From Candidatus Melainabacteria bacterium SSGW_16 (GTDB taxonomy: Bacteria > Cyanobacteriota > Vampirovibrionia > 2-02-FULL-35-15), in assembly GCA_004769085.1 (NCBI GenBank), contig DUDS01000042.1:1-64000 (forward strand): a stretch of DNA of 64,000 nucleotides. The letters run 5' to 3'. The number at the start of each line of letters is the position of its first letter. Within the stretch, counting starts at the first letter, position 1. Below the pieces are notes generated by a model. The model made no database searches. It saw only the letters and a list, made by a program, of their open reading frames with translations, and was not told where the DNA came from. This document shows positions 1 to 64,000 of this stretch, piece by piece. Position numbers and translations under genes: made by a program.

Positions 1-651
1 GGTGAAATTGTAGGTCTTCTGGGACCAAACGGAGCAGGGAAAACTACTTCGTTTGATATTGTTGTCGGGCTTGTTAAACCTGATTCGGGTAGAGTGGAAC
101 TGTTTGGAAAGAACATTACAAGGCTGCCTGTGCATGAAAGATCAAAAGCAGGTATTGGATATTTAACACAGGAACCCTCAATATTCAGAAAACTTTCAGT
201 AGGTGACAATATAAGACTTATCTGGGATTCAATGGATAATTCAAATAATCATAAAAATAGTGAAAAAAATCTTGATGAGTTATTGAATGAATTTGACATA
301 GTAGAACTTAAAAATAATCTTGCAATAAGCCTTAGCGGTGGTGAAAGAAGAAGAGTGGAAATCGCCAGAGTGCTTGCAAGCAGTCCAAAATATGTGCTCC
401 TGGACGAGCCATTTACAGGGATAGATCCTATAGCAATTCAGGATATACAAGGATTAATTTCAAATTTAAAAAAGCAAAGAAATATTGGTATTTTACTTAC
501 TGATCATAATCCAAGAGCTACATTAGCAATTACTGATCGTGCTTATATTATTCAGGATGGAAATATTTTACTTTCAGGATCAGCAAAAGAAATAGCAAAA
601 AATCCAATCGCACTGAAATACTATCTGGGTGAGGATTTCAGATATGATTAA
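1..651 (+). CDS. lptB: LPS export ABC transporter ATP-binding protein LptB (5' partial)
   Basis: The reading frame is open from base 1, so the first ~25 residues lie outside the window and 216 residues are visible. LptB is the cytoplasmic ATPase that powers LPS extraction from the inner membrane by LptF/LptG. Visible motifs: Walker A GPNGAGKTT (bases 22-48), Q-loop (YLTQEPSIF), ABC signature LSGGERRR, Walker B YVLLDEPFTGID and an H-loop (TDHNPRATL). The signature and the Q-loop context are typical of the LptB/YhbG family rather than of a generic importer ATPase. The next gene, an LptF/LptG permease, overlaps its stop, which confirms the assignment. A GTG at 94 is internal and is not the real start. 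Confidence 0.93.
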   Translation, partial: GEIVGLLGPNGAGKTTSFDIVVGLVKPDSGRVELFGKNITRLPVHERSKAGIGYLTQEPSIFRKLSVGDNIRLIWDSMDNSNNHKNSEKNLDELLNEFDIVELKNNLAISLSGGERRRVEIARVLASSPKYVLLDEPFTGIDPIAIQDIQGLISNLKKQRNIGILLTDHNPRATLAITDRAYIIQDGNILLSGSAKEIAKNPIALKYYLGEDFRYD

Positions 652-1792
652 TATCATAAGAAAAATCTTCAATTTTAAACCACAGATACTTGACCGGTAT
701 ATAATCAGCGAATTCTGGGTACCGTTTATTTTTGGCTCTGCAATAGTAACTGGTATCTGGCTTAGTGCCGATCAACTCAGACATGTTTTTAAACTAATTA
801 CAAATTCAGATACTCCTTTTAGTCTTGCACTCACTATACTTGGACTGCATATGCCTGAAATTATAGTAATAACAATACCTATAGGTGTTTTATGGTCTTC
901 TTTTGTTGTTTTCAGCAGACTTAATAACGATTCTGAAATAGTTGCAATGAGAACAAGCGGAATAAGTCTGGGGAGGATACTTGTTCCTGTTTTTTTATTT
1001 GGAGTAATTACTGCGTCTGCATCATTTTTAATCAATGAAATAGTGGTTCCATTTTCAAGCCCACTTGCAAGAAAGCTTGAGATTTATTCTGTATATAAGA
1101 ATCCATTTCTATACAGTCAGAAAAATTTTACATATCTTGAAAAAGGTTCAAAAAAACAACTAAGAAGAATATTTTATGCTGCATACTATAGCGCGGAAAA
1201 AGATATGCTTAAGAAAATTGTGATTCTTGATTTTACGAGGAAAGGGCTTACCCAGATTTACACAGCAAAGCTGGCAAGATGGAATCCTAGAAAAGGAGGT
1301 TGGGATTTATTTAATGGTACAAATCATTTAATTTCAAACGAAGACAAATTAAGCAGGGTATCAAGTTTTGAGTCATTTTTTATACCAAGCATTTCAACAC
1401 CAGCAAAACTTATAAGGGAAATCAGCAATCCAAGTGAAATGAATTTTATAAGACTTGCTAATTTCATAAGACTTCAGGAAAATACAACAATTCATACAGA
1501 TAGTTTTAACGGAGCAAAAGTTACCTTCCATAATAAATTTGCAAATCCAATAGCATGTCTTTTAATTGCAATGATTGGCGCACCATTGGGTATTCTTCCC
1601 AGAAGATCCAGTTCAAGCTGGAATTATATTATTCTTTCAGTAATTGTCTTCCAGTTTTATATTTCACAATCTGTATGTAACTCTCTTGCAGAATCAAGCA
1701 GGGTCACACCATCCATTGCTGCCTGGTTTCCTAATTTTGTTTTATTTGTAATGGCCTTTTTTATTATAAGAAATAAAGCAAAAACTGCATAA
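644..1792 (+). CDS. LptF/LptG-family permease (YjgP/YjgQ)
   Basis: A 382-residue member of the YjgP/YjgQ family, the inner-membrane permease that works with LptB to move LPS into the periplasmic Lpt bridge. It has the expected layout: N-terminal helices (IISEFWVPFIFGSAIVTG, LTILGLHMPEIIVITIPIG), a central soluble periplasmic jellyroll (about residues 140-290) and C-terminal helices with the family-like IACLLIAMIGAPLGI segment. ATG 644 is chosen because GGTGAGG lies 9 nt upstream and the 8-bp overlap with lptB gives translational coupling; a GTG at 629 in frame is the alternative. LptF and LptG cannot be told apart here. Only one permease is present, so its partner is encoded elsewhere or the permease is a homodimer. 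Confidence 0.88.
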   Translation: MINIIRKIFNFKPQILDRYIISEFWVPFIFGSAIVTGIWLSADQLRHVFKLITNSDTPFSLALTILGLHMPEIIVITIPIGVLWSSFVVFSRLNNDSEIVAMRTSGISLGRILVPVFLFGVITASASFLINEIVVPFSSPLARKLEIYSVYKNPFLYSQKNFTYLEKGSKKQLRRIFYAAYYSAEKDMLKKIVILDFTRKGLTQIYTAKLARWNPRKGGWDLFNGTNHLISNEDKLSRVSSFESFFIPSISTPAKLIREISNPSEMNFIRLANFIRLQENTTIHTDSFNGAKVTFHNKFANPIACLLIAMIGAPLGILPRRSSSSWNYIILSVIVFQFYISQSVCNSLAESSRVTPSIAAWFPNFVLFVMAFFIIRNKAKTA

Positions 1793-1812
1793 GGGATATG
1801 AAAACTTCTTAA

Positions 1813-1905
1813 GGATTCGCCTAATTACCAACATCCAGCTTCGCTCCTCTATCCAAGAACTGACGGACCCTTCGTCGCTCAGCCGGATGGGTAAATGGGC
1901 TCATA
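1813..1905. repeat. Interspersed palindromic repeat, family A, copy 1
   Basis: A ~93-bp element that recurs in inverted orientation at 20429-20525. A 45-bp core (1840-1884) is identical to the reverse complement of 20455-20499. Outside the core the ends form imperfect terminal inverted repeats: TACCAACATCCAGC on the left against GCCGGATGGGTA on the right. No coding potential is apparent. It fills the gap between the lptG/F stop and the mnmA start. It resembles a non-autonomous miniature inverted-repeat element or REP-like unit. Confidence 0.8.
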
Positions 1906-1965
1906 TTGACTATCCTCAATTTGTTAGCACACACCAGTATGCTACTGATAGAATATAAGATCCAC

Positions 1966-3084
1966 ATGGTAAATGCAGTAATTGAAAAATCAGAAACAAA
2001 GAATTTTTGGCCACAACAAACAGCAAAAATAGCTGTCTGCATGAGTGGCGGTGTAGATAGCAGTGTTAGTGCTTATATCCTTAAAAAGGAAGGTTATGAA
2101 GTTACTGGTTTAACCGGCTGGCTTATAAAAGGTGCTGGACGGTGTTGTGATAACGGAATGGTAGATGCAGCAAAGGTTTGCGATCAGATTGGTGTAAAAC
2201 ATACAGCAAAAGACCTGAGGCTATATTTCAGGCAGGAAATAGTAGATCCTTTTATAAGTTCCTACAGCACTGGCTATACACCAATACCATGCATTACCTG
2301 CAACAATGTAATTAAATGGGGATCTCTTATGCAGTATGCACTGAATGAATTAAGCTACACACATATTGCTACAGGTCATTATGCAAAACTTATATTTGAT
2401 GGTAAAAATTACAAGATTTTAAGATCAAAGGATAAAAAGAAAGATCAGACTTTTATGCTCTGGGGGCTTACACAGGAAGTTCTTTCCAGGACGGTGTTCC
2501 CACTTGGTGATTTAACAAAAGATGAGGTAAGGGAAATAGCAAAAGAAGGAAATTTAATTGTTGCAGATAAAGAAGAAAGCCAAGATATTTGTTTTGTTTC
2601 AGAAAAAGAAGGTACACAAGGTTTTCTTAATAAATTTCTTGACCCAAAAGAAGGTTGTATAGTTGAAAATAAAACAGGAAAAATTATCGGGGTTCATCAT
2701 GGTACCCACAATTACACAATAGGGCAAAGAAAAGGTCTTGGAATTGCATATACAGAGCCACTTTATGTAGTAAGTCTGGATATCGATAACAATATTGTTT
2801 ATGCAGGTACTAAAGATGAGCTTGACGGATATGAGTTAATCGCAAAAGATGTGAATTGGATTGAGCCCATGATTCCAAGAACCCATGAACCAATGAAAGT
2901 TATGGCAAAAGTCCGATATAACAGTAAAACATATCCTGCAAAAGTTCAAATGCTAGACAACAATAAAATCAAAGTTGCTTTCGATGAACCACAGTCTGCA
3001 ATAACCCCTGGTCAGGCATGTGTGTTTTATGATGAAAGTGATGAGGTACTTCTTGGTGGCGGGTGGATTGAAAATAAAACCTAA
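1966..3084 (+). CDS. mnmA: tRNA-specific 2-thiouridylase MnmA
   Basis: A 372-residue enzyme that thiolates U34 of tRNA-Lys/Glu/Gln. The PP-loop MSGGVDSSVSAY is near residue 26. Both catalytic cysteines are in the expected places, in PCITCNN and in SQDICFV. The central domain (QTFMLWGL, FPLGDLTKDEVRE) and the C-terminal beta-barrel (HNYTIGQRKGLGIA, YTEPLYVVSLD) are also present. ATG 1966 is preferred over the longer TTG start at 1906: the extra residues would come from DNA right at the edge of repeat family A, and homologues begin shortly before the PP-loop. A TATAAG hexamer ends 6 nt before this ATG. The 3' end overlaps the convergent tsaC gene by 4 bp. Confidence 0.93.
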   Translation: MVNAVIEKSETKNFWPQQTAKIAVCMSGGVDSSVSAYILKKEGYEVTGLTGWLIKGAGRCCDNGMVDAAKVCDQIGVKHTAKDLRLYFRQEIVDPFISSYSTGYTPIPCITCNNVIKWGSLMQYALNELSYTHIATGHYAKLIFDGKNYKILRSKDKKKDQTFMLWGLTQEVLSRTVFPLGDLTKDEVREIAKEGNLIVADKEESQDICFVSEKEGTQGFLNKFLDPKEGCIVENKTGKIIGVHHGTHNYTIGQRKGLGIAYTEPLYVVSLDIDNNIVYAGTKDELDGYELIAKDVNWIEPMIPRTHEPMKVMAKVRYNSKTYPAKVQMLDNNKIKVAFDEPQSAITPGQACVFYDESDEVLLGGGWIENKT

Positions 3085-3629
3085 CGCAATATTGTTGTTT
3101 TATTATCTATAACTTTCACAATTTTTGAAGGCTTTCCAGACATTTCACCTTTTTTTGCAGTAACAAATAATTTAACCTTTTGTGCAATTTCTTTAACATC
3201 TTTCTTTCCTGAAATATTTGCACTTGTACTTGCAAGTACTTTCCCAGGAGACTTTTTTAAAACCTCTAGTAAAAATTCATTGCCAGGTACTCTTACTCCT
3301 ATTGTTGAAAATCCCTTATTTAAATAAACCGGAACGTGTTTTGATGCAGGCAAGACAAGAGTGAGAGCGCCAGGCCATTTCTTTATATATTTTTTCAAAA
3401 TTACAGAGCTGACAAGTTTCAGATTTACAAACTTCTTTAAGCTTTGCCAATGATAACCAAGTAAAATCAATGGTTTTTTTCTGGTTCTTTTTTTTAGTTT
3501 ATATATTTTATCTACTGCTTTTCTTGAATCATATCTACAAACCAAACCATAGACAGTATCGGTAGGAACTATTATTAGTTCACCACTTAGAATATATTTA
3601 CTGAGTTTATTAACTATAGACTGCACCAA
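3081..3629 (-). CDS. tsaC: L-threonylcarbamoyladenylate synthase (TsaC/Sua5/YrdC)
   Basis: A 182-residue YrdC-domain protein that makes threonylcarbamoyl-AMP from Thr, bicarbonate and ATP for the t6A37 tRNA modification. Family motifs: IVPTDTVYGLVC near the N-terminus, KKRTRKKPLILL (nucleotide/substrate site), WPGALTLVLPA, and GVRVPGN with STSANISGK. The length fits the short TsaC/YrdC form without the Sua5 C-terminal domain. There is no ATG at the 5' end: it opens with TTG (3629) followed directly by GTG (3626). A perfect TATAAT 7 nt upstream of the TTG and the absence of a Shine-Dalgarno sequence fit a leaderless message. Confidence 0.88.
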   Translation of the reverse strand: MVQSIVNKLSKYILSGELIIVPTDTVYGLVCRYDSRKAVDKIYKLKKRTRKKPLILLGYHWQSLKKFVNLKLVSSVILKKYIKKWPGALTLVLPASKHVPVYLNKGFSTIGVRVPGNEFLLEVLKKSPGKVLASTSANISGKKDVKEIAQKVKLFVTAKKGEMSGKPSKIVKVIDNKTTILR

Positions 3630-3636
3630 TCTATAA

Positions 3637-3642
3637 ATTATA
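3637..3642 (-). promoter_or_regulatory. -10 element of tsaC (probably leaderless)
   Basis: Perfect TATAAT on the minus strand, ending 7 nt before the TTG start codon of tsaC. Transcription would begin at or next to the start codon. TTTACT about 17 bp upstream could be a weak -35. Confidence 0.55.
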
Positions 3643-3671
3643 GTTTTAACTCTTGTTATAGTAAATAGAAC

Positions 3672-4313
3672 TTATTGAAGACCAGCCAATTTTTTAATTT
3701 CACCATACTGTTTTCTGAACTCTTTTAAATCATCATGAAGGCTATAAGGTGAAGCAGTCTCAAATTGTACCTCACTGCCATCTCTAGGGCTCTTATAATA
3801 ACTTCCTGTTTTATTCTCAGGATATTTCGGTGTTACATATTTTCTGACTGCTGCTTTTCCAGCTGCAGAAAGTAGATTATGCACTTCTTGCCAATCAGAT
3901 GTTAAATCTAAAGCATCTTCAAAAGTTTTAGCATCACTTTGTTCTAGTTTTTTTCTAAATGGGCTTTCTTCTCTTAATTCAGATATTGCTTCACTTAGAT
4001 AGGTATCTTGTTCAAAGTCTCTCAGAAAGTTTAATGCTCTTGCTCGCTCCTGTCCAAGCCGAACAAGAGTTCTAGCATAATTAACATCTCTATATGACTG
4101 TATAGTTTCTTTTTCTCTATCAGTTAACCTGCAAGGTTTTTGAGGCAGAGCATCTGTCCCTGTTGATTGTTCAGGAACAACTGTATTATCTACTAATGTT
4201 GGATCAGGTGATGATGTATCCGCAGCCCTTTGCTCGCCTAGTATACCTGTCGGTTCCTGACTATTTCCTCTGCCGCACAATCCTAAAGTAATTACTCTTA
4301 ACCATACACTCAT
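3672..4313 (-). CDS. Hypothetical protein, 213 aa
   Basis: No family recognised. The N-terminus MSVWLRVITLGLCGRG is a short hydrophobic stretch that could be a weak signal or anchor. Residues ~17-60 are Pro/Ser/Thr-rich and look disordered, and residues ~60-213 are charged and predicted helical (EKETIQSYRDVNYARTLVRL onward). LGLC is not a good lipobox because the -1 residue is Leu. The start is supported by an AGGGGGT ribosome-binding site 5-6 nt upstream, which is unusually strong for this window. The gene lies between tsaC and dtd and may be lineage-specific. Confidence 0.6.
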   Translation of the reverse strand: MSVWLRVITLGLCGRGNSQEPTGILGEQRAADTSSPDPTLVDNTVVPEQSTGTDALPQKPCRLTDREKETIQSYRDVNYARTLVRLGQERARALNFLRDFEQDTYLSEAISELREESPFRKKLEQSDAKTFEDALDLTSDWQEVHNLLSAAGKAAVRKYVTPKYPENKTGSYYKSPRDGSEVQFETASPYSLHDDLKEFRKQYGEIKKLAGLQ

Positions 4314-4448
4314 AAATACCCCCTGTAATATATATAAGTCTTAAATATTGTTTATTTAGCTTTTATAAGCCGATAGTAACAAAGTACTAAAATGAAAATC
4401 AATGGTTAAAATAAATCATTAGAAATATTTAAGCTTTAGATAAACATC

Positions 4449-4889
4449 ATGATTACCTTAATCCAAAGAGTTAAAGAAGCAAAAGTAAAAATTAATGGGA
4501 ACTCTGGTGATGAGATTGATGCTGGACTTCTTTTATATATTGGGTTTGAAGATGGTGATGATTTAAATAAAATTCAATGGACAATAAATAAAATCTTTAA
4601 TTTAAGGACATTTACTGATAAAGACGGCAAAATGAATCTTTCATTAACAGATATAAATGGTTCATTAATGGTTATTTCAAATTTCACTCTGCCAGCAGAC
4701 TTAGGAGAATCAGGCAGAAGACCTTCATTTACAAAATCTGCAAAACCTGAGATTGCTGAAGAGCTATATAATCAGTTTATAGATGAATGCAGAAAATTAA
4801 ATGTTAAAGTTGTTACAGGAGAATTCGGCGCAATGATGGAAATAGATTCCGTTGCAGATGGACCGGTAAATTATATTCTTAAAAGGTAG
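4449..4889 (+). CDS. dtd: D-aminoacyl-tRNA deacylase
   Basis: A 146-residue DTD-fold protein that hydrolyses D-amino acids (and Gly) from mischarged tRNAs. The family framework is clear: start MITLIQRVKEAKV, GLLLYIGF, the block FTLPADLGESGRRPSF and the C-terminal TGEFGAMMEIDSVADGPVNYIL. Two active-site motifs deviate: the usual SQF is SNF, and the usual NDGPVT is ADGPVN, while the Gly-Pro pair itself is kept. The length is normal. It is followed 3 bp later by dus, so the two are probably co-transcribed. A sister paralogue with shifted specificity is possible. Confidence 0.88.
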   Translation: MITLIQRVKEAKVKINGNSGDEIDAGLLLYIGFEDGDDLNKIQWTINKIFNLRTFTDKDGKMNLSLTDINGSLMVISNFTLPADLGESGRRPSFTKSAKPEIAEELYNQFIDECRKLNVKVVTGEFGAMMEIDSVADGPVNYILKR

Positions 4890-4892
4890 CTT

Positions 4893-5894
4893 ATGAAAAA
4901 AATAAAAATTGGAAATCTCGAATTAAATTCATTTGTTTATATACCTCCAATGGCTGGTGTAACTGATCTGGCTTTCAGGAAAATGGTAAGAGTATTTGAT
5001 AAAGACTCACTAATAGCAACTGAAATGATTAGTTCAAAAGCACTTATGTATAACCCGGAGCAATATCGGATGAAGCTTTCCTCAGATGAGCATCCTGTTG
5101 GTATTCAGTTATTCGGACATGAAGCAGAAGCAATGGTTAATGCTGCAAGGATTGCAGAAGAAGAAGGGGCAGATTTTATTGATATAAACATGGGTTGTCC
5201 TGCTCCTAAAATTACAAAAGGAAAAGACGGAGCAGCTCTTATGAGGGAACCTGAACTGGCAGTAAAAATTGCTAAAGCAGTAGTAGATTCTGTAAAAACA
5301 CCAGTTACAGTTAAAATGCGTTTGGGATGGAATGAGTGTGAAAAAAATGCACCTGAGCTTGCAAAAAAACTTGAACAGATTGGAGTTAAAGGATTTACTG
5401 TTCATGGAAGAACAAAAGAGCAAGGTTATTCAGGTAAAGCAGACTGGAATGCAATATCAAAAGTAAAACAATCAGTTTCAGTTCCTGTATTTGGGAATGG
5501 AGATATTAATAGCCCTGAAGATGCACTAAGATTAATTGAAATCACTAACTGCGATGGTGTAGCCATAGCAAGAGCAACTATGGGAATGCCATGGCTATCA
5601 AAACAAATAAATGAGTTTTTAAGCTCTGGCAAGCACTTAGATGAGCCTTCAGATATTGAAAAAGTTAATCTTGCGATTTTACATCTGGATGAGCTTATAA
5701 AAATAAAAGGTGAAAATACTGGAGTAAGAGAAGCCAGGAGACATCTTGCAAACTATACAAAAGGAATGCCAAACTCTGCAAAGATAAGAGCAGAAATTTG
5801 CCAGATTAACTCAAGGGAAGAAGGATTTAATTTGTTAACCAAGTTAAAAGAAGACCTTACGAACGTTAAAGCATTAGCAGAAACTGCTTATTAA
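4893..5894 (+). CDS. dus: tRNA-dihydrouridine synthase (DusB-like)
   Basis: A 333-residue FMN-dependent reductase of tRNA uridines. It is a TIM barrel with YIPPMAGVTDLAFRKM at the N-terminus, the catalytic cysteine C102 in INMGCPAPKITKG followed by DGAALM, MRLGWNE, the HGRTKEQGYSGKADW loop and the phosphate-binding GNGDI. A helical C-terminal tRNA-binding domain follows (RRHLANYTKGMPNSAKIR). The length and the KDGAALM/RTKEQGYSG motifs are DusB-like. It starts 3 bp after dtd, making a small tRNA-maintenance operon. Confidence 0.92.
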   Translation: MKKIKIGNLELNSFVYIPPMAGVTDLAFRKMVRVFDKDSLIATEMISSKALMYNPEQYRMKLSSDEHPVGIQLFGHEAEAMVNAARIAEEEGADFIDINMGCPAPKITKGKDGAALMREPELAVKIAKAVVDSVKTPVTVKMRLGWNECEKNAPELAKKLEQIGVKGFTVHGRTKEQGYSGKADWNAISKVKQSVSVPVFGNGDINSPEDALRLIEITNCDGVAIARATMGMPWLSKQINEFLSSGKHLDEPSDIEKVNLAILHLDELIKIKGENTGVREARRHLANYTKGMPNSAKIRAEICQINSREEGFNLLTKLKEDLTNVKALAETAY

Positions 5895-5986
5895 GCCTTT
5901 TACAGTAGTTAATTAAACAGAATAAAAAATAATTATTGATTTTCCATTTCACTAAAAGTAGAATAATGAAAATCCTGGGAACTGAT

Positions 5987-6544
5987 ATGACAAATTTAAA
6001 GAATTATTTTGCAATATTTGTACTTGGCACAGACAGCATTGGAATTGTTTCAGACATTACAAAGGCCCTGTTTGAACTAGGTGCAAATATAAATGATTCT
6101 TCCCACACAATAATCGGAAACCAGTTTGCAATGCTGCTTTTAATATCTACCGGCCCGGAGCAGACTACCGAGAAAGTTCAAAGTCTTTTTAATACTATCT
6201 GTAAGGAAAGAAGACTAACTGTTCATGCCCATCAGTTAAGCCATGAAGATATCTACCGAAAACACTCAGATCCAGGACAATTGTGTGTTATTCACCTATA
6301 TGGGGCTGACAAACCTGGTATTGTTTACCAGGTTACAAATCTCCTTGCAAAAAACAATATAAATATCACCGATCTAAGTACAAGAAGATTTGGAAATGAA
6401 AATAACCCAATCTATATAATGTACCTTGAAGCTGAAGTTCCTTACAAAGTTGATACGAAAAAACTTGGGGATGATTTAAATAAAATTGCATCCAGTTTAA
6501 ATGTTGAAATCAAATATGAGCTTGAAGAAGTAGCCAGTTTATAA
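5987..6544 (+). CDS. Tandem ACT-domain protein (GcvR-like)
   Basis: A protein of about 185 residues built of two ACT domains: residues ~7-80 (FAIFVLGTDSIGIVSDITKAL) and ~97-175 (LCVIHLYGADKPGIVYQVTNLL). Each carries the G-x-D-x-x-G-I-V signature of small-molecule-binding ACT folds. This two-ACT layout is that of GcvR and related regulators, which sense glycine or other amino acids; the actual ligand is unknown. The start is uncertain: ATG 5987 has GGGA 8 nt upstream and gives the usual homologue N-terminus, while ATG 5966 and TTG 5936 are longer options. It precedes def by 22 bp. Confidence 0.75.
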   Translation: MTNLKNYFAIFVLGTDSIGIVSDITKALFELGANINDSSHTIIGNQFAMLLLISTGPEQTTEKVQSLFNTICKERRLTVHAHQLSHEDIYRKHSDPGQLCVIHLYGADKPGIVYQVTNLLAKNNINITDLSTRRFGNENNPIYIMYLEAEVPYKVDTKKLGDDLNKIASSLNVEIKYELEEVASL

Positions 6545-6551
6545 ATAAATC

Positions 6552-6557
6552 TATAAT
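6552..6557 (+). promoter_or_regulatory. -10 element of def (probably leaderless)
   Basis: Perfect TATAAT lying in the 22-bp gap after the ACT gene and ending 9 nt before the def ATG. No Shine-Dalgarno sequence separates it from the start. It would allow def to be transcribed independently of the upstream genes. Confidence 0.5.
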
Positions 6558-6566
6558 CTTATATCC

Positions 6567-7067
6567 ATGGCAATATTAAATGTTCTTGAATTTCCCGATC
6601 CAATACTCAAGAAGGTTTGTAAACCGGTAACTGTTTTTGATAAAAATCTTGAAGTATTTGTTGAGGATCTAAAAGACACTATATTGAGTCATAATTACTG
6701 TGTTGGTTTAGCAGCACCGCAGACCGGAAGTCTTCAAAGAATTATTCTTATTGATGTTTCAAGAGCTAGAAAACCTGTTCCTGGAAAAAATTTGCTTGTT
6801 CTTATAAATCCTGAAATTATAGAATTTTCAGACTTTAAGATTGTACGGGAAGGATGTCTTAGTATTCCAGATTTTACAGCAAATGTAAAAAGGGCAATGA
6901 AGATAAAAGTTAATTACCAGGATATAAAAGGAGAAAACAAATCTCTTGAAACTGTTGATTTTGAAGCACATGCTATTCAGCATGAACTGGATCATCTGGA
7001 TGGTATTTTGTTTTTAGACAGAATTACTAGTCCTGCTTCAGATTTATTTAGAAGATTACAACGTTAA
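6567..7067 (+). CDS. def: Peptide deformylase
   Basis: A 166-residue metallohydrolase that removes the formyl group from nascent proteins. All three PDF motifs are present: GLAAPQ (47-52), EGCLSIPD with metal ligand C97, and the metal-binding helix QHELDHLDG with H139, catalytic E140 and H143. The length is normal for the bacterial enzyme. The last 4 bp overlap the convergent PfkB kinase gene, leaving no room for a separate terminator. Confidence 0.96.
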   Translation: MAILNVLEFPDPILKKVCKPVTVFDKNLEVFVEDLKDTILSHNYCVGLAAPQTGSLQRIILIDVSRARKPVPGKNLLVLINPEIIEFSDFKIVREGCLSIPDFTANVKRAMKIKVNYQDIKGENKSLETVDFEAHAIQHELDHLDGILFLDRITSPASDLFRRLQR

Positions 7068-8365
7068 ACAAATATTGGTTTTACATCTTTTTCAAGTTCC
7101 TGCATTTCCTTAAGAGTGGCAATATTACTCCCAGGCTTTGCCGCAGTAGCAGCACCTCCTGCAACAAAAGCACCTAAGACTCTTTTAAATTGTGGATCAG
7201 TCAGTTTCCCAGGCATGAAATTACGTTTTTTTGTAATATCAATAACAGCAGCAATGCCAGTATCTCCAGCACAACCAGGGCTTGCAACTTTAATTTGCGG
7301 AGCTGGTGCATATGCAACACGTTTTTTATCTATTAAAAGCGCACCATCTTTATCCATTGAAATAAGAGCCATTTTTATACCATATTGTTTGAGCATTTGT
7401 TGAGCCATATGAATTAATAAATCCCTGTCATTTCTTAATGCCTCAGCATCTATGTTTACAATCTGCCCAAGCTCAGAAAGATTTGGCTTAATCATGCCAG
7501 GTCCTTTCCACAATACTGCATGCATTTCTCCAGGACTAATTGCTCTAAACTTTGGATCATAAATTACAAACATACCGTGTTTATCTTGTGTTTCTTCTAT
7601 AATCTCAGGCATATACATTTCATTTGCACCATTAGGTGAGTTATTTGCCAAAGCTAATATTTCTTTCTCATTTTTAGTACAAGCTGCAAGAAGTACATCT
7701 GTAAACTGGTCAACCTCAGTAGAACTAAGTTTTGGGGATCTGGATACTAACCAGTACTCATTACCATTTACTGCAGTACTAAAATGAAATCTTGTATCTT
7801 CTGAAACCCTATAAAGATCATCCGTATTTATTCCTTCTTTTTCAAGCGCTTTTAAAAATTGTCTTCCTACATCACCCAAACCTGCAATACCAACAAGCTC
7901 AAACGGCGTGCCAAAATTTGTTAGCGCTCTTGCAACATTTATTGAAGAACCACCAGGGTTTACATCCAGTGAAACTGCTTCTAATTCTTCCCCTTTATCT
8001 TTAAATCCAATGACAATATCAAGACCTTCTCTTGTACTGCCTATAACAGGTACCTTAGCAAAGTTATGATTTTTAATCCCTTGTTTTTCTGATTGTGCTT
8101 CAATTACTGCAGTTACAGCACCAGCTGATACCTCCCAAAGTTTTTCCGTTAAGCTACTAGCAGCAACTTGATCTTCATTATTCCCTGACCAAAATCTTCC
8201 TTGGACTTTATCCAGAGTGGAGGTTGTAAGTGGCTTATTACGATTATTATGAACAAATTTATTAAGCGCTTTTGAAACACCCGCCGACAACCTACCAAGC
8301 TCCATTTGAGCAGCAGCAACTGCGCCAGCATTACCAGAAGCCAGATTAGGACCTTGCACTCTCAT
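7064..8365 (-). CDS. PfkB-family carbohydrate kinase with N-terminal extension
   Basis: A 433-residue protein. Residues ~108-425 form a ribokinase/PfkB fold: the substrate-binding motif NPGGSSINVARAL, then GIAGLGDVGRQFLKAL, KPNLSELGQI, and the anion-hole/catalytic motif SPGCAGDTGIAAV with the conserved GD base. The sugar or nucleoside substrate cannot be inferred. Unusually, the kinase domain is preceded by ~107 residues of Ala/Ser/Asn-rich sequence with no recognised domain. ATG 8365 is the only ATG near the 5' end apart from an internal Met at residue 21; it has no convincing Shine-Dalgarno site. Confidence 0.82.
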   Translation of the reverse strand: MRVQGPNLASGNAGAVAAAQMELGRLSAGVSKALNKFVHNNRNKPLTTSTLDKVQGRFWSGNNEDQVAASSLTEKLWEVSAGAVTAVIEAQSEKQGIKNHNFAKVPVIGSTREGLDIVIGFKDKGEELEAVSLDVNPGGSSINVARALTNFGTPFELVGIAGLGDVGRQFLKALEKEGINTDDLYRVSEDTRFHFSTAVNGNEYWLVSRSPKLSSTEVDQFTDVLLAACTKNEKEILALANNSPNGANEMYMPEIIEETQDKHGMFVIYDPKFRAISPGEMHAVLWKGPGMIKPNLSELGQIVNIDAEALRNDRDLLIHMAQQMLKQYGIKMALISMDKDGALLIDKKRVAYAPAPQIKVASPGCAGDTGIAAVIDITKKRNFMPGKLTDPQFKRVLGAFVAGGAATAAKPGSNIATLKEMQELEKDVKPIFV

Positions 8366-8494
8366 TACAAATTTCTTTCTTGGTCCTTATGCTAACAAAA
8401 AGAATGTAATGAGAATTTACAAATAATGTAACCTTGTGTAGTGTTTTTGTAGATTTAATCTTACGAAATCAATAACTTTCAAGACAAATTAAAC

Positions 8495-8500
8495 TATAAT
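8495..8500 (+). promoter_or_regulatory. -10 element of miaB (probably leaderless)
   Basis: Perfect TATAAT ending 9 nt before the miaB ATG in a 144-bp divergent intergenic region. No recognisable Shine-Dalgarno sequence or good -35 was found. Confidence 0.55.
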
Positions 8501-8509
8501 TTATATCCT

Positions 8510-9871
8510 ATGAAACGCGTTTATATTGAGACTCTTGGCTGCCAGATGAATAAAGCAGATTCAGAGCATATGCTTGGACTGCTTAATGAAATTAATTACA
8601 TTCCTATAGAAGATATTAAAAAAGCAGATCTTGTGATTTTTAACACCTGTACTATAAGAGAAGCTGCAAATGAAAGATTTTATGGTCATCTTGGAAAACT
8701 GAGAAAAGAAAAAGAAGCTAATCCAAAACTTCTTCTTGGGGTTGGCGGGTGTGTTTCACAGGATAAAAGAGAATATTTACAGTCAAGATTTCCATATATA
8801 GATATTGTTTTTGGTACAAACAATATTCACAGACTTCCTGAACTTGTAAAGAAAGCAGAAAAAGGAGAAAAGGTTTGTGAAATATTCGAAGAGCTTCCAT
8901 TTGAACTGCCTGAACTACCTATAATAAGGCAGACAAAAGCAACAGCATGGGTAAATGTAATTCTTGGTTGTAATTTTAACTGCACATATTGCATAGTCCC
9001 TAATGTCAGGGGAAGAGAAATAAGCAGAAAACCTGAAGATATTTTAAAAGAGATTCAAAGACTGGGGGAAGAAGGATTTAAAGAAGTAACATTACTTGGA
9101 CAAAATGTCACAGCGTATGGTTATGATCTTTCTTCAAACTACTCAAAAGAAAAAGCAACCTTTGGATATATCCCTGATGATCCTGAATATTCGCTTGCAA
9201 AACTCATTAGGCTTGTTCATAATGTCAACGGTATTGAAAGAATCAGATTTATTACAGGGCACCCATTTCATGTAACAGATGAACTTATTGACACTATAGC
9301 TGAATTACCAAAAGCATGTGAATATTTTCTTGTTCCAATGCAGTCTGGTGATGATACTGTTCTGAAAAGAATGGCAAGGGTTTATACAGTGGAAAAATAC
9401 AAACAAATGACAGAAAAAATCAGGAAAAAGATGGCAGATGCAGCAATAGTAAGTGATTTTATAGTTGGTTTTCCAGGTGAAACTGAAGAACAATTCATGA
9501 ACACTATTAAAGCAGTTCAGGATATACAATTTGATGCCTGTAACACAGCTGCTTATTCACCAAGAAAAAATACTCCTGCAGCAGAATGGAAGGAACAAAT
9601 TCCTGAAGAAGAAAAAAATGCAAGATTACGATATCTAAATTCAGTAGTAAATGAGGTTCTTGAAAAGAAAAATAAAAATCTTCTTAATACAAATCAGGAA
9701 ATTCTTGTTGAGGGGAAAAGCACAAGAAACGAGAACCGCCTGACAGGAAAAACAAGAGGAAATAGAGTAGTAAATTTCGAGGGTGAAAATAAATTAATCG
9801 GAAAACTGGTTAATATAAAGATAACTCAAGCAAAGTCCTGGGCTTTATTTGGAGAACTAATAAATAAATGA
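8510..9871 (+). CDS. miaB: tRNA-2-methylthio-N6-dimethylallyladenosine synthase MiaB
   Basis: A 453-residue radical-SAM methylthiotransferase that converts i6A37 to ms2i6A37 in tRNA. The N-terminal UPF0004 domain supplies the auxiliary [4Fe-4S] ligands C11, C47 and C81. The radical-SAM cluster C154-x3-C158-x2-C161 lies in ILGCNFNCTYC. A C-terminal TRAM domain follows (ILVEGKSTRNENRLTGKT and NIKITQAKSWALFG). ETLGCQMNKADSE and MQSGDDTVLKRMAR favour MiaB over RimO or MtaB. The stop overlaps the next gene in an ATGA arrangement. Confidence 0.95.
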   Translation: MKRVYIETLGCQMNKADSEHMLGLLNEINYIPIEDIKKADLVIFNTCTIREAANERFYGHLGKLRKEKEANPKLLLGVGGCVSQDKREYLQSRFPYIDIVFGTNNIHRLPELVKKAEKGEKVCEIFEELPFELPELPIIRQTKATAWVNVILGCNFNCTYCIVPNVRGREISRKPEDILKEIQRLGEEGFKEVTLLGQNVTAYGYDLSSNYSKEKATFGYIPDDPEYSLAKLIRLVHNVNGIERIRFITGHPFHVTDELIDTIAELPKACEYFLVPMQSGDDTVLKRMARVYTVEKYKQMTEKIRKKMADAAIVSDFIVGFPGETEEQFMNTIKAVQDIQFDACNTAAYSPRKNTPAAEWKEQIPEEEKNARLRYLNSVVNEVLEKKNKNLLNTNQEILVEGKSTRNENRLTGKTRGNRVVNFEGENKLIGKLVNIKITQAKSWALFGELINK

Positions 9872-11121
9872 ACAGTAATGTAAGTACTAAAACTAAGGGG
9901 CTTGTTTCAAGTGGTGCAAACTATGTGAAAAGTGGCGAAGAATCGCTGCAGTCATATTTTAGATTGCTTGAAAAAATTGAAGAAGTAAATTTTTCCAAGG
10001 TTATAAATACTTTTATTGAAGAAAAAGTAGGTGAACAGCACTTTAGCTGGGTTACAGGCTATGGACATGATGATCTTGGAAGAGAAAAACTTGACAAAAT
10101 ATTTGCAAAAATATTTAATACAGAAGCTGCCATAGTAAGACCACATTTTGTTTCTGGCACGCATGCCATTTCATGTTGTTTATTTGGATGTCTTTCTCCC
10201 AGGAATGAATTAGTATCCATGTGTGGTTCTCCATACGATACATTGCATCCTGTCATTGGAATAAAAAATAATAAAAAAGGTTCACTTATAGATCTAGGGA
10301 TCAAATACAAAGAAATTCCATTAAAAAACAATTTTGAAGCAGACATAGAACAAATACCAAACTATATTACAAAAAGTACAAAAATGGTTTTCATCCAGAG
10401 ATCAAAAGGCTATCACTGGCAAAAATCATTATCTATTAATGATATTGAAAAAATTATTTCAATTGTAAAGAACATAAATAAAGACATAATTTGTTTCGTT
10501 GATAATTGTTTTGGAGAGTTTACGGAAGAAAAGGAACCTACTGATGTTGGTGCAGATATAACCTGTGGTTCACTTATCAAAAATCTTGGTGGGGGAATAG
10601 TTCCTGCAGGGGGATATATTGCAGGGAAAAAAGAACTTGTTCAGCTTTCAGCTGAAAGGCTTACTGCTCCAGGTATAGGGAGTAAAGGTGGCTGCATGTT
10701 TGATATAACCAGACTTATATTTCAGGGTTTATTTTATGCACCTCATATCATTATCCAGACATTAAAAGGAATATCCCTTACAAGCTATTGTTTTGAACAA
10801 GCTGGGTATGAAGTAAATCCAAAATCAACTGAGAGAAAGACAGATATCGTGGTAGCTATTAAACTAAAAAATAAAAACATGCTTGAAAAAATCTGTAAAA
10901 CGGTTCAATCAAACAGTCCTGTTAACAGTCATCTGACACCTGTAGGATGTAAATTGCCCGGCTATGAGGATGAAGTTATAATGGCAGGCGGCACATTTAT
11001 AGAAGGCTCTACAATTGAGCTTTCATGTGACGGACCAATGCGGGAGCCTTATATATTGTACTGGCAGGGTGGTATAAATTATCTTCACACAAAATTAGTT
11101 CTTACAAGAATATTTTCCTGA
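9868..11121 (+). CDS. PLP-dependent methionine gamma-lyase-like protein (aluminium-resistance/YnbB family)
   Basis: A 417-residue fold-type I PLP enzyme of the family annotated in genomes as aluminium resistance protein or methionine gamma-lyase family. Characteristic segments: FSWVTGYGHDDLGREKLD, AIVRPHFVSGTHAISCCLFG, GSPYDTLHPVIG, VFIQRSKGYHWQKSLSI, the aspartate loop CFVDNCFGEF and the PLP-lysine region GSLIKNLGGGIVPAGGYIAG. The true substrate is not established for this family, and the aluminium link comes from early annotation only. It overlaps miaB by 4 bp, so the two are co-translated. Confidence 0.85.
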   Translation: MNSNVSTKTKGLVSSGANYVKSGEESLQSYFRLLEKIEEVNFSKVINTFIEEKVGEQHFSWVTGYGHDDLGREKLDKIFAKIFNTEAAIVRPHFVSGTHAISCCLFGCLSPRNELVSMCGSPYDTLHPVIGIKNNKKGSLIDLGIKYKEIPLKNNFEADIEQIPNYITKSTKMVFIQRSKGYHWQKSLSINDIEKIISIVKNINKDIICFVDNCFGEFTEEKEPTDVGADITCGSLIKNLGGGIVPAGGYIAGKKELVQLSAERLTAPGIGSKGGCMFDITRLIFQGLFYAPHIIIQTLKGISLTSYCFEQAGYEVNPKSTERKTDIVVAIKLKNKNMLEKICKTVQSNSPVNSHLTPVGCKLPGYEDEVIMAGGTFIEGSTIELSCDGPMREPYILYWQGGINYLHTKLVLTRIFS

Positions 11122-11123
11122 AA

Positions 11124-12110
11124 TTAATAATCAACATTAACTTCATTTTCAGAAAGCTCATCTTTAATTCTGTTTATTCTGGTTTCAGTTCCAGGTTCAA
11201 TATTACCTCTGCTTGGTGCAAGATCAATAACCTGATTTTTTAAACCAAAGCGATAAACTTTGGGCTGGAGATTTTGTTCTTTATAAAATTCTCCTACAAG
11301 ATAAACAAGTTGTGATGCATCCTGAATACCGCTTGTAATAACAGTAGTTGGCGCAAGGTCGTGTTGATCAGTTATAGCTCCAATAGCTGAGATATCAGCA
11401 TCTTCAGCAGCTTTTATAACACCAATTCCACTATTATCAGCCAAATGAGTTATAACATCCACGCCAGTATTAATCTGAGCTACACCAGCTTCTTTCCCTT
11501 TTGTTATGTCATTCCATGAATTTATATAAGAAACAACAAGATCTGCTTTAGGGTTTACTGCTCTCAAACCATGCCGCATACCTATAATTGTTCTTTCAAT
11601 TGCAGGCAGTTTTTTACCAACTACAATTCCAACCTTATTTGTCGCTGTATTTAGTCCGGCAGCTACACCTATAAGATAGCCATATTGCTCATCTTTAAAA
11701 CCAAATGAACAAAGATTATCAGATTTATATACCTCGCCACCTATGACACAAAAAAATGTTTTTGGAAAAGACTGTACAATTTTCCCAAGTATAAAACCAT
11801 ATTCATAGCCAATTGCAATAATAAGATCATATTTTTGTTCTGCAAGGCGGGAAAATACAATCTCTGAATCAGATAAATTAACTTTCTCTACAACAGAAAT
11901 ATTCACTTTATAATCATTTTGAAATCTTTTTAATCCATTATATGCAGCAATATTCCATGAAGAATCATTTAATGGACCTGATACGACAAGGGCTACTTTC
12001 ATATCTTTTACATTAAAATGCTCGTATGTTTTTCTTTGCTTAACACATGAAGATGATGAGAAAGCAAATAAAAAAAGTGTAAAGAAAATTATTAATTTCT
12101 TTAAAACCAT
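11124..12110 (-). CDS. BMP-family (Med/PnrA-like) substrate-binding lipoprotein
   Basis: A 328-residue probable lipoprotein. A lysine-start signal peptide ends at the candidate lipidated C22 (FAFSSSSC), so the lipobox is imperfect. The rest is a periplasmic-binding fold of the BMP/PnrA type: KVALVVSGPLNDSSWNIAAYNGL, IIAIGYEYGFILGKI, AGLNTATNKVGIVVGK, VDVITHLADNSGIGVIKAAEDA. Relatives bind purine nucleosides for an ABC importer or act as Med-like regulators. No permease or ATPase gene is nearby, so it is an orphan here. Its ATG is preceded by a -10 element and no Shine-Dalgarno sequence. Confidence 0.83.
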   Translation of the reverse strand: MVLKKLIIFFTLFLFAFSSSSCVKQRKTYEHFNVKDMKVALVVSGPLNDSSWNIAAYNGLKRFQNDYKVNISVVEKVNLSDSEIVFSRLAEQKYDLIIAIGYEYGFILGKIVQSFPKTFFCVIGGEVYKSDNLCSFGFKDEQYGYLIGVAAGLNTATNKVGIVVGKKLPAIERTIIGMRHGLRAVNPKADLVVSYINSWNDITKGKEAGVAQINTGVDVITHLADNSGIGVIKAAEDADISAIGAITDQHDLAPTTVITSGIQDASQLVYLVGEFYKEQNLQPKVYRFGLKNQVIDLAPSRGNIEPGTETRINRIKDELSENEVNVDY

Positions 12111-12117
12111 ATTTTCT

Positions 12118-12123
12118 ATTTTA
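12118..12123 (-). promoter_or_regulatory. -10 element of the BMP lipoprotein gene (probably leaderless)
   Basis: TAAAAT on the minus strand ending 7 nt before the ATG, squeezed into the 20-bp gap after the response-regulator stop. The lipoprotein gene can therefore be expressed separately from the regulator. Confidence 0.45.
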
Positions 12124-12130
12124 TTAATTT

Positions 12131-12910
12131 CTATCCTACTTTTGGTAATTTATATCCAATCCCTCTGACGGTTTGGATTAAAGTTGGTTCATCGGGATTA
12201 TCTTCTAATTTACTTCTTAACCTGCTAACATGGGTCCTAACTATATAAACATCAGACTGTGTCCTGACGGGAAAACCCCATGCTTCTTCAAGTAAATGCT
12301 CATGTGTCATAGGTTCTCCGGCATATTTAACCAGTGTTTCAAGAAGAGCAAATTCTTTCTCTGTAAGGTGTATTCTTTGCCCTTTTCTGAAAACCTGTCT
12401 TCTTGCAATATCAATCTTTACGTCTTCAAGGGTTATAACCTGACCTACATGGGTACTCTGGTTTTGCGTTTGTTCTTCTACTGAATGGACTCTTCCAATT
12501 CTTTTAAGAAGACCTCTTATCCTGATCTCAAGCTCAAGCGGACTGAAGGGCTTTTTAATAAAATCATCTGCTCCAAGCTCAAGCCCACGAATTATACTTT
12601 GTTCATCATTCGCTGCAGAAAGAATAATCAGAGGTACATAAGATTTTTTTCTGATTTGCTCAGTTAATTCAAAGCCACTCATTTCAGGGAGCATAAGATC
12701 TACAATTACAAGATCCGGCAAAGTCTGATTAAACATCTCAAGTGCTTCAACACCATTGGTTGCAGTTAAAATTTGATAACCATTTTGTTGAAGTCTGAAA
12801 GCTACTATTCTTCTTATTGATGCTTCATCATCAACAACAAGAATTTTCCAGGGTATCTCTTCAGTTTGACTTGGATTAATACCGCCAGATAATTGAGAAG
12901 CTGTTATCAT
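12131..12910 (-). CDS. OmpR/PhoB-family response regulator (RpaB-like)
   Basis: A 259-residue two-domain transcription factor. The receiver domain (~22-140) has acidic residues D27/D28, phospho-acceptor D71 (LVIVDLMLPE) and the switch lysine in FIKKPFSPLELE. The winged-helix DNA-binding domain (~160-257) has LTEKEFALLETLV and IVRTHVSRLRSKLEDN, ending in TVRGIGYKL. The ASIRRI and ITGLELGADD-like segments resemble cyanobacterial RpaB. No histidine kinase gene is adjacent. An AAGGAGAG Shine-Dalgarno site 5 nt before the ATG fixes the start and is one of the few strong sites in the window. An 18-residue N-terminal tail precedes the receiver domain. Confidence 0.9.
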   Translation of the reverse strand: MITASQLSGGINPSQTEEIPWKILVVDDEASIRRIVAFRLQQNGYQILTATNGVEALEMFNQTLPDLVIVDLMLPEMSGFELTEQIRKKSYVPLIILSAANDEQSIIRGLELGADDFIKKPFSPLELEIRIRGLLKRIGRVHSVEEQTQNQSTHVGQVITLEDVKIDIARRQVFRKGQRIHLTEKEFALLETLVKYAGEPMTHEHLLEEAWGFPVRTQSDVYIVRTHVSRLRSKLEDNPDEPTLIQTVRGIGYKLPKVG

Positions 12911-12948
12911 GTTCTCTCCTTGAATTTTTTATTTTTTAATTTATTTTT

Positions 12949-14406
12949 CTAATATGCTTTTGCAAATAAAACTTTGAGATTGGTTTTTTTATTACATGAG
13001 ATACAGTAACCTTCTTCTTGATTTTGGTCAACTGGCAATTTAAACGGAATACATCTGACTGTTGCTTTTGTTTTCAGCTTTATATTTTCTTCACATGTGC
13101 TGCTTTCACACCAAAAACAAACAAGATAGCCTCCACTTTCAATTTTTTTTACAAATTCTTTTTCATTGTTAATCACAAATGTATTTTTTAAAAGAAATTC
13201 CTTTGCTTGTCTAAACAGGTTTTCCTGTATCTCATTTGACAATTTCAACAAATACTGTCTTAGTCCTTCTTGTGGTATATTTCTAAGTTTTTCTCCTGTA
13301 TCTCTTCTTACAATTTCAACAACATTTGAAGAAACATCTTTTGGCCCTAAATTTATGCGAATTGGCACCCCTTTTAGCTCCCAGTGATTAAATTTCCAGC
13401 CTGGGCTGTACTGATCTCTTGAATCTGTTTTTATTCTGAAATCAGAGCTTAAAATATCTTCAACTTCTTTACATTTCTTCAAAACAATATCCTTTTCTGT
13501 TGACTCTTTATAAATAGGTACTATAACAATCTGAACCGGTGCAATTTTAGGGGGTAGTTTAAGTCCTTTTTCATCATGGTGAGTCATTACTACTGAACCA
13601 ATAAGCCTCGTGGAAACACCCCAACTCGTCTGATAAACAAACTGCAGCTGTCCGTTCTGATCCTGAAATTTAGTATCGAATGCTTTTGAAAAATTTTGTC
13701 CCAGGTAATGAGAGGTTCCCATCTGAAGTGATTTGCCATCTTTCATGAGCCCTTCAATACAATAAGTTTTTACTGCACCTGCAAATCTTTCTCTCTCTGT
13801 CTTCTCACCATCAATAACAGGAATAGCAAGATATTCTTCACTCAGAGTTTTATATACCTGCAGCATTTTTTTTGTTTCTTCAATAGCTTCTTCATATGTT
13901 GCATGTGCTGTATGTCCTTCCTGCCAGAGAAACTCAGTAGTTCTCAGGAAAAGCCTTGTTCTCATTTCCCACCTGACAATATTTGCCCACTGATTAATAA
14001 GAACAGGCAAGTCTCTGTAAGACTTAATCCACTTGCTAAACATATGGTTAATAATCGTTTCAGATGTCGGTCTTATAACAAGTCTTTCTTCAAGTTCTTT
14101 CCCGCCTGCATAAGTTACTACTGCACATTCAGGAGCAAATCCTTCTACATGCTCTGCTTCCTTCTGTAAAAAACTTTCAGGTATAAATAGTGGGAAATAT
14201 GCATTCTGATGTCCGGTTTCCTTTATCATTTTGTCCAGTGCTGACTGAATCTGCTCCCAAATGGAATAACCATAAGGTCTTATCACCATACAGCCTTTTA
14301 CTGGCGAATAATCAGCCAGCTCTGCTTCAAGAGCCAACTTAGCCAAAAGATTTTCACCCTGATCAGTGTCCTTTTCCTGAAGTTCAATATTTTCAGCACT
14401 TGACAT
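12949..14406 (-). CDS. proS: Prolyl-tRNA synthetase, archaeal/eukaryotic type
   Basis: A 485-residue class II synthetase. Motif 2 is in RWEMRTRLFLRTTEFLWQEGHTAHAT and motif 3 lies around TSWGVSTRLIGSVVMTHHDEKGL, followed by an anticodon-binding domain and a C-terminal zinc-type domain with Cys pairs (CFWCESSTC and CISC) ending in a C-terminal Tyr. The lack of the bacterial editing insertion and the zinc domain mark the archaeal/eukaryotic-type ProS, also found in some bacteria (Bacteroidetes, Mycoplasma and others). TAATAT (14414-14419) ends 7 nt before the ATG, again without a Shine-Dalgarno sequence. Confidence 0.94.
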   Translation of the reverse strand: MSSAENIELQEKDTDQGENLLAKLALEAELADYSPVKGCMVIRPYGYSIWEQIQSALDKMIKETGHQNAYFPLFIPESFLQKEAEHVEGFAPECAVVTYAGGKELEERLVIRPTSETIINHMFSKWIKSYRDLPVLINQWANIVRWEMRTRLFLRTTEFLWQEGHTAHATYEEAIEETKKMLQVYKTLSEEYLAIPVIDGEKTERERFAGAVKTYCIEGLMKDGKSLQMGTSHYLGQNFSKAFDTKFQDQNGQLQFVYQTSWGVSTRLIGSVVMTHHDEKGLKLPPKIAPVQIVIVPIYKESTEKDIVLKKCKEVEDILSSDFRIKTDSRDQYSPGWKFNHWELKGVPIRINLGPKDVSSNVVEIVRRDTGEKLRNIPQEGLRQYLLKLSNEIQENLFRQAKEFLLKNTFVINNEKEFVKKIESGGYLVCFWCESSTCEENIKLKTKATVRCIPFKLPVDQNQEEGYCISCNKKTNLKVLFAKAY

Positions 14407-14492
14407 GAGAGATATATTAACAAATATTTACTAACATGTCACTTAAAACTATCCAGGAGCTGGATTAATCTTTAGTGTAAACAGAAGTTTGA

Positions 14493-14498
14493 TATATT
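14493..14498 (+). promoter_or_regulatory. -10-like element of the DUF971 gene
   Basis: TATATT ending 9 nt before the ATG at 14508; no Shine-Dalgarno sequence in between. It lies in the divergent 101-bp spacer shared with proS. Confidence 0.35.
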
Positions 14499-14507
14499 AA
14501 AGAAAAT

Positions 14508-14813
14508 ATGGATTATCTAATTCCGAAATCAGTTACACGTCACTCTCCAAATGAGCTAAAAGTTCTATGGTCTGATAATAAAGAGTACATTTATAATCTA
14601 CGATCACTTAGATATTATTGTCAATGTGCGCTCTGCAAACATGAGATTACACGAGAGAAACTAGTTAAATTAGAAGATATACCAGAAGATATTAATATGG
14701 TAAAGGTTGAAGTTGTTGGAAATTATGCTTTGTCTTTTTACTGGTCAGATGGTCATAGTACTGGAATTTACAGTTACGAATATTTAAGAAAGTTATGTGA
14801 TGATCAACTATAA
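14508..14813 (+). CDS. DUF971-domain protein (gamma-butyrobetaine hydroxylase N-terminal-like)
   Basis: A 101-residue single-domain protein. The DUF971 hallmarks are visible: LKVLWSDNKEYIYNLRSLRYYCQCALCKHE (arranged as L-R-x-x-C-x-C-A-x-C) and YALSFYWSDGHSTGIYSYEYLRKLC. Its cysteines and the SDGH..GIYS pattern match the N-terminal domain of gamma-butyrobetaine hydroxylase. In other bacteria DUF971 is often next to or fused with Mrp-type P-loop ATPases; here it converges on mrp with a 7-bp gap, which suggests a role linked to Fe-S cluster handling. The molecular function is not established. Confidence 0.85.
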   Translation: MDYLIPKSVTRHSPNELKVLWSDNKEYIYNLRSLRYYCQCALCKHEITREKLVKLEDIPEDINMVKVEVVGNYALSFYWSDGHSTGIYSYEYLRKLCDDQL

Positions 14814-14820
14814 ATGGACA

Positions 14821-15885
14821 CTAGACTGAAATCACTGGTTGTATTGAATTTATAGTTGTTACAGACGCACTTGCTGCAATCTGTTTAGCTACTTCTTTAA
14901 ATATTTTAGAGATTTCATGATTCTGTTTTTCATACGTTATTGGTCTTCCTAAATCACCACCAGTTCTTACATCAAGTTGAATTGGAATCCTTCCTAAAAA
15001 TGGGACACCAAGTTCTTTAGCAGCTTTTTCCCCGCCACCATAACTAAATATTTCATGCCTTTCATCACACTTGGTACAAATAAAATAACTCATATTTTCT
15101 ACTATTCCTAAAATCGGCACTCTCATTTGTTTAAACATGTTTACTGATTTCCTTGAATCTAAGAGTGAAACATCCTGTGGAGTAGTTACTATTACACCTC
15201 CAGCAAGAGGCATTGCTTGGCATGTAGTTAAATGTGCATCACCTGTGCCCGGAGGGAGATCTACTAACAAATAATCAAGTTGTCCCCATAAAACATCTCG
15301 TAGAAACTGTCTTATTACACCATCTAACATTGGACCACGCCATATAACTGGTTTATCTGGTGGAGTTAACACTCCCATCGAAATATATTTGATTCCATAT
15401 CTTTCTTTTGGTGTAATTTTTCCGTTTTCTACTGTTGGTGGTTCTTGATCTCCAAGCATTATAGGAACATTTGGTCCGGTAATATCTGCATCTAAAAGTC
15501 CAACCTTTGCTCCCATTTGAGAAAGAGCTATTGCTATATTTACAGAAACAGTTGTTTTTCCTACTCCACCTTTTCCCGAACTAATTGCAATTACTTGTTT
15601 GATATCCTGTGGGAGCTCTTTACCTTGTACACCATGTTTACGTACTTCACTGCCCATATTTATTTTTATGTTTTCATTTTTAAAACCAGCCCCTGTAAGT
15701 GCTTTTCTACAATCTTCTTCAATAACTGCTTTCAATGGACAAGCAGGGGTAGTTAACATAACAGTCAATGAAAGTTTGTCACCATCAAGCTTTATATCCT
15801 TGACCATATTTAATGTTATTAAATCTTGATTTAATTCAGGATCATTTACCTTTGATAGTGCCTGTTTAACTTTGTCTGTATCCAT
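14821..15885 (-). CDS. mrp: Mrp/ApbC/NBP35-family Fe-S cluster carrier ATPase
   Basis: A 354-residue P-loop protein that binds and delivers [4Fe-4S] clusters. An N-terminal MIP18/DUF59 domain (VKQALSKVNDPELNQDL..., about residues 3-80, with TTPACPL) is followed by the deviant Walker A SGKGGVGKTTVSVN, the DLPPGTGD Walker-B region and the bridging-cluster motif C-T-K-C in MSYFICTKCDE. The start is placed at MDTDKVKQ (15885), where homologues begin; an in-frame ATG at 15918 would add 11 hydrophobic residues without homology. No Shine-Dalgarno sequence supports either start. Confidence 0.92.
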   Translation of the reverse strand: MDTDKVKQALSKVNDPELNQDLITLNMVKDIKLDGDKLSLTVMLTTPACPLKAVIEEDCRKALTGAGFKNENIKINMGSEVRKHGVQGKELPQDIKQVIAISSGKGGVGKTTVSVNIAIALSQMGAKVGLLDADITGPNVPIMLGDQEPPTVENGKITPKERYGIKYISMGVLTPPDKPVIWRGPMLDGVIRQFLRDVLWGQLDYLLVDLPPGTGDAHLTTCQAMPLAGGVIVTTPQDVSLLDSRKSVNMFKQMRVPILGIVENMSYFICTKCDERHEIFSYGGGEKAAKELGVPFLGRIPIQLDVRTGGDLGRPITYEKQNHEISKIFKEVAKQIAASASVTTINSIQPVISV

Positions 15886-15994
15886 AAAAGTACTAGACAA
15901 TATTAACATCAATATCATTTATTGAGACGTTGTTACGATATTCAATTGATAGAAAAACTACTAATCTAGCCTGATAAATCCTGCCGTAAAACTA

Positions 15995-16081
15995 CTAAAC
16001 AAAATATCTGATTATTCCAATAACAAGAACCATTGCAAAAATCAGTTCATGTAGTCCAAAATTTTCAATTACCTTTTGCAT
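15995..16081 (-). CDS. Putative 28-residue single-pass membrane protein
   Basis: A very short ORF in an otherwise empty 400-bp intergenic region. It starts MQKVIENFGLHEL and continues with a hydrophobic segment (IFAMVLVIGIIRYFV) long enough for one transmembrane helix, with charged residues on the N-terminal side. AAGGA lies 7 nt before the ATG, giving a proper ribosome-binding site. No family recognised. The good Shine-Dalgarno site, the coherent amphipathic-then-hydrophobic design and its position upstream of mrp on the same strand favour a real small protein, but chance cannot be excluded at this length. Confidence 0.45.
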   Translation of the reverse strand: MQKVIENFGLHELIFAMVLVIGIIRYFV

Positions 16082-16286
16082 ATAGTCATCCTTAATTGTT
16101 TCTATACCTACAAAGAAACTTTAAAACTAAATTTGACACCTTTGTTAACAAGATTTATACCCACTGAATACTTACCTTAAACAGAATTTAACCTTCCATA
16201 ACAACAAGCCCAAATCTTTAATAAACCCGTTTTAGGGTGATATCACTGTATATATAATGAAGTAAGGCTTAAAGCAAAACATTTAT
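16082..16286. other. Intergenic region between the small ORF and the HTTM genes
   Basis: With the 15886-15994 spacer this is the emptiest part of the window. It holds an inverted repeat ACCC-GTTTTA-GGGT (about 16225-16239), a TGATATCA palindrome right after it and the -10 of the HTTM pair. The rest shows no gene, repeat or RNA signature. Confidence 0.4.
16253..16258 (+). promoter_or_regulatory. -10 element upstream of the HTTM gene pair
   Basis: TATAAT 28 nt before the ATG, giving a leadered transcript with a possible AAGG site in the leader. The TGATATCA palindrome immediately upstream could be an operator. Confidence 0.4.
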
Positions 16287-17813
16287 ATGAAAAGCCTTAT
16301 CTGGAAAGTATTCAAATATAAAATAAATGAGCTGGCAGGTATAGATATTCGATCTCTGGCTGCTCTTAGAATAGCAATAGGAATTCTGGTTATATTGGAT
16401 CTGATCTTACGTTCAAGAGATCTAGAAGCATTTTACACAGATAACGGTATCCTACCAAGGGCACTTCTTATAAGCAAATATATAAGTCAATGGAACATTT
16501 CCATACACCTTATTAATGGAAATGTTTATTTTCAGCAGATTTTATTTATCACAGAAGGAATATTTGCTGTTTGTTTTTTAATAGGATTTAAAACTCGTCT
16601 GGCAACCATTCTTATTTGGTTTTTTCACTCATCGCTTCATATTCGCAACCCGCTAATTTTATATGGTGGTGATGATGCTATCCGACTTTTACTTTTCTGG
16701 AGTATGTTCTTACCTATGAATGGAAAATGGTCAATAGATTCTGTTAAGCGCTCTGATTCATTCAAATACCCACAACAAATTTTATCATTTGCCACACTTG
16801 CTCTTCTTATACAACCTGCTTTAGTTTACATCTTTACTGCACTACTCAAATCAGGCACGGAATGGCATGAAGATGGAACAGCAATATACAAAGCACTTGT
16901 AAATGATCAAGCAGCACTACCATTTGGTATTTTTCTTTCGCAGTTCCCTAATCTATTAAAACTTCTTACATACTATGTTTGGTGGCTTGAATCTATAGGA
17001 CCATTTTTTTTATTTTTTCCTTTTTTTACTGGACAGATCCGCATTATAACAATAATTCTTTTCTGTTTATTGCAGCTAGGAATAGGGAGTTCTTTAAGGC
17101 TGGAATTATTCCCATGGACTAGCTGTGCCATGATGATTATATATTTGCCTTGTAGTTTCTGGGACTATGTCCATTTAAAATTTTATAAACCAAACTCTCT
17201 TATCAGAAGATTAAACAACAATATTTATACGCTGGTTAACAATATTCCTCTTAAGCAGTTTTACACATATCAAACACCTCTTTTTATTAAGGATTCACTT
17301 ATTCTGCCTATAATTTACAATCTCATGGTTGGTTTCTTTTTAATTTATGTTTTAGCCTTTAATATAAACAATGTAAAACTAATCATAAAAATTCCAATAA
17401 ATGCATACATCATGGGAAGAGTTTTAAATATTAATCAACGTTGGGGAATGTACACTGTCTTAAGCAATACTCCTGCATGGACTGAAATTGTAGGCAGGTT
17501 AGCCAATGATACATTTATAGATCTGAAAAGTAATAACCCAATAAAATCAATGGATTTCACTAAACCAAAAATAATTTCATCAACCTATAAAAGTGCCAGA
17601 TGGTTATTTTATATAGCACGTTTACCAGAATTGGATTTAAATCTAAAATGCATTTATCTTGGTCGTTATTTGTGCAACAGCTGGAATAAAACTCACTCCA
17701 GAGAAGAAGCACTAAAAGAGATTGAGATTTTTATAGTAAAAGAAAATACTTTAGAGGCTGACGAATCAAACAGATACGAAAAGGTATCTTTCTATAAGTC
17801 AGAATGCAGGTAG
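16287..17813 (+). CDS. HTTM-domain polytopic membrane protein 1
   Basis: A 508-residue membrane protein of the HTTM family, the transmembrane module shared with vitamin K-dependent gamma-carboxylase. Recognisable segments: GIDIRSLAALRIAIGILVILDLILR (first helix), FYTDNGILPR, RLATILIWFFHSSLHIRNPLILYGGDDAIRLLLFW, and the post-membrane part with NINQRWGMY, KSARW and GRYLCNSWN. HTTM proteins of bacteria mostly have no known substrate; carboxylase activity is not implied. It is followed 15 bp later by a paralogue with the same architecture, so the two may form a heteromer. Confidence 0.85.
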   Translation: MKSLIWKVFKYKINELAGIDIRSLAALRIAIGILVILDLILRSRDLEAFYTDNGILPRALLISKYISQWNISIHLINGNVYFQQILFITEGIFAVCFLIGFKTRLATILIWFFHSSLHIRNPLILYGGDDAIRLLLFWSMFLPMNGKWSIDSVKRSDSFKYPQQILSFATLALLIQPALVYIFTALLKSGTEWHEDGTAIYKALVNDQAALPFGIFLSQFPNLLKLLTYYVWWLESIGPFFLFFPFFTGQIRIITIILFCLLQLGIGSSLRLELFPWTSCAMMIIYLPCSFWDYVHLKFYKPNSLIRRLNNNIYTLVNNIPLKQFYTYQTPLFIKDSLILPIIYNLMVGFFLIYVLAFNINNVKLIIKIPINAYIMGRVLNINQRWGMYTVLSNTPAWTEIVGRLANDTFIDLKSNNPIKSMDFTKPKIISSTYKSARWLFYIARLPELDLNLKCIYLGRYLCNSWNKTHSREEALKEIEIFIVKENTLEADESNRYEKVSFYKSECR

Positions 17814-17828
17814 AATAATTTATCATTT

Positions 17829-19346
17829 ATGAAAATGTTTCCCATAAAAAATGTTTTGGAAATGATCCTTGGAATAGATGTTAGGTCGTTGGCTATTTTT
17901 AGAATCTGCTTGGCTATAGTTGTTATTGCTGATTTAATCTTACGATTCGAGGATATTGAAATCTTCTTTACTGATTATGGAGCCTTTCCTAGAATCTTTC
18001 AGATGGACAAGTTAGCCAGTCCCTGGGATATCTCAATTCACTTTATTAGTGGTACTTATGCATTTCAGGTGATATTGTTTCTGCTTCATGGAATTAGTGC
18101 TATGTTTTTGTTATTTGGTTATAAAACCCGCTTTGCAACAGTTCTTGTCTGGATTTTTAATCACTCATTGTATTTCAGAAATCCAGCCATTACTTATGCG
18201 GGTGACATCATCTTAAGATTAATACTTTTTTGGAGTATGTTTTTACCTCTCGGGGTGAAATATTCCATTGATAGCTTAATGAATCCAGATAAAGAACAAC
18301 CAAAGCAAATATTTTCTATTGGTAGTACAGCTATTCTTTTACAGGTAGCTTTTGTATATTTTTTTGCTGCTCTTCTGAAAACCGGAGCTGAATGGCATGA
18401 AACAGGAAATGCAGTTAGTCATGCGCTATCTGATATAAAGATAGTAAAACCTTTTGGTTTATTTATTAAAAATTATCCTTTAATTACAAACTCGCTTACT
18501 TATTTTGTTTACTGGCTTGAATTTCTTGGTCCAGTATTTTTATTTATCCCTGTATGGAACCCTATATTCAGGATTATATTACTCATTTTATTTACTACTA
18601 TTCAGATTGGCTTTGGTTTATGTTTAAATTTACAGCTTTTTCCTTTTGAGAGTTCTTTAATGATGGTGCCTTTTATCCCAGGCATTGTCTGGGATAAGTT
18701 GTTTTATTCTTTTAAAGATTTCAAATCAAAATTTGATATAGTTAAAAATAATTTTGTATCCGAATTAATCACAAATAAATTATTCCTGGCACTTATTGAA
18801 ATATTTCCACCTTCAAGGCCTAATATTAAATCACCACTTGCTCTAGAAATAATAGCAGCTTGTTTACTTATATTCGTAACCATATCAAACATAAGTACAG
18901 TATATAAAAAAATTAAAATCCCTGATGAATTCAAATGGATTAATCCTACGCTCGGATTAACCCAGAAGTGGGCCATGTTTGCTTCGCCTTTATCTTCAGC
19001 AGGATGGTATATTTTTTCAGGTATACTTTCAGACGGAAGTAATATTGATTTAAACAAAAACGGTGAACCAGTATCGTTTGAAACACCTACACTTATTTCA
19101 AAGACTTATAAAAATACCCGATGGGTAAATTTTACGACCCATTTAAGAACCAAGGAAAGATCATTAAAGTGTTTTTATTTCTCAAGATATCTTTGCCATA
19201 AGTGGAATAGTATAAATCGTGGCACAAATAAAGAATTAAAAGACATTGAAATAATTTTTATGAAACTGTTTATTAATAAAGATTTAACAATAACAGGACC
19301 AGAAAGAATTACACTCTGGAAACTAAGCTGCCAGTCAAACTACTGA
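17829..19346 (+). CDS. HTTM-domain polytopic membrane protein 2 (tandem paralogue)
   Basis: A 505-residue paralogue of the preceding gene, sharing order and motifs (GIDVRSLAIFRICLAIVVIADLILR, FFTDYGAFPR, RFATVLVWIFNHSLYFRNPAITYAGDIILRLILFW, GLTQKWAMF, NTRWVNF, SRYLCHKWN) but clearly diverged. About eight hydrophobic helices are followed by a ~120-residue C-terminal soluble part. The tandem arrangement suggests an old duplication that is kept for a joint function. Its 3' end overlaps the convergent asd gene by 12 bp. Confidence 0.85.
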   Translation: MKMFPIKNVLEMILGIDVRSLAIFRICLAIVVIADLILRFEDIEIFFTDYGAFPRIFQMDKLASPWDISIHFISGTYAFQVILFLLHGISAMFLLFGYKTRFATVLVWIFNHSLYFRNPAITYAGDIILRLILFWSMFLPLGVKYSIDSLMNPDKEQPKQIFSIGSTAILLQVAFVYFFAALLKTGAEWHETGNAVSHALSDIKIVKPFGLFIKNYPLITNSLTYFVYWLEFLGPVFLFIPVWNPIFRIILLILFTTIQIGFGLCLNLQLFPFESSLMMVPFIPGIVWDKLFYSFKDFKSKFDIVKNNFVSELITNKLFLALIEIFPPSRPNIKSPLALEIIAACLLIFVTISNISTVYKKIKIPDEFKWINPTLGLTQKWAMFASPLSSAGWYIFSGILSDGSNIDLNKNGEPVSFETPTLISKTYKNTRWVNFTTHLRTKERSLKCFYFSRYLCHKWNSINRGTNKELKDIEIIFMKLFINKDLTITGPERITLWKLSCQSNY

Positions 19347-20375
19347 GATCTTTAAAAGATTTTGTTTTAAGAGTTCTTCAGCAATTCTGACAGCATTTAA
19401 TGCTGCACCAATTCTTAGGTTATCAGCAACAATCCACATGTTGAAAGTATTTGGATTAGACTTATCTTCCCTGATGCGACCAATATAAACAGGATCTGTC
19501 CCGGCAATATCAATTGCCATAGGATATTTTGATTCTGAAGGTTCATCAAAAACTTCTAAGTCAGGAAAACCTTTAAATGCTTTTAAAATTTGTTCTTTAG
19601 TAGCTGGATGATTTAACTCAACATTTACACTCTCACTATGACCTATATAAACTGGCACTCTTACAGCAGTACAGGTAATACTCAAGTCAGGTAGTTCAAG
19701 TATTTTCCTGGATTCATTTATAACCTTTGCTTCTTCTTTTGTATAACCATCTTCAAGAAAAGTGTCAATGTGTGGAATTACATTAAATGCAAATTTTCTG
19801 TTAATAGCTTTAAAACTATAGTTATTCTCTGAAAGATGGTTTTTTGATTGCTCAGTAAGCTCGTCCATTGCAGACTTACCTGCTCCAGATACACTCTGAT
19901 AAGTACTTACTATAACCCTTTTCAAACCAGCCAGTTTATGAAGGGCTTTAAGGGGAACAACAAGCTGAGCAGTAGTACAGTTAGGATTTGCAATTATACC
20001 TTTGTGTTTTTTCAACACATGATCATTTACTCCTGCTACAACAAGAGGTACATTTTGTTCCATTCTGAAAGCTGAGCTATTGTCTATTATTACTGCACCA
20101 GCCTTAACAGCATGAGGTGCAAGCTCCTTACTCACAGAAGCTCCTGCAGAAGCAAGAACAATATCAACATCTTTAAAACTATTTTTTGTTGCAAGTTCAA
20201 CCTTGTATTCCTTCCCCTGAAACTGAACCATTTTACCAACAGATTTTTCAGATGCCAGAAGTTTTAAACTACTAATCGGAAAATTTCTTTGTTCCAGAAT
20301 TTCTAGAAACTTACGGCCTACATTTCCAGTAGCACCAAGGATTGCAAGGCGAATTTTATGCTCTTGTTGAACCAT
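19335..20375 (-). CDS. asd: Aspartate-semialdehyde dehydrogenase
   Basis: A 346-residue enzyme that reduces aspartyl phosphate to aspartate semialdehyde in Lys/Thr/Met and peptidoglycan precursor synthesis. N-terminal nucleotide-binding GATGNVG (14-20), catalytic cysteine C133 in NPNCTTAQ, and substrate-binding/histidine region VRVPVYIGHSESVNVEL. Full length. dapA, the next pathway step, lies 270 bp away on the other strand. TAATAT (20382-20387) ends 6 nt before the ATG. Confidence 0.95.
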   Translation of the reverse strand: MVQQEHKIRLAILGATGNVGRKFLEILEQRNFPISSLKLLASEKSVGKMVQFQGKEYKVELATKNSFKDVDIVLASAGASVSKELAPHAVKAGAVIIDNSSAFRMEQNVPLVVAGVNDHVLKKHKGIIANPNCTTAQLVVPLKALHKLAGLKRVIVSTYQSVSGAGKSAMDELTEQSKNHLSENNYSFKAINRKFAFNVIPHIDTFLEDGYTKEEAKVINESRKILELPDLSITCTAVRVPVYIGHSESVNVELNHPATKEQILKAFKGFPDLEVFDEPSESKYPMAIDIAGTDPVYIGRIREDKSNPNTFNMWIVADNLRIGAALNAVRIAEELLKQNLLKISVV

Positions 20376-20381
20376 ACCTGT

Positions 20382-20387
20382 ATATTA
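20382..20387 (-). promoter_or_regulatory. -10-like element of asd
   Basis: TAATAT on the minus strand, 6 nt before the asd ATG, with no Shine-Dalgarno sequence in the intervening bases. Confidence 0.35.
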
Positions 20388-20428
20388 CAACAAAATTGTT
20401 ACAAGAGTCTGTAAACAAATCCCGAATG

Positions 20429-20525
20429 AGCCAAATTAGCCTATTTATCCATCTGGCTGAGCGACGAAGGGTCCGTCAGTTCTTGGATAGAGGAGCGAAA
20501 GCCAGATGTTGGTAAATGGGCTCAC
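20429..20525. repeat. Interspersed palindromic repeat, family A, copy 2
   Basis: Inverted relative to the copy at 1813-1905; the 45-bp core 20455-20499 is identical. The terminal inverted repeats are clearer here: TGAGCC...TCTGGCT at the left end, and AGCCAGATG followed by TTGGTAAATGGGCTCA at the right. It lies in the asd-dapA intergenic region and contains no ORF of note. Confidence 0.8.
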
Positions 20526-20646
20526 CTGTAAAATTTACACCCCCTTATTAAATTGCCTTAAAGGGAGTAACTGAAAATCCTAAACAAAAAATAAAATCCA
20601 TTGACGATTATCAGATGTCAATATATAGTTATTAGCTAAAACACTG

Positions 20647-21549
20647 ATGAAAAACCCTTTTGGACAAATACTTACTGCAATGGTCACGCCTTTTAATAGT
20701 GACCTTAAAATTGACTTTGAATCAACAGAAAAACTGATAGATCACCTTATTAAAAATGGAACAGACAGTATAGTCGTAGCAGGGACAACCGGAGAGAGTC
20801 CTACACTGTCTCACGATGAAGAAAGAGAGCTTTGTAAATTTGTTAAAAAATGTGTAGGTAATAAGGTGAAATTTATTCTTGGAGCTGGTTCTAATTCCAC
20901 ACAAACTGCTGTTGAAGCAACAAAAGAAGCTGAAAAACTTGATGTTGACGGAATATTGTCAGTGGTTCCTTACTACAACAAACCAAATCAGTCAGGGCTT
21001 TTAAAACACTTTGGTGAAATTGCAAAAAGTACTTCACTTCCTATAATTCTCTATAACATTCCTGGTCGTACAGGAATTAATATGGATCCAGTAACAACTG
21101 CTGATCTTGCTTACAAACATAAAAATATAATTGGTTACAAGGATGCAACAGGGAATCTTGAACAAACCTCAATGGTAATACAACTTGCCCATGATGAGTT
21201 CCTTATATATAGCGGTGATGACAGTTTAACCCTTCCAATGTTATCTATAGGTGCAATTGGTGTAATAAGCGTAGCCAGCCATATTGTAGGAAATGAAATT
21301 AAAGAGATGATAAATTCCTACTTTGCGGGTAAAATAAATTCAGCAAAGGAAATACACAACAAACTTTTTCTGCTTTTCAAAGCATTGTTCAAGCAACCAA
21401 ATCCAACATGTATAAAAGCAGCTCTTGAAATTTTGGGAATATGCAAATCAGATTTAAGGCCACCGCTGGTCAAATTAAATGAAAATGAACTAAATGAACT
21501 CAAACAAATAATAAATAAAACATGTAAAAAGCAACTCGTTACCAAATAA
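20647..21549 (+). CDS. dapA: 4-hydroxy-tetrahydrodipicolinate synthase
   Basis: A 300-residue TIM-barrel aldolase that condenses pyruvate with aspartate semialdehyde. Motifs: AMVTPF at the N-terminus, GTTGESPTLSHDE, catalytic Tyr in LYNIPGRTG (Y136) and the Schiff-base lysine K165 in IGYKDATG. The length is normal. The pathway neighbour asd is divergent, so the lysine/diaminopimelate genes are grouped but not in one operon. Confidence 0.96.
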   Translation: MKNPFGQILTAMVTPFNSDLKIDFESTEKLIDHLIKNGTDSIVVAGTTGESPTLSHDEERELCKFVKKCVGNKVKFILGAGSNSTQTAVEATKEAEKLDVDGILSVVPYYNKPNQSGLLKHFGEIAKSTSLPIILYNIPGRTGINMDPVTTADLAYKHKNIIGYKDATGNLEQTSMVIQLAHDEFLIYSGDDSLTLPMLSIGAIGVISVASHIVGNEIKEMINSYFAGKINSAKEIHNKLFLLFKALFKQPNPTCIKAALEILGICKSDLRPPLVKLNENELNELKQIINKTCKKQLVTK

Positions 21550-21644
21550 CCAAAAAGTTTTAAAACCAGCAAAAGTCAAAGCACATCGGTGTAATGGCAT
21601 GGTATGTAAAAAAAGAAAGGTGAAACTGATAAAAAATAGCTTAT

Positions 21645-23432
21645 ATGACCACAAACAAAACAAATGGCAACACAGAAAAGAAAGTCCGCAAAATAATTAG
21701 GCGGGATGACAAGACAGTTGTAGTTACATCCGGAGAAGAATCAAACGGACATGTAACCATAATGCCAGGTGAAAAAGTAAAGGTTATACCTCTTGGAGGT
21801 ATGTGCGAGATTGGAAAAAACACCTGGATAATTGAGTCTCAAAATGAAATGGTAATCATTGACGGAGGACTTGCATTCCCGTCAGATGGGATGCCAGGTG
21901 TTGAAATTGTGCTGCCAGATATCAGTTACCTGGTTCAAAACAGAAACAAAATAAAAGGGCTTGTAATTACCCATGGGCATGAAGATCACATAGGCGGCAT
22001 TGTTCCAATGCTGAAACAGTTTGACATTCCTATAATTTACGGACCTTCTCTTGCTATCGGGCTTCTTGAAGAAAAATTAAAAGAAGCACAACTTACTGAC
22101 AAAACAACTTTAATCAAAGGGAGACCAAGACAGACTTTTAAAATCGGTTCACTTGCTTTTACCTATGTCAGAAACACTCACTCAATTGCTGACAGCTTTT
22201 CACTCATAATTCATACACCTGCGGGAAAAATCGTTCATTCGGGAGATTTTAAATTTGATTTTACTCCTGTTGATGGTGAATTCTTTGATGTTTACACACT
22301 GGCAAAAGCAGGTGAAGATGGTGTAATTATGTTAATCAGTGACAGCACAAATGTTGAAAGAGAAGGTTATACCCCTTCAGAAAGATCTGTTTATAAAAGA
22401 CTTGAGGAAGAATTCCATAATGCTCCTGGAAGAATAGTGATCACTACATTTGCATCACAGGTTCACAGAATAAGACAGATACTAGATATTTGTCAGAAGG
22501 TTGAGAGAAAAGTAGCAATTATAGGACGATCAATGCTTACGCTTGCTACTATATCGCGGGAACTTGGTCATATGAAATTCCCTGACGGGCTTTTAATTAA
22601 CCTTGACGATGTTAATAAACTCCCTGATGAAAAAATTGTAATTCTTACTACAGGTTCACAAGGCGAGCCTTTATCAGCACTTACCAGAATGGCATTTGAT
22701 GAACACAGACAGATTTCAATACAGCCAAAAGATACAATCATAATTTCAGCAACACCAATCCCTGGAAATGAAAGAGCTGTTTCAAATGTAGTAAATGCAT
22801 TGAGTGCAAAAGGTGCTCACGTAGTATATGGCAGAGATGCTGGTGTACACGTCTCTGGTCATGCATGCAAAGAAGAACAAAGAATGCTTTTAAATATAGT
22901 AAAACCAAAATATTTTCTGCCTGCACACGGAGAATACAGAATGCTTGTGCTGCATGGAAAAATTGGTGTTGAATGTGGTGTCGATCCTAACAACGTATTC
23001 CTAATGGAAAACGGTGATGTACTTGAACTAACAAATGAATCAGCAAAATTAAACGGGCAGGTCCCGGCTGGAATTATTATGGTGGATAGCACCCGAATAG
23101 GAGATATTGATGAACAAATAATTGAACAAAGACACAAGCTGGCATCTGAAGGACTATTAAGTATCATGACTACTATACAAAATGGAGAGGCACTTCCAGA
23201 ACCAACTGTTGAAGCAAAGGGCCTTGTGCTAGCACAGGAAGATACAACCCATGGACAGTTTTTAACAGATGCAAAAAAGACAGTAATGAATACCATAAAT
23301 GAAAATCTGAAAAAGAATATAAAGGATATTGAACAAATTAAAGAAAAGGTTAAAGCTGAATTAACAAAACTTATCCATAAGGAGTTAAAGAGGGAACCCT
23401 TGCTCCAGATAGTTATACTTGAATCTAAATAA
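21645..23432 (+). CDS. rnj: Ribonuclease J
   Basis: A 595-residue beta-CASP metallo-beta-lactamase nuclease with endo- and 5'-exonuclease activity in RNA turnover. Metal-binding motif THGHEDHIGG (H110, H112, D114, H115), HSGDFKFD, the beta-CASP motifs SDSTN, TTGSQGEPLSAL and ATPIPGNE, and the C-terminal HVSGHA and PAHGEYRML, followed by the C-terminal domain. An N-terminal ~45-residue basic extension (KKVRKIIRRDDKT...) precedes the catalytic core; such tails occur in cyanobacterial and actinobacterial enzymes. Confidence 0.95.
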   Translation: MTTNKTNGNTEKKVRKIIRRDDKTVVVTSGEESNGHVTIMPGEKVKVIPLGGMCEIGKNTWIIESQNEMVIIDGGLAFPSDGMPGVEIVLPDISYLVQNRNKIKGLVITHGHEDHIGGIVPMLKQFDIPIIYGPSLAIGLLEEKLKEAQLTDKTTLIKGRPRQTFKIGSLAFTYVRNTHSIADSFSLIIHTPAGKIVHSGDFKFDFTPVDGEFFDVYTLAKAGEDGVIMLISDSTNVEREGYTPSERSVYKRLEEEFHNAPGRIVITTFASQVHRIRQILDICQKVERKVAIIGRSMLTLATISRELGHMKFPDGLLINLDDVNKLPDEKIVILTTGSQGEPLSALTRMAFDEHRQISIQPKDTIIISATPIPGNERAVSNVVNALSAKGAHVVYGRDAGVHVSGHACKEEQRMLLNIVKPKYFLPAHGEYRMLVLHGKIGVECGVDPNNVFLMENGDVLELTNESAKLNGQVPAGIIMVDSTRIGDIDEQIIEQRHKLASEGLLSIMTTIQNGEALPEPTVEAKGLVLAQEDTTHGQFLTDAKKTVMNTINENLKKNIKDIEQIKEKVKAELTKLIHKELKREPLLQIVILESK

Positions 23433-23475
23433 GTCTAGTAATCTTTTAACACTTTTGTGGTATTAATTCATTAGT

Positions 23476-23718
23476 ATGTTTTTAACCAATTTGAAAAACT
23501 CAAATGTTCATGAAATTGATATAAAGGAAATTCCTGAAAATAAACTTATAGGCAGATTACTTCTTGAGCAAACCATAAAATACCCGGGCGATATTGTAGT
23601 TATTGACGGGAAAAGCTATATTACTGTCGAAAAAATAAATCATTATTATTTTGATGGCTTGAAATATCAGTTTGCAAAAACAAGCCTGATAGTAAGATCA
23701 TTAGAAAGATTCTGCTAA
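23476..23718 (+). CDS. Small hypothetical protein, 80 aa
   Basis: A compact protein with no recognised domain. The sequence IGRLLLEQTIKYPGDIVVIDGKSYITVEK looks like a small beta-rich fold, with further strands around YYFDGLKYQFAKTSLIV. It starts 43 bp after rnj and ends flush against the convergent ftsY stop with no bases between. The order rnj-orf-ftsY might help link it to RNA or membrane-targeting processes, but nothing in the sequence shows this. Confidence 0.6.
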   Translation: MFLTNLKNSNVHEIDIKEIPENKLIGRLLLEQTIKYPGDIVVIDGKSYITVEKINHYYFDGLKYQFAKTSLIVRSLERFC

Positions 23719-24654
23719 TTAAGCAATTAATCCTTCCAAATACTCATCAAAAGTAAACTCTGCTATATCATCTATTTGTTCACCAGTACCAATAAACTTA
23801 ACAGGAAGAGAAAGTTTTGACATTATGTTTAATACCACCCCGCCCTTACTTGAACTGTCAAGCTTAGCAAGTACAATGCCTGAAAGCCCAATTGCTTTCT
23901 GAAAAAGTTCTGCCTGTGTAATTGCATTTTGTCCTATTGATGCATCAATCACAATAAGGTTTTCTTTTTTACTGGTTGCTGCATTCTTATCAATAATGGT
24001 ATTTATTTTCTTTAATTCTTCCATTAAATTTACCTGTGAGTGAAGCCTTCCTGCAGTATCAACAATAAGCAAGTCATATTTTTCATTTTTAGCCTTTTCA
24101 ATTGCACCATATACAACAGCATCAGGTTTTTTTATACCTTCAGGAGAATAAATATCAACCTGTGCTTTCTCTGACCAGATTAATAACTGATTTTCTGCTG
24201 CTGCACGAAAAGTATCTGCCGCTGCAATTAAAACCTTGTGTCCATCATCTTTAAATTTTTTTGCTAATTTCCCTATAGAAGTAGTTTTTCCTGAACCATT
24301 AACTCCTACAACAAGAAAAATATTTAACTGTTCAGGTATTAAACTAATTTTATTAAGTAATTTATTTACAGATTGCCCTAGTAGTGTTCTTACTATTTCT
24401 TTGATTTTTATATTAAGTTCAGCTTTTTCAATATTTTCTGATTTAATCTCATTTTTCAATTCTGAAACAATTTTATTTGACAGATCAAAGCCAATATCCG
24501 ATTTAATCAGCTTCTCAAGGATGGATTCATAATAATCTTCATTTAAATCAATATGAATTTTCTCAATGGCAACCTGATCAGTATCTAGGACCGATCTTGT
24601 CTTAAAAAGAGCTTCTTTTATTTTAAGCAGATTGTCAGTAAGCCAGTTTTTCAT
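23719..24654 (-). CDS. ftsY: Signal recognition particle receptor FtsY
   Basis: A 311-residue SRP GTPase that docks ribosome-nascent chain-SRP complexes to the membrane. The N domain (residues ~1-100) is followed by the G domain: G1 VVGVNGSGKTTSIGKLA (P-loop 117-125), AADTFRAAAENQL (G2), DTAGRLHSQVNLMEEL (G3), LAKLDSSSKGG (G4) and FIGTGEQIDDIAEF (closing motif). The acidic A domain is almost absent, as in many non-enteric bacteria. Confidence 0.95.
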   Translation of the reverse strand: MKNWLTDNLLKIKEALFKTRSVLDTDQVAIEKIHIDLNEDYYESILEKLIKSDIGFDLSNKIVSELKNEIKSENIEKAELNIKIKEIVRTLLGQSVNKLLNKISLIPEQLNIFLVVGVNGSGKTTSIGKLAKKFKDDGHKVLIAAADTFRAAAENQLLIWSEKAQVDIYSPEGIKKPDAVVYGAIEKAKNEKYDLLIVDTAGRLHSQVNLMEELKKINTIIDKNAATSKKENLIVIDASIGQNAITQAELFQKAIGLSGIVLAKLDSSSKGGVVLNIMSKLSLPVKFIGTGEQIDDIAEFTFDEYLEGLIA

Positions 24655-24669
24655 TGGTTACAAGAAAAT

Positions 24670-24687
24670 ATTATCTAATAAGATAAT
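24670..24687. promoter_or_regulatory. 18-bp inverted repeat between ftsY and DUF4127 promoters
   Basis: ATTATCT-AATA-AGATAAT, a perfect 7-bp inverted repeat just upstream of a TATAAT facing right and within the ftsY leader. The position would suit an operator acting on both divergent genes; no binding protein can be named. Confidence 0.3.
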
Positions 24688-24691
24688 CGCT

Positions 24692-24697
24692 TATAAT
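24692..24697 (+). promoter_or_regulatory. -10 element at the original DUF4127 start
   Basis: Perfect TATAAT 6 nt before the ATG at 24704, which is now a duplicated gene start separated from the gene body by repeat B. It looks like the ancestral leaderless promoter of the DUF4127 gene. Confidence 0.5.
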
Positions 24698-24703
24698 TTT
24701 ATT

Positions 24704-24735
24704 ATGCAAAACAATAAAGAGATTGCGTTTCTACC
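24704..24735 (+). repeat. Direct repeat (left): duplicated 5' end of the DUF4127 gene
   Basis: These 32 bp match 24879-24910 at 29 positions, the first 23 being identical, and encode the same start MQNNKEIA. Reading on from this ATG gives 62 unrelated codons through the repeat element, so this copy is a decapitated gene start rather than a gene. Confidence 0.8.
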
Positions 24736-24876
24736 TACCGCCTGCTTGCTCATAATTCGCTTCGCAGGCTTTGCAAAATACATCTATTTGGTACCTCTTA
24801 CAACCTTTTACAGATTTTACCGAATAAATCGGGTAAAATCCTTCCTTAGTAATTCGTTTAGTTGGGATTCTTTAAC
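24731..24876. repeat. Interspersed structured repeat, family B, copy 1
   Basis: Shares ordered blocks with 55274-55429 and with the reverse complement of 33113-33270: TACCGCC, CTTCG, GGCTTTGCA, TTACA, CAGATTTTACCG and AAAATC. It contains a perfect hairpin GATTTTACC/GGTAAAATC (24813-24840). It sits exactly between two 32-bp direct repeats, as expected for an inserted element. Its TACCGCC end faces ftsY. Confidence 0.75.
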
Positions 24877-24878
24877 AT

Positions 24879-24910
24879 ATGCAAAACAATAAAGAGATTG
24901 CATTATTACC
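24879..24910 (+). repeat. Direct repeat (right): start of the intact DUF4127 gene
   Basis: Right-hand partner of 24704-24735. It contains the ATG and first ten codons of the intact gene. Such a long duplication is more than most transposases make. Confidence 0.8.
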
Positions 24911-26339
24911 AATCGACAATCGTCCAGTTTCATATCTTTTACCAAAGCAGATAGCAGATTTTGCAGGCATAAATCTTAATCTGCCAGACAGGAAAAAGCT
25001 TGGTGATTTACAAAATGGTTCTGATTTGTCTTATATTGACGAATGGGTAAATGGTTTAACTAGTAACTCATGTCTTATTCTGTCACTTGACAACTGGATT
25101 TACGGGGGGCTCGTTCAGAGCAGAAAACATTCATCTTCCTTTGAAACCCTTAAAAAAAGAGTATCTGACTTAATAAAGATAAATAAAATCACAAAATATG
25201 GTTTTAGCTCCATTATGAGAATCCCTGATTATAACAATACTGACGAAGAAAAAGATTACTGGAAGAAGTATGGGGAGAAGATTCACAAATGGTCAAAGTT
25301 AATGCACATGGTAGGAAGAGGAATAAAAGAAGAATATAAAACTCACGATGAACTTATTGAAGACTGGTACCAGAGCACAAAGGGAATTCCTGTTGAAATA
25401 CTTACAAACTATAAAAGTCACAGAGATACAAATTTTAGTATAAATATGCTCTGGCAGGATTCACTACACGAGAAAAGTTTTAATTATCTTATATTTTCAT
25501 CAGATGATTCGTCTAAATATGGACTAAACGTTATCGAATCGGAGTATTTAAGAAATGAAATAAAAAAACATCGTTTTGAATCAATAGCAAAAGTTATTTC
25601 AGGCACAGATGAAATTCCTCTTGTACTTCTTACAAAAGCACAGCTTGATATTACAAAACTGAAACCCTCAATCTCAGTTAATTTCACAAGCATTGATGGT
25701 GCAAATCAAATCGCAAGATATGAATCGAATACTATAAGATCTTCAGTACTAAATCAGCTTGAAGTCTTAAATATAGAAATAACCGATCCTGAAAAAAGTG
25801 ATATTTCACTTATTGTCCATCTTTCAGATTCAACACAAGGCGATCATATATTTAATTTACAGCCAGAAAACACAGAAAAAAGTGTTAACAATATTATTAA
25901 TATTTTAAAGAAATCAGAGAAATCATTTATTATTGCCGATCTTGCATATGCAAATGGTGCAGATCCAAAACTGATTAATTCTCTAATCAATTCAGAAATA
26001 AACTGGGAAAACTGTTATGGTTTTTCAGCATGGAATACCTGTTCAAATACAGTTGGCTCAGCTCTTGCAATAGGAATAAACAGATGGATTGCAGAAAAAA
26101 ATAACGTGTTCAATAAAACAGCTTTTAAAAAATGCTTACTAACGAGGTTTTTGGATGACTTCGCTTATCAGGCTGAAATCAGAAGCTTAAACAAGGGGGA
26201 GAAAGAAATTAATGATATGATGAAAAAACATGTACAGAAATTTTCAACATTGCTTAGGTTGGATAATATAAGTACAAGATGTAGGCTTCCATGGAACAGA
26301 TCATTTGAAATTGAAATTGAGTTTGTAAATGTCATATAA
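24879..26339 (+). CDS. DUF4127-family protein
   Basis: A 486-residue protein with clear DUF4127 features: ALLPIDNRPVSYLLPKQIADFAG at the N-terminus (the family's P-x-D-x-R-P motif), LPDRKKLGDL, LILSLDNWIYGGLVQSRKH, FSSIMRIPDYNN, IFSSDDSSKYGLN and ADLAYANGADPKLI. No signal peptide is visible. The biochemical role of the family is unknown. The 5' region has been rebuilt by repeat B, which put 175 bp between the ancestral promoter/start and the present ATG, but the ORF is intact. The 3' end overlaps argS by 11 bp. Confidence 0.85.
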   Translation: MQNNKEIALLPIDNRPVSYLLPKQIADFAGINLNLPDRKKLGDLQNGSDLSYIDEWVNGLTSNSCLILSLDNWIYGGLVQSRKHSSSFETLKKRVSDLIKINKITKYGFSSIMRIPDYNNTDEEKDYWKKYGEKIHKWSKLMHMVGRGIKEEYKTHDELIEDWYQSTKGIPVEILTNYKSHRDTNFSINMLWQDSLHEKSFNYLIFSSDDSSKYGLNVIESEYLRNEIKKHRFESIAKVISGTDEIPLVLLTKAQLDITKLKPSISVNFTSIDGANQIARYESNTIRSSVLNQLEVLNIEITDPEKSDISLIVHLSDSTQGDHIFNLQPENTEKSVNNIINILKKSEKSFIIADLAYANGADPKLINSLINSEINWENCYGFSAWNTCSNTVGSALAIGINRWIAEKNNVFNKTAFKKCLLTRFLDDFAYQAEIRSLNKGEKEINDMMKKHVQKFSTLLRLDNISTRCRLPWNRSFEIEIEFVNVI

Positions 26340-28005
26340 ATTAAAAATTCAAGAACAAATTAAAAAAGCTGTTTCAGAATTATTTGGAGAAGATAATGAG
26401 TTGCCAAATGCATCTATAGAAAGAACAAAAACAAGAGAACATGGTGATGTTGCAACAAATATTGCCATGGTACTTTCAAAACCACAGAAACGAAACCCTA
26501 TTGATATTGCAGAGGATATAAAAAAGAATATAAAAATTGACGGTGGGCTTATATCCCACATTGAAATTGCAAAACCAGGATTTATTAATATAGTTGTTGG
26601 GGATTATGCTCTTGCGGAATCTTTAATAGAAATATGCAAACAAAGCTCAGGCTTTGGTTTTTCACCTCCGAATTCAAAAGAGAAGGTTTTAATTGAATAT
26701 GTAAGTGCAAATCCAACAGGTGACATGCATATTGGTCATGGCAGGCAGGCAGTACTGGGAAGCTCTCTGGTTAACCTTCTTAAAGCAAATGGACATGAAG
26801 TTAGTAGTGAATTTTACATAAATGACTATGGTGAGCAAATACAAAAATTATCAGAAACATCCTGGGCAATTTATAAAAAACTAAATAATGAACATTATGA
26901 ATGGAAAGAAGATTTCTACCCTGAAGATATAATTCTTCCTTTTGTTAAAAAGATTTTGGAAAAAACCCCTTTATTCACAGCAAAAGAAAAACTGGGAGAA
27001 ATAGTAAAAGATTTAATATTAGAATCACAGAAGGAATTACTTGAAAAGTGCAATGTAAAATTTGATAAATGGTTCAGTGAAACTGGATTACATAAAGACA
27101 AAAAAGTTGATGAGACAATTAATAAGTTAAAAGAAAATAATCTTTTATATGAGGACGAAGGAGCTCTCTGGCTGAAAGCAAAAGACATGGGAGATGTCCG
27201 GGACAGGGTATTTATAAGATCAGACAAAAGACCAACTTATTTAGTTGCAGATATTGCTTATCATATTGATAAATTCAACCGATCCGGCAATTTAATTACT
27301 ATCTGGGGAGCTGATCATCATGGTCAGGAGGTTAGTTTAAAAGGCGGATTAAAAGCACTTGGCTATGATGATAAAAAACTTGAGATTATTTTTGTTCAAC
27401 TTGTAAGCTTAAAAAAAGACGGGCAGGAATACAAAATGTCAAAAAGAGCAGGGACATTTGTAACCATCAAAGAACTCTTAGATGAAGTCGGAGTGGATGC
27501 ATTCAGGTATTTTATGATTGAATCGCATACCGATAACAGAATGATTTTTGATATTGACCTAGCTAAAAAACAGGATAAGGACAATCCGGTTTATTACATA
27601 CAATACGCACATGCAAGGTGTTGCAGTATCTTCAGGCAAATCAGTCAAACAGATCTTAAAATTAACACTGAAGAACTTTTAAACCAGTTAAACCAGGATC
27701 CAACCATTTTTATGAATCTTTTTAAGGCAAATAATCAGGAATATTCTGCAACAAAATCTCTTATACTAAAAATACTTGATTTTCCGGATGAGGTAGTACA
27801 GGCAGGTAAAAATAGAGCTCCAAACAGAATTGCAAATTACCTTAAAGAATTGGCTACTGATTTGCATGGTTTTTACACTTCCTGTCGTGTAATTTCAAAA
27901 AACAATGATCTGACCAAAGCAAGACTTGGGCTTATTTATGCTACAAAAATAACCATATCAAACGGGCTAAAAATACTTGGTATAACTGCACCAGAATCAA
28001 TGTAA
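26329..28005 (+). CDS. argS: Arginyl-tRNA synthetase
   Basis: A 558-residue class I synthetase. The N-terminal ArgRS additional domain (residues ~1-95) recognises the tRNA D-loop. The HIGH signature is intact (HIGH at 134-137 in NPTGDMHIGHGRQ). The second signature is KMSKRAGTFVT. The C-terminal DALR helical bundle binds the anticodon (YYIQYAHARCCSIFRQI..., ending with NGLKILGITAPESM). It is translationally coupled to the DUF4127 gene by an 11-bp overlap. Confidence 0.96.
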   Translation: MSYKLKIQEQIKKAVSELFGEDNELPNASIERTKTREHGDVATNIAMVLSKPQKRNPIDIAEDIKKNIKIDGGLISHIEIAKPGFINIVVGDYALAESLIEICKQSSGFGFSPPNSKEKVLIEYVSANPTGDMHIGHGRQAVLGSSLVNLLKANGHEVSSEFYINDYGEQIQKLSETSWAIYKKLNNEHYEWKEDFYPEDIILPFVKKILEKTPLFTAKEKLGEIVKDLILESQKELLEKCNVKFDKWFSETGLHKDKKVDETINKLKENNLLYEDEGALWLKAKDMGDVRDRVFIRSDKRPTYLVADIAYHIDKFNRSGNLITIWGADHHGQEVSLKGGLKALGYDDKKLEIIFVQLVSLKKDGQEYKMSKRAGTFVTIKELLDEVGVDAFRYFMIESHTDNRMIFDIDLAKKQDKDNPVYYIQYAHARCCSIFRQISQTDLKINTEELLNQLNQDPTIFMNLFKANNQEYSATKSLILKILDFPDEVVQAGKNRAPNRIANYLKELATDLHGFYTSCRVISKNNDLTKARLGLIYATKITISNGLKILGITAPESM

Positions 28006-28135
28006 TATACGCAACGAACTAAGTAATTATATAAGCGAAGTTTTGTCTACCGGCAAAACTGAGCATCGCTGAGGATCCGCCACAAAATAGCGACATAATA
28101 TGCGTTAGCATTTATGTCGCGTTGTATAAAACATA
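28006..28135. repeat. Hairpin-rich intergenic element after argS
   Basis: Two strong hairpins in tandem. The first is GTTTTG-TCTACCGG-CAAAAC nested in GCGA...TCGC (about 28038-28072). The second is GCGACATAA...TTATGTCGC (about 28091-28121), extendable to 13 bp with one bulge. The ends (TATACGCAAC and GCGTTGTATA) are loosely inverted. It may be another miniature element and may also end argS transcription; only one copy is seen here. Confidence 0.5.
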
Positions 28136-28162
28136 TTAGATAACATAAAAACAGGAAAGTGT

Positions 28163-28168
28163 TAGAAT
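28163..28168 (+). promoter_or_regulatory. -10 element of the Cys-rich small protein gene
   Basis: TAGAAT preceded by GTT and ending 6 nt before the ATG at 28175; a leaderless arrangement, with AGGAAAG lying too far upstream to act as a ribosome-binding site. Confidence 0.45.
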
Positions 28169-28174
28169 AAAAAC

Positions 28175-28471
28175 ATGGCTGAGACACCATACTGCCCTCT
28201 GCTTAGCATAAACAAAGATGTTCCTGTTATGTGCCAGGAAGAACTCTGTATGTGGTATGTAAAACAGTTGAAACTTTGTTCAATTACAGTACTTGCTTAT
28301 ACGAATGCCCTTACACTTCAGGGCCCTCAAGCTCCATCTGTTCCTCAAAGCACCCAAGCCCAAAAACCACAGCAACAATCGCAAACACAAGTTAAACAAA
28401 ACTTAACCACTTCACCTAAAAAAGAAGAATCAAAAGGAGTAAATCCTTTTGCCCTGGATGATCTGGAATAA
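28175..28471 (+). CDS. Small protein with N-terminal Cys cluster, 98 aa
   Basis: The N-terminal half has a C-P-x-L ... C-Q-E-E-L-C-x-W-Y ... C pattern (CPLL, MCQEELCMWYV, KLCSI), which looks like a small metal-binding or Fe-S module. The second half (residues ~50-90) is a Gln/Pro/Ser-rich linker ending in an acidic tail NPFALDDLE. No family name can be given with confidence. The acidic tail may be a docking peptide. The start is supported by a closely spaced -10. Confidence 0.65.
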   Translation: MAETPYCPLLSINKDVPVMCQEELCMWYVKQLKLCSITVLAYTNALTLQGPQAPSVPQSTQAQKPQQQSQTQVKQNLTTSPKKEESKGVNPFALDDLE

Positions 28472-28561
28472 AGACCTCTAAAATAAGCTGTTTAGATGAT
28501 TCAAAAGTACAGAATGATATAATGTGGGATCTAATTTAAGATAAGATCGTCAGATACAACC

Positions 28562-29044
28562 ATGAGCCTTGCTGCAAGAAAAGAAAATACAAGCCTTGAA
28601 GGTTTTGAGCATTTGTGGGAATCAACTGAAAGCCCACAATCCATTGACTCAATTTCAAAACAAATACATGCAATTTTAAAAGTGCTGGTAGATGAAAGAA
28701 TTGCATTAAATCAGGAACATCAGCTTGTTACAGAATTAAAACAAAATATTCACTCACTAGAGACTCAGATCCAGAAACTAAACTGGCAGCTTGGACAAAG
28801 AGAACAGGAGCTCTCATCGCTTCACACTGAACATCATAAGCTTAAAGTAAAGATTGAAAGCACAGAAAAGCAAGCAGCTAATCACAAAGAACTATTCCAG
28901 GAAAATAAGGAAATAAGAACACTTGCCGAACAACTTTCAAATCAGATCCTTCAGGAAAAAGCAAAAAACGAACAACTAGTGGAGCTTTTAAAAATGCTTG
29001 ATAAGCCTGAATTTGCACAAATTGCAAAGAAATTAGGGATTTAA
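28562..29044 (+). CDS. Coiled-coil hypothetical protein, 160 aa
   Basis: Residues ~35-145 are a nearly continuous heptad-type coiled coil (ELKQNIHSLETQIQKLNWQL, then QEKAKNEQLVELLKML), preceded by a short charged N-terminus and ending in a helical EFAQIAKKLGI. No transmembrane segment or catalytic motif is seen. TATAAT about 40 nt upstream could be the promoter. It is a likely structural or scaffold protein; its function is unknown. Confidence 0.65.
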   Translation: MSLAARKENTSLEGFEHLWESTESPQSIDSISKQIHAILKVLVDERIALNQEHQLVTELKQNIHSLETQIQKLNWQLGQREQELSSLHTEHHKLKVKIESTEKQAANHKELFQENKEIRTLAEQLSNQILQEKAKNEQLVELLKMLDKPEFAQIAKKLGI

Positions 29045-29077
29045 TAGGTTCGCTTTTGTGAAAGTCCTACTTTTATA

Positions 29078-29896
29078 CTAAGTATAAACAAAAAGACATC
29101 TCTGGTGCCCGGAATAATCTTTTAAAAATTCATAGTTATCAAAATTATATTTCTGAAGTATACTTTTCAATCCATCTTTTAATGGTGGATCTATTTCAAA
29201 TGCAATTAGTTGCTTAAAACCAGGCTTTCTATTTACACTAACCAGTGAAAGAATTCTTTCATAATAAACCAAATTATCTGATTTCGAACCAACAAGTGCA
29301 ATGGCAGGTTCATGATAACGAACTTCAGGGTCTAATTTATTGAAATTACTTTTTGTTACATACGGGGGATTTGAAATTATTAAATTGAAACTGTTCTTCT
29401 TAAAAATTTCTTCAAAGTCTTCCAAAAATAAATCACAAACTTTAAATTTAACCCTCTCTTGAACCCCATTATTTTTTGCATTATTATATGCAAGATCAAT
29501 AATGCTCTGGTTAATATCGATTGCAATCACTTCTATATTTGGCATCATCCTGCATAGTGCAATTGGAATAATGCCTGAGCCAGTACCTATATCTAGAACC
29601 TTTAGCTGTTGGCTTTTAGCTTTTAGCTTTTGAATTCTTTTTATAGTTTCCTCAACTAATATTTCTGTTTCAGGTCTCGGGATTAAGACCTCTGGTGTAA
29701 CTTTCACTTCAAAATCCATAAAAAAAGCTTTGCCCAGAAGATACTGAAGAGGTTTTCTTGTTTTGGTTCTCTCTTCAATAAGTTCAAGTATTTTTGAAGG
29801 ATCAGAAAATTCTTTTTTTAAAATTGAGACTTCTTTTACTGCTTCATTTTTATCAATACCTGCTCGTATAAGTTTGTTAACAAGTTCAGAACTCAT
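29078..29896 (-). CDS. prmC: Peptide chain release factor N5-glutamine methyltransferase PrmC
   Basis: A 272-residue SAM methyltransferase that methylates the Gln of the GGQ motif in RF1/RF2. An N-terminal helical domain holds RKPLQYLLGKAFFMDFEVKVTPEVLIPRPETE. SAM motif I is VLDIGTGSGIIPIAL and the catalytic NPPY lies in LIISNPPYVTKSNFNKLDPEVRYHEPAIAL. The start ATG has GGAAG 8-9 nt upstream. Confidence 0.94.
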   Translation of the reverse strand: MSSELVNKLIRAGIDKNEAVKEVSILKKEFSDPSKILELIEERTKTRKPLQYLLGKAFFMDFEVKVTPEVLIPRPETEILVEETIKRIQKLKAKSQQLKVLDIGTGSGIIPIALCRMMPNIEVIAIDINQSIIDLAYNNAKNNGVQERVKFKVCDLFLEDFEEIFKKNSFNLIISNPPYVTKSNFNKLDPEVRYHEPAIALVGSKSDNLVYYERILSLVSVNRKPGFKQLIAFEIDPPLKDGLKSILQKYNFDNYEFLKDYSGHQRCLFVYT

Positions 29897-29920
29897 TTAA
29901 TTCTTCCAAAATCATCTTTT

Positions 29921-30010
29921 TTATTTGCGCTCCGTGTTTTCAAAAAAACACTTCGCTTTTTTCGGTCAATTATTTTCGACGCTTCGATTTGTCGTACATA
30001 GACAAATCTT
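29921..30010. other. Hairpin-forming spacer between prmC and the cupin gene
   Basis: Contains GTGTTTT...AAAACAC and a perfect 8-bp inverted repeat GATTTGTC-GTACATA-GACAAATC, separated by TTCG-rich sequence. It could terminate the cupin transcript (the minus strand carries T-runs inside the hairpin arms), but no clean stem plus U-tract is present, so it may instead be a repeat remnant. Confidence 0.4.
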
Positions 30011-30019
30011 TGCTTTTTT

Positions 30020-30385
30020 CTACTTGACACGTCCATAATCATCCTCTATACGCACGATGTCATCTTCCCCAAAATAAGTGCCTGTCTGCACTTCAATTAT
30101 TTCAGCTATCTCGTCACCAATATTTTCAATTCTGTGCAAAATTTTAACAGGGACACTTATTGTTTCACCATATGAATAAACTTTCTTATGCTCGCCAACT
30201 GTAATCTGTACTTTCCCTTTAATAATTGTCCAAGTTTCAGTCCTTTTATTGTGATACTGGAGACTGAAACGTTTCTTTGGATTTATTAGCAGTTTTTTTA
30301 CCTTACAGATTTCCTCATCAAGCAAAATAATGTAGCCACCCCATGGTCTTGATTCAAGTTTATTTGATTCGCTTTTAACTGACAT
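30020..30385 (-). CDS. Cupin protein, mannose-6-phosphate isomerase type II-like
   Basis: A 121-residue single cupin matching the C-terminal isomerase domain of ManC-type bifunctional enzymes: RPWGGYIILLDEEICKVKKLLINPKKRFSLQYHNKRTETWTIIKG (with His and Glu metal ligands), then GETISVPVKILHRIEN and EVQTGTYFGEDDIVRIEDDYGR. The guanylyltransferase half is absent. Stand-alone versions are annotated as phosphomannose isomerase or phosphoheptose-related cupins. It probably supplies mannose-type sugar phosphates to the adjacent glycan genes. Confidence 0.85.
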   Translation of the reverse strand: MSVKSESNKLESRPWGGYIILLDEEICKVKKLLINPKKRFSLQYHNKRTETWTIIKGKVQITVGEHKKVYSYGETISVPVKILHRIENIGDEIAEIIEVQTGTYFGEDDIVRIEDDYGRVK

Positions 30386-30393
30386 AAATACTT

Positions 30394-30413
30394 ATTTTAC
30401 CTTATGTTAGAAT
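30394..30413. promoter_or_regulatory. Back-to-back -10 elements of the cupin and geranylgeranyl-reductase genes
   Basis: Minus-strand TAAAAT (30394-30399) ends 8 nt before the cupin ATG. Plus-strand TAGAAT (30408-30413) ends 6 nt before the reductase ATG. The whole divergent spacer is 34 bp, so the two polymerase footprints must overlap and initiation is probably mutually exclusive. Confidence 0.45.
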
Positions 30414-30419
30414 TTTTGA

Positions 30420-31547
30420 ATGAATAAAGTCTACGATTGTGCAATAGTAGGTGCCGGACCCAGCGGGGGCTCTGCAGCATATCATCTTGCAAAAAATGGA
30501 CATGACGTTCTCGTAATTGAAAAAGAAACTCTCCCTAGGTACAAACCCTGTGGCGGAGGCATCTCCCCGGAAGTACAGTCATGGTTTGATTTTGATTTTA
30601 GTCCTGCAATTTCTACTAAAACAAACAGATTTCAATACACATGGCAAATGCAGGATCCTATTTATGTTGAACTGGAAAGACCCATATGGATGGTAAGAAG
30701 AGACACATTCGATCATTTTCTTATAAGAAAATCTGTTGATCAAGGCGCAGAATTAATGGAAAACACCAAAGTAAAAGGAATAATATTTAAAAATAATCAC
30801 TGGCAAATAGATACTTCACAGGGAATCTTTGAAGCTAATTACCTGATTGCTGCTGACGGTGCAAAAGGCCAGACTGCAAAAATGATTGGTATGAAAGAAA
30901 GAAAGCGTCTGATCGGTGGGGCAATAGAAGTCGAAGCACCTTGTGAAAGGAATGATGACAATACAGCATATTTTGAATTTGGTATGGTAAAACATGGCTA
31001 TCTCTGGAATTTCCCGAAATCCGATGGACATTCAATAGGCATAGGTATATTCAGAGGTACTGATCATGAAGATTTAAAAGAAATTGCAGCAAAGTATGCA
31101 AGAGGATTTAATATTGATTTTAATAATGCTGAACATTTTGGACACCCTCTTTACATCTGGGACGGAAACCAACCTCTGCACAGCAATAACAAAAGAGCAG
31201 TACTTGTAGGAGAAGCTGCATGTCTTGTAGATCCATTGACTGCAGAAGGGATCAGACCATCAATACTAAGCGGAATAAAAGCATCAGAAGCAGTACACAA
31301 AGCGCTAAGCAGAGACGAAAAGGCAATAGAAAGATATACAGAAGTAATCAGGGAAGAAATAGGAAAAGATATGAAATGGGCTGAACTTCTTGCAAAGGTT
31401 CTTTATAATTTTCCTGGATTATGCTACAGACATCTGCTTAAAAGACCATCTGCTTCAAGAGCTATGGGAAGAATATTTTGTGGTGAAATGAGTTACAGAG
31501 AACTGCCAGGAAATATATTATTTAACATACATAATCTTTTTACTTGA
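30420..31547 (+). CDS. Geranylgeranyl reductase family flavoprotein
   Basis: A 375-residue FAD-dependent enzyme. N-terminal dinucleotide site DCAIVGAGPSGGSAAYHLA, then EKETLPRYKPCGGGIS (the P-C-G-G-G motif of the geranylgeranyl reductase family), IAADGAKGQTAKMIG and the second FAD motif VLVGEAACLVDPLTAEGIRPSI. Relatives saturate isoprenoid chains of chlorophyll, menaquinone, archaeal lipids or dolichol. No bacteriochlorophyll genes are present, so a polyprenyl glycan carrier or a quinone is the likelier substrate. It opens the glycan island. Confidence 0.86.
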   Translation: MNKVYDCAIVGAGPSGGSAAYHLAKNGHDVLVIEKETLPRYKPCGGGISPEVQSWFDFDFSPAISTKTNRFQYTWQMQDPIYVELERPIWMVRRDTFDHFLIRKSVDQGAELMENTKVKGIIFKNNHWQIDTSQGIFEANYLIAADGAKGQTAKMIGMKERKRLIGGAIEVEAPCERNDDNTAYFEFGMVKHGYLWNFPKSDGHSIGIGIFRGTDHEDLKEIAAKYARGFNIDFNNAEHFGHPLYIWDGNQPLHSNNKRAVLVGEAACLVDPLTAEGIRPSILSGIKASEAVHKALSRDEKAIERYTEVIREEIGKDMKWAELLAKVLYNFPGLCYRHLLKRPSASRAMGRIFCGEMSYRELPGNILFNIHNLFT

Positions 31548-31549
31548 GC

Positions 31550-31583
31550 AACAATCGGTTTCTACTGATAACATTGTTTTTTA
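31550..31583 (+). terminator. Possible intrinsic terminator after the reductase gene
   Basis: Stem AACAAT/ATTGTT with a 17-nt loop followed by a run of T (TTTTT). The stem is short and A+T-rich, so this is tentative. Confidence 0.3.
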
Positions 31584-31655
31584 TATCTGATGATTAAATT
31601 AATTCATGCTACAAAAGAACTTAATGGACTAAAAAAATTGAATGATAGGGCTTAA

Positions 31656-33098
31656 ATGAAAAATAACACTCTATATATTTTTCTTGTAATTATTGTTTTC
31701 TATGGCTGGTTAATAACAGCAGGCAATCTGCAATTGTTCAAACTTGAAGATTATGGAGAAAGCACTTATTGCCATTTAAACGGGGTTGCATATGACAGTC
31801 TAGCTAAAAGTTTCCTTAAAGGAAAGGTAACTGTTGAACCATCAACAATTCTTTGGGAAGCCTTCGTTCGAAATGGAGAAACCTACATGTATTTTGGACC
31901 CCTCCCTGCTTTAATTAGAATAATTCCAAACTTAATTTCTCCTGATATGCATGGCAGATGGTCAAAAATATCCTTTTTGCTTGCAGCGCTGATTTGTATT
32001 ATTTCTTTTGCACTAATTGTACAGTATCAACTTAACAAAAATCATCATATACCTAATGATGACAAAAAATTCCTGTTTAACATATCGCTATTAGGATTTG
32101 GATTAGGAACACCCATAATCACACTTGTTACACAAAATCATATTTACCACGAATCAATTCTTTGGGGTTTATCACTGTCCATATGTGGTGTATATTTTAT
32201 TATTTCAATAATTTCTCAAGACAATTTTAATTACAGAAATTTATTTTGTTTATCTTTTTGTGCTGGTGGTGCTATTTTATCAAAATTTACATTTGGTGTT
32301 TCTATATATTCTGCATTATTAGTAATTTTAATTTTTCATTTTTTAAAACTTGGTATTAATAGAAGTAATCAATTAAACTTAAAATTGCTCTTGTCTATTA
32401 GCCCAGCACTAGTAGCTCTTATTTTTCAGTTTTGGTATAACAATGAAAGATTTGGTTCAATTACAACCTTTATTGATTTTAGGTATCATGCATATACTCA
32501 GGCTACTTACAACCCTTCAGAAGTCCTATCAATTAAAAGGATCCCTACAACTTTATACAATTACTTTGGAATTCGAAAGGAGTATTTTTCCAGTAAACCA
32601 CCCTATTTAAAAATACCCCCTGTAAAAATTTTTAAAAAAGAACTTTTTTATGCTGATCAAGACAGCAGGGTACTTTCACTTACAGTCGGTTCACCATGGC
32701 TTGTTCTTGGTACAATTATTGGTTTATATTTAATGCTTTTGCAAAAAAGTTTACTTTCAAAGTTTATAGCACTAGCACTTTCAGTCAATATTTTAGGGTT
32801 AATTACATTTTATGCAGTTATGCAAAGATATATAAATGAATTCCTTCCTTTTATGGTTTATGCCTATTCTTTAGGCTTAAGAGGATTCGGGGAAGTAAAA
32901 CTATTTAATCTTAGTCTGATTTACTTTAAGAAACTCCTGCTTATACTATGTATTTTTTCAATTATTGCCTGCATTTTATCAAATCTAGAATGGTCACTAA
33001 CACATACAGTTGATGATAAATTTAAAGAAAAGATACTAAACATTTTTCTGTTCTTAGAAAAAAGTGTTAATTCATTAATAAAAGTTAAAGGAGTATAA
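31656..33098 (+). CDS. Polytopic membrane protein, GT-C-like (YFGP family)
   Basis: A 480-residue protein with ~10-12 hydrophobic helices. After the first helix comes an extracytoplasmic loop (ALAKSFLKGKVTVEP-like region, here SLAKSFLKGKVTVEPSTILW) and the motif ETYMYFGPLPALIRIIP. This loop pattern recurs in the protein at 49228-50742 and, more loosely, in the N-terminal half of that at 43004-46768. The architecture resembles polyprenyl-phosphate-sugar-dependent glycosyltransferases, but no acidic catalytic motif can be pinned down. Family B repeat follows directly. Confidence 0.65.
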   Translation: MKNNTLYIFLVIIVFYGWLITAGNLQLFKLEDYGESTYCHLNGVAYDSLAKSFLKGKVTVEPSTILWEAFVRNGETYMYFGPLPALIRIIPNLISPDMHGRWSKISFLLAALICIISFALIVQYQLNKNHHIPNDDKKFLFNISLLGFGLGTPIITLVTQNHIYHESILWGLSLSICGVYFIISIISQDNFNYRNLFCLSFCAGGAILSKFTFGVSIYSALLVILIFHFLKLGINRSNQLNLKLLLSISPALVALIFQFWYNNERFGSITTFIDFRYHAYTQATYNPSEVLSIKRIPTTLYNYFGIRKEYFSSKPPYLKIPPVKIFKKELFYADQDSRVLSLTVGSPWLVLGTIIGLYLMLLQKSLLSKFIALALSVNILGLITFYAVMQRYINEFLPFMVYAYSLGLRGFGEVKLFNLSLIYFKKLLLILCIFSIIACILSNLEWSLTHTVDDKFKEKILNIFLFLEKSVNSLIKVKGV

Positions 33099-33112
33099 TA
33101 TAAAAACATTTC

Positions 33113-33270
33113 TGCCTAGCTAGGGCAACACTTCCAAGCAAACTACTTATAAAGTAAGATTGTATTCCGCCTTTGGCGGATAAAATCTGAATGATGTTAC
33201 AAGAAGTAGTTCGGATGGACTCTGCAAAGCCTGACAAGCGAAGAATGAGCAAGGAAGGCGGTAGGTAATA
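33113..33270. repeat. Interspersed structured repeat, family B, copy 2
   Basis: Reverse-complement orientation relative to copies 1 and 3. It begins TGCCTAGCTAGGGCA and ends GGCGGTAGGTAATA, two bases before the ATG of the next gene. Its central hairpin is CCGCC-TTT-GGCGG inside GATT...AATC: the same structural position as in the other copies but with different bases, which suggests conserved pairing. TGTTACAAGA and the CTGCAAAGCCTGACAAGCG block are shared with copy 3. Confidence 0.78.
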
Positions 33271-33272
33271 AA

Positions 33273-34241
33273 ATGAAAACTCTTACAAAAACAATGAAAG
33301 CAGTTGCAATTTCAAACTACGGTGAATCAGGGGTATTAAAGTTTACTGAAGTAGAGAAGCCAAAACCAACTGGCAGAGAGATTCTTGTAAAGGTATATGC
33401 CACCTCTGTAAATCCGGTGGATTATAAAATTCGCAAGGGTGGCATTCAGAGAGGAGTTGATTTTCCACAGATACTAGGCTTTGATGTTTCAGGAGTAGTG
33501 GAAGAAATTGGTCATTTAGTTACAGATTTTAAAGTTGGCGATGAAGTTTTTTACCTGCCAAGAATTATTGGGTGGCAAGGGGCTTATTCTGAATATCATC
33601 TGGCTGAAGAGTCAATCGTGGCTAAAAAACCTTCAAATCTTTCTCACACTGAAGCTGCAGCTATTCCACTAGTAGGATGTACTTCGTGGGATGCATTAAT
33701 ACAAAGAGCACAAATAAAACTTGGAGAAACAGTTCTTATTCATGCCGGTGCAGGTGGTGTAGGTTCATTTGCAATTCAGCTTGCAAAAGCATGCGGGTGT
33801 TATGTTTTTTCTACATGCAGCAGTAAAAATCTGGATTTTGTTAAAAACCTTGGTGCAGACAGAGTCATTGATTATAAAAAAGAGGATTTTGTAAAAATTA
33901 TAATGAATGAAACAAATAATCTGGGCGTTGATGTTGTATTTGATACTGTAGGCAGCGATACACTTACAAACAGTATAGAAGCAGTAAGACCATCTGGCAG
34001 AATTGCCAGCATTGTCAGGGTACCTGCAAATCTTGAAAAAGCTTTCTTTAAGAATATAACTATCCATCCTGTATTTGTTCAAAGTGGAAGGCAGAAACTA
34101 GATGAAATTTGTAAACTAATTGAGAGAGGACAGATAAAACCTGTTATTGATTCTGTTATAGAACTAAAGGATATTCCAAAAGCACATGAAAAAATTGAAA
34201 ATGGCGGGGTAAGAGGAAAAATCGTTGTAAAAGTTGCCTGA
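33273..34241 (+). CDS. MDR-family NAD(P)H:quinone oxidoreductase
   Basis: A 322-residue medium-chain dehydrogenase/reductase of the zinc-free quinone-reductase type: MKAVAISNYGESGVLKFTEVEKP, VYATSVNPVDYKIRKG, GFDVSGVVEEIG, the Rossmann motif VLIHAGAGGVGSFAIQLAKACG, then DRVIDYKKEDF and DVVFDTVGSDT. Cys zinc ligands of alcohol dehydrogenases are absent. The substrate is unknown. The first six residues (MKTLTK) may be encoded by sequence at the edge of repeat B; ATG 33294 (MKAVAIS) is the homology-supported alternative start. Confidence 0.88.
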   Translation: MKTLTKTMKAVAISNYGESGVLKFTEVEKPKPTGREILVKVYATSVNPVDYKIRKGGIQRGVDFPQILGFDVSGVVEEIGHLVTDFKVGDEVFYLPRIIGWQGAYSEYHLAEESIVAKKPSNLSHTEAAAIPLVGCTSWDALIQRAQIKLGETVLIHAGAGGVGSFAIQLAKACGCYVFSTCSSKNLDFVKNLGADRVIDYKKEDFVKIIMNETNNLGVDVVFDTVGSDTLTNSIEAVRPSGRIASIVRVPANLEKAFFKNITIHPVFVQSGRQKLDEICKLIERGQIKPVIDSVIELKDIPKAHEKIENGGVRGKIVVKVA

Positions 34242-34249
34242 TTAAATAA

Positions 34250-35518
34250 TTAACTCACTGTTAGAAGAATATAAATATGAATAGGTATCGCAATTAAAAA
34301 TATAATACTTGTTGTAACTAAGAAGAGCTTATACCTAGTCTTTAGTGCATATCCAAACAGTACAGCCCACGCCACTACATTCCAACAAATGTAGCGATAA
34401 TCTGAATAGCTCCCCCAAACCGGATAATTATGTGAAGAAACATGCACCAAATGTATCAGGTGGCTTAATAAAATTACAAAAGTAGCTGGTAAAACAACAG
34501 TTTCAGAACTAAAAATTCGTACTATAGCAATCAAACCAACTATTAGGTGAATCCAAAGGACAAGCCAAATAAGAGTTACAGATGGACTATAAAAATAATG
34601 TTCACCAATTACTGAGGTTACAAACACAAAAGATAAATAATCATAACTCTTTGTGGACCGATGTGGTTTTTCATATACTACAGGATATGCCCAAGGTTCT
34701 TTCCACTCATTTTTACTCCATTGTAAAATCGGAATCTTAAGAACTTTTTTTAAAGTCTTCAATGGAAGGTTCTTTTGATTAGAATTAGTGTTTGTAAAGA
34801 ATTTTCCTGTATTTGCATAGTTGTGAAAATATAACCATGGAAATAAAGAAAGGATTGATAAAATTAATACCGCAATTATTGAAAGTAATTTTATCTTTGG
34901 TAATTTTAAGACAAGCAAGCCAAAAAATGAAAACCCTATTATTACAGCAATTGGACCTAAAGTTGTTAGTTTTGTATAGATCGCAGCTGTGCTAAGTAAA
35001 AATAACACTAACAAAAACTTCCAAGACCAGTTTAAATATAATTTATAACCAACAGCAAGAATAGAAATACCAAGCATTGTTGCAAGTGAATCATTGTTAT
35101 AAGAAGAAAATAAAAATACAAATTTGGGGGTAGTTACTATAAAAAGTAAAATAAGCATCCTGAAAAATGGTGAAATATCAACCTTCATCAGAAACCAGGC
35201 AATAACTAAAATCGAAATTAATCCATAAAATATTGATAAATATCTTATATAGATTATGTGGTGTAGTGCCTCTAATATATTATGTGGTGGTGCAATAAGG
35301 CTATTAATTAAATAATAAAGAGGCGGTTGAAATGTTTCCCAACCCTCATTCGGATGAGGTAACCTCAGTTCACTAAAAATAATTTTTGTATACTCCAGAT
35401 GTCCAGCAACATCGTGAGTTCTGTCACTTAAAGGAGTGTGAGTCAGATAGCCGACCGCAACCATAATCCAGATTGCAATAACAATTTCAATTACCGTTCT
35501 ATTATTTATATTAACCAT
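34250..35518 (-). CDS. Polytopic GT-C-like glycosyltransferase (paralogue 1)
   Basis: A 422-residue membrane protein with ~11 helices. The first extracytoplasmic loop (SDRTHDVAGHLEYTKIIFSE and FQPPLYYLINSLI) resembles the PMT/ArnT catalytic loop, with Asp and His in THDVAGH, and the KFVFLFSSYNNDSLATMLG segment is typical of GT39/GT83-like proteins. It would transfer a sugar from a polyprenyl-phosphate carrier on the outer face of the inner membrane; donor and acceptor are unknown. It pairs with the next gene, and 42 bp are identical between them. Confidence 0.72.
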   Translation of the reverse strand: MVNINNRTVIEIVIAIWIMVAVGYLTHTPLSDRTHDVAGHLEYTKIIFSELRLPHPNEGWETFQPPLYYLINSLIAPPHNILEALHHIIYIRYLSIFYGLISILVIAWFLMKVDISPFFRMLILLFIVTTPKFVFLFSSYNNDSLATMLGISILAVGYKLYLNWSWKFLLVLFLLSTAAIYTKLTTLGPIAVIIGFSFFGLLVLKLPKIKLLSIIAVLILSILSLFPWLYFHNYANTGKFFTNTNSNQKNLPLKTLKKVLKIPILQWSKNEWKEPWAYPVVYEKPHRSTKSYDYLSFVFVTSVIGEHYFYSPSVTLIWLVLWIHLIVGLIAIVRIFSSETVVLPATFVILLSHLIHLVHVSSHNYPVWGSYSDYRYICWNVVAWAVLFGYALKTRYKLFLVTTSIIFLIAIPIHIYILLTVS

Positions 35519-35541
35519 CAGTAAGCATACCCACTTTTTTA

Positions 35542-36777
35542 CTAACCACCTTTAACAGTAACCAATAGATAAATATGAAGTACTACTCCAATAATAAGCA
35601 ACGGTTTAAATCCCCAGAATCTCCATCTGTTACCACTACTACTAAGCATTGCGCTTGCATAGAGCACTGACCATGGAAGCCAGTCCCAGGCTATATAGCG
35701 ATAATCCATGTTGGACCCCAAGACATGGGTTTTAAAGCAAGCAGCATTAAAAAGATGAATTAAAAGAGAAAGTAAAATGAGGACACCAGCCTGTCTAGTT
35801 ATTTTGGAAGCAGAGATCTCATAAAAAGCAAGAAAGTATACAACCAAATGAATCCACAATATTAACCAGGTAAAAAAAACATGTGGCTTTTTAAATTTAT
35901 ACTCTCCAATTATTGAAGTTACAAAAGCAAATGAAAAATAATCTCTGTTTTTAGTGGGATGCACCCATGGTTCATCCCACTCATGTCTGGAATATTGAAG
36001 AACAGGAATTTTTACAACGGTGCTTAAAGTTTTTACAGCTTCAGCTGGATTAAAGATCTTATTTGATTTACCGTGATTATGGAACCACATCCATGGGAAA
36101 AACAAAACAATTGACAATAACAATATTCCTAATATTCTAAGGTGTTCCTTTTGCGGTAACTGCCATTTTAGCAAATTTTTCAGACAAAAAACTGCAACTG
36201 AAATAATACAAAACATTATTGTATATTTGGTATAAAGTCCTGCTGTTGAGGCAATAAACAAAAATACAGCATTTCTCCATGACCAGTTTTCACACAGCTT
36301 ATAAGCCAAAAACAAAATTATAAGTGAGAACATAACTGCAAGTGAATCATTGTTATAAGAAGAAAATAAAAATACAAACTTTGGTGTAGTGGCAGTAAAT
36401 AATAAGACTAATAGTCTTGATAAAGGACTGATATCAATTCTTTTTAAGAATAAATAAATTATGAGTATGGCTACAACACCATATATAGCTGATAAAAACC
36501 TGACGTAATGAACATGAACAATTTTATCCGCTTCATCAGATATAAGCGATCTAGAAGCAATAAAACTATTAATCAAATAATATAAAGGCGGATTATATGT
36601 CTGCCCACCCTCATATGGCAATGGAAATCTATGTTCTTTTGCAATAATTTTTGAATATTCCCATTGTCCTGAAAAATCATGTGTTCTGTGACTAATTGAC
36701 GTATGAGCAAGATAAATAAGAACAACAAAAATCCATACAGTAATTGCAATTTCAAGTACTGTCCGGCTGCTAATCAT
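35542..36777 (-). CDS. Polytopic GT-C-like glycosyltransferase (paralogue 2)
   Basis: A 411-residue close paralogue of the gene downstream: SHRTHDFSGQWEYSKIIAKE, NPPLYYLINSFIASR, KFVFLFSSYNNDSLAVMFS, NMDYRYIAWDWLPW (compare SYSDYRYICWNVVAW). Same length and helix count. The two are 23 bp apart on the minus strand, an operon born by tandem duplication. TATCAT (36784-36789) ends 6 nt before the ATG. Confidence 0.72.
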   Translation of the reverse strand: MISSRTVLEIAITVWIFVVLIYLAHTSISHRTHDFSGQWEYSKIIAKEHRFPLPYEGGQTYNPPLYYLINSFIASRSLISDEADKIVHVHYVRFLSAIYGVVAILIIYLFLKRIDISPLSRLLVLLFTATTPKFVFLFSSYNNDSLAVMFSLIILFLAYKLCENWSWRNAVFLFIASTAGLYTKYTIMFCIISVAVFCLKNLLKWQLPQKEHLRILGILLLSIVLFFPWMWFHNHGKSNKIFNPAEAVKTLSTVVKIPVLQYSRHEWDEPWVHPTKNRDYFSFAFVTSIIGEYKFKKPHVFFTWLILWIHLVVYFLAFYEISASKITRQAGVLILLSLLIHLFNAACFKTHVLGSNMDYRYIAWDWLPWSVLYASAMLSSSGNRWRFWGFKPLLIIGVVLHIYLLVTVKGG

Positions 36778-36783
36778 AATTCA

Positions 36784-36789
36784 ATGATA
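36784..36789 (-). promoter_or_regulatory. -10-like element of the GT-C pair
   Basis: TATCAT on the minus strand ending 6 nt before the ATG at 36777, with no Shine-Dalgarno site. Confidence 0.35.
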
Positions 36790-36845
36790 AATTGAAACAG
36801 ACTTTAAATAAAGAATAATTTTATGAATGTAAAGCCAGAATCAAA

Positions 36846-37613
36846 CTAATCACAAATTTTTTCAAGCTCAATAGTCATATACATCCCGATAATCCTATTT
36901 AACGGAGAGAAAAAATTTTCGATAATTTTTATAAAATCATATAATACTGAGGGCAGAAGCTGTTTAAATGACAATCCACCGCTTAAAATATACCGAAAAG
37001 GGGTATGAAAAGACACTTTCACTATTTTAAAGCCTGGATATTCAGATTCAAATACTTTCCTGTCTCTGACAAATATAATCCATGGCATTGCACCATTTGC
37101 ACCTGTTAAACGTCCCTTTGTTTCGAGCTCCCAGGAAGATTTCTTATCAAATGGTTCATTATTAAGCTTCCATATAAAAGCACCCCATAAAGTTGCAGCA
37201 GGTTCAATCATTATTATTTTTCCGCCTTTTTTCAGACATCTTAAAGCCTCTTTTAAAAAAGATCTTGGATTTGGTATATGGTGTAAAACATCCAGCAGTA
37301 AAAATGCTCCTATAGAATTTTTTTCAAATGGTAATTTCAATGCAGAAACCACCATATCAACCCCTGCTGCAGGAAAAGTTTCAGAGGTTATAACATGAGG
37401 AATTATCTCTTTTATAAATCCGCCTCCACTGCCAATTTCTATTACCTTACCCTCCAGGTTACTAAGAAGAGATTTTTTAAACTCATTGTAGAAATCAGTA
37501 TAAATTCTTTTCAAGAACGGTTTGTTTTTTATAATATCTCTGTGTAGCTCAGTAGTTGAGGGATCATTTAAATCAGCTATTTTTTCAGCTTCAGCAAGTT
37601 TAAATATTTTCAC
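36846..37613 (-). CDS. Class I SAM-dependent methyltransferase
   Basis: A 255-residue methyltransferase: motif I KVIEIGSGGGFIKEI (about residue 56), acidic strand-2 region ending GVDMVVSALKLPF, motif around FLLLDVLHHIPNPRSFLKEALRCLKKGGKIIMIEP, then a long C-terminal part (SGGLSFKQLLPSVLYDF) that could lie at the membrane. It starts with GTG, 6 bp after the upstream glycosyltransferase, so it is probably translated by coupling. The acceptor is likely a sugar or lipid intermediate of this island. Confidence 0.8.
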   Translation of the reverse strand: MKIFKLAEAEKIADLNDPSTTELHRDIIKNKPFLKRIYTDFYNEFKKSLLSNLEGKVIEIGSGGGFIKEIIPHVITSETFPAAGVDMVVSALKLPFEKNSIGAFLLLDVLHHIPNPRSFLKEALRCLKKGGKIIMIEPAATLWGAFIWKLNNEPFDKKSSWELETKGRLTGANGAMPWIIFVRDRKVFESEYPGFKIVKVSFHTPFRYILSGGLSFKQLLPSVLYDFIKIIENFFSPLNRIIGMYMTIELEKICD

Positions 37614-37619
37614 AATAAT

Positions 37620-39044
37620 TCAACCCAAGAATTTAATTTCCCAAAACGCATACCAAGCAATACGTAACAAAGTAAGACCGTTTTTAATCCTTTTTGTTAC
37701 CTTGGTCAGACCTTCTAATCTTTGAAAATATCTGACTGGAAGTTCTCCTATTTTTAATCCAAATCTTGCAGCACCAAAGATTAAATTATAATCACCCCAC
37801 ATATCTATATTTTTAAGAATATTTTTCATCTCTTCAAAAACGTGCCAGTCTCTGCGCCAGAATACCTTAGTCCCGCATAATGTATCTGTAATTCTTTGAT
37901 TTAAAATATATGAAAAAAGTATCGAAAAGAAAATATTTCCTAAAAGATTTGCAGGCCTCATTGCATCACCTTCCTGAGGGTATACCATCCTGGTACCATG
38001 AAGAAAGTCAGCGCGTCTAGAATTTAAAGCATAATAAAATTGCGGGAGATCTTCAGGTATTACAGAGATATCTGCATCAAGGATCATACAGATATCTCCA
38101 GTTGCATACTTCATCCCTTCCCACACTGCTTCACATTTTCCCTTACCAGGTCCATGGATAAGTCTTATGTTTTTATGAGAGTATTCTTTCTGACAACGTA
38201 AAATTTGTTCTTCAGTATTATCAGTATCTTTGTCATTAATAAATAATATTTCCAGACTTTTCCCAAACTCTGGCATACGTTTTATTATGGCTTCAATATT
38301 GCCTTCTTCATTCCTGCATGGTACCAGAACAGTAACAGAATGTTCTTTATTTACAAACTCATTTTTCTTCCTGGCAATAAAAATTGTATTTAGGGAGAAA
38401 TTTCTAAAAAAAGGAAGTTTTGCAACCAGATCAATTATTTTTCCAATTATTCCTACTTCAAAAGGTAAAATATATCTGTTAATTCTCTGAACATTTTCCC
38501 ACCCTGACATCTCCAAAAAACAATCCAGATCATCGTCTCTGTAAAAATTACCCCATGGACCTTTTTTAGAGAATCCGATTAGTGCAGAAAGTTTAAATAA
38601 GTATTCAAGCTTCCAGTTATAGTTTGAATAAATTAATTTTGCATGATCAGGAAGTTTATTTTTTAAATTAGATAAAAAGTCAACGATATCATAGATATCT
38701 GATATTGTTCCAGGGATACAAACATATTCAATGCTTGAAAAATCTGTATCAGGACTTTCAAGCTTATCGAGAAAACCAAGAATATCCTCAGATGAATTAA
38801 GCCATATTTGTCTTTCGCTGGGAGTTCCAGAAGGTATTATCGATTCGTAAGATTTTTTAACTTTCCTTTGCCAATATTTAGTTATAAATCCATCTTTTTC
38901 ATTCCTATCAACCACAAGTTTCCGACTTGATTTTGGGTTGTCCAGAATCGATCTTGCCATATCTGGCAAACCTTCTGAATATGAAGGTTTAAGACTATTT
39001 TGATTTGTTTTGCTTAGTTTTTGCTGCCACATATTTTGTACCAC
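37620..39044 (-). CDS. GT2 glycosyltransferase with degenerate N-terminal methyltransferase domain
   Basis: A 474-residue fusion. Residues ~235-474 are a GT2 family A transferase: VTVLVPCRNEEGNIEAIIKRM, EILFINDKDTDN, ICMILDADISVIPEDL with the DXD, and DTLCGTKVFWRRDW, like bacterial Dol-P-glucose-type enzymes. Residues ~30-230 match the second half of a SAM methyltransferase (YVCIPGTISDIYDIVDFLSNL, KLIYSNYNWKLEYLFKL, FLEMSGWENVQRINRYILPF), but the glycine-rich SAM motif expected before it is missing. It starts GTG 39044; ATG 39032 is an alternative. A truncated SDR gene lies 9 bp upstream. Confidence 0.8.
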   Translation of the reverse strand: MVQNMWQQKLSKTNQNSLKPSYSEGLPDMARSILDNPKSSRKLVVDRNEKDGFITKYWQRKVKKSYESIIPSGTPSERQIWLNSSEDILGFLDKLESPDTDFSSIEYVCIPGTISDIYDIVDFLSNLKNKLPDHAKLIYSNYNWKLEYLFKLSALIGFSKKGPWGNFYRDDDLDCFLEMSGWENVQRINRYILPFEVGIIGKIIDLVAKLPFFRNFSLNTIFIARKKNEFVNKEHSVTVLVPCRNEEGNIEAIIKRMPEFGKSLEILFINDKDTDNTEEQILRCQKEYSHKNIRLIHGPGKGKCEAVWEGMKYATGDICMILDADISVIPEDLPQFYYALNSRRADFLHGTRMVYPQEGDAMRPANLLGNIFFSILFSYILNQRITDTLCGTKVFWRRDWHVFEEMKNILKNIDMWGDYNLIFGAARFGLKIGELPVRYFQRLEGLTKVTKRIKNGLTLLRIAWYAFWEIKFLG

Positions 39045-39053
39045 GTTTTAAAT

Positions 39054-39161
39054 TCAGCTCATATTATTATCAACCCCAATAACATCCCAGCCAGCCTGAG
39101 CATAGAAATCTACTGCTTCAGAACCAATTAAACCGCTACTTCCAGTTATTAGTGCTTTCAT
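39054..39161 (-). pseudogene. N-terminal fragment of an NAD-dependent sugar epimerase/dehydratase
   Basis: Thirty-five codons starting [17 protein letters not shown] and reading through ...[11 protein letters not shown] before a stop. This is the beginning of an extended SDR (the T-G-x-x-G-x-I-G nucleotide-binding motif, followed by the end of strand beta-2 with the NAD-selecting Asp), as in CDP-paratose/UDP-glucose epimerases, but the remaining ~300 residues are gone. It ends 9 bp before the glycosyltransferase start on the same strand. An internal deletion that joined the SDR start to the GT gene region is the simplest explanation. Confidence 0.75.
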
Positions 39162-39234
39162 ATTCTATATATTCCAATTAGTTCAAACTTATAACTAAAA
39201 TATTACTATTTCTATAATAATACTGTTAATCTCT

Positions 39235-39240
39235 TATAAT
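39235..39240 (+). promoter_or_regulatory. -10 element of the Agl23-like gene (probably leaderless)
   Basis: Perfect TATAAT ending 8 nt before the ATG at 39249. It probably drives the three overlapping or adjacent genes up to 46768. Confidence 0.55.
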
Positions 39241-39248
39241 AATTTTCA

Positions 39249-41216
39249 ATGGCAGAAGCTGACACATTAGTAAAAAAACTTAAAACTATAGACTGGCAAA
39301 CAGTATTAATCTTACTAACTGCTGCTGTTTTTAGAGTTTTATTTCTTGATAATAGACCAGCTCATCATGACGAAGGAGTGAATGGCTGGTTTGCAGATCA
39401 AATTACTGCAAATGGGTTTTACAAATATGATCCCACCAACTATCATGGCCCATTACATTTTTACATAATTTTTCTAGTTCAGACATTATTTGGGCGAAGT
39501 TCTTTTCTTCTCAGACTGCCTACAGTTATGGTAAGTATTTTGTCGGTATACTGGATTCTGCTCTTTTCAAAATTTATTGACAAAAAGGCTGTTCAAATTG
39601 CTGCTATATGCATGGCAGTTTCACCTGCTTTTGTATATTTTGGGAGATTTGCAATTCATGAATCTGATCTTGTTTTTTTCATAATACTTACAATGTGGGG
39701 AATTATTGGATTATATAAATCGGGGAGTGTGAAATATTTATGGGCTGTCGGGCTCGGAATCGCTGGTTTGCTGTTAACAAAAGAAACCTATATTATTCAT
39801 CTTGCTGGTTTTTTTCTGTCATTGCTTTCTCTCAAATATTTTAAAAAATCATCCGACAAACCTGAGAATGGTCCTTCAAAACAATATTGGTCAAAAAATG
39901 ATCTGATACTAGTAGTAGGAGTCTGTGTAGGGATTATATTATTCTTTTACTCAGGAGCCTTTCTCTATTCAAAAGGATTTACAGGTATTTTTGAAACTAT
40001 TCAGGCTTGGGTTTCAACAGGAAGTAAGACATCAGGACACCAAAAACCTATCCTTTACTGGCTGAATATCACTACAGAGTATGAAATTCCTGTGTTTATT
40101 GGAATTATCTGTTCGTTATGGTATTTAACTTCAAATATAGTTCCAATGAGACTAATAACAATTTATGGACTAGCAACATTTGTAGCTTACAGTTTAGTCC
40201 CATATAAAACACCATGGTGCAGTATCAGTATCTTTTGGCCTTTTTATATTATCCTTGGGCATGCAATTACACGGTTAATGAAAACCCAATACAGATTCAT
40301 CACAAAAGTATTATTTGTCATGGCTCTTTTACACTCTGTATTTTCTTCAATAAAACTAAACTTCTACAATTATACAGACCATAAAATAAAATATGTTTAC
40401 GTTCAGACTTTTAGTACTATAAGTAAATTAATTGAACCAATAATGAAACTGGTTAAAGATGATCCATCTAATTACTCTATGAAAGGCATTGTTCTGAGAC
40501 CTGACGAGTGGCCTGTTCCATGGATCCTGGGTGACTTCTCAAATGTTGGCTATCATAATCTGAACAATATTCCCAAAGAACCTGATGCAGATTTTTTATT
40601 TATAGACAAAGGATATATCAATTATATTGAAGAAAACCTTAAAAATGAATATTTTACTGATCAATTTCAACTCAGGGATGCACAGGCTCCTTCAAAAGTC
40701 TATCTAAGCTATGAAAAATTTAAGGACCTATTTCCCGATAGAACACCTGAGTTCAAACCAACAGAACATAAACAAAAGGAAAAACTTTTACCTGGACAGG
40801 GACTACTCGGGCTTTTTTACAACAACTCATCATGGTCAAATCAGCCTGTGCTTAAAAAAGTTTTCACCAGTCCTGATATTTACTGGGAAGGAAACAGTCC
40901 ATTGCCCCCTCCTTTTAGTGTTGAGCTTACAGGAGAAATAAATATTCAGGAAGACACTTTATTTTCGCTATCTACTGATGACGGTGGATTCCTGGAAATT
41001 GACGGAGAAAGAATAATCGATGATCCTGGTCCACACGGTGTACAAACCATAAATGCAAAAGTAACAGGAAAAAAAGGATGGAAAAAAATACGTACTGGGT
41101 TTTATGACACTGGAGGTGGCGCAATAATAAAACTATTTAAAACTGATGGAACCGGTAAAGATATTCCAATTCTGACAAAAGAATTAAGATATGATGAAAG
41201 GCTTATAGATAAATGA
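39249..41216 (+). CDS. GT39-type membrane glycosyltransferase (TIGR03663/Agl23-like) with C-terminal PA14 domain
   Basis: A 655-residue protein. Residues ~15-400 are a polytopic GT-C module of the TIGR03663 type: FLDNRPAHHDEGVNGWFADQI with the catalytic-type D41/E42, TNYHGPLHFYIIFLVQTLFG, and VPYKTPWCSISIFWPFYIILG. A ~100-residue soluble region follows. Residues ~518-650 form a PA14-like beta-sandwich: GLLGLFYNNSSWSNQPV, FSLSTDDGGFLEIDGERIID and GWKKIRTGFYDTGGGAIIKL. The PA14 part should face outside and may bind glycan. It overlaps the next gene by 4 bp (ATGA). Confidence 0.83.
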   Translation: MAEADTLVKKLKTIDWQTVLILLTAAVFRVLFLDNRPAHHDEGVNGWFADQITANGFYKYDPTNYHGPLHFYIIFLVQTLFGRSSFLLRLPTVMVSILSVYWILLFSKFIDKKAVQIAAICMAVSPAFVYFGRFAIHESDLVFFIILTMWGIIGLYKSGSVKYLWAVGLGIAGLLLTKETYIIHLAGFFLSLLSLKYFKKSSDKPENGPSKQYWSKNDLILVVGVCVGIILFFYSGAFLYSKGFTGIFETIQAWVSTGSKTSGHQKPILYWLNITTEYEIPVFIGIICSLWYLTSNIVPMRLITIYGLATFVAYSLVPYKTPWCSISIFWPFYIILGHAITRLMKTQYRFITKVLFVMALLHSVFSSIKLNFYNYTDHKIKYVYVQTFSTISKLIEPIMKLVKDDPSNYSMKGIVLRPDEWPVPWILGDFSNVGYHNLNNIPKEPDADFLFIDKGYINYIEENLKNEYFTDQFQLRDAQAPSKVYLSYEKFKDLFPDRTPEFKPTEHKQKEKLLPGQGLLGLFYNNSSWSNQPVLKKVFTSPDIYWEGNSPLPPPFSVELTGEINIQEDTLFSLSTDDGGFLEIDGERIIDDPGPHGVQTINAKVTGKKGWKKIRTGFYDTGGGAIIKLFKTDGTGKDIPILTKELRYDERLIDK

Positions 41217-43000
41217 ACTGGCTTGTTGGTTATGTTTCAGGAATTGCAGCATCTGTAGTTTCAGCAGTGCTGGCAGGTTTTATATTAAAAACTATTAACA
41301 GAGATGTTGCATTATTGAGTTTGTGTATTGGTCTTATTGTATTCATCTTGATTGTAATAAGATACAAAAATCTGTCATTTAATTTTAAAAGAAGTGATTT
41401 TAATTTCTGGGCTATTTTTGTAATCATTTCCTTTTCTATTATTTCTCTCAGAGCATTTCTGTGGCTTATTTACAAAACAGATGATTCAATAAAAATTCTT
41501 TCACCAAATAACCTGGGTGATATTTCCCTTCATATAAGTTTAATCAAATACTTTTCAAATAGCCCCAGATGGTGGCCTGAAAATAATATCGTTTCAAACG
41601 AAATTATCAGGTACCCTGTTGGTATGGATCTATTTAACAGCTTACTGGTATTTTGTGGTTTCGACTTATTTAAAAGCCTTATATGGGTTGGACTGCTTGG
41701 AGCAGCTGTAACATGTTTGTGCTTACTTCTCTGGGGTGGCTCTTTCACACTTGCTGGTTTTCTTTTTAACGGAGGATTTGCAGGTTTTCAGTTTTTTAGT
41801 TTACTTGTTTTTAAGGATTATCAGATTGATCTTGCGTGGAAAAATATTTTTCTTACAATGTTTATTACACAGAGAGGACTGCTTTATGCTATTCCTGCAG
41901 GATTGCTTCTTTTAACCAGCTGGCGTCAGAGATTTTTCTCTAATGATAAAACGAGTGATTCAAAATTTATTCTGCCGTTATGGATTGAAGTACTTCTCTA
42001 TTCTTCAATGCCTATTTTCCATGCACATACATTTATAATACTTTCCTTATTCCTTTTCATATGGCTGCTGTTTGCATCTTGGGGAAATCGTTCTCACATA
42101 ATTAGAGTATTTATTTTCTCCCTGCCATTTGCACTTTTTCTGCTTAGCCTGATGGTTAATCCTTCCAAAGCCAGTTCAATGATTCATCTGAAGCCAGGCT
42201 GGATGCAGAATAAAGAAAACTTTCTTTCATTCTGGCTATATAATTTTGGAATATTCTGGCCTTTAGTTCTTCTATTAGGTCTTGAACTTCCGGGAATCCC
42301 TGCTCTGATGAAATTTAACCTTCAGGAAACAAAGGAAAGATTTAAAAAGGACAGGCTTATAGTTATTTCATCAATATTTCTGTTTATCTTATTCTTAAAT
42401 GTAATGGCTGCTCCATGGGAATGGGATAATTGTAAAATTTTGATTTGGCCTTATCTTATCTTACTTCCTTATATATGGAAGAACCTTATCTCAGCATGGG
42501 ACGACCATTATAAATATATTACTTGTTTCCTTTTATTCTTTTCCGGATTCATTTGTGTTTTTGGAGGATTTCCAGAAATACGTGGATATGGGTTAACAAA
42601 GTTCAGCGAAGTTGCTCAGGTTGAAAAAGCTGTTAAAAATCTTCCAATAGAAGGCAGATTTGCTGCCTTCCCGACCTTTGATCATCCACTACTTTACTGT
42701 GGGAAAAAAATAGTAATGGGTTATCCCGGGTGGATGTGGTCACATGGGTACAATACAAAAACCATAGAAAAAAAATTAAAGAAATTAATGCTTGGAGATG
42801 AAAAGTGGAAAAAATATGCTGGTGATCTGGGTGTAAGATATATTTTCTTTGGCAAAAGAGAACTTAAAGAATACTCTGAATCAAAAAAGCCATGGGAGGA
42901 ATATGCTATAAAAATAGCTTCAGGAGACTGGGGAGAGATTTATGATCTCCAGGAACAGGGAGAAGTTAATCCTGGTAAAGCATTTCAGGAGATAAAATGA
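41213..43000 (+). CDS. Large polytopic membrane protein, 595 aa
   Basis: About 12-13 hydrophobic helices, with an extracytoplasmic loop after helix 4 (NNLGDISLHISLIKYFSNSPRWWPENN and RYPVGMDLFNSLLVF) that resembles the D-x-x-x-H loop of GT-C enzymes (GDISLH). A C-terminal soluble tail of ~130 residues contains FAAFPTFDHPLLYCGKKIVMGYPGWMWSHGYN and RYIFFGKRELKEY, reminiscent of the end domains of uncharacterised membrane mannosyltransferase-like proteins. It lies in the operon between two PA14-bearing proteins. Confidence 0.68.
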   Translation: MNWLVGYVSGIAASVVSAVLAGFILKTINRDVALLSLCIGLIVFILIVIRYKNLSFNFKRSDFNFWAIFVIISFSIISLRAFLWLIYKTDDSIKILSPNNLGDISLHISLIKYFSNSPRWWPENNIVSNEIIRYPVGMDLFNSLLVFCGFDLFKSLIWVGLLGAAVTCLCLLLWGGSFTLAGFLFNGGFAGFQFFSLLVFKDYQIDLAWKNIFLTMFITQRGLLYAIPAGLLLLTSWRQRFFSNDKTSDSKFILPLWIEVLLYSSMPIFHAHTFIILSLFLFIWLLFASWGNRSHIIRVFIFSLPFALFLLSLMVNPSKASSMIHLKPGWMQNKENFLSFWLYNFGIFWPLVLLLGLELPGIPALMKFNLQETKERFKKDRLIVISSIFLFILFLNVMAAPWEWDNCKILIWPYLILLPYIWKNLISAWDDHYKYITCFLLFFSGFICVFGGFPEIRGYGLTKFSEVAQVEKAVKNLPIEGRFAAFPTFDHPLLYCGKKIVMGYPGWMWSHGYNTKTIEKKLKKLMLGDEKWKKYAGDLGVRYIFFGKRELKEYSESKKPWEEYAIKIASGDWGEIYDLQEQGEVNPGKAFQEIK

Positions 43001-43003
43001 CAT

Positions 43004-46000
43004 ATGCTTATGTTGCCTGAAGTGTCAAAAATTATAAAGAGACTACCGCTGCAATTAATAATTTTTATTTTCTTTTTTGGTTGTTTTGCATTATTTATAA
43101 ACTCAAATAATATGGGCAGTCATCATCCACACCATATTGGAATAGAAGCTATAACAGAGAGGCATCATTTTTATCTTGAAGGCTCTAAGACTCCTAAATG
43201 TCAACCCATAGCAGAATCATGGGCTGATGTAATCCCTTACAAAGGACATTTATATGTTGGTAGACAGCCTGGAGTATTTATATTTGGTTCAATAGCATAT
43301 TTCTTTATTAGCAAATCAGGGATTACTTATTACAAGGACTATGTTCTCGCTGGTGAGTTAGTTATATTGTTTACTTCAGTATTATTGACCGCTATAGCTA
43401 TGGTTCTGTTATTCAACATAGCTTTCAACATAACAAACAGTTACTTTAATTCATTCTTAGTCGCTTTGTTTTGTGGTTTTGGCACATTAGTATTCCCATA
43501 TTCAGGTGAAATTCATCATGATATTTTTTCTATATTTTTCCTATTGTGTGGATTTTATATCTTATTCTATAAATATCATATAAACAAAAATCAGCCTTTA
43601 CTATTTTTTTTACTATCAGGATTTTTAACTGGTTTAGCATTTTTATGCTCTTTTAAAGCCCCGCCATTAATCATAATAATTTTTCTTTATGTCTTATTTC
43701 ACAAGAATTGGAAGGAAAGTTTTCTGTTTATACTTTCTATATTTGTTGGTATCTTGCCTTCTCTGTTATATAACTTACACATCTTTGGTAATCCTTTTGT
43801 TTTCCCTGAAACTTATGGTGATTATTATCCCACTTCATTACCCAGATATTTTTCTTTTAAGAATTTTTTAGATAAGTTTAATACTTATTTTATTCACCCA
43901 TTTACTGCTCTGCCTTTATATTCACCCATTTATTTAGTTAGTCTATTTGGATTTATCTTATTCCCTAAAAAATATACTATTGAGAAAATAATATTACCTT
44001 GTGCCTTTTTTATCACATTTTTTCAAATGACAACAATTTTAAGTGCAGGTGCATGTCAATATGGTCCAAGAAACTTTTTATGCACAATGCCATTTATACT
44101 AATAGGTTTAAGCGGCTTCTTTAGTAAAGAAAAAACTAACTTGGGAGAAATCCTTTCTAAATATAAGTATCTAAATCCGTTGATTATATTAACTGGGATA
44201 TTCTCAATTATTGTGTGCAGCACAGGTAGCATTATAGGGATTATAAATTGTGATTATTATAATTATGCATTTTTAGCATATCTTGCCAGGATTATTTCTG
44301 GTGATATTCCAGAATTTCGTTTTATTACCTTTGGAGTAATTCTGATTTTTATTTCTATCGTCCTGTTCTTTATAAAGGACACCAACACCTATACAGCAAC
44401 CATAAGATTCTTACAGGCTTTCTACAAAGAATACGGACATAAAATCATAGGGTTTATTTGTATGATTATTTTAATACCAACGATTTCAGTTATCCTGTGT
44501 ATAGTTGGAAAATTTATAGGGATTACAATATGCGAGGATTTAACAAATAATCTTCTAACCAATTTCTCTAAAACAGCAATTTATGAAAGACCAATAGTTC
44601 GTTTTGTTATTACATCAGTTGAATATATTTTACTTCTCAATTTACTATTTCTTATAATAAATCCACATAAACTTAAAATGTCTGTATCTGCAATAAGAAC
44701 ATTCCTAGATGAATATAAATCTAAATGGTTGCTTCTCACTGTAATAATGGCAATAGGTTTTTTATTGAGGACATTCAAATTAGACACAATACCTTCTGGA
44801 TTATATGTAGATGAAGCATTGTTTGGTTACAATGCATACTGCATTTCCGAAACTGGAAGAGATGAAACAGGAGAGATCTTGCCTGCATTGTTTAAGGCTT
44901 ATGGTTACTATCTCTCAAATGGGATGTATTATTATTGTGCAGCTATTTTTATAAAATTATTTGGACCAACTATTTTTGCTCTAAGACTTACATCTTGTTT
45001 TTTAGGTCTTTTGACAATATTTTTTACTTATAAGCTAACAAAGTTATATTTCTCGGAAAAAATTGCACTGCTTGCTGCTTTTTTACTATCAATTTCACCA
45101 TGGGCAATTCAATATTCAAGGATTTCAATGGATCCAAGCGCATTGCCACCTTTTATTGTACTGGGCTTGTATCTATTTTCACTTGGTCTAAAAGATAAAA
45201 GCAAGTACATTGTATTTTCATCCATACCAATAGCATTATCATTTTACTGTTATGCCCCAGCAAGACTATTTGTTCCTCTGCTTTATTGTTGCCTACTAGG
45301 TTTAAATTTTAAAAAAGTAGTTGAAAAAAAAGATGCTGTAATAACCTGCTTTGTAATAGTACTTATAATGCTAATGCCTTTCACCAAGTATAAAGGAGAT
45401 TTTTTACAAAATAGATTTAATATGATTTCAATAACAAATTCCTATTTTTCTTTAGAGCCAGCAAAAAAGGAATTTGAAAAATCAGGATTTGCTTTTTTTA
45501 CAAAGAATTCCATGATTTGCACAACAGTAGTTTTTATCCGAAATTATTTAAAACACATTTCAAGCGGTTTTCTTCTAGAGAAAGGAGATGGAAACCTTAG
45601 GCATAATGTTGGAGGAAGGGGGCAACTATTATGGTTTACTTTTTGGGCTGGATTTATAGGATTACTATATCTCTTTTTTAAGAGGAGCTTACAACTTTAT
45701 ATTTTCCCATTGTGGTTTCTTATTTTTCCAATACCCTCATCACTTACATGGGAGGCAATTCCTCATGCAGGAAGATCTATTTGTGGATTGCCAATATTTG
45801 AGATTTTGGCAGCAGTTGGGTTTTGTTATATGTTATCCCTTGCAAAGGAACTATTAGCAACAAACAGATTTATTGGAATTGTAGTATGCTCATTGATCAC
45901 ATTATTTACTGTTTATGGAATAAAAGATTTTAAAAATTATTTGCATAAGTATTTTGTTCAATTTCCTCTATACTCCAGACCATGGTTTGACTATGAAGCA

Positions 46001-46768
46001 ACAGCAATTTTACAAGCTACTGAAAAAATAAAAGAATATGATATTTTCATAACTCCCTTCGAAATACCCAATTATAGTTATCTGTTTATACATAAAGTTA
46101 ATCCGAAGGAGTGGCAAGGGAAAAACAATTCAAATAAATTTATTAAAGATGATCAGTTTAATTTTAATAAAAATATCAATAAAAAGGTTGCAAGGATAGT
46201 AAGACCTGGGACTTACCAAAATGAACAAACCATTCATCATATATATGATGAACTTACTGATAATTTAATCTATGAGATAAAAAAGGTAAGTAACCCTTCT
46301 AAGAGAGAAACAAAGAACTTTTATCCAAAAATTACTGGTGGACTACAAGGAAAATATTTTAATGATGACAAATTTAATGATTTAAAATTAGAAAGAATAG
46401 ATCCATTAATTAGTTTTAATTGGAATTGGGGTACTCCCAACCCAGCAATTAACAATACAAAGTTTTCTGCAATATGGTCTGGTTGGATACAAATTGAAGA
46501 ACCCGGTAATTATCAATTTATTACTGAAAGTGAAGGAGGAATTGAATTGATCATTGATGATTTAGTTGTGATTCAAGATCACAGCTATCATCCTCCAACT
46601 ATAGCTAATAGTAGTCTGAATTTAGTTTCTGGTTGGTATCCAATTGTACTGAAACTCTGTACCAATAGTGGACTTAATATTATTAATCTAAAATGGGTAC
46701 CACCTGGTAGCAATGAAAGTAATATCCCACCAAATCTTTTATCTCCAGATTACATTTACACTGAGTAA
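43004..46768 (+). CDS. 1254-aa fusion of two membrane GT-C-like modules with C-terminal PA14 domain
   Basis: The longest gene in the window. Residues ~1-560 are one polytopic module (first loop GIEAITERHHFYLEG..., then GHLYVGRQPGVFIFGSIAYFF), related to the YFGP proteins. Residues ~575-1090 are a second, GT39-like module with acidic pair D603/E604 in GLYVDEALFGYNAY, plus SPWAIQYSRISMDPSALP. Residues ~1110-1254 are PA14-like (GGLQGKYFNDDKF, GWIQIEEPGNYQFITESEGGIELIIDD, GWYPIVLKL). Each module alone is normal length, so this is a true fusion with no frameshift seen. It starts 3 bp after the previous stop. Confidence 0.76.
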   Translation: MLMLPEVSKIIKRLPLQLIIFIFFFGCFALFINSNNMGSHHPHHIGIEAITERHHFYLEGSKTPKCQPIAESWADVIPYKGHLYVGRQPGVFIFGSIAYFFISKSGITYYKDYVLAGELVILFTSVLLTAIAMVLLFNIAFNITNSYFNSFLVALFCGFGTLVFPYSGEIHHDIFSIFFLLCGFYILFYKYHINKNQPLLFFLLSGFLTGLAFLCSFKAPPLIIIIFLYVLFHKNWKESFLFILSIFVGILPSLLYNLHIFGNPFVFPETYGDYYPTSLPRYFSFKNFLDKFNTYFIHPFTALPLYSPIYLVSLFGFILFPKKYTIEKIILPCAFFITFFQMTTILSAGACQYGPRNFLCTMPFILIGLSGFFSKEKTNLGEILSKYKYLNPLIILTGIFSIIVCSTGSIIGIINCDYYNYAFLAYLARIISGDIPEFRFITFGVILIFISIVLFFIKDTNTYTATIRFLQAFYKEYGHKIIGFICMIILIPTISVILCIVGKFIGITICEDLTNNLLTNFSKTAIYERPIVRFVITSVEYILLLNLLFLIINPHKLKMSVSAIRTFLDEYKSKWLLLTVIMAIGFLLRTFKLDTIPSGLYVDEALFGYNAYCISETGRDETGEILPALFKAYGYYLSNGMYYYCAAIFIKLFGPTIFALRLTSCFLGLLTIFFTYKLTKLYFSEKIALLAAFLLSISPWAIQYSRISMDPSALPPFIVLGLYLFSLGLKDKSKYIVFSSIPIALSFYCYAPARLFVPLLYCCLLGLNFKKVVEKKDAVITCFVIVLIMLMPFTKYKGDFLQNRFNMISITNSYFSLEPAKKEFEKSGFAFFTKNSMICTTVVFIRNYLKHISSGFLLEKGDGNLRHNVGGRGQLLWFTFWAGFIGLLYLFFKRSLQLYIFPLWFLIFPIPSSLTWEAIPHAGRSICGLPIFEILAAVGFCYMLSLAKELLATNRFIGIVVCSLITLFTVYGIKDFKNYLHKYFVQFPLYSRPWFDYEATAILQATEKIKEYDIFITPFEIPNYSYLFIHKVNPKEWQGKNNSNKFIKDDQFNFNKNINKKVARIVRPGTYQNEQTIHHIYDELTDNLIYEIKKVSNPSKRETKNFYPKITGGLQGKYFNDDKFNDLKLERIDPLISFNWNWGTPNPAINNTKFSAIWSGWIQIEEPGNYQFITESEGGIELIIDDLVVIQDHSYHPPTIANSSLNLVSGWYPIVLKLCTNSGLNIINLKWVPPGSNESNIPPNLLSPDYIYTE

Positions 46769-46845
46769 GATTCAAAAGATTATCGTACTGTATCACCCAT
46801 TCCTAATTCTCTTTATAATACTATCCCTGCTTATTGCTATTAAGA

Positions 46846-46851
46846 TATCAT
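46846..46851 (+). promoter_or_regulatory. -10-like element of the GT2 gene
   Basis: TATCAT ending 9 nt before the ATG at 46861, in the 92-bp gap after the large fusion gene; no Shine-Dalgarno sequence. Confidence 0.3.
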
Positions 46852-46860
46852 ATCGTTTAA

Positions 46861-47805
46861 ATGGAGAAAAATATGGTTGCTAAGTATTCAGTAGTAATTC
46901 CAATATTCAATGAAGAGCTAATAATAAATGAAACTTACTCAAGGTTGAAAGAAGTATTGGACAAAATCAATGAACCATATGAATTAATCTTTGTTAACGA
47001 TGGGAGTAATGATTCTTCTCATAAAATAATATTTGAAATCTGCAAAATAGATCCACATGTAAAATTACTTGATTTTTCACGAAATTTTGGTCATCAAATT
47101 GCTATAGGAGCTGGGCTTGATTATGCTGAAGGAGAAGCTATTATAAGCATTGATGCTGACTTGCAGGACCCACCTGAAGTGATTCTAGAAATGATTAGAA
47201 AATGGAAAGAAGGATACAATGTTGTATACGGTAAAAGGGTAAGAAGAGATGGTGATGCATTTTTAAAAAAAGTAGCTATAAAAATATATTATAGACTTTT
47301 AAGGACACTTACTAATTATGATATACCAGCTGATGTAGGAGATTTCAGATTAATTGACAGGGAAGTTTGCAATATTATTCATAACTTGCCTGAAAAAAAT
47401 AGATACTTAAGAGGATTAGTTACATGGATTGGTTTCAACCAAACATTTGTTGAATATGCAAGGAGGGGCAGAATAGGCGGGGAAAGTAAATATTCTTTAG
47501 CAAAGTTATTTCACTTAGCAATCAGTGGAATAACATCTTTTTCCTATAAACCATTAAGGCTAGCATCATATATAGGAATCATTTTATCAATCTGCAGTTT
47601 CTTTTATTTGGTCTTGGTAATTTATTTAAGAATAGCTAATGATATTCCAATCGGTGGGTGGGCTTCTATGACAGCTACAAATTTATTCTTCTATGGTATT
47701 GTGCTTATTATCCTTGGTATAATGGGCGAATATATAGGTAAAATTTACGAGGAAACAAAGAACAGACCACTATATATCTTAAAAGGGAAAAAAGGGTTTA
47801 AATAA
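46861..47805 (+). CDS. Polyprenyl-phosphate glycosyltransferase (DPM1/GtrB/ArnC-like GT2)
   Basis: A 314-residue GT2 enzyme with SVVIPIFNEELIINETY, ELIFVNDGSNDSS, DFSRNFGHQIAIGAGLDYA, the DXD motif D98-A-D100 in IISIDADLQDPPEV, DVGDFRLIDREV and two C-terminal transmembrane helices (ASYIGIILSICSFFYLVLV and LFFYGIVLIILGIMGEYIG). It makes polyprenyl-P-sugar on the cytoplasmic side, the donor type used by the GT-C proteins around it. Confidence 0.9.
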   Translation: MEKNMVAKYSVVIPIFNEELIINETYSRLKEVLDKINEPYELIFVNDGSNDSSHKIIFEICKIDPHVKLLDFSRNFGHQIAIGAGLDYAEGEAIISIDADLQDPPEVILEMIRKWKEGYNVVYGKRVRRDGDAFLKKVAIKIYYRLLRTLTNYDIPADVGDFRLIDREVCNIIHNLPEKNRYLRGLVTWIGFNQTFVEYARRGRIGGESKYSLAKLFHLAISGITSFSYKPLRLASYIGIILSICSFFYLVLVIYLRIANDIPIGGWASMTATNLFFYGIVLIILGIMGEYIGKIYEETKNRPLYILKGKKGFK

Positions 47806-47844
47806 ATTTAAAAATAAGTCCATCTTCATTACCTCACAACAGAA

Positions 47845-48579
47845 GTGTTAAAAAAATCATTAATATGGAAGTTTATATATTGGGCAAGAGACTTAAGATC
47901 TCAAGAAGTATTTGAAGCACTAAAAAAACACTGCAGAGGAGATGTATTAGATGTAGGAGGTTGGGATTTTTTCTTAACAGTTAAAAAGAAAAATCTAACT
48001 TATAACAGCTGGACCACCTTGGAAACCTCTGAAGAAAAAGATCTAGAGCTAGAGGAAGAAAATTTTAAATTTATCCATGGAGATGGTTGCAATATGCAGT
48101 TCAATGACAATCAATTTGATCTGATTTTAAATATTCAAGTTCTAGAACATGTGCTTGAACCTATAAAAATGGTAAATGAAATATCACGTGTATTAAAACC
48201 AGCAGGTTATGCAATATTTTTAATTCCACAAACTGGTGTTATTCATCATACTCCTGAACACTATTACAACTTCACTCGGTTCTGGATTACTAAAGTTATG
48301 GAAAGAGCTCGGTTAGAGATTATTGAATTAAAACCATTAGGAGGGGTTTGGTCTACTATTGCATCAAGAATGGTATATTTTTTCCCACAAAGCATTCAAT
48401 ACAAAGGATTATCAACAAAAGAATGTAAAAGAAATTTTCTGTTTTATCTCTTGTATCCATTAATGGCATTATATGCAACAATAAGCATTCCATTATGTCT
48501 TCTTTTAAGTTGTGGTGACCTGACTGAAGAACCTAATAATCACTTTGTGCTAGTTAGAAAAAAAATTAAAGATGAATAA
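47845..48579 (+). CDS. SAM-dependent methyltransferase 1 (glycan island)
   Basis: A 244-residue methyltransferase-11-like protein: DVLDVGGWDFFLT (motif I in a variant form), FIHGDGCNMQFNDNQFDLILNIQVLEHVLEP, RVLKPAGYAIFLIPQTGVIHHTPEHYYNFTRFW, then a C-terminal hydrophobic stretch (NFLFYLLYPLMALYATISIPLCLLLS) likely to anchor it to the membrane. It starts with GTG at 47845. It probably methylates a lipid-linked saccharide or sugar. It overlaps the next gene by 8 bp. Confidence 0.75.
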   Translation: MLKKSLIWKFIYWARDLRSQEVFEALKKHCRGDVLDVGGWDFFLTVKKKNLTYNSWTTLETSEEKDLELEEENFKFIHGDGCNMQFNDNQFDLILNIQVLEHVLEPIKMVNEISRVLKPAGYAIFLIPQTGVIHHTPEHYYNFTRFWITKVMERARLEIIELKPLGGVWSTIASRMVYFFPQSIQYKGLSTKECKRNFLFYLLYPLMALYATISIPLCLLLSCGDLTEEPNNHFVLVRKKIKDE

Positions 48580-49225
48580 AATTTTTAATTCAAATATTGA
48601 TAATGACGAGAATACATCGGGGATTCGTTCAGTACTTTCATATTCATTTATATTTGACCTATTCCAATGGCTTATAGGAGATAGCAATCTTAAACAAAGA
48701 TTTATTAGAAAATTTGTTATGCCATCTAACAATGCAAAAATATTGGATCTTGGCTGTGGTACAGGTAAGATACTTGATTTTCTTCCACAAGATATAAAAT
48801 ATGTGGGTTATGATGCAAATTCAGAGTATATTAGTTTTGCATCTAAAAAATACAAAGACCGCGGGTTATTTTATTGTCAAAATGGATTCAACTCATCAAC
48901 GGTTGATACCAATGCATTTGATATAGTTATAGCAAAGGCAATTCTGCACCATATAAATGATGAAGAAGCAAAAAAGTTATTTATTGCTGCATTTAACAGT
49001 CTTAAACCGGGTGGATATCTTGTAACTTTAGATGGTGCTTATATCAAGAACCAGTCAAAGATTGCCAAATTTATTATCTCTAAGGATAGAGGTAAATATG
49101 TTCGTAAACCAGAAGAATATTTTAATTTAGCCAAGAGTTCATTTTCAAAGATTGAAGAATTTATTTTGCACGATGCTTATAGGATCCCATATACAATCTT
49201 CATTATGAAATGTTTTAAGCAATGA
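48572..49225 (+). CDS. SAM-dependent methyltransferase 2 (glycan island)
   Basis: A 217-residue class I methyltransferase with a canonical motif I (AKILDLGCGTGKILDFLP), GYDANSEYISFASKKY, FDIVIAKAILHHINDEEAKKLF and LKPGGYLVTLDGAY. The C-terminus IPYTIFIMKCFK fits the C-terminal strand. The substrate is unknown. It follows the previous methyltransferase with an 8-bp overlap and converges on a membrane protein 2 bp away. Confidence 0.82.
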   Translation: MNKIFNSNIDNDENTSGIRSVLSYSFIFDLFQWLIGDSNLKQRFIRKFVMPSNNAKILDLGCGTGKILDFLPQDIKYVGYDANSEYISFASKKYKDRGLFYCQNGFNSSTVDTNAFDIVIAKAILHHINDEEAKKLFIAAFNSLKPGGYLVTLDGAYIKNQSKIAKFIISKDRGKYVRKPEEYFNLAKSSFSKIEEFILHDAYRIPYTIFIMKCFKQ

Positions 49226-49227
49226 GA

Positions 49228-50742
49228 TCAATCAGTTTTAATTAGCTTTATAATCTTAGAAACCGGCTGAAATATTCTTTCCAATCTCTTAAACTCTGCT
49301 GGTCTATATCCCTTTAAGCCATAAAGACTTTGATCCATTTCACACCCTTCTATTCCAAATGCAGCACCAAATACAATACTAATTGTGGCAAATATAAGTA
49401 TAAATATTCTCAATATAACCCAGTCAAACGAGCTTTTCTGAATTACAGAATCAACATACATGAACACAATGCCTGAAGAAAGAACTATAAGTGAAATAAA
49501 ATCAGCTACATATCTCATTAATGCTGCAAACCAGAATAAATAAACAATTAAAATTAAAAGTCCAGGCAAAAAAATTATTAAAAACTCTGAGCGTGGGAAT
49601 CTAGGATTGGAATTTACCTTATTTACATTCCTGTTGGATTTTTGTAACAAAAGTATTAAAGGACATATTAATAAAAACAGTACAAATGGCACAGAAGGAA
49701 ATATTCCAACTATTTTTTCGAAATAATATAGACGCGGGAAGGATATTTTCGGGCAGGTTGAATATGCATGTATAAATGGAAAATCTTTATTAATTTCAGG
49801 CTGATGAAAGATATACAAATATGTGCTTGGAATTAAATTATGAATTCCAAGAGGTTTAAGTTTCCTTTGGTCAATCCATGTAAGCTGGTGTCTAAAACCG
49901 TTTTCAAAAAAATTATCAAATCGCAAATAATTATATAACCCCCAGATAAACAGACATAAAATAAATGGCACTACTATAGCAACTGTATTAGCTCTGATCT
50001 TTTGTTTATCTTCTTTGCACAGTTTCAGCCATACTAGAATCAATGAGAACATAGTAAAAGTAGCTGTTGGTCTTGATCCTGCAGCCATACCAAAAAACAA
50101 GCTTGCAGAAGCAAGCAAAAACAATCTCTTTTTTTCATTTTGGAAAGCATAACACAAAAAGAACAAGCCTCCTAAAACAAAAAAATAACCTGATGCAATT
50201 GCTACCTGATACTGAGCTAGTCTTCGTAAATTAAAAGGTGCAACATTTGAAAAACCTAACACTGCTACAGTTAAAAGTAAAATCCAGAAAGGGCTTGATT
50301 TAAAATATTTTTTTCTTAACAACAATAGTATAAAAGTCCCCCATAGCACGCCTCCAAACATGAATATGAGTACTGCTAAATAATCTGATAATCCTTTACC
50401 AAAAAACAACTTGAAAGGAATGTATAAAGTTAGAACAGGGGCAGGACCAAAATATACATAGTATTTCCCTTTATATAATGAAGCATCCCAAAGCTTGTAC
50501 TTACGATCCACCTCAGGATCATACGGATTCTGAAATTCTAATAATTCAGGTTGAGGTTTTTGTTTCAAATGTAGTTGCCCACTTAGAAAAGAATCTGCGA
50601 GCTTATTATAATAATTGAAAATGTTATTTCGCGGATTAAAATTATTACTCTCAGGAATTGCTGTCCATAAATAATAGTAAAAGATAATAAAAAGCACTAT
50701 TCCAAGCTGAACAAATTGTTTCTTGTTAAGGAGTTCATTCAT
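49228..50742 (-). CDS. Polytopic membrane protein (YFGP family), 504 aa
   Basis: About 11 helices. The first loop contains YYNKLADSFLSGQLHLKQKP and GKYYVYFGPAPVLTLYIPFKLFFG, matching the loop of the protein at 31656-33098 in position and pattern. Later segments RPTATFTMFSLILVW and FFENGFRHQLTWIDQRK are family-like. It probably belongs to the same GT-C-like group, but no catalytic residues can be identified. TAGAAT (50752-50757) ends 9 nt before the ATG. Confidence 0.65.
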   Translation of the reverse strand: MNELLNKKQFVQLGIVLFIIFYYYLWTAIPESNNFNPRNNIFNYYNKLADSFLSGQLHLKQKPQPELLEFQNPYDPEVDRKYKLWDASLYKGKYYVYFGPAPVLTLYIPFKLFFGKGLSDYLAVLIFMFGGVLWGTFILLLLRKKYFKSSPFWILLLTVAVLGFSNVAPFNLRRLAQYQVAIASGYFFVLGGLFFLCYAFQNEKKRLFLLASASLFFGMAAGSRPTATFTMFSLILVWLKLCKEDKQKIRANTVAIVVPFILCLFIWGLYNYLRFDNFFENGFRHQLTWIDQRKLKPLGIHNLIPSTYLYIFHQPEINKDFPFIHAYSTCPKISFPRLYYFEKIVGIFPSVPFVLFLLICPLILLLQKSNRNVNKVNSNPRFPRSEFLIIFLPGLLILIVYLFWFAALMRYVADFISLIVLSSGIVFMYVDSVIQKSSFDWVILRIFILIFATISIVFGAAFGIEGCEMDQSLYGLKGYRPAEFKRLERIFQPVSKIIKLIKTD

Positions 50743-50751
50743 ATTTAAAGA

Positions 50752-50757
50752 ATTCTA
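50752..50757 (-). promoter_or_regulatory. -10 element of the YFGP-family gene
   Basis: TAGAAT on the minus strand (part of TATAGAAT) ending 9 nt before the ATG at 50742; no Shine-Dalgarno sequence. Confidence 0.35.
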
Positions 50758-50801
50758 TACTTTAATTCAGATCAAAAAACAAACTATAAATCTTTATGTA
50801 A

Positions 50802-51734
50802 CTAAGTTGTACTAAAAGCTTCTTTTAAATATTTAGACAATGCTGTTTTTTCAACTACTTCCTTTAATCTTCTATTCCAGGAATTAAGCTCATTTCGCAC
50901 AAATGTATTCCCGGTAATAAGCCAGAATAATTTAAGCAGTTGCATTACTCCTTCAACACAAATTGTATTTTCTATAACAAGTTTTTTCTCAAGTGGGAAA
51001 AGCTTAAATATATTTTTCCCTTTTACAAGTTTATTGGAAAAAGAGATTTCAAGCACATTTGATTTGCTTTTAAAGAGAGAGCATTTAAGCTCTGGTAAAA
51101 AAGGAACAAGAAAATCAATTAAAAACTCATTTTCGTTAATATTTCTCATCCTGGTAAAAGGAGATAACAATAGTGCAAATTTATTTAAATCAGCAATCAA
51201 TGAAGAGATTTCACCAATATTAGAATCAATTACTATGTAAGTTCTTATTTCAGAAAAATCTATTAACGAATTTTTTCTTTGACCGGCTGAAGATAGTTCC
51301 TTATAAACAAGATTTTTAAGTCTTAGATGTCTTACAAATAAATCAATATAAAAAATAGATGCTAGAAATATTTCTATAGGAAAAAAATTAAAATTATTAT
51401 AAAGTGAAAATTTAATGGATTCTCTTAAAATACAGCTTTCTTCATCCTTTATAAAATTAAAAGACTGCAAACCTTTTACAAGTCCATCAAATTTGATTGA
51501 GATTTTCTCATTTTCACTTATTTCCTGAACTTTGCAAAATAACTGCATAAGGTCTGAAAAAACACACTTTTGGGAAAATGATGTATCAAGGTCAATTTTT
51601 GAATTCCTGCAAAGAAAGTTCTCTGTTCTAAAAAAAATAGAGCCTGTTCTTAAGAAAGTGCTGGAACGGCTTAAGTAGTCAAATATTTCCTTATTGGCGA
51701 GATCAAACCTTGTAAAAATTTCAATAGATGACAT
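50802..51734 (-). CDS. SRPBCC-like protein with two possible domains, 310 aa
   Basis: The N-terminal half (IEIFTRFDLANKEIFDYLSR..., ISIKFDGLVKGLQSFNFIKDEESCILRESIKFSL..., FYIDLFVRHLRLKNLV) follows the order of SRPBCC/START-type ligand-binding proteins related to COG4276: a strand, a helix, antiparallel strands and a terminal F-x-x-R-H-x-R-L-K helix. The second half (IRTYIVIDSNIGEISSLIADLNKFALLLSPF onward) has a similar pattern and may be a divergent second copy. GAGGAG 6 nt before the ATG is a good Shine-Dalgarno site. The ligand is unknown. The gene is very A+T-rich. Confidence 0.5.
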   Translation of the reverse strand: MSSIEIFTRFDLANKEIFDYLSRSSTFLRTGSIFFRTENFLCRNSKIDLDTSFSQKCVFSDLMQLFCKVQEISENEKISIKFDGLVKGLQSFNFIKDEESCILRESIKFSLYNNFNFFPIEIFLASIFYIDLFVRHLRLKNLVYKELSSAGQRKNSLIDFSEIRTYIVIDSNIGEISSLIADLNKFALLLSPFTRMRNINENEFLIDFLVPFLPELKCSLFKSKSNVLEISFSNKLVKGKNIFKLFPLEKKLVIENTICVEGVMQLLKLFWLITGNTFVRNELNSWNRRLKEVVEKTALSKYLKEAFSTT

Positions 51735-51922
51735 TTATCTCCTCATTTATAAAATAAACTATATATATAACTTTATAAAAAGTCAAAATACTTATGTATA
51801 GTATAAATTAGTGCCAATATTTAAAGAATTTAATATATTAAGATGGTTATGGTTGAGAAAATAAACTGTGTCTTTGTCTCATCTGGAATATAAAATCAAA
51901 CTCTAAAGACTCAAGTTCTCTA

Positions 51923-52849
51923 ATGAAAAAATATCTCTTAAAACATAAAAAAAATTCTTTGACTGATCTAATGAATACCTTCATGGCAAAGATATTTTTC
52001 TGCAGTGCTATTTTAGCTGTTGTTTCACTTGTGCTTATAACATTGTATGTTTTTTATAATGGTTTGCAGATTTTCAAAGTAGTGAAATTCACAGATTTTA
52101 TAGCTGGAAAAGACTGGGAGCCGGTAACATTAAAACTTTTTGGTATTCTCCCAATGATCATTACTTCGTTTTATGTAACCTTCGGAGCAGTATTAATAAG
52201 CGCACCTCTTGGTATTGCATGTTCAATTTTTCTTGCAGAAATTGCTCCACAGAAGGCCCAGCAACTCATTAGGCCTGCAGTCCAACTTCTGGCAGGAATA
52301 CCTTCTGTTATATATGGTTTATTCGGACTTGCTTTTATTGTTCCGCTTATTCAAAACGTTGCAGGAGTTGCAGGACTATCAATACTTGCTGCAATAATAA
52401 TACTTTCAATAATGATTCTTCCAACTATTATAAGTATTTCTGAAGACGCAATAAGGGCTGTTCCAAAAGAACTAAAAGAGAGCAGTCTGGCTCTTGGAAC
52501 CACAAAATGGCAGACAATTTACGGTTCAGTTCTTCCTGCAAGTGCATCAGGAATCATTACAGCAATAGTACTTTCTGTAGGAAGAGCTTTTGGTGAAGCT
52601 ATGGCAGTAAAAATGGTCATAGGAAATACACAGACAATGCCTGATTTTTCACCTAATACATTGTTCGGGTTACTAAGTCTTGCAAGAACATTAACTACAA
52701 ATATTATTGGAGATATTGAGTATGCAGAACCTGGTCCGCACCAACAGGCTTTATTTGCAACAGGCGCAATACTTTTTATTTTCATAATAATCACCAACAG
52801 TTTCTCGCAGCTTCTGCTAAGAAAAGCTTACGGAGTAAGAAAAAGATAA
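51923..52849 (+). CDS. pstC: Phosphate ABC transporter permease PstC
   Basis: A 308-residue inner-membrane permease with an N-terminal helix, the KDWEP segment, TFGAVLISAPLGIACSIFLAEIAP, the GIPSVIYGLFGLAFIVPL motif and the ATPase-contact loop ELKESSLALGTTKWQTIYGSVLPASASGI, followed by GRAFGEAMAVKMVIGNT. With PstA it forms the phosphate channel. No pstS, pstB or phoU is adjacent. The 188-bp upstream spacer has no clear Pho box. Confidence 0.93.
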   Translation: MKKYLLKHKKNSLTDLMNTFMAKIFFCSAILAVVSLVLITLYVFYNGLQIFKVVKFTDFIAGKDWEPVTLKLFGILPMIITSFYVTFGAVLISAPLGIACSIFLAEIAPQKAQQLIRPAVQLLAGIPSVIYGLFGLAFIVPLIQNVAGVAGLSILAAIIILSIMILPTIISISEDAIRAVPKELKESSLALGTTKWQTIYGSVLPASASGIITAIVLSVGRAFGEAMAVKMVIGNTQTMPDFSPNTLFGLLSLARTLTTNIIGDIEYAEPGPHQQALFATGAILFIFIIITNSFSQLLLRKAYGVRKR

Positions 52850-52850
52850 T

Positions 52851-53765
52851 ATGATTCAGGCTGCAAAAGAAAAATTTAAAAATGAAACCGGAAATATTTC
52901 AAAAATACATTTTGAACAGGATCTTGCTCTTAAGAGCCTATGGTTTTCCGGGTGGTTTATTGTTGCAGTACTGATTTTTATAATTGGCTATATCTGCTAT
53001 CACGGGCTCCCGACAGCTCTTTCTTTTCATTATTTATTCAGTCCACCTGAAGGTGGGAGGCATGATACAGGGGGGATACTATATCAGGTAATAGCAACAG
53101 TTTATCTTATATTTGGAGCAATCATTGTGGCTGCACCAATAGGTGTTTTTGCAGCAATCTATCTAACTGAATATGCACCACAAAATTTCATTACAAAAAC
53201 TACCCGCTTTGCAATAGAAAATCTTGCTGGTATTCCATCGATAATTTATGGGCTTTTTGGGCTTGCATTTTTTGTAATCTTTTTGAAATTCCAGTTTTCC
53301 ATCCTGGCTGGCGCTTTAACTGTTGCAATTATGGTTTTACCAGTAATAATAAGAACATCTGAAGAAGCTTTGAAATCTGTGCCATTGAATTTCAGAGAAA
53401 GCAGTCTTGCACTCGGTGTAAATAAATGGCAAACAATTTATAATGTTGTGCTCCCATCAGCATTTCCCGGTATCCTTACAGGAATTTTGTTAAGTATAGG
53501 AAGAATTATTGGTGAATCAGCAGTTCTCATACTTGCAAGCGGAGGCAGCATAACAGCTATGCCTACTTTCCTCTCCGGTGAGTACCCATATTTCCTTTCT
53601 GATTCTGCAAGAACTTTAGCTGTACATCTTTACTACCAGGCTACAAGCTACGATACAAGATCAAAAGCATTTGCAACAGGGGTTGTATTAATTTTTGTTG
53701 TGCTGCTTCTTAACTACTGCATAAACAAAATTTCAAAACTATACAGTAAAAAGCTTTTAGCATAA
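52851..53765 (+). CDS. pstA: Phosphate ABC transporter permease PstA
   Basis: A 304-residue permease: LSFHYLFSPPEGGRHDTGGILYQVIATVYLIFGAIIVAAPIGVFAAIYLTEYAP, ENLAGIPSIIYGLFGLAFFV and the EAA-type loop NFRESSLALGVNKWQTIYNVVLPSAFPGI. It starts 1 bp after pstC, so the pair is translationally coupled. The gene is followed by a hairpin, not by pstB, unlike the usual pstSCAB order. Confidence 0.93.
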   Translation: MIQAAKEKFKNETGNISKIHFEQDLALKSLWFSGWFIVAVLIFIIGYICYHGLPTALSFHYLFSPPEGGRHDTGGILYQVIATVYLIFGAIIVAAPIGVFAAIYLTEYAPQNFITKTTRFAIENLAGIPSIIYGLFGLAFFVIFLKFQFSILAGALTVAIMVLPVIIRTSEEALKSVPLNFRESSLALGVNKWQTIYNVVLPSAFPGILTGILLSIGRIIGESAVLILASGGSITAMPTFLSGEYPYFLSDSARTLAVHLYYQATSYDTRSKAFATGVVLIFVVLLLNYCINKISKLYSKKLLA

Positions 53766-53774
53766 AAAGAGTAT

Positions 53775-53809
53775 TGTCATTCCCGCTTTTGAGATGAGTT
53801 CCAATGACA
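53775..53809 (+). terminator. Inverted repeat after pstA (possible terminator)
   Basis: TGTCATT...AATGACA, a perfect 7-bp inverted repeat with a 21-nt loop, 9 bp after the pstA stop. No T-run follows, so termination is uncertain and a repeat fragment is equally possible. Confidence 0.25.
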
Positions 53810-53889
53810 TTAATTCAGAGGATTACTTATATTTCTTAAACTTTTGCATCAATAGAATCTCAAAAAGTTATAGGCTGTGTTATTTGAGA

Positions 53890-53895
53890 TAAAAT
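53890..53895 (+). promoter_or_regulatory. -10 element of the CBS gene (probably leaderless)
   Basis: TAAAAT ending 7 nt before the ATG at 53903, with TGAGA just before it and no Shine-Dalgarno site. Confidence 0.45.
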
Positions 53896-53902
53896 TAGAT
53901 TT

Positions 53903-54307
53903 ATGTTTGTAAAAGATGTGATGGTTAACCCTACTAAACTTCTATATGAAGATGATACGATTTTAAGTGCTTCAAAGTATATGAAAGAAGAAAGGGTTAG
54001 GAATCTCCCTGTAGTTAATAGAGGAACTAATAAACTTATAGGTTTAATTACACTTAGGGAAATTATAGAAATAGTTTTTCATGATCCTTCTAAGATCTTG
54101 GTTAAAGATACAATGATAAAACAAGTTGAATCAGTTACCGAGGATGTTCACTTAAATAAAGCCGTTAGTGTAATGATTTCAAATAAATATGGTTGCCTGC
54201 CTGTTGTTGATAAGGGAAACAGATTAATAGGAATGATTACAGAAGCTGATCTTTTAAAAACCTTGAATGAAATATTAGAGAAAAAAAACATTCACGTTGT
54301 CTCTTAA
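53903..54307 (+). CDS. Stand-alone CBS-pair protein
   Basis: A 134-residue protein made of two CBS domains: VKDVMVNPTKLLYEDDTILSASKYM with NLPVVNRGTNKLIGLITLREI, and VKDTMIKQVESVTEDVHLNKAVSVM with CLPVVDKGNRLIGMITEADLL. CBS pairs bind adenine nucleotides (AMP, ATP, SAM, c-di-AMP) as energy or signal sensors. No effector domain is fused. It faces the isolated atpG gene 69 bp away, convergent. Confidence 0.88.
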   Translation: MFVKDVMVNPTKLLYEDDTILSASKYMKEERVRNLPVVNRGTNKLIGLITLREIIEIVFHDPSKILVKDTMIKQVESVTEDVHLNKAVSVMISNKYGCLPVVDKGNRLIGMITEADLLKTLNEILEKKNIHVVS

Positions 54308-54360
54308 AATCTTCCATTTTTTCCTTAATTTAGAGTGTTTATTTACGGAGGTGAGTCTTC

Positions 54361-54404
54361 TGTAGGTGGTTAAGTTTTATTTTAAGGCCTCTGCACCACC
54401 TACA
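54361..54404. other. Perfect 10-bp inverted repeat spanning the atpG stop codon
   Basis: TGTAGGTGGT (54361-54370) and ACCACCTACA (54395-54404) enclose 24 bp including the atpG stop. One arm encodes the Val-Gly-Gly codons near the C-terminus of the gamma subunit. The mRNA 3' end would fold into a stem-loop; lacking a U-tract it may stabilise the 3' end or attenuate rather than terminate. Confidence 0.45.
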
Positions 54405-55267
54405 ATTTCTGTTAGTTCCTGAGTAATAGCAGCTTGGCGAGCTTTATTATAAACAATAGTGAGCAAATCAATTAATTCTTTTGCATTTTTTGTAGCATTT
54501 GACATTGCATTCATTCTGCTTGCAAGCTCACTACAATTTGCTTCAAGAAGAGCATGAAAAATAATATTGCTTAAATACAAAGGAAGCAGTGAATTTAGAA
54601 CATCATTTAAAGAAGGTTCAAAAAGCATAAATGAAGCAGCCTCTGAAGCATTTTTCGGATTTTCATTGTTTTGGTTTAAATCTCCAACCGGAAGAAATTT
54701 CTTTATATAAACTTCATTCCTAAGCATTGAAATAAAGTCAGTCCCAATAATTTCTACACTGTCAACAATATTAGTCACAAATGCTTTTTCTGCAGACTGG
54801 GCAATTAAATTTGCAAGTTCAACCGTCGGAGCAGCAGGAAGTTGGGTAAAAGAGTCTATTACCTGTACTTTAGCTCGTTTGAAGAAATTGTTTGCTTTAT
54901 TACCAATAAGAATTAACTTTGCTGCAATACCGGCAGATTCAAGCTCCTGAATTCTTTTTATAGCTTTTTTAATATTGTTAGTGTTATAACTACCGCATAA
55001 CCCCCTGTCAGAACTTATAATAACAACCCCAACTGCTTTTACTTCCCTCCTACTCATCAGAGGAAACTCCTGTCTGTCAGAAGGACTGATTGACTTGACT
55101 GTTCTTAAGGTAAAATCAACAATCTTATGAGAATATGGTCTTGAGTTGAGTACTCTTATTTGAGCTTTTCTTACCTTACTTGCAGCAACAAGCTTCATAG
55201 CCTGTGTAATTTTCTGCGTACTTTTTATACTTTTAATTCTTACTTTTATGCTTTTTAAGTTAGGCAT
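54377..55267 (-). CDS. atpG: F1Fo-ATP synthase gamma subunit
   Basis: A 296-residue central-stalk subunit. N-terminal helix PNLKSIKVRIKSIKSTQKITQAMKLVAASKVRKAQ, the Rossmann-like middle (VGVVIISSDRGLCGSYNTN) and the C-terminal helix ASRMNAMSNATKNAKELIDLLTIVYNKARQAAITQELTEIVGGAEAL, all canonical. The long insertion of photosynthetic cyanobacterial gamma subunits is largely missing. No other atp gene flanks it: the gene upstream points away and the gene downstream converges. Its start is 6 bp from repeat B copy 3, and AAGGA 3 nt before the ATG gives a ribosome-binding site. Confidence 0.95.
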   Translation of the reverse strand: MPNLKSIKVRIKSIKSTQKITQAMKLVAASKVRKAQIRVLNSRPYSHKIVDFTLRTVKSISPSDRQEFPLMSRREVKAVGVVIISSDRGLCGSYNTNNIKKAIKRIQELESAGIAAKLILIGNKANNFFKRAKVQVIDSFTQLPAAPTVELANLIAQSAEKAFVTNIVDSVEIIGTDFISMLRNEVYIKKFLPVGDLNQNNENPKNASEAASFMLFEPSLNDVLNSLLPLYLSNIIFHALLEANCSELASRMNAMSNATKNAKELIDLLTIVYNKARQAAITQELTEIVGGAEALK

Positions 55268-55273
55268 GGTTCC

Positions 55274-55429
55274 TTATTACTTACCGCCCTCCTCTCTCCT
55301 TCGTCGCTTGTCGGGCTTTGCAAAGTGTTCCTGGTTTCCGTCTTGTAACATTCTACAGATTTTACCGAATGAATCGTTAAAATCTTACCATATAAGTTAT
55401 TTACTCGGGAATATTACGTTAGCTAGGCA
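55274..55429. repeat. Interspersed structured repeat, family B, copy 3
   Basis: On the minus strand it runs from TTGCCTAGCTA to GGGCGGTAAGTAATAA and ends 6 bp before the atpG ATG, the same orientation towards a gene start as copy 2. Shared blocks include CTTTGCAAAGCCCGACAAGCG, TGTTACAAGA and the GATTTTA...TAAAATC hairpin (loop sequence differs from the other copies). The rest of this 211-bp spacer, up to 55478, shows nothing else clear. Confidence 0.78.
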
Positions 55430-55478
55430 ATAACCATATTTCTTATACAGCATTGTTATAAAATTATCCTGTAATTAT

Positions 55479-56729
55479 ATGAACCAGACTTTATATAAAT
55501 CTATTCTGTTTTGTACTTTTTTATTATTATTTCAAAGTTTCTTTTACAGAATAATTTGTCAAACAGAAACAAATACTGACGCAGCAAAAAAATATGATGA
55601 AATTCTAAGCAAAGATGAATCTGAAAAGGCTCAGCCGAGTGCAACTCCATCTGGCGAAAATCAAGTTGAGAGTCAGCCTCAAATTGAAACTCAAACCGAG
55701 CAACCAAAAGAAGTTATAAATGAAAAAGAAGTTCAGGGCATAAATGAACTTACAAATATACTTCCCAAGCTTGACAACACTTTATATAAAGACTGGGGTA
55801 AATCAGGAGAACCGGTTATATGGATTGGAGGAGAATCGTCAACTCCACCAGTCAGTCAGAAAAACGAATTACTCTCAGAACTTGGAATCGAATCTATCCT
55901 GAAACAATCATACAAAAAAGAAAATCATAACGTTGAAATAGTAATTTACAAGTTCAAGGATTTTGCTGGTGCATATAGCGCATATTCAATACTGCGTCAG
56001 GGTGCAACAACAAAACTAAAAGTTGGAAAAAATGCAAGTGAATCTGAAAGCCTGATAAATTTCTGGAAAGAGAGCTACTATGTGGATATTCACACAAACG
56101 AACAAAGCGATACAATCTCAAAAGAATTTATAATCCTATCAGGACAGGATGTATCAAAAAATATAGAAAAAGAGCAGTTGCCGCCTGTAGTTGCAATTCA
56201 ATTACCTGCTTTATATAAGGCTCAGGGGACTGAAAGATTTTGCCTTGGGCCTGTTTGTTGTAATGATTACATAAAAAAGGAATCCTTTGGGCTTGATTGT
56301 AATTTATTAAATCTTCAGAATTCCGGAGGTGTTATTACTGCTGAATATCAGCTTGCAGATGATTCAAAAGACAAAGAAAGAATTACCTTAATACTTGTAA
56401 GATATACAGGAAAAGATATAGCAGAATCAGTATTTAATATTTTTAAATCAGATTTTGAAAACAAGCAAAAAGAAAAAAAAGACATGGATATTGAAATTGA
56501 AGATTCTTTAGTAAAGGTAAAAAACAATAAAAATAACTACACAATGTTAAAACAAAAGGGGAATTTACTTGCTATTGCATATAACATTACAAATAAAAAA
56601 TCAGGAGAACAGGTGCTTGGACTGGTCCCATGGCCTATTGAAATTTACAAAGGTACCCAGGGTAATGTGCCTAGTGATGTACCTAGTGATGTACCTGAAG
56701 AAAAAAGTAATCCTTCAGGAAGTCAATAA
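55479..56729 (+). CDS. Exported DUF6599-like protein, 416 aa
   Basis: A hydrophobic N-terminus (residues ~8-27) acts as a signal peptide or anchor and is followed by an acidic Gln/Glu/Pro-rich linker (~30-85). The folded part resembles DUF6599: LPKLDNTLYKDWGKSGEP, LGIESILKQSYKKENHNVEIVIYKFKDFAGAYSAYSILRQG, LINFWKESYYVDIHT, LPALYKAQGTERFCLGPVCC and ITLILVRYTGKDIAESVFNIF. The function of this family is unknown. The C-terminus has a two-unit 12-bp tandem repeat (56670-56693) encoding PSDV twice, a likely slippage site. Confidence 0.68.
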   Translation: MNQTLYKSILFCTFLLLFQSFFYRIICQTETNTDAAKKYDEILSKDESEKAQPSATPSGENQVESQPQIETQTEQPKEVINEKEVQGINELTNILPKLDNTLYKDWGKSGEPVIWIGGESSTPPVSQKNELLSELGIESILKQSYKKENHNVEIVIYKFKDFAGAYSAYSILRQGATTKLKVGKNASESESLINFWKESYYVDIHTNEQSDTISKEFIILSGQDVSKNIEKEQLPPVVAIQLPALYKAQGTERFCLGPVCCNDYIKKESFGLDCNLLNLQNSGGVITAEYQLADDSKDKERITLILVRYTGKDIAESVFNIFKSDFENKQKEKKDMDIEIEDSLVKVKNNKNNYTMLKQKGNLLAIAYNITNKKSGEQVLGLVPWPIEIYKGTQGNVPSDVPSDVPEEKSNPSGSQ

Positions 56730-56797
56730 ATGTATATCAATGTATAATTTAATAACAAGGACACAGGGTAATCCTTAATATTTATAAGAGACCAAAA

Positions 56798-58657
56798 ATG
56801 ACAGTAATACATCACACTGATAAAAAGAGAGAGACACTGGAAGAAGCAACGGTTAGATTTGCAGGTGACTCCGGTGATGGAATGCAGCTTACCGGCGGAC
56901 AGTTTACAAATGCAACTGCAATTGTTGGAAATGATTTAAGCACTTTACCTGACTATCCTGCTGAAATCAGGGCTCCAGCCGGTTCACTTGCAGGTGTAAG
57001 CGGATTTCAGATTCATTTCAGCAGTAAAGAAATTCACACTCCCGGAGATGCACTTGATGTTCTTGTAGCAATGAATCCTGCTGCATTAAAAGCAAACCTG
57101 AAAGATCTCAAGCCAGGTGGAATGATAATTGTAAACAGCAATGCATTTTCTGAAGTAAACATTAAAAAAGCATCTTACGATAAAAATCCTCTTGATGATG
57201 AGGCTCTGAATAAAAAATATCAGGTTTTCTCAATTGAGATTTCAAGGTTAACACAGCTTGCTCTGGAAGGCATGAATCTTCCCGGGAAAATAGTTGATCG
57301 TTCAAAAAATTTATTTGCTCTTGGTGTAATGTACTGGCTTTATACAAGGCCAATGGAAACCACTATTGAATGGCTTAAAAAGAAATTTTCAAAAGAACCT
57401 CAAATTCTTGAAGCAAATATAAAAGTACTTAAAGCTGGTTACCACTTTGGAGAAACTACAGAAGTGTTTATATCTCAGTACGAGATAAAACAGGCACATG
57501 CATCTCCTGGGAAATATAAAAATATTACAGGGAATGAAGCTACAGTACTTGGCATTATTGCTGCATCACAGATTACAGGGCTACCTGTTCTTCTTGGCAG
57601 TTATCCTATTACACCAGCTAGTGACATTCTTCATGAGCTTTCAAAATATAAACACCTAGGGATAAGAACTTTTCAAGCAGAAGATGAAATTGCTGCAATA
57701 GGTGCAGCTCTTGGTGCAAGTTTTGCAGGTGGTCTTGGTATTACCACATCAAGCGGACCAGGAATATGTCTGAAGTCCGAGTTTACAGGGCTGGCAGTTA
57801 AAACAGAGCTCCCTCTAATTATCTGTGATATTCAAAGAGGCGGACCAAGCACAGGGCTCCCTACAAAAACAGAACAGGGTGATTTATTACAGGTTTTGTT
57901 TGGCAGAAATTCAGAAAGTCCTATTCCGGTAATTGCAGCATCCACACCTTCAGACTGCTTTGATACAATGCTTGAAGCAATAAGAATCGCGACTAAATAC
58001 ATGACACCTGTTTTCTTCATGTCAGATTCATATCTTGCAAATGGTGCAGAACCATGGAAGATCCCACAGGTATCAGAACTCCCCAAGATAAAAGTCAATT
58101 ATCGCAAAGAAAAAGACGGTTTCTATCCATATGGAAGAGATGAGGAAACTCTTGCCAGACCCTGGGCAATACCAGGCACTCCCGGACTTGAGCATGTAAT
58201 CACCGGTATTGAGACAGAACAGATTACAGGAAAGATTTGTTACGATCCCACTAACCATGATGCAATGATAAAGTTTCGTGCAAAGAAAGTTGCAAATATT
58301 GCAAATGATATTCCAGATATAAAAATAGTTTATGGTGAACAACAAGGAGATCTTTTAATCCTTGGATGGGGAAGTACTCTTGGAGCAATAAATGCTGCTA
58401 CAGAACAGCTTGTTGAAAAAGGATATAAAGTTGCAAATGCACACATCAGATATCTAAATCCATTCCCGAAGAACCTGGGTGACATTCTTAAAAAATATAA
58501 AAAAGTTTTAATACCAGAAGTTAACCTTGGTCAGTTAAGACTTCTTATCAGGGCAAAATTTTTAATTGATGCCCAGGGATTAAACATTATTGCAGGTCAG
58601 CCGCTTAAAGTCAGTGCAATTTACGAAGCAGCAGAAAATTTACTGAAAGGGAAATAA
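56798..58657 (+). CDS. korA: 2-Oxoacid:ferredoxin oxidoreductase, fused gamma-alpha subunit (KorA-type)
   Basis: A 619-residue subunit. Residues ~10-190 are the gamma domain (VRFAGDSGDGMQLTGGQF, DYPAEIRAPAG) and residues ~240-600 the alpha (pyrimidine-binding) domain: LLGSYPITPASDILHELSKY, FQAEDEIAAIGAALGASFAGGLGITTSSGPG, DIQRGGPSTGLPTKTEQGDL. With the beta subunit it catalyses CoA-dependent oxidative decarboxylation of 2-oxoglutarate or pyruvate, passing electrons to ferredoxin. The Y-P-I-T-P and P-S-T-G-L-P-T motifs are KorA-like, but exact substrate is not certain. Confidence 0.92.
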   Translation: MTVIHHTDKKRETLEEATVRFAGDSGDGMQLTGGQFTNATAIVGNDLSTLPDYPAEIRAPAGSLAGVSGFQIHFSSKEIHTPGDALDVLVAMNPAALKANLKDLKPGGMIIVNSNAFSEVNIKKASYDKNPLDDEALNKKYQVFSIEISRLTQLALEGMNLPGKIVDRSKNLFALGVMYWLYTRPMETTIEWLKKKFSKEPQILEANIKVLKAGYHFGETTEVFISQYEIKQAHASPGKYKNITGNEATVLGIIAASQITGLPVLLGSYPITPASDILHELSKYKHLGIRTFQAEDEIAAIGAALGASFAGGLGITTSSGPGICLKSEFTGLAVKTELPLIICDIQRGGPSTGLPTKTEQGDLLQVLFGRNSESPIPVIAASTPSDCFDTMLEAIRIATKYMTPVFFMSDSYLANGAEPWKIPQVSELPKIKVNYRKEKDGFYPYGRDEETLARPWAIPGTPGLEHVITGIETEQITGKICYDPTNHDAMIKFRAKKVANIANDIPDIKIVYGEQQGDLLILGWGSTLGAINAATEQLVEKGYKVANAHIRYLNPFPKNLGDILKKYKKVLIPEVNLGQLRLLIRAKFLIDAQGLNIIAGQPLKVSAIYEAAENLLKGK

Positions 58658-59679
58658 TGGCAGAAACAACAAGTCAAATTAAGTACACAAAAGCAGACTT
58701 CGAATCTGAGAATGATATCCGCTGGTGTCCAGGGTGCGGTGACTATGCAATCCTTTCTGCTTTACAGCAGGTAATGCCAACACTTGGAATACCAAAAGAA
58801 AAAATAGTTTTTGTATCCGGCATTGGCTGTTCAAGCAGATTTCCACACTACATGACATGTTATGGTTTCCATACTATACATGGAAGACCACTTACAGTTG
58901 CAACAGGCATTAAATGTACAAATCCTGATCTGCATATGTGGGTTATTACCGGTGATGGTGACGGCTTAAGCATAGGCGGAAATCATTTTATACATGCTAT
59001 CAGGAGAAATCAGGATTTAAAAATTATTCTTTTTAATAACAAGATTTATGGACTTACAAAAGGACAATACTCACCTACCTCTGAACTTGGGAAAAAGACA
59101 AAATCAACACCACTAGGTTCAATTGATAATCCTATTAACCCTGTTTCAATAGCAATAGCAAGTGGTGCTACTTTTATTGCAAGAGCAGTTGATAAGAATG
59201 TAAAACATATGAGAGAAATTTTTACAAGAGCTGCTCATCACAAAGGAACAGCATTCATAGAAATTTACCAGAACTGTCTTGTTTTCAATGACAATGCACA
59301 TGAGAAATATACAGAAAAAGATTTTAAAGATGACAACTCAGTTTATCTTGAGCATGGAAAACCACTGGTATTCGGGAAAGAAAATGATAAAGCAATAAAA
59401 CTTAAAGGATTTCACCCTGAAATAATAAGTTCAAAGAACGGCAGTATAAGTGATGTATTTGTTCATGATGAAAATGCAAACGACAGAGGACTTGCTTATG
59501 TGCTTGGGCAAATGGGAGTGGAAAATCCTGAGTTACCTGTTGCATTCGGTATATTGAGATGTATAAATGAACCAACTTATCAGGACAGACTTATTGAACA
59601 GGAAAACTTTGCAAAAAAACAAAAGAAACAAACCCTTGAGGAAATATTAAACTCTGGAGATACGTGGGTTGTTAAATAA
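58657..59679 (+). CDS. korB: 2-Oxoacid:ferredoxin oxidoreductase beta subunit (KorB-type)
   Basis: A 340-residue TPP-binding subunit: RWCPGCGDYAILSALQQ with Cys ligands of a [4Fe-4S] cluster, FVSGIGCSSRFPHYM, the TPP motif GDGDGLSIGGNHFIHAIRRN and LFNNKIYGLTKGQYSPTS, plus a further Cys in EIYQNCLVFND. Its ATG shares one base with the korA stop (TAATGG). No separate ferredoxin-like delta subunit gene is adjacent, so it uses soluble ferredoxin. Confidence 0.93.
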   Translation: MAETTSQIKYTKADFESENDIRWCPGCGDYAILSALQQVMPTLGIPKEKIVFVSGIGCSSRFPHYMTCYGFHTIHGRPLTVATGIKCTNPDLHMWVITGDGDGLSIGGNHFIHAIRRNQDLKIILFNNKIYGLTKGQYSPTSELGKKTKSTPLGSIDNPINPVSIAIASGATFIARAVDKNVKHMREIFTRAAHHKGTAFIEIYQNCLVFNDNAHEKYTEKDFKDDNSVYLEHGKPLVFGKENDKAIKLKGFHPEIISSKNGSISDVFVHDENANDRGLAYVLGQMGVENPELPVAFGILRCINEPTYQDRLIEQENFAKKQKKQTLEEILNSGDTWVVK

Positions 59680-59712
59680 GTAAGTTATAATCTATCTTCG
59701 GAGACAGACCAA

Positions 59713-61581
59713 ATGTGTGGAATTATTGGATATGTAGGGAATAAGGAAATTATTCCGATTTTGCTTGAAGGATTACATTCTCTTGAATACAGGGGATATG
59801 ACTCAAGTGGCATTGCAATACACGAAGGAAATAGTCTGAATGTAGTTAAAGCAGCAGGAAAACTTAATTGTCTTGAGGAAATTCTTAAAAATAACGGTAC
59901 AAAGAACGGAAAGAATGGGCACGTAAACTGTGGTGTTGGACACACCAGGTGGGCTACGCATGGTGAGGCTTCTGATATTAATGCACATCCGCATTTTGAC
60001 CGCGATGAAAAAATAGCAGTAGTTCATAATGGCATTATCAGAAATTATCAGGAAGTAAGAGAAAACCTTTTAAAAGCAGGGGTTCATTTTGTAAGTGAAA
60101 CAGATACAGAAGTAATTGTCCAGCTTATCTCATACAATTTTAAAAACTCAAAATCACTTCTACATGCAATTTGTACATCAGTAAATGAGCTTGATGGGAG
60201 TTTTGCTCTGGGGATATTATTCAAACAGGAACCTGACAAAATCTATGCTGTAAGAAAAGAATCTCCAATAATAATAGGAATGGGTGAGAATGAAAATTAT
60301 CTTGCAAGTGATAGTGCCACATTAAGTCTTTTTGTAAACAAAATTATTAGACTTGGTGATAATGAAATTGCTGAAATCACAAAAGACAAAGTAAAACTTT
60401 ACAGTTTCAAAGGTGAAGAAATTAAAAAATCGCCTCAAACAGTTACAAAGTCAAACGATTTCCTGGATAAAAAAGGATTTAAACACCACCTCATAAAAGA
60501 AATCAGTGAACAGGCAGATGTCATATCAAACCTCCTAAGTAATCATCTAAGTGCAACTTCGAAGGACAAATCTGCCAGAGTTAAACTTGATTACATTAAT
60601 TTAAATCCTGATCTTTTAAAAAACATTGATAGAATTCTGATCCTTGCCTGCGGTACTGCTTATCATGCAGGTTTAATCGGAAAATTTGTGCTTGAGAATC
60701 TGACAGGGATCCCCACAGAAGTACAGTTTGCAAGTGAATTTCTAAACACAAAATCTCTTCTTACTAAAAAATCACTTGTAATTGGAATCAGTCAGTCTGG
60801 AGAAACTGCTGATACTCTTTCAGCAGTAAAAAAAGCAAAAGATACCGGTACAACATTTGTTGCAATAACAAATAATCCGCATTCCGAACTGGCTAATCTG
60901 GCAAAAGACCATCTTTTAATAAGCAAAGCTGGGATCGAAGTAAGTGTTGCAGCAACAAAAACATTTACAGCACAAATTACAATGTTATACCTGTTAGCCA
61001 TATATATTGCAGAAACCATTGGCTCTAAAAAAGAAAAAAGTCTTGATCTCTTAAAACAGGAATTAAGGTTATTACCACAGCTTATTGATCAGACAATTCT
61101 TCGTGCCGAGCAATACCAGGAACAGGTTTTAAAATATGCTGACAAACCTGATTTTGTATTTATTGGAAGAGGAATTAACTATCCAATAGCTCTCGAAGCA
61201 GCTTTAAAATTAAAGGAATTAAGTTATATTCATGCAAGCGGTTATGCATCAGGAGAAATGAAACACGGTCCTATAGCTGTTCTCGATCCAAAGGTACCAG
61301 TAGTATCAATCGTAGTTCCAGGAGAAACATATGACAGAGTGCTGCAAAACAGTATGGAAGCAAAAAGTAGGCATGCACCTATGATTGCAGTAGCAGTGGA
61401 TGGAGACAAAAAAGCTGATAGTATTTTTGATACTGTGCTTCATATACCACCGGTTATAGAAATTGCAAGCCCTTTTCTAACTGTAATTCCTCTTCAGTTT
61501 TTAGCCTATTACATTGCTGAACACCTGGAAAGAGATATTGATCAACCAAGGAATTTAGCCAAGTCTGTGACGGTAGAATAA
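59713..61581 (+). CDS. glmS: Glutamine-fructose-6-phosphate aminotransferase (isomerizing)
   Basis: A 622-residue enzyme making glucosamine-6-phosphate for peptidoglycan and LPS. The N-terminal glutaminase starts with nucleophile C2 (MCGIIGYVG) and has GVGHTRWATHGEAS and the HNGII loop. Two SIS domains follow: ILACGTAYHAG with ISQSGETADTL, and FIGRGINYPIALEAALKLKELSYIHASGYASGEMKHGPIA. It ends in the conserved RNLAKSVTVE. GGAG 11 nt before the ATG serves as Shine-Dalgarno site. No glmS ribozyme is visible in the 33-bp leader. Confidence 0.96.
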   Translation: MCGIIGYVGNKEIIPILLEGLHSLEYRGYDSSGIAIHEGNSLNVVKAAGKLNCLEEILKNNGTKNGKNGHVNCGVGHTRWATHGEASDINAHPHFDRDEKIAVVHNGIIRNYQEVRENLLKAGVHFVSETDTEVIVQLISYNFKNSKSLLHAICTSVNELDGSFALGILFKQEPDKIYAVRKESPIIIGMGENENYLASDSATLSLFVNKIIRLGDNEIAEITKDKVKLYSFKGEEIKKSPQTVTKSNDFLDKKGFKHHLIKEISEQADVISNLLSNHLSATSKDKSARVKLDYINLNPDLLKNIDRILILACGTAYHAGLIGKFVLENLTGIPTEVQFASEFLNTKSLLTKKSLVIGISQSGETADTLSAVKKAKDTGTTFVAITNNPHSELANLAKDHLLISKAGIEVSVAATKTFTAQITMLYLLAIYIAETIGSKKEKSLDLLKQELRLLPQLIDQTILRAEQYQEQVLKYADKPDFVFIGRGINYPIALEAALKLKELSYIHASGYASGEMKHGPIAVLDPKVPVVSIVVPGETYDRVLQNSMEAKSRHAPMIAVAVDGDKKADSIFDTVLHIPPVIEIASPFLTVIPLQFLAYYIAEHLERDIDQPRNLAKSVTVE

Positions 61582-61585
61582 GTAA

Positions 61586-62101
61586 ATGTCAAACTTAGTT
61601 GTAATACAAGGCAGCCTGAATAAAAAATCAAAAACAGCAATTATAGTTAATCATGTTTCAGAAATTCTGTTAGAAAAAGGGATTGAATATAGTGTTATAG
61701 ATCTCAGAAATATAAAACTTGAATTCTGTGATGGCAGAAAAATTGAAGAATATAATGATGATCTAAAAAGTGCATATAAATTAATGAAATCAGCATCCGC
61801 TTATATAATAGGAATGCCGGTATATTGTTATTCTGTTTCAGGTGTGCTTAAAAATTTCCTTGATATTACCTGTAATTCTATGGAAAGAAAATTTGCAGGA
61901 ATAATCTGTAATGCTGGCGGGATAATGTCATATCTAGCCAGTGCTGATTTAATGAAAATACTCTCTTATGAAGTACATGTGCTTACTGTACAGCCAATAG
62001 TATATGCATGCGATAGTGATTTTCAAAACGGAAAAATTGGTAATCAGAAAGTTATTAACAAAGCAAAAGATATGGTTGAGAATTTAATGTCACTGGTTTA
62101 A
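61586..62101 (+). CDS. NAD(P)H-dependent FMN reductase-like flavodoxin-fold protein
   Basis: A 171-residue protein: LVVIQGSLNKKSKTAIIVNHV (flavin-phosphate loop, in the G-S-x-x-x-x-S position of the NADPH-dependent FMN reductase family), YSVIDLRNIKLEFCDGRK, IIGMPVYCYSVSGVLKNFLDI and GIICNAGGIMSYL. It resembles SsuE/ArsH-type reductases. The start is 4 bp after glmS, so they are co-transcribed, although the functions are not obviously linked. Confidence 0.83.
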   Translation: MSNLVVIQGSLNKKSKTAIIVNHVSEILLEKGIEYSVIDLRNIKLEFCDGRKIEEYNDDLKSAYKLMKSASAYIIGMPVYCYSVSGVLKNFLDITCNSMERKFAGIICNAGGIMSYLASADLMKILSYEVHVLTVQPIVYACDSDFQNGKIGNQKVINKAKDMVENLMSLV

Positions 62102-62173
62102 TTCTCCATTAATATCAGGCTTTAATAAAAGTCTTAATCTACTATATACTTACAAATGTCTCTCTTAAACTGA

Positions 62174-62179
62174 TAAAAT
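62174..62179 (+). promoter_or_regulatory. -10 element of hemE (probably leaderless)
   Basis: TAAAAT preceded by TGA and ending 6 nt before the hemE ATG. TTACAA, 18 bp upstream, could act as -35. Confidence 0.5.
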
Positions 62180-62185
62180 AACCTT

Positions 62186-63238
62186 ATGATTAATGATTTA
62201 CTTTTAAAAGCCTTAAACAATCAGGTGGTACCAAGACCTCCTGTATGGTTAATGAGACAGGCTGGAAGATATCTGCCAGAGTATCAGAAAATCAGATCTC
62301 AGGTAGGTTTTTTAGAGCTATGTAATAATCCAGAGCTTGCATGTGAAGTCAGTCTGCAACCATATAACAGATTCAAAACTGACGGAGTAATTGTATTTTC
62401 TGATATTTTGCTCCCAGCACAGAAAATGGGACTTGAACTTGAATTTACTGAAGAAGGACCAAGAATAAATAATCTTATTAATTCAGAAGAAGATATTAAA
62501 AAATTACAAATTCCTCTGGCAAATGAAGAAAACTATCCTACTTTAAAAGCAATCAGTCTCTTAAAAAAGGAAGTCGGCGAGAAAGTACCAATTATAGGAT
62601 TTTGCGGTGCACCATGGACATTGTTTTGTTATATGGTGGAAGGTTACAGTTCAAGTAACTTTAACAAAGCTAAAAGATTCCTTCATCTTAATCCACAACT
62701 CTCTCATCAGCTTTTAAATAAAATTACAAACACTTTATTTTTATACCTCACAATGCAGGTAAATTCAGGCGCAAATGTTCTACAGATTTTTGATACCTGG
62801 GCAGGGATTCTTTCGCTGGAAGATTACAAAACATTTGCTCTTCCATATATAAAACATTTAATAAGCGACCTGGTTCCTCTTAAAGTCCCTATTATTTTTT
62901 ACACAAACAATTCACATCATCTGCTTCCAAAAATTTCCATGCTGAAGGTTTCTGCCCTGAGTCTGGATTGGAGATGCAAACTCCAGGAAGTAAGGGACAA
63001 CTTTGGCACAAATATCGGACTTCAGGGAAATCTTGACCCTGCAATTTTACTTACTGATGAAGTAACAGTAAAAGAAAAAACAAAAGAAATGATACAGTCA
63101 TTAAGAGGATGGCAGACAGGTTACATATGTAATCTTGGTCACGGGGTACTGCCAAATACCCCGGTAGAAAATGTTCATGCGATGATTGACACTGTATTTG
63201 AATTTTCAAACGAACCTGTTTTTGCCTTTACCCAATAA
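62186..63238 (+). CDS. hemE: Uroporphyrinogen decarboxylase
   Basis: A 350-residue heme-pathway enzyme that converts uroporphyrinogen III to coproporphyrinogen III. It has both signatures: PPVWLMRQAGRYLPEYQKIR at the N-terminus with the catalytic Arg, and IIGFCGAPWTLFCYMVEG; also the conserved Asp in VIVFSDILLPAQKMG and GLQGNLDPAIL, NLGHGVLPNTP. It is followed 1 bp later by hemN, the next step. Confidence 0.95.
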   Translation: MINDLLLKALNNQVVPRPPVWLMRQAGRYLPEYQKIRSQVGFLELCNNPELACEVSLQPYNRFKTDGVIVFSDILLPAQKMGLELEFTEEGPRINNLINSEEDIKKLQIPLANEENYPTLKAISLLKKEVGEKVPIIGFCGAPWTLFCYMVEGYSSSNFNKAKRFLHLNPQLSHQLLNKITNTLFLYLTMQVNSGANVLQIFDTWAGILSLEDYKTFALPYIKHLISDLVPLKVPIIFYTNNSHHLLPKISMLKVSALSLDWRCKLQEVRDNFGTNIGLQGNLDPAILLTDEVTVKEKTKEMIQSLRGWQTGYICNLGHGVLPNTPVENVHAMIDTVFEFSNEPVFAFTQ

Positions 63239-63239
63239 A

Positions 63240-64000
63240 ATGTCTTTTAAATCACGAGCAAAATTATCAAAAGAACTTCTTGGGAAGTATTCTGTAAGTA
63301 TCCCCAGATACACGAGCTATCCAACTGCCCCCGAATGGACTGAACAATTTAAAGAACAAGATTTTTTAAAAGCTGCTCACAATGCTAATAGAGCAAAAAG
63401 CCCGGTTTCACTTTATTTTCACCTTCCATTTTGTGAAAGTCAGTGTTACTTCTGTGGCTGCAATGTAGTGATAAGCAAAAAAAAAGATATTACCAGTCCA
63501 TATCTTGAACATATAAAAAAAGAAATTATAAACCTAGGAAGATTAATTGACAGAGAAAGAACAGTAGAACAAATTCATCTTGGTGGAGGAACTCCCACAT
63601 ATTTTTCTCCTGAAGAGATAACTGATTTTTATAAAACACTTAAAGACAATTTCAACATTTCAGATGACTGTGAAACAGGTATTGAAGTAGATCCACGTGT
63701 TACCAGCTCTGAACATATAAAAACACTTGCAGAGCTTGGATTTAATAGGATAAGCATGGGCATTCAGGATTTTAACCCTGTTGTTCAGAATGCTATAAAC
63801 AGATTACAGTCATATGAAGACACGGAAAAGATCATAATTCATGCGCGTGATTCCGGATTTAAATCAATAAATATTGATTTGATTTATGGGTTACCTTTTC
63901 AGACAAAAGAAACTTTTGCAGAAACAATTGACTTAATTCTTAAGCTGAGCCCTGACAGAATAGCTCTTTTTCATTATGCACATCTTCCTCAGTTAATTCA
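63240..64000 (+). CDS. hemN: Oxygen-independent coproporphyrinogen III oxidase HemN (3' partial)
   Basis: The ORF starts at ATG 63240 and runs off the window. Visible motifs: YTSYPTAPEW near the N-terminus, the radical-SAM motif FCESQCYFCGC (C-x3-C-x2-C plus the HemN-specific fourth Cys), HLGGGTPTYFSPEEI, GIEVDPRVTS, RISMGIQDFNPVVQNAINR and NIDLIYGLPFQT. The YTSYPTA and C-G-C-N features separate it from HemW. It forms an operon with hemE and supports anaerobic heme synthesis. Confidence 0.93.
   Translation, partial: MSFKSRAKLSKELLGKYSVSIPRYTSYPTAPEWTEQFKEQDFLKAAHNANRAKSPVSLYFHLPFCESQCYFCGCNVVISKKKDITSPYLEHIKKEIINLGRLIDRERTVEQIHLGGGTPTYFSPEEITDFYKTLKDNFNISDDCETGIEVDPRVTSSEHIKTLAELGFNRISMGIQDFNPVVQNAINRLQSYEDTEKIIIHARDSGFKSINIDLIYGLPFQTKETFAETIDLILKLSPDRIALFHYAHLPQLI

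Follow-up and report, generated by a model that had tools for sequence, protein, structure and literature searches.

A MITE-like insertion through the first codons of a DUF4127 gene and the probable recopying of the gene start over its right end

We analysed a 64,000-nt stretch of DNA (the window) from Candidatus Melainabacteria bacterium SSGW_16, which belongs to contig 5 of a metagenome-derived draft genome of 2.25 Mb in 46 contigs. The locus of interest lies between a divergent ftsY-like gene and a DUF4127 gene, and is occupied by copy 1 of a dispersed repeat, repeat B (Table 1). The DUF4127 product matches PF13552 over profile positions 1-489 of 489 (E 8.9e-113), its orthologs among members of the taxonomic family share 54-63% identity, and synteny with ftsY is retained in several relatives. 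At its downstream end, the DUF4127 stop and the argS start overlap by 11 nt at window positions 26329-26339 (ATGTCATATAA), an arrangement that suggests the two genes may be translationally coupled in an operon.

Table 1. Positions of the features at the DUF4127 locus, numbered from the first letter of the window.
Feature	Position	Strand	Basis or remark
ftsY-like gene (SRP54 GTPase), divergent	23719..24654	-	PF00448; marker of the orthologous locus
-10 element of DUF4127, TATAAT	24692..24697	+	exact; 6 nt upstream of the left ATG
Original gene start, T + ATGCAAAACAATAAA, codons 1-5	24703..24718	+	putative source of the copied 16 bp; ortholog-like promoter context
62-codon ORF running from the old ATG across the element	24704..24892	+	overlaps the new start region by 14 nt
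Left copy of the 8-bp target duplication, GAGATTGC	24719..24726	+	rule from 46 other family copies
Repeat B copy 1, MITE-like	24727..24893	+	167 bp framed by the 8-bp duplication; genome search, anchored alignment
Left terminus of copy 1, GTTTCTACCTACCGCC	24727..24742	+	matches the family left end
Internal near-palindrome, GATTTTACCGAATAAATCGGGTAAAATC	24813..24840	+	self-match; hairpin in predicted folds
Secondary gene-start copy	24878..24893	+	occupies the slot that in the family contains the right terminal repeat, approximately TTAGCTAGGCARTAAC
DUF4127 gene, 486 aa	24879..26339	+	present start is the putatively restored ATG; PF13552
Right copy of the 8-bp target duplication, GAGATTGC	24894..24901	+	family 8-bp rule

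The DUF4127 gene start is present twice. A preliminary description of the locus had reported that positions 24704-24735 and 24879-24910 are identical at 29 of 32 positions, that codons for MQNNKEIA open both copies, and that TATAAT precedes the left ATG by 6 nt but is missing ahead of the right one; each of these observations was borne out. Unbroken identity between the copies extends over 24 bp, TATGCAAAACAATAAAGAGATTGC (24703-24726 and 24878-24901), and the chance of an exact repeat of this length arising within 400 bp is negligible. Repeat B had also been placed exactly between the two 32-bp repeats. This proved incorrect: alignment with other copies showed that the element begins inside the left repeat, the sequence from 24727 on being its terminus. 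The apparent 32 bp is a composite of three parts. The first is GAGATTGC, the normal 8-bp target duplication of the repeat B family. The second is the 16-bp left flank TATGCAAAACAATAAA (24703-24718), which recurs at 24878-24893 with 16/16 identity. The third consists of nine positions at which the left end of the element, GTTTCTACC (24727-24735), stands opposite host sequence, ATTATTACC (24902-24910); the two match at 6/9, hence the apparent length of 32.

Judged from the sequences of its copies, repeat B is a MITE-like, non-autonomous family with an ordinary 8-bp target duplication. Searches of its own genome returned at least 40 diverged copies per query, and 47 copies could be anchored end to end, with lengths mainly of 161-167 bp. 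A search of other genomes found repeat B in 10/10 from the taxonomic family and in 0/29 from outside it. The family ends are imperfect terminal inverted repeats (TIRs), GTTWYTRCCTA... and ...TAGGYARTAAC (GTTACTGCCTA-like); left ends of other members read GTTTCTGCCTACCGCC, GTTATTACCTACCGCC and similar, and the right-end motif has 27 matches in the own genome versus 1 for a reversed control. Flanks in the own genome were compared within the stretches surrounding the copies. Flanking 8-mers at the predicted ends agreed at a mean of 5.22/8 positions; a shift of 1-3 nt lowered this to 2.5-2.8, and random pairs gave 2.65. A match of 7-8/8 was found for 21 of the 46 other copies versus about 0.4% of random pairs. 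Long direct repeats had been envisaged at other family B sites; duplications are present there, but they are of 8 bp, and none longer was found at the other anchored copies. Stretches from related genomes contained 14 end pairs, 113-166 bp apart, whose 8-bp duplications matched at 6/8 or better (7-8/8 in 13 cases); the 6/8 threshold excluded a few further pairs, such as in L145 and L147. Repeat B thus shows the MITE features of inverted repeats, a constant 8-bp duplication, short length, lack of coding sequence and many copies; no reading frame is conserved across the 47 copies.

We note several further repeats seen in the course of this comparison. Elements of 113-166 bp with GTTACTGCCTA ends and 8-bp duplications occur in L150, L152, L153, L155, L156, L157, L158, L161 and L162, and suggest that several MITE subfamilies of varied length may be served by one transposase. 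Three genomes (G003, G004 and G008; e.g., L133, L135, L142 and L143) have abundant matches to repeat B positions about 85-164 only, as if the right half were a separate repeat there. At L124:430-530, a truncated right half of B directly abuts an ATG (GGCAGTAACATGAACG), which is a possible start codon. Another dispersed repeat in the window forms a 100-nt inverted pair at 1840-1939 and 20400-20499, 81% complementary and 18.5 kb apart.

Copy 1 follows the 8-bp rule, with GAGATTGC on both sides (8/8), and other near-full copies are mostly 161-166 bp. Copy 1 retains only its left terminal repeat. Alignment of the stretch immediately ahead of the 16-bp tract with the other copies places the changeover to gene-start sequence 10-16 nt short of the family right end in 38/40 of them, with a median of 14 nt; the tract therefore replaces the TIR in register. 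Since copy 1 is about 76% identical to the consensus, its original right end has to be deduced from the family. With the right terminal repeat gone, copy 1 is probably now immobile. The copied 16-mer agrees with family right ends at a mean of 8.2/16 positions, a value reached by 0.35% of random window 16-mers in what was a post hoc test. In the other copies, the left flank agrees with the copy's own right end at a mean of 4.3/16 and a maximum of 8/16; random sequence gives 4.2, and we rejected a target preference for TIR-like flanks. The likeness of the 16-mer to right ends may have been a lucky homology that enabled exchange, or else it may reflect a mosaic origin of codons 2-5 from gene and terminal-repeat sequence.

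The state of the locus before insertion can be judged from relatives belonging to other genera of the same taxonomic family. All ten that we tabulated have one DUF4127 start and no insert in the 150 bp upstream. TATAAT or TAAAAT stands 6-9 nt before the ATG in nine of the ten, and at 15 nt in the tenth. This promoter-adjacent start, common to most orthologs, is probably leaderless. Because the left copy alone has the promoter context of the orthologs, we take the left position to be ancestral and the right one to be secondary. The earlier claim that the surviving start has been cut off from the TATAAT-adjacent one stands.

We consider it likely that a normal 8-bp MITE insertion was followed by short copying of the gene start over the right terminal repeat. 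Four direct observations bear on this: the family 8-bp rule, the missing right TIR, its in-register replacement by 16 bp, and the single starts in relatives. We infer from them two steps rather than one, with insertion preceding copying; selection may have had a role, and expression may have been affected. In the first step, repeat B would have entered codons 6-8 of the DUF4127 gene and duplicated GAGATTGC. The promoter-adjacent ATG would then have been cut from the coding region and put out of frame, leaving the conserved LLPIDNRPVSY region without a start. In the second, 16 bp (the base before the ATG and the first 15 coding bases) would have been copied from the left to the right junction, anchored by the two 8-bp copies and the partial resemblance around them, through template switching during replication or short-tract gene conversion. 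Such copying would have rejoined an in-frame start, MQNNKEIA, to the gene at the cost of destroying the right terminal repeat. The homology available for exchange amounts to 8 exact bases, or roughly 25/34 overall by hand count. RecA recombination normally prefers longer homology than this, and hence we favour template switching.

Set against this sequence of events, the remaining claims of the preliminary description fare differently. That the insertion duplicated the first codons is right insofar as repeat B lies in these codons and a second start was made, but the second start is not part of a 32-bp target duplication. The proposal of a target duplication of about 32 bp by an unusual transposase has to be abandoned, since family duplications are of 8 bp and the additional 16 bp stands in place of the right TIR of copy 1; the alternative of a recombination-based origin comes close to the best explanation, provided that recombination is understood to have come second, following normal transposition. 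The event is real and local, and is built from known parts, namely a MITE family not previously characterised and a secondary short copying. The copy 1 locus is no evidence for an unusual transposase.

We weighed three other explanations. An aberrant one-ended insertion, with a normal left end and a right end that was resected and joined by host repair, would account for the loss of the end and the 24-bp duplication in a single event, and the junction does lie within a short shared T/A sequence. It does not, however, predict that the TIR is replaced in register by a tract of nearly equal length, base for base, and we regard it as unlikely. It is a stronger rival than one-step transposition with a 24-bp target duplication and an element end at 24877, which we think quite improbable. 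Although 24727-24877 is immediately bounded by two perfectly identical 24-bp sequences, and some IS1202-family DDE members do make duplications of 16-28 bp (PMC10132070), the duplications at well-anchored copies of repeat B are of 8 bp, never longer. The element would moreover be without its last ~14 nt, the entire right TIR, and only by coincidence would the lost length agree to within 2-3 nt with the added length of the duplication. An assembly or binning artefact might be suspected of a 46-contig draft in a window that contains repeats, but is very improbable given a span of just 199 bp, which an ordinary read pair or a long read would cover, an intact gene syntenic with ftsY and argS, and an 8-bp duplication that agrees with the family rule. 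A 32-bp target duplication is ruled out by that rule together with the missing TIR, and an IS1202-like long-duplication transposon does not fit the ends and duplication size of repeat B.

We also looked for an autonomous partner of repeat B and for other functions that it might carry. No larger element with repeat B ends was found in 20 stretches, nor around matches to PF12762, PF01610 and PF01609, and PF00872 was absent from the 12 genomes searched. TIR-like matches beside an IS1595-type transposase are wrongly oriented and appear fortuitous. The own genome (G000) yielded no transposase of the IS256, IS1595, ISL3 or DDE_Tnp_1 type, despite its dozens of MITE copies; the mobilising enzyme would therefore have been lost, be unassembled or be of another type. 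A structured RNA was set aside, with one Rfam match, far under the gathering score, and modest fold z-scores (about -1.4 to -2.2 for the whole element). A consensus scan of the element detected no promoter-like or terminator-like site. A conserved B-encoded peptide was likewise rejected, the frame being open in only 8/47 copies.

The present DUF4127 ATG lies 175 bp downstream of the old ATG beside the promoter, and the old start now opens a 62-codon ORF whose product has no Pfam match. Its frame is open through the element body in the same 8 of 47 copies, so that its openness is likely due to chance. The overlap of this ORF with the new start region, 14 nt, resembles the native 11-nt overlap at the DUF4127-argS junction. 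Translation of DUF4127 could possibly be coupled to the upstream ORF, and the gene may be expressed via a long 5' leader, via coupled translation from the ORF, or both. A broader proposal would hold that MITE target duplications anchor short-range copying able to rebuild a disrupted gene start across the terminal repeat, which in this case rescued a leaderless gene, immobilised the element and made translation leadered or coupled through the 62-codon ORF; we offer it as speculation and hold it with low confidence.

These results define a MITE family with an 8-bp target duplication, present in 11/11 genomes examined of one Melainabacteria-relative family. They also offer a specific instance in which an element inserted through a leaderless start and the gene was apparently rescued without excision. 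An apparent long target duplication can come from a standard 8-bp one and a local copying event, and the length of a duplication as a clue to the type of transposase is therefore a trap. Some insertion sequences of the IS1202 group have target duplications of 16-28 bp, and duplications of >15 bp are a criterion of the group, whereas those of repeat B are 8 bp; the outer ends of the group are TGT, whereas those of repeat B are GTTACTGCC-like (PMC10132070). Like the prokaryotic MITEs that have been reviewed (PMC10969869), repeat B is short, lacks a transposase gene, and has terminal inverted repeats, a duplication of fixed size and many copies. It differs from them in that no autonomous partner or transposase with repeat B ends was found, and in that the right terminal repeat of copy 1 has been overwritten by host sequence. 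In leaderless genes, a -10 box lies about 10 bp ahead of the start codon (PMC3160421), much as TATAAT stands 6-9 nt before the ATG in most DUF4127 orthologs and at the left copy; unlike in those genes, the working start in the own genome has moved 175 bp from the promoter. The copying step, as read from sequence alone, resembles the short-range template switching of the MMBIR model of microhomology-mediated copying (PMC2621351), in that a short tract would have been copied from nearby with a microhomology anchor. In contrast to that model, the anchor would be the transposon's own target duplication, and the product a restored start codon.
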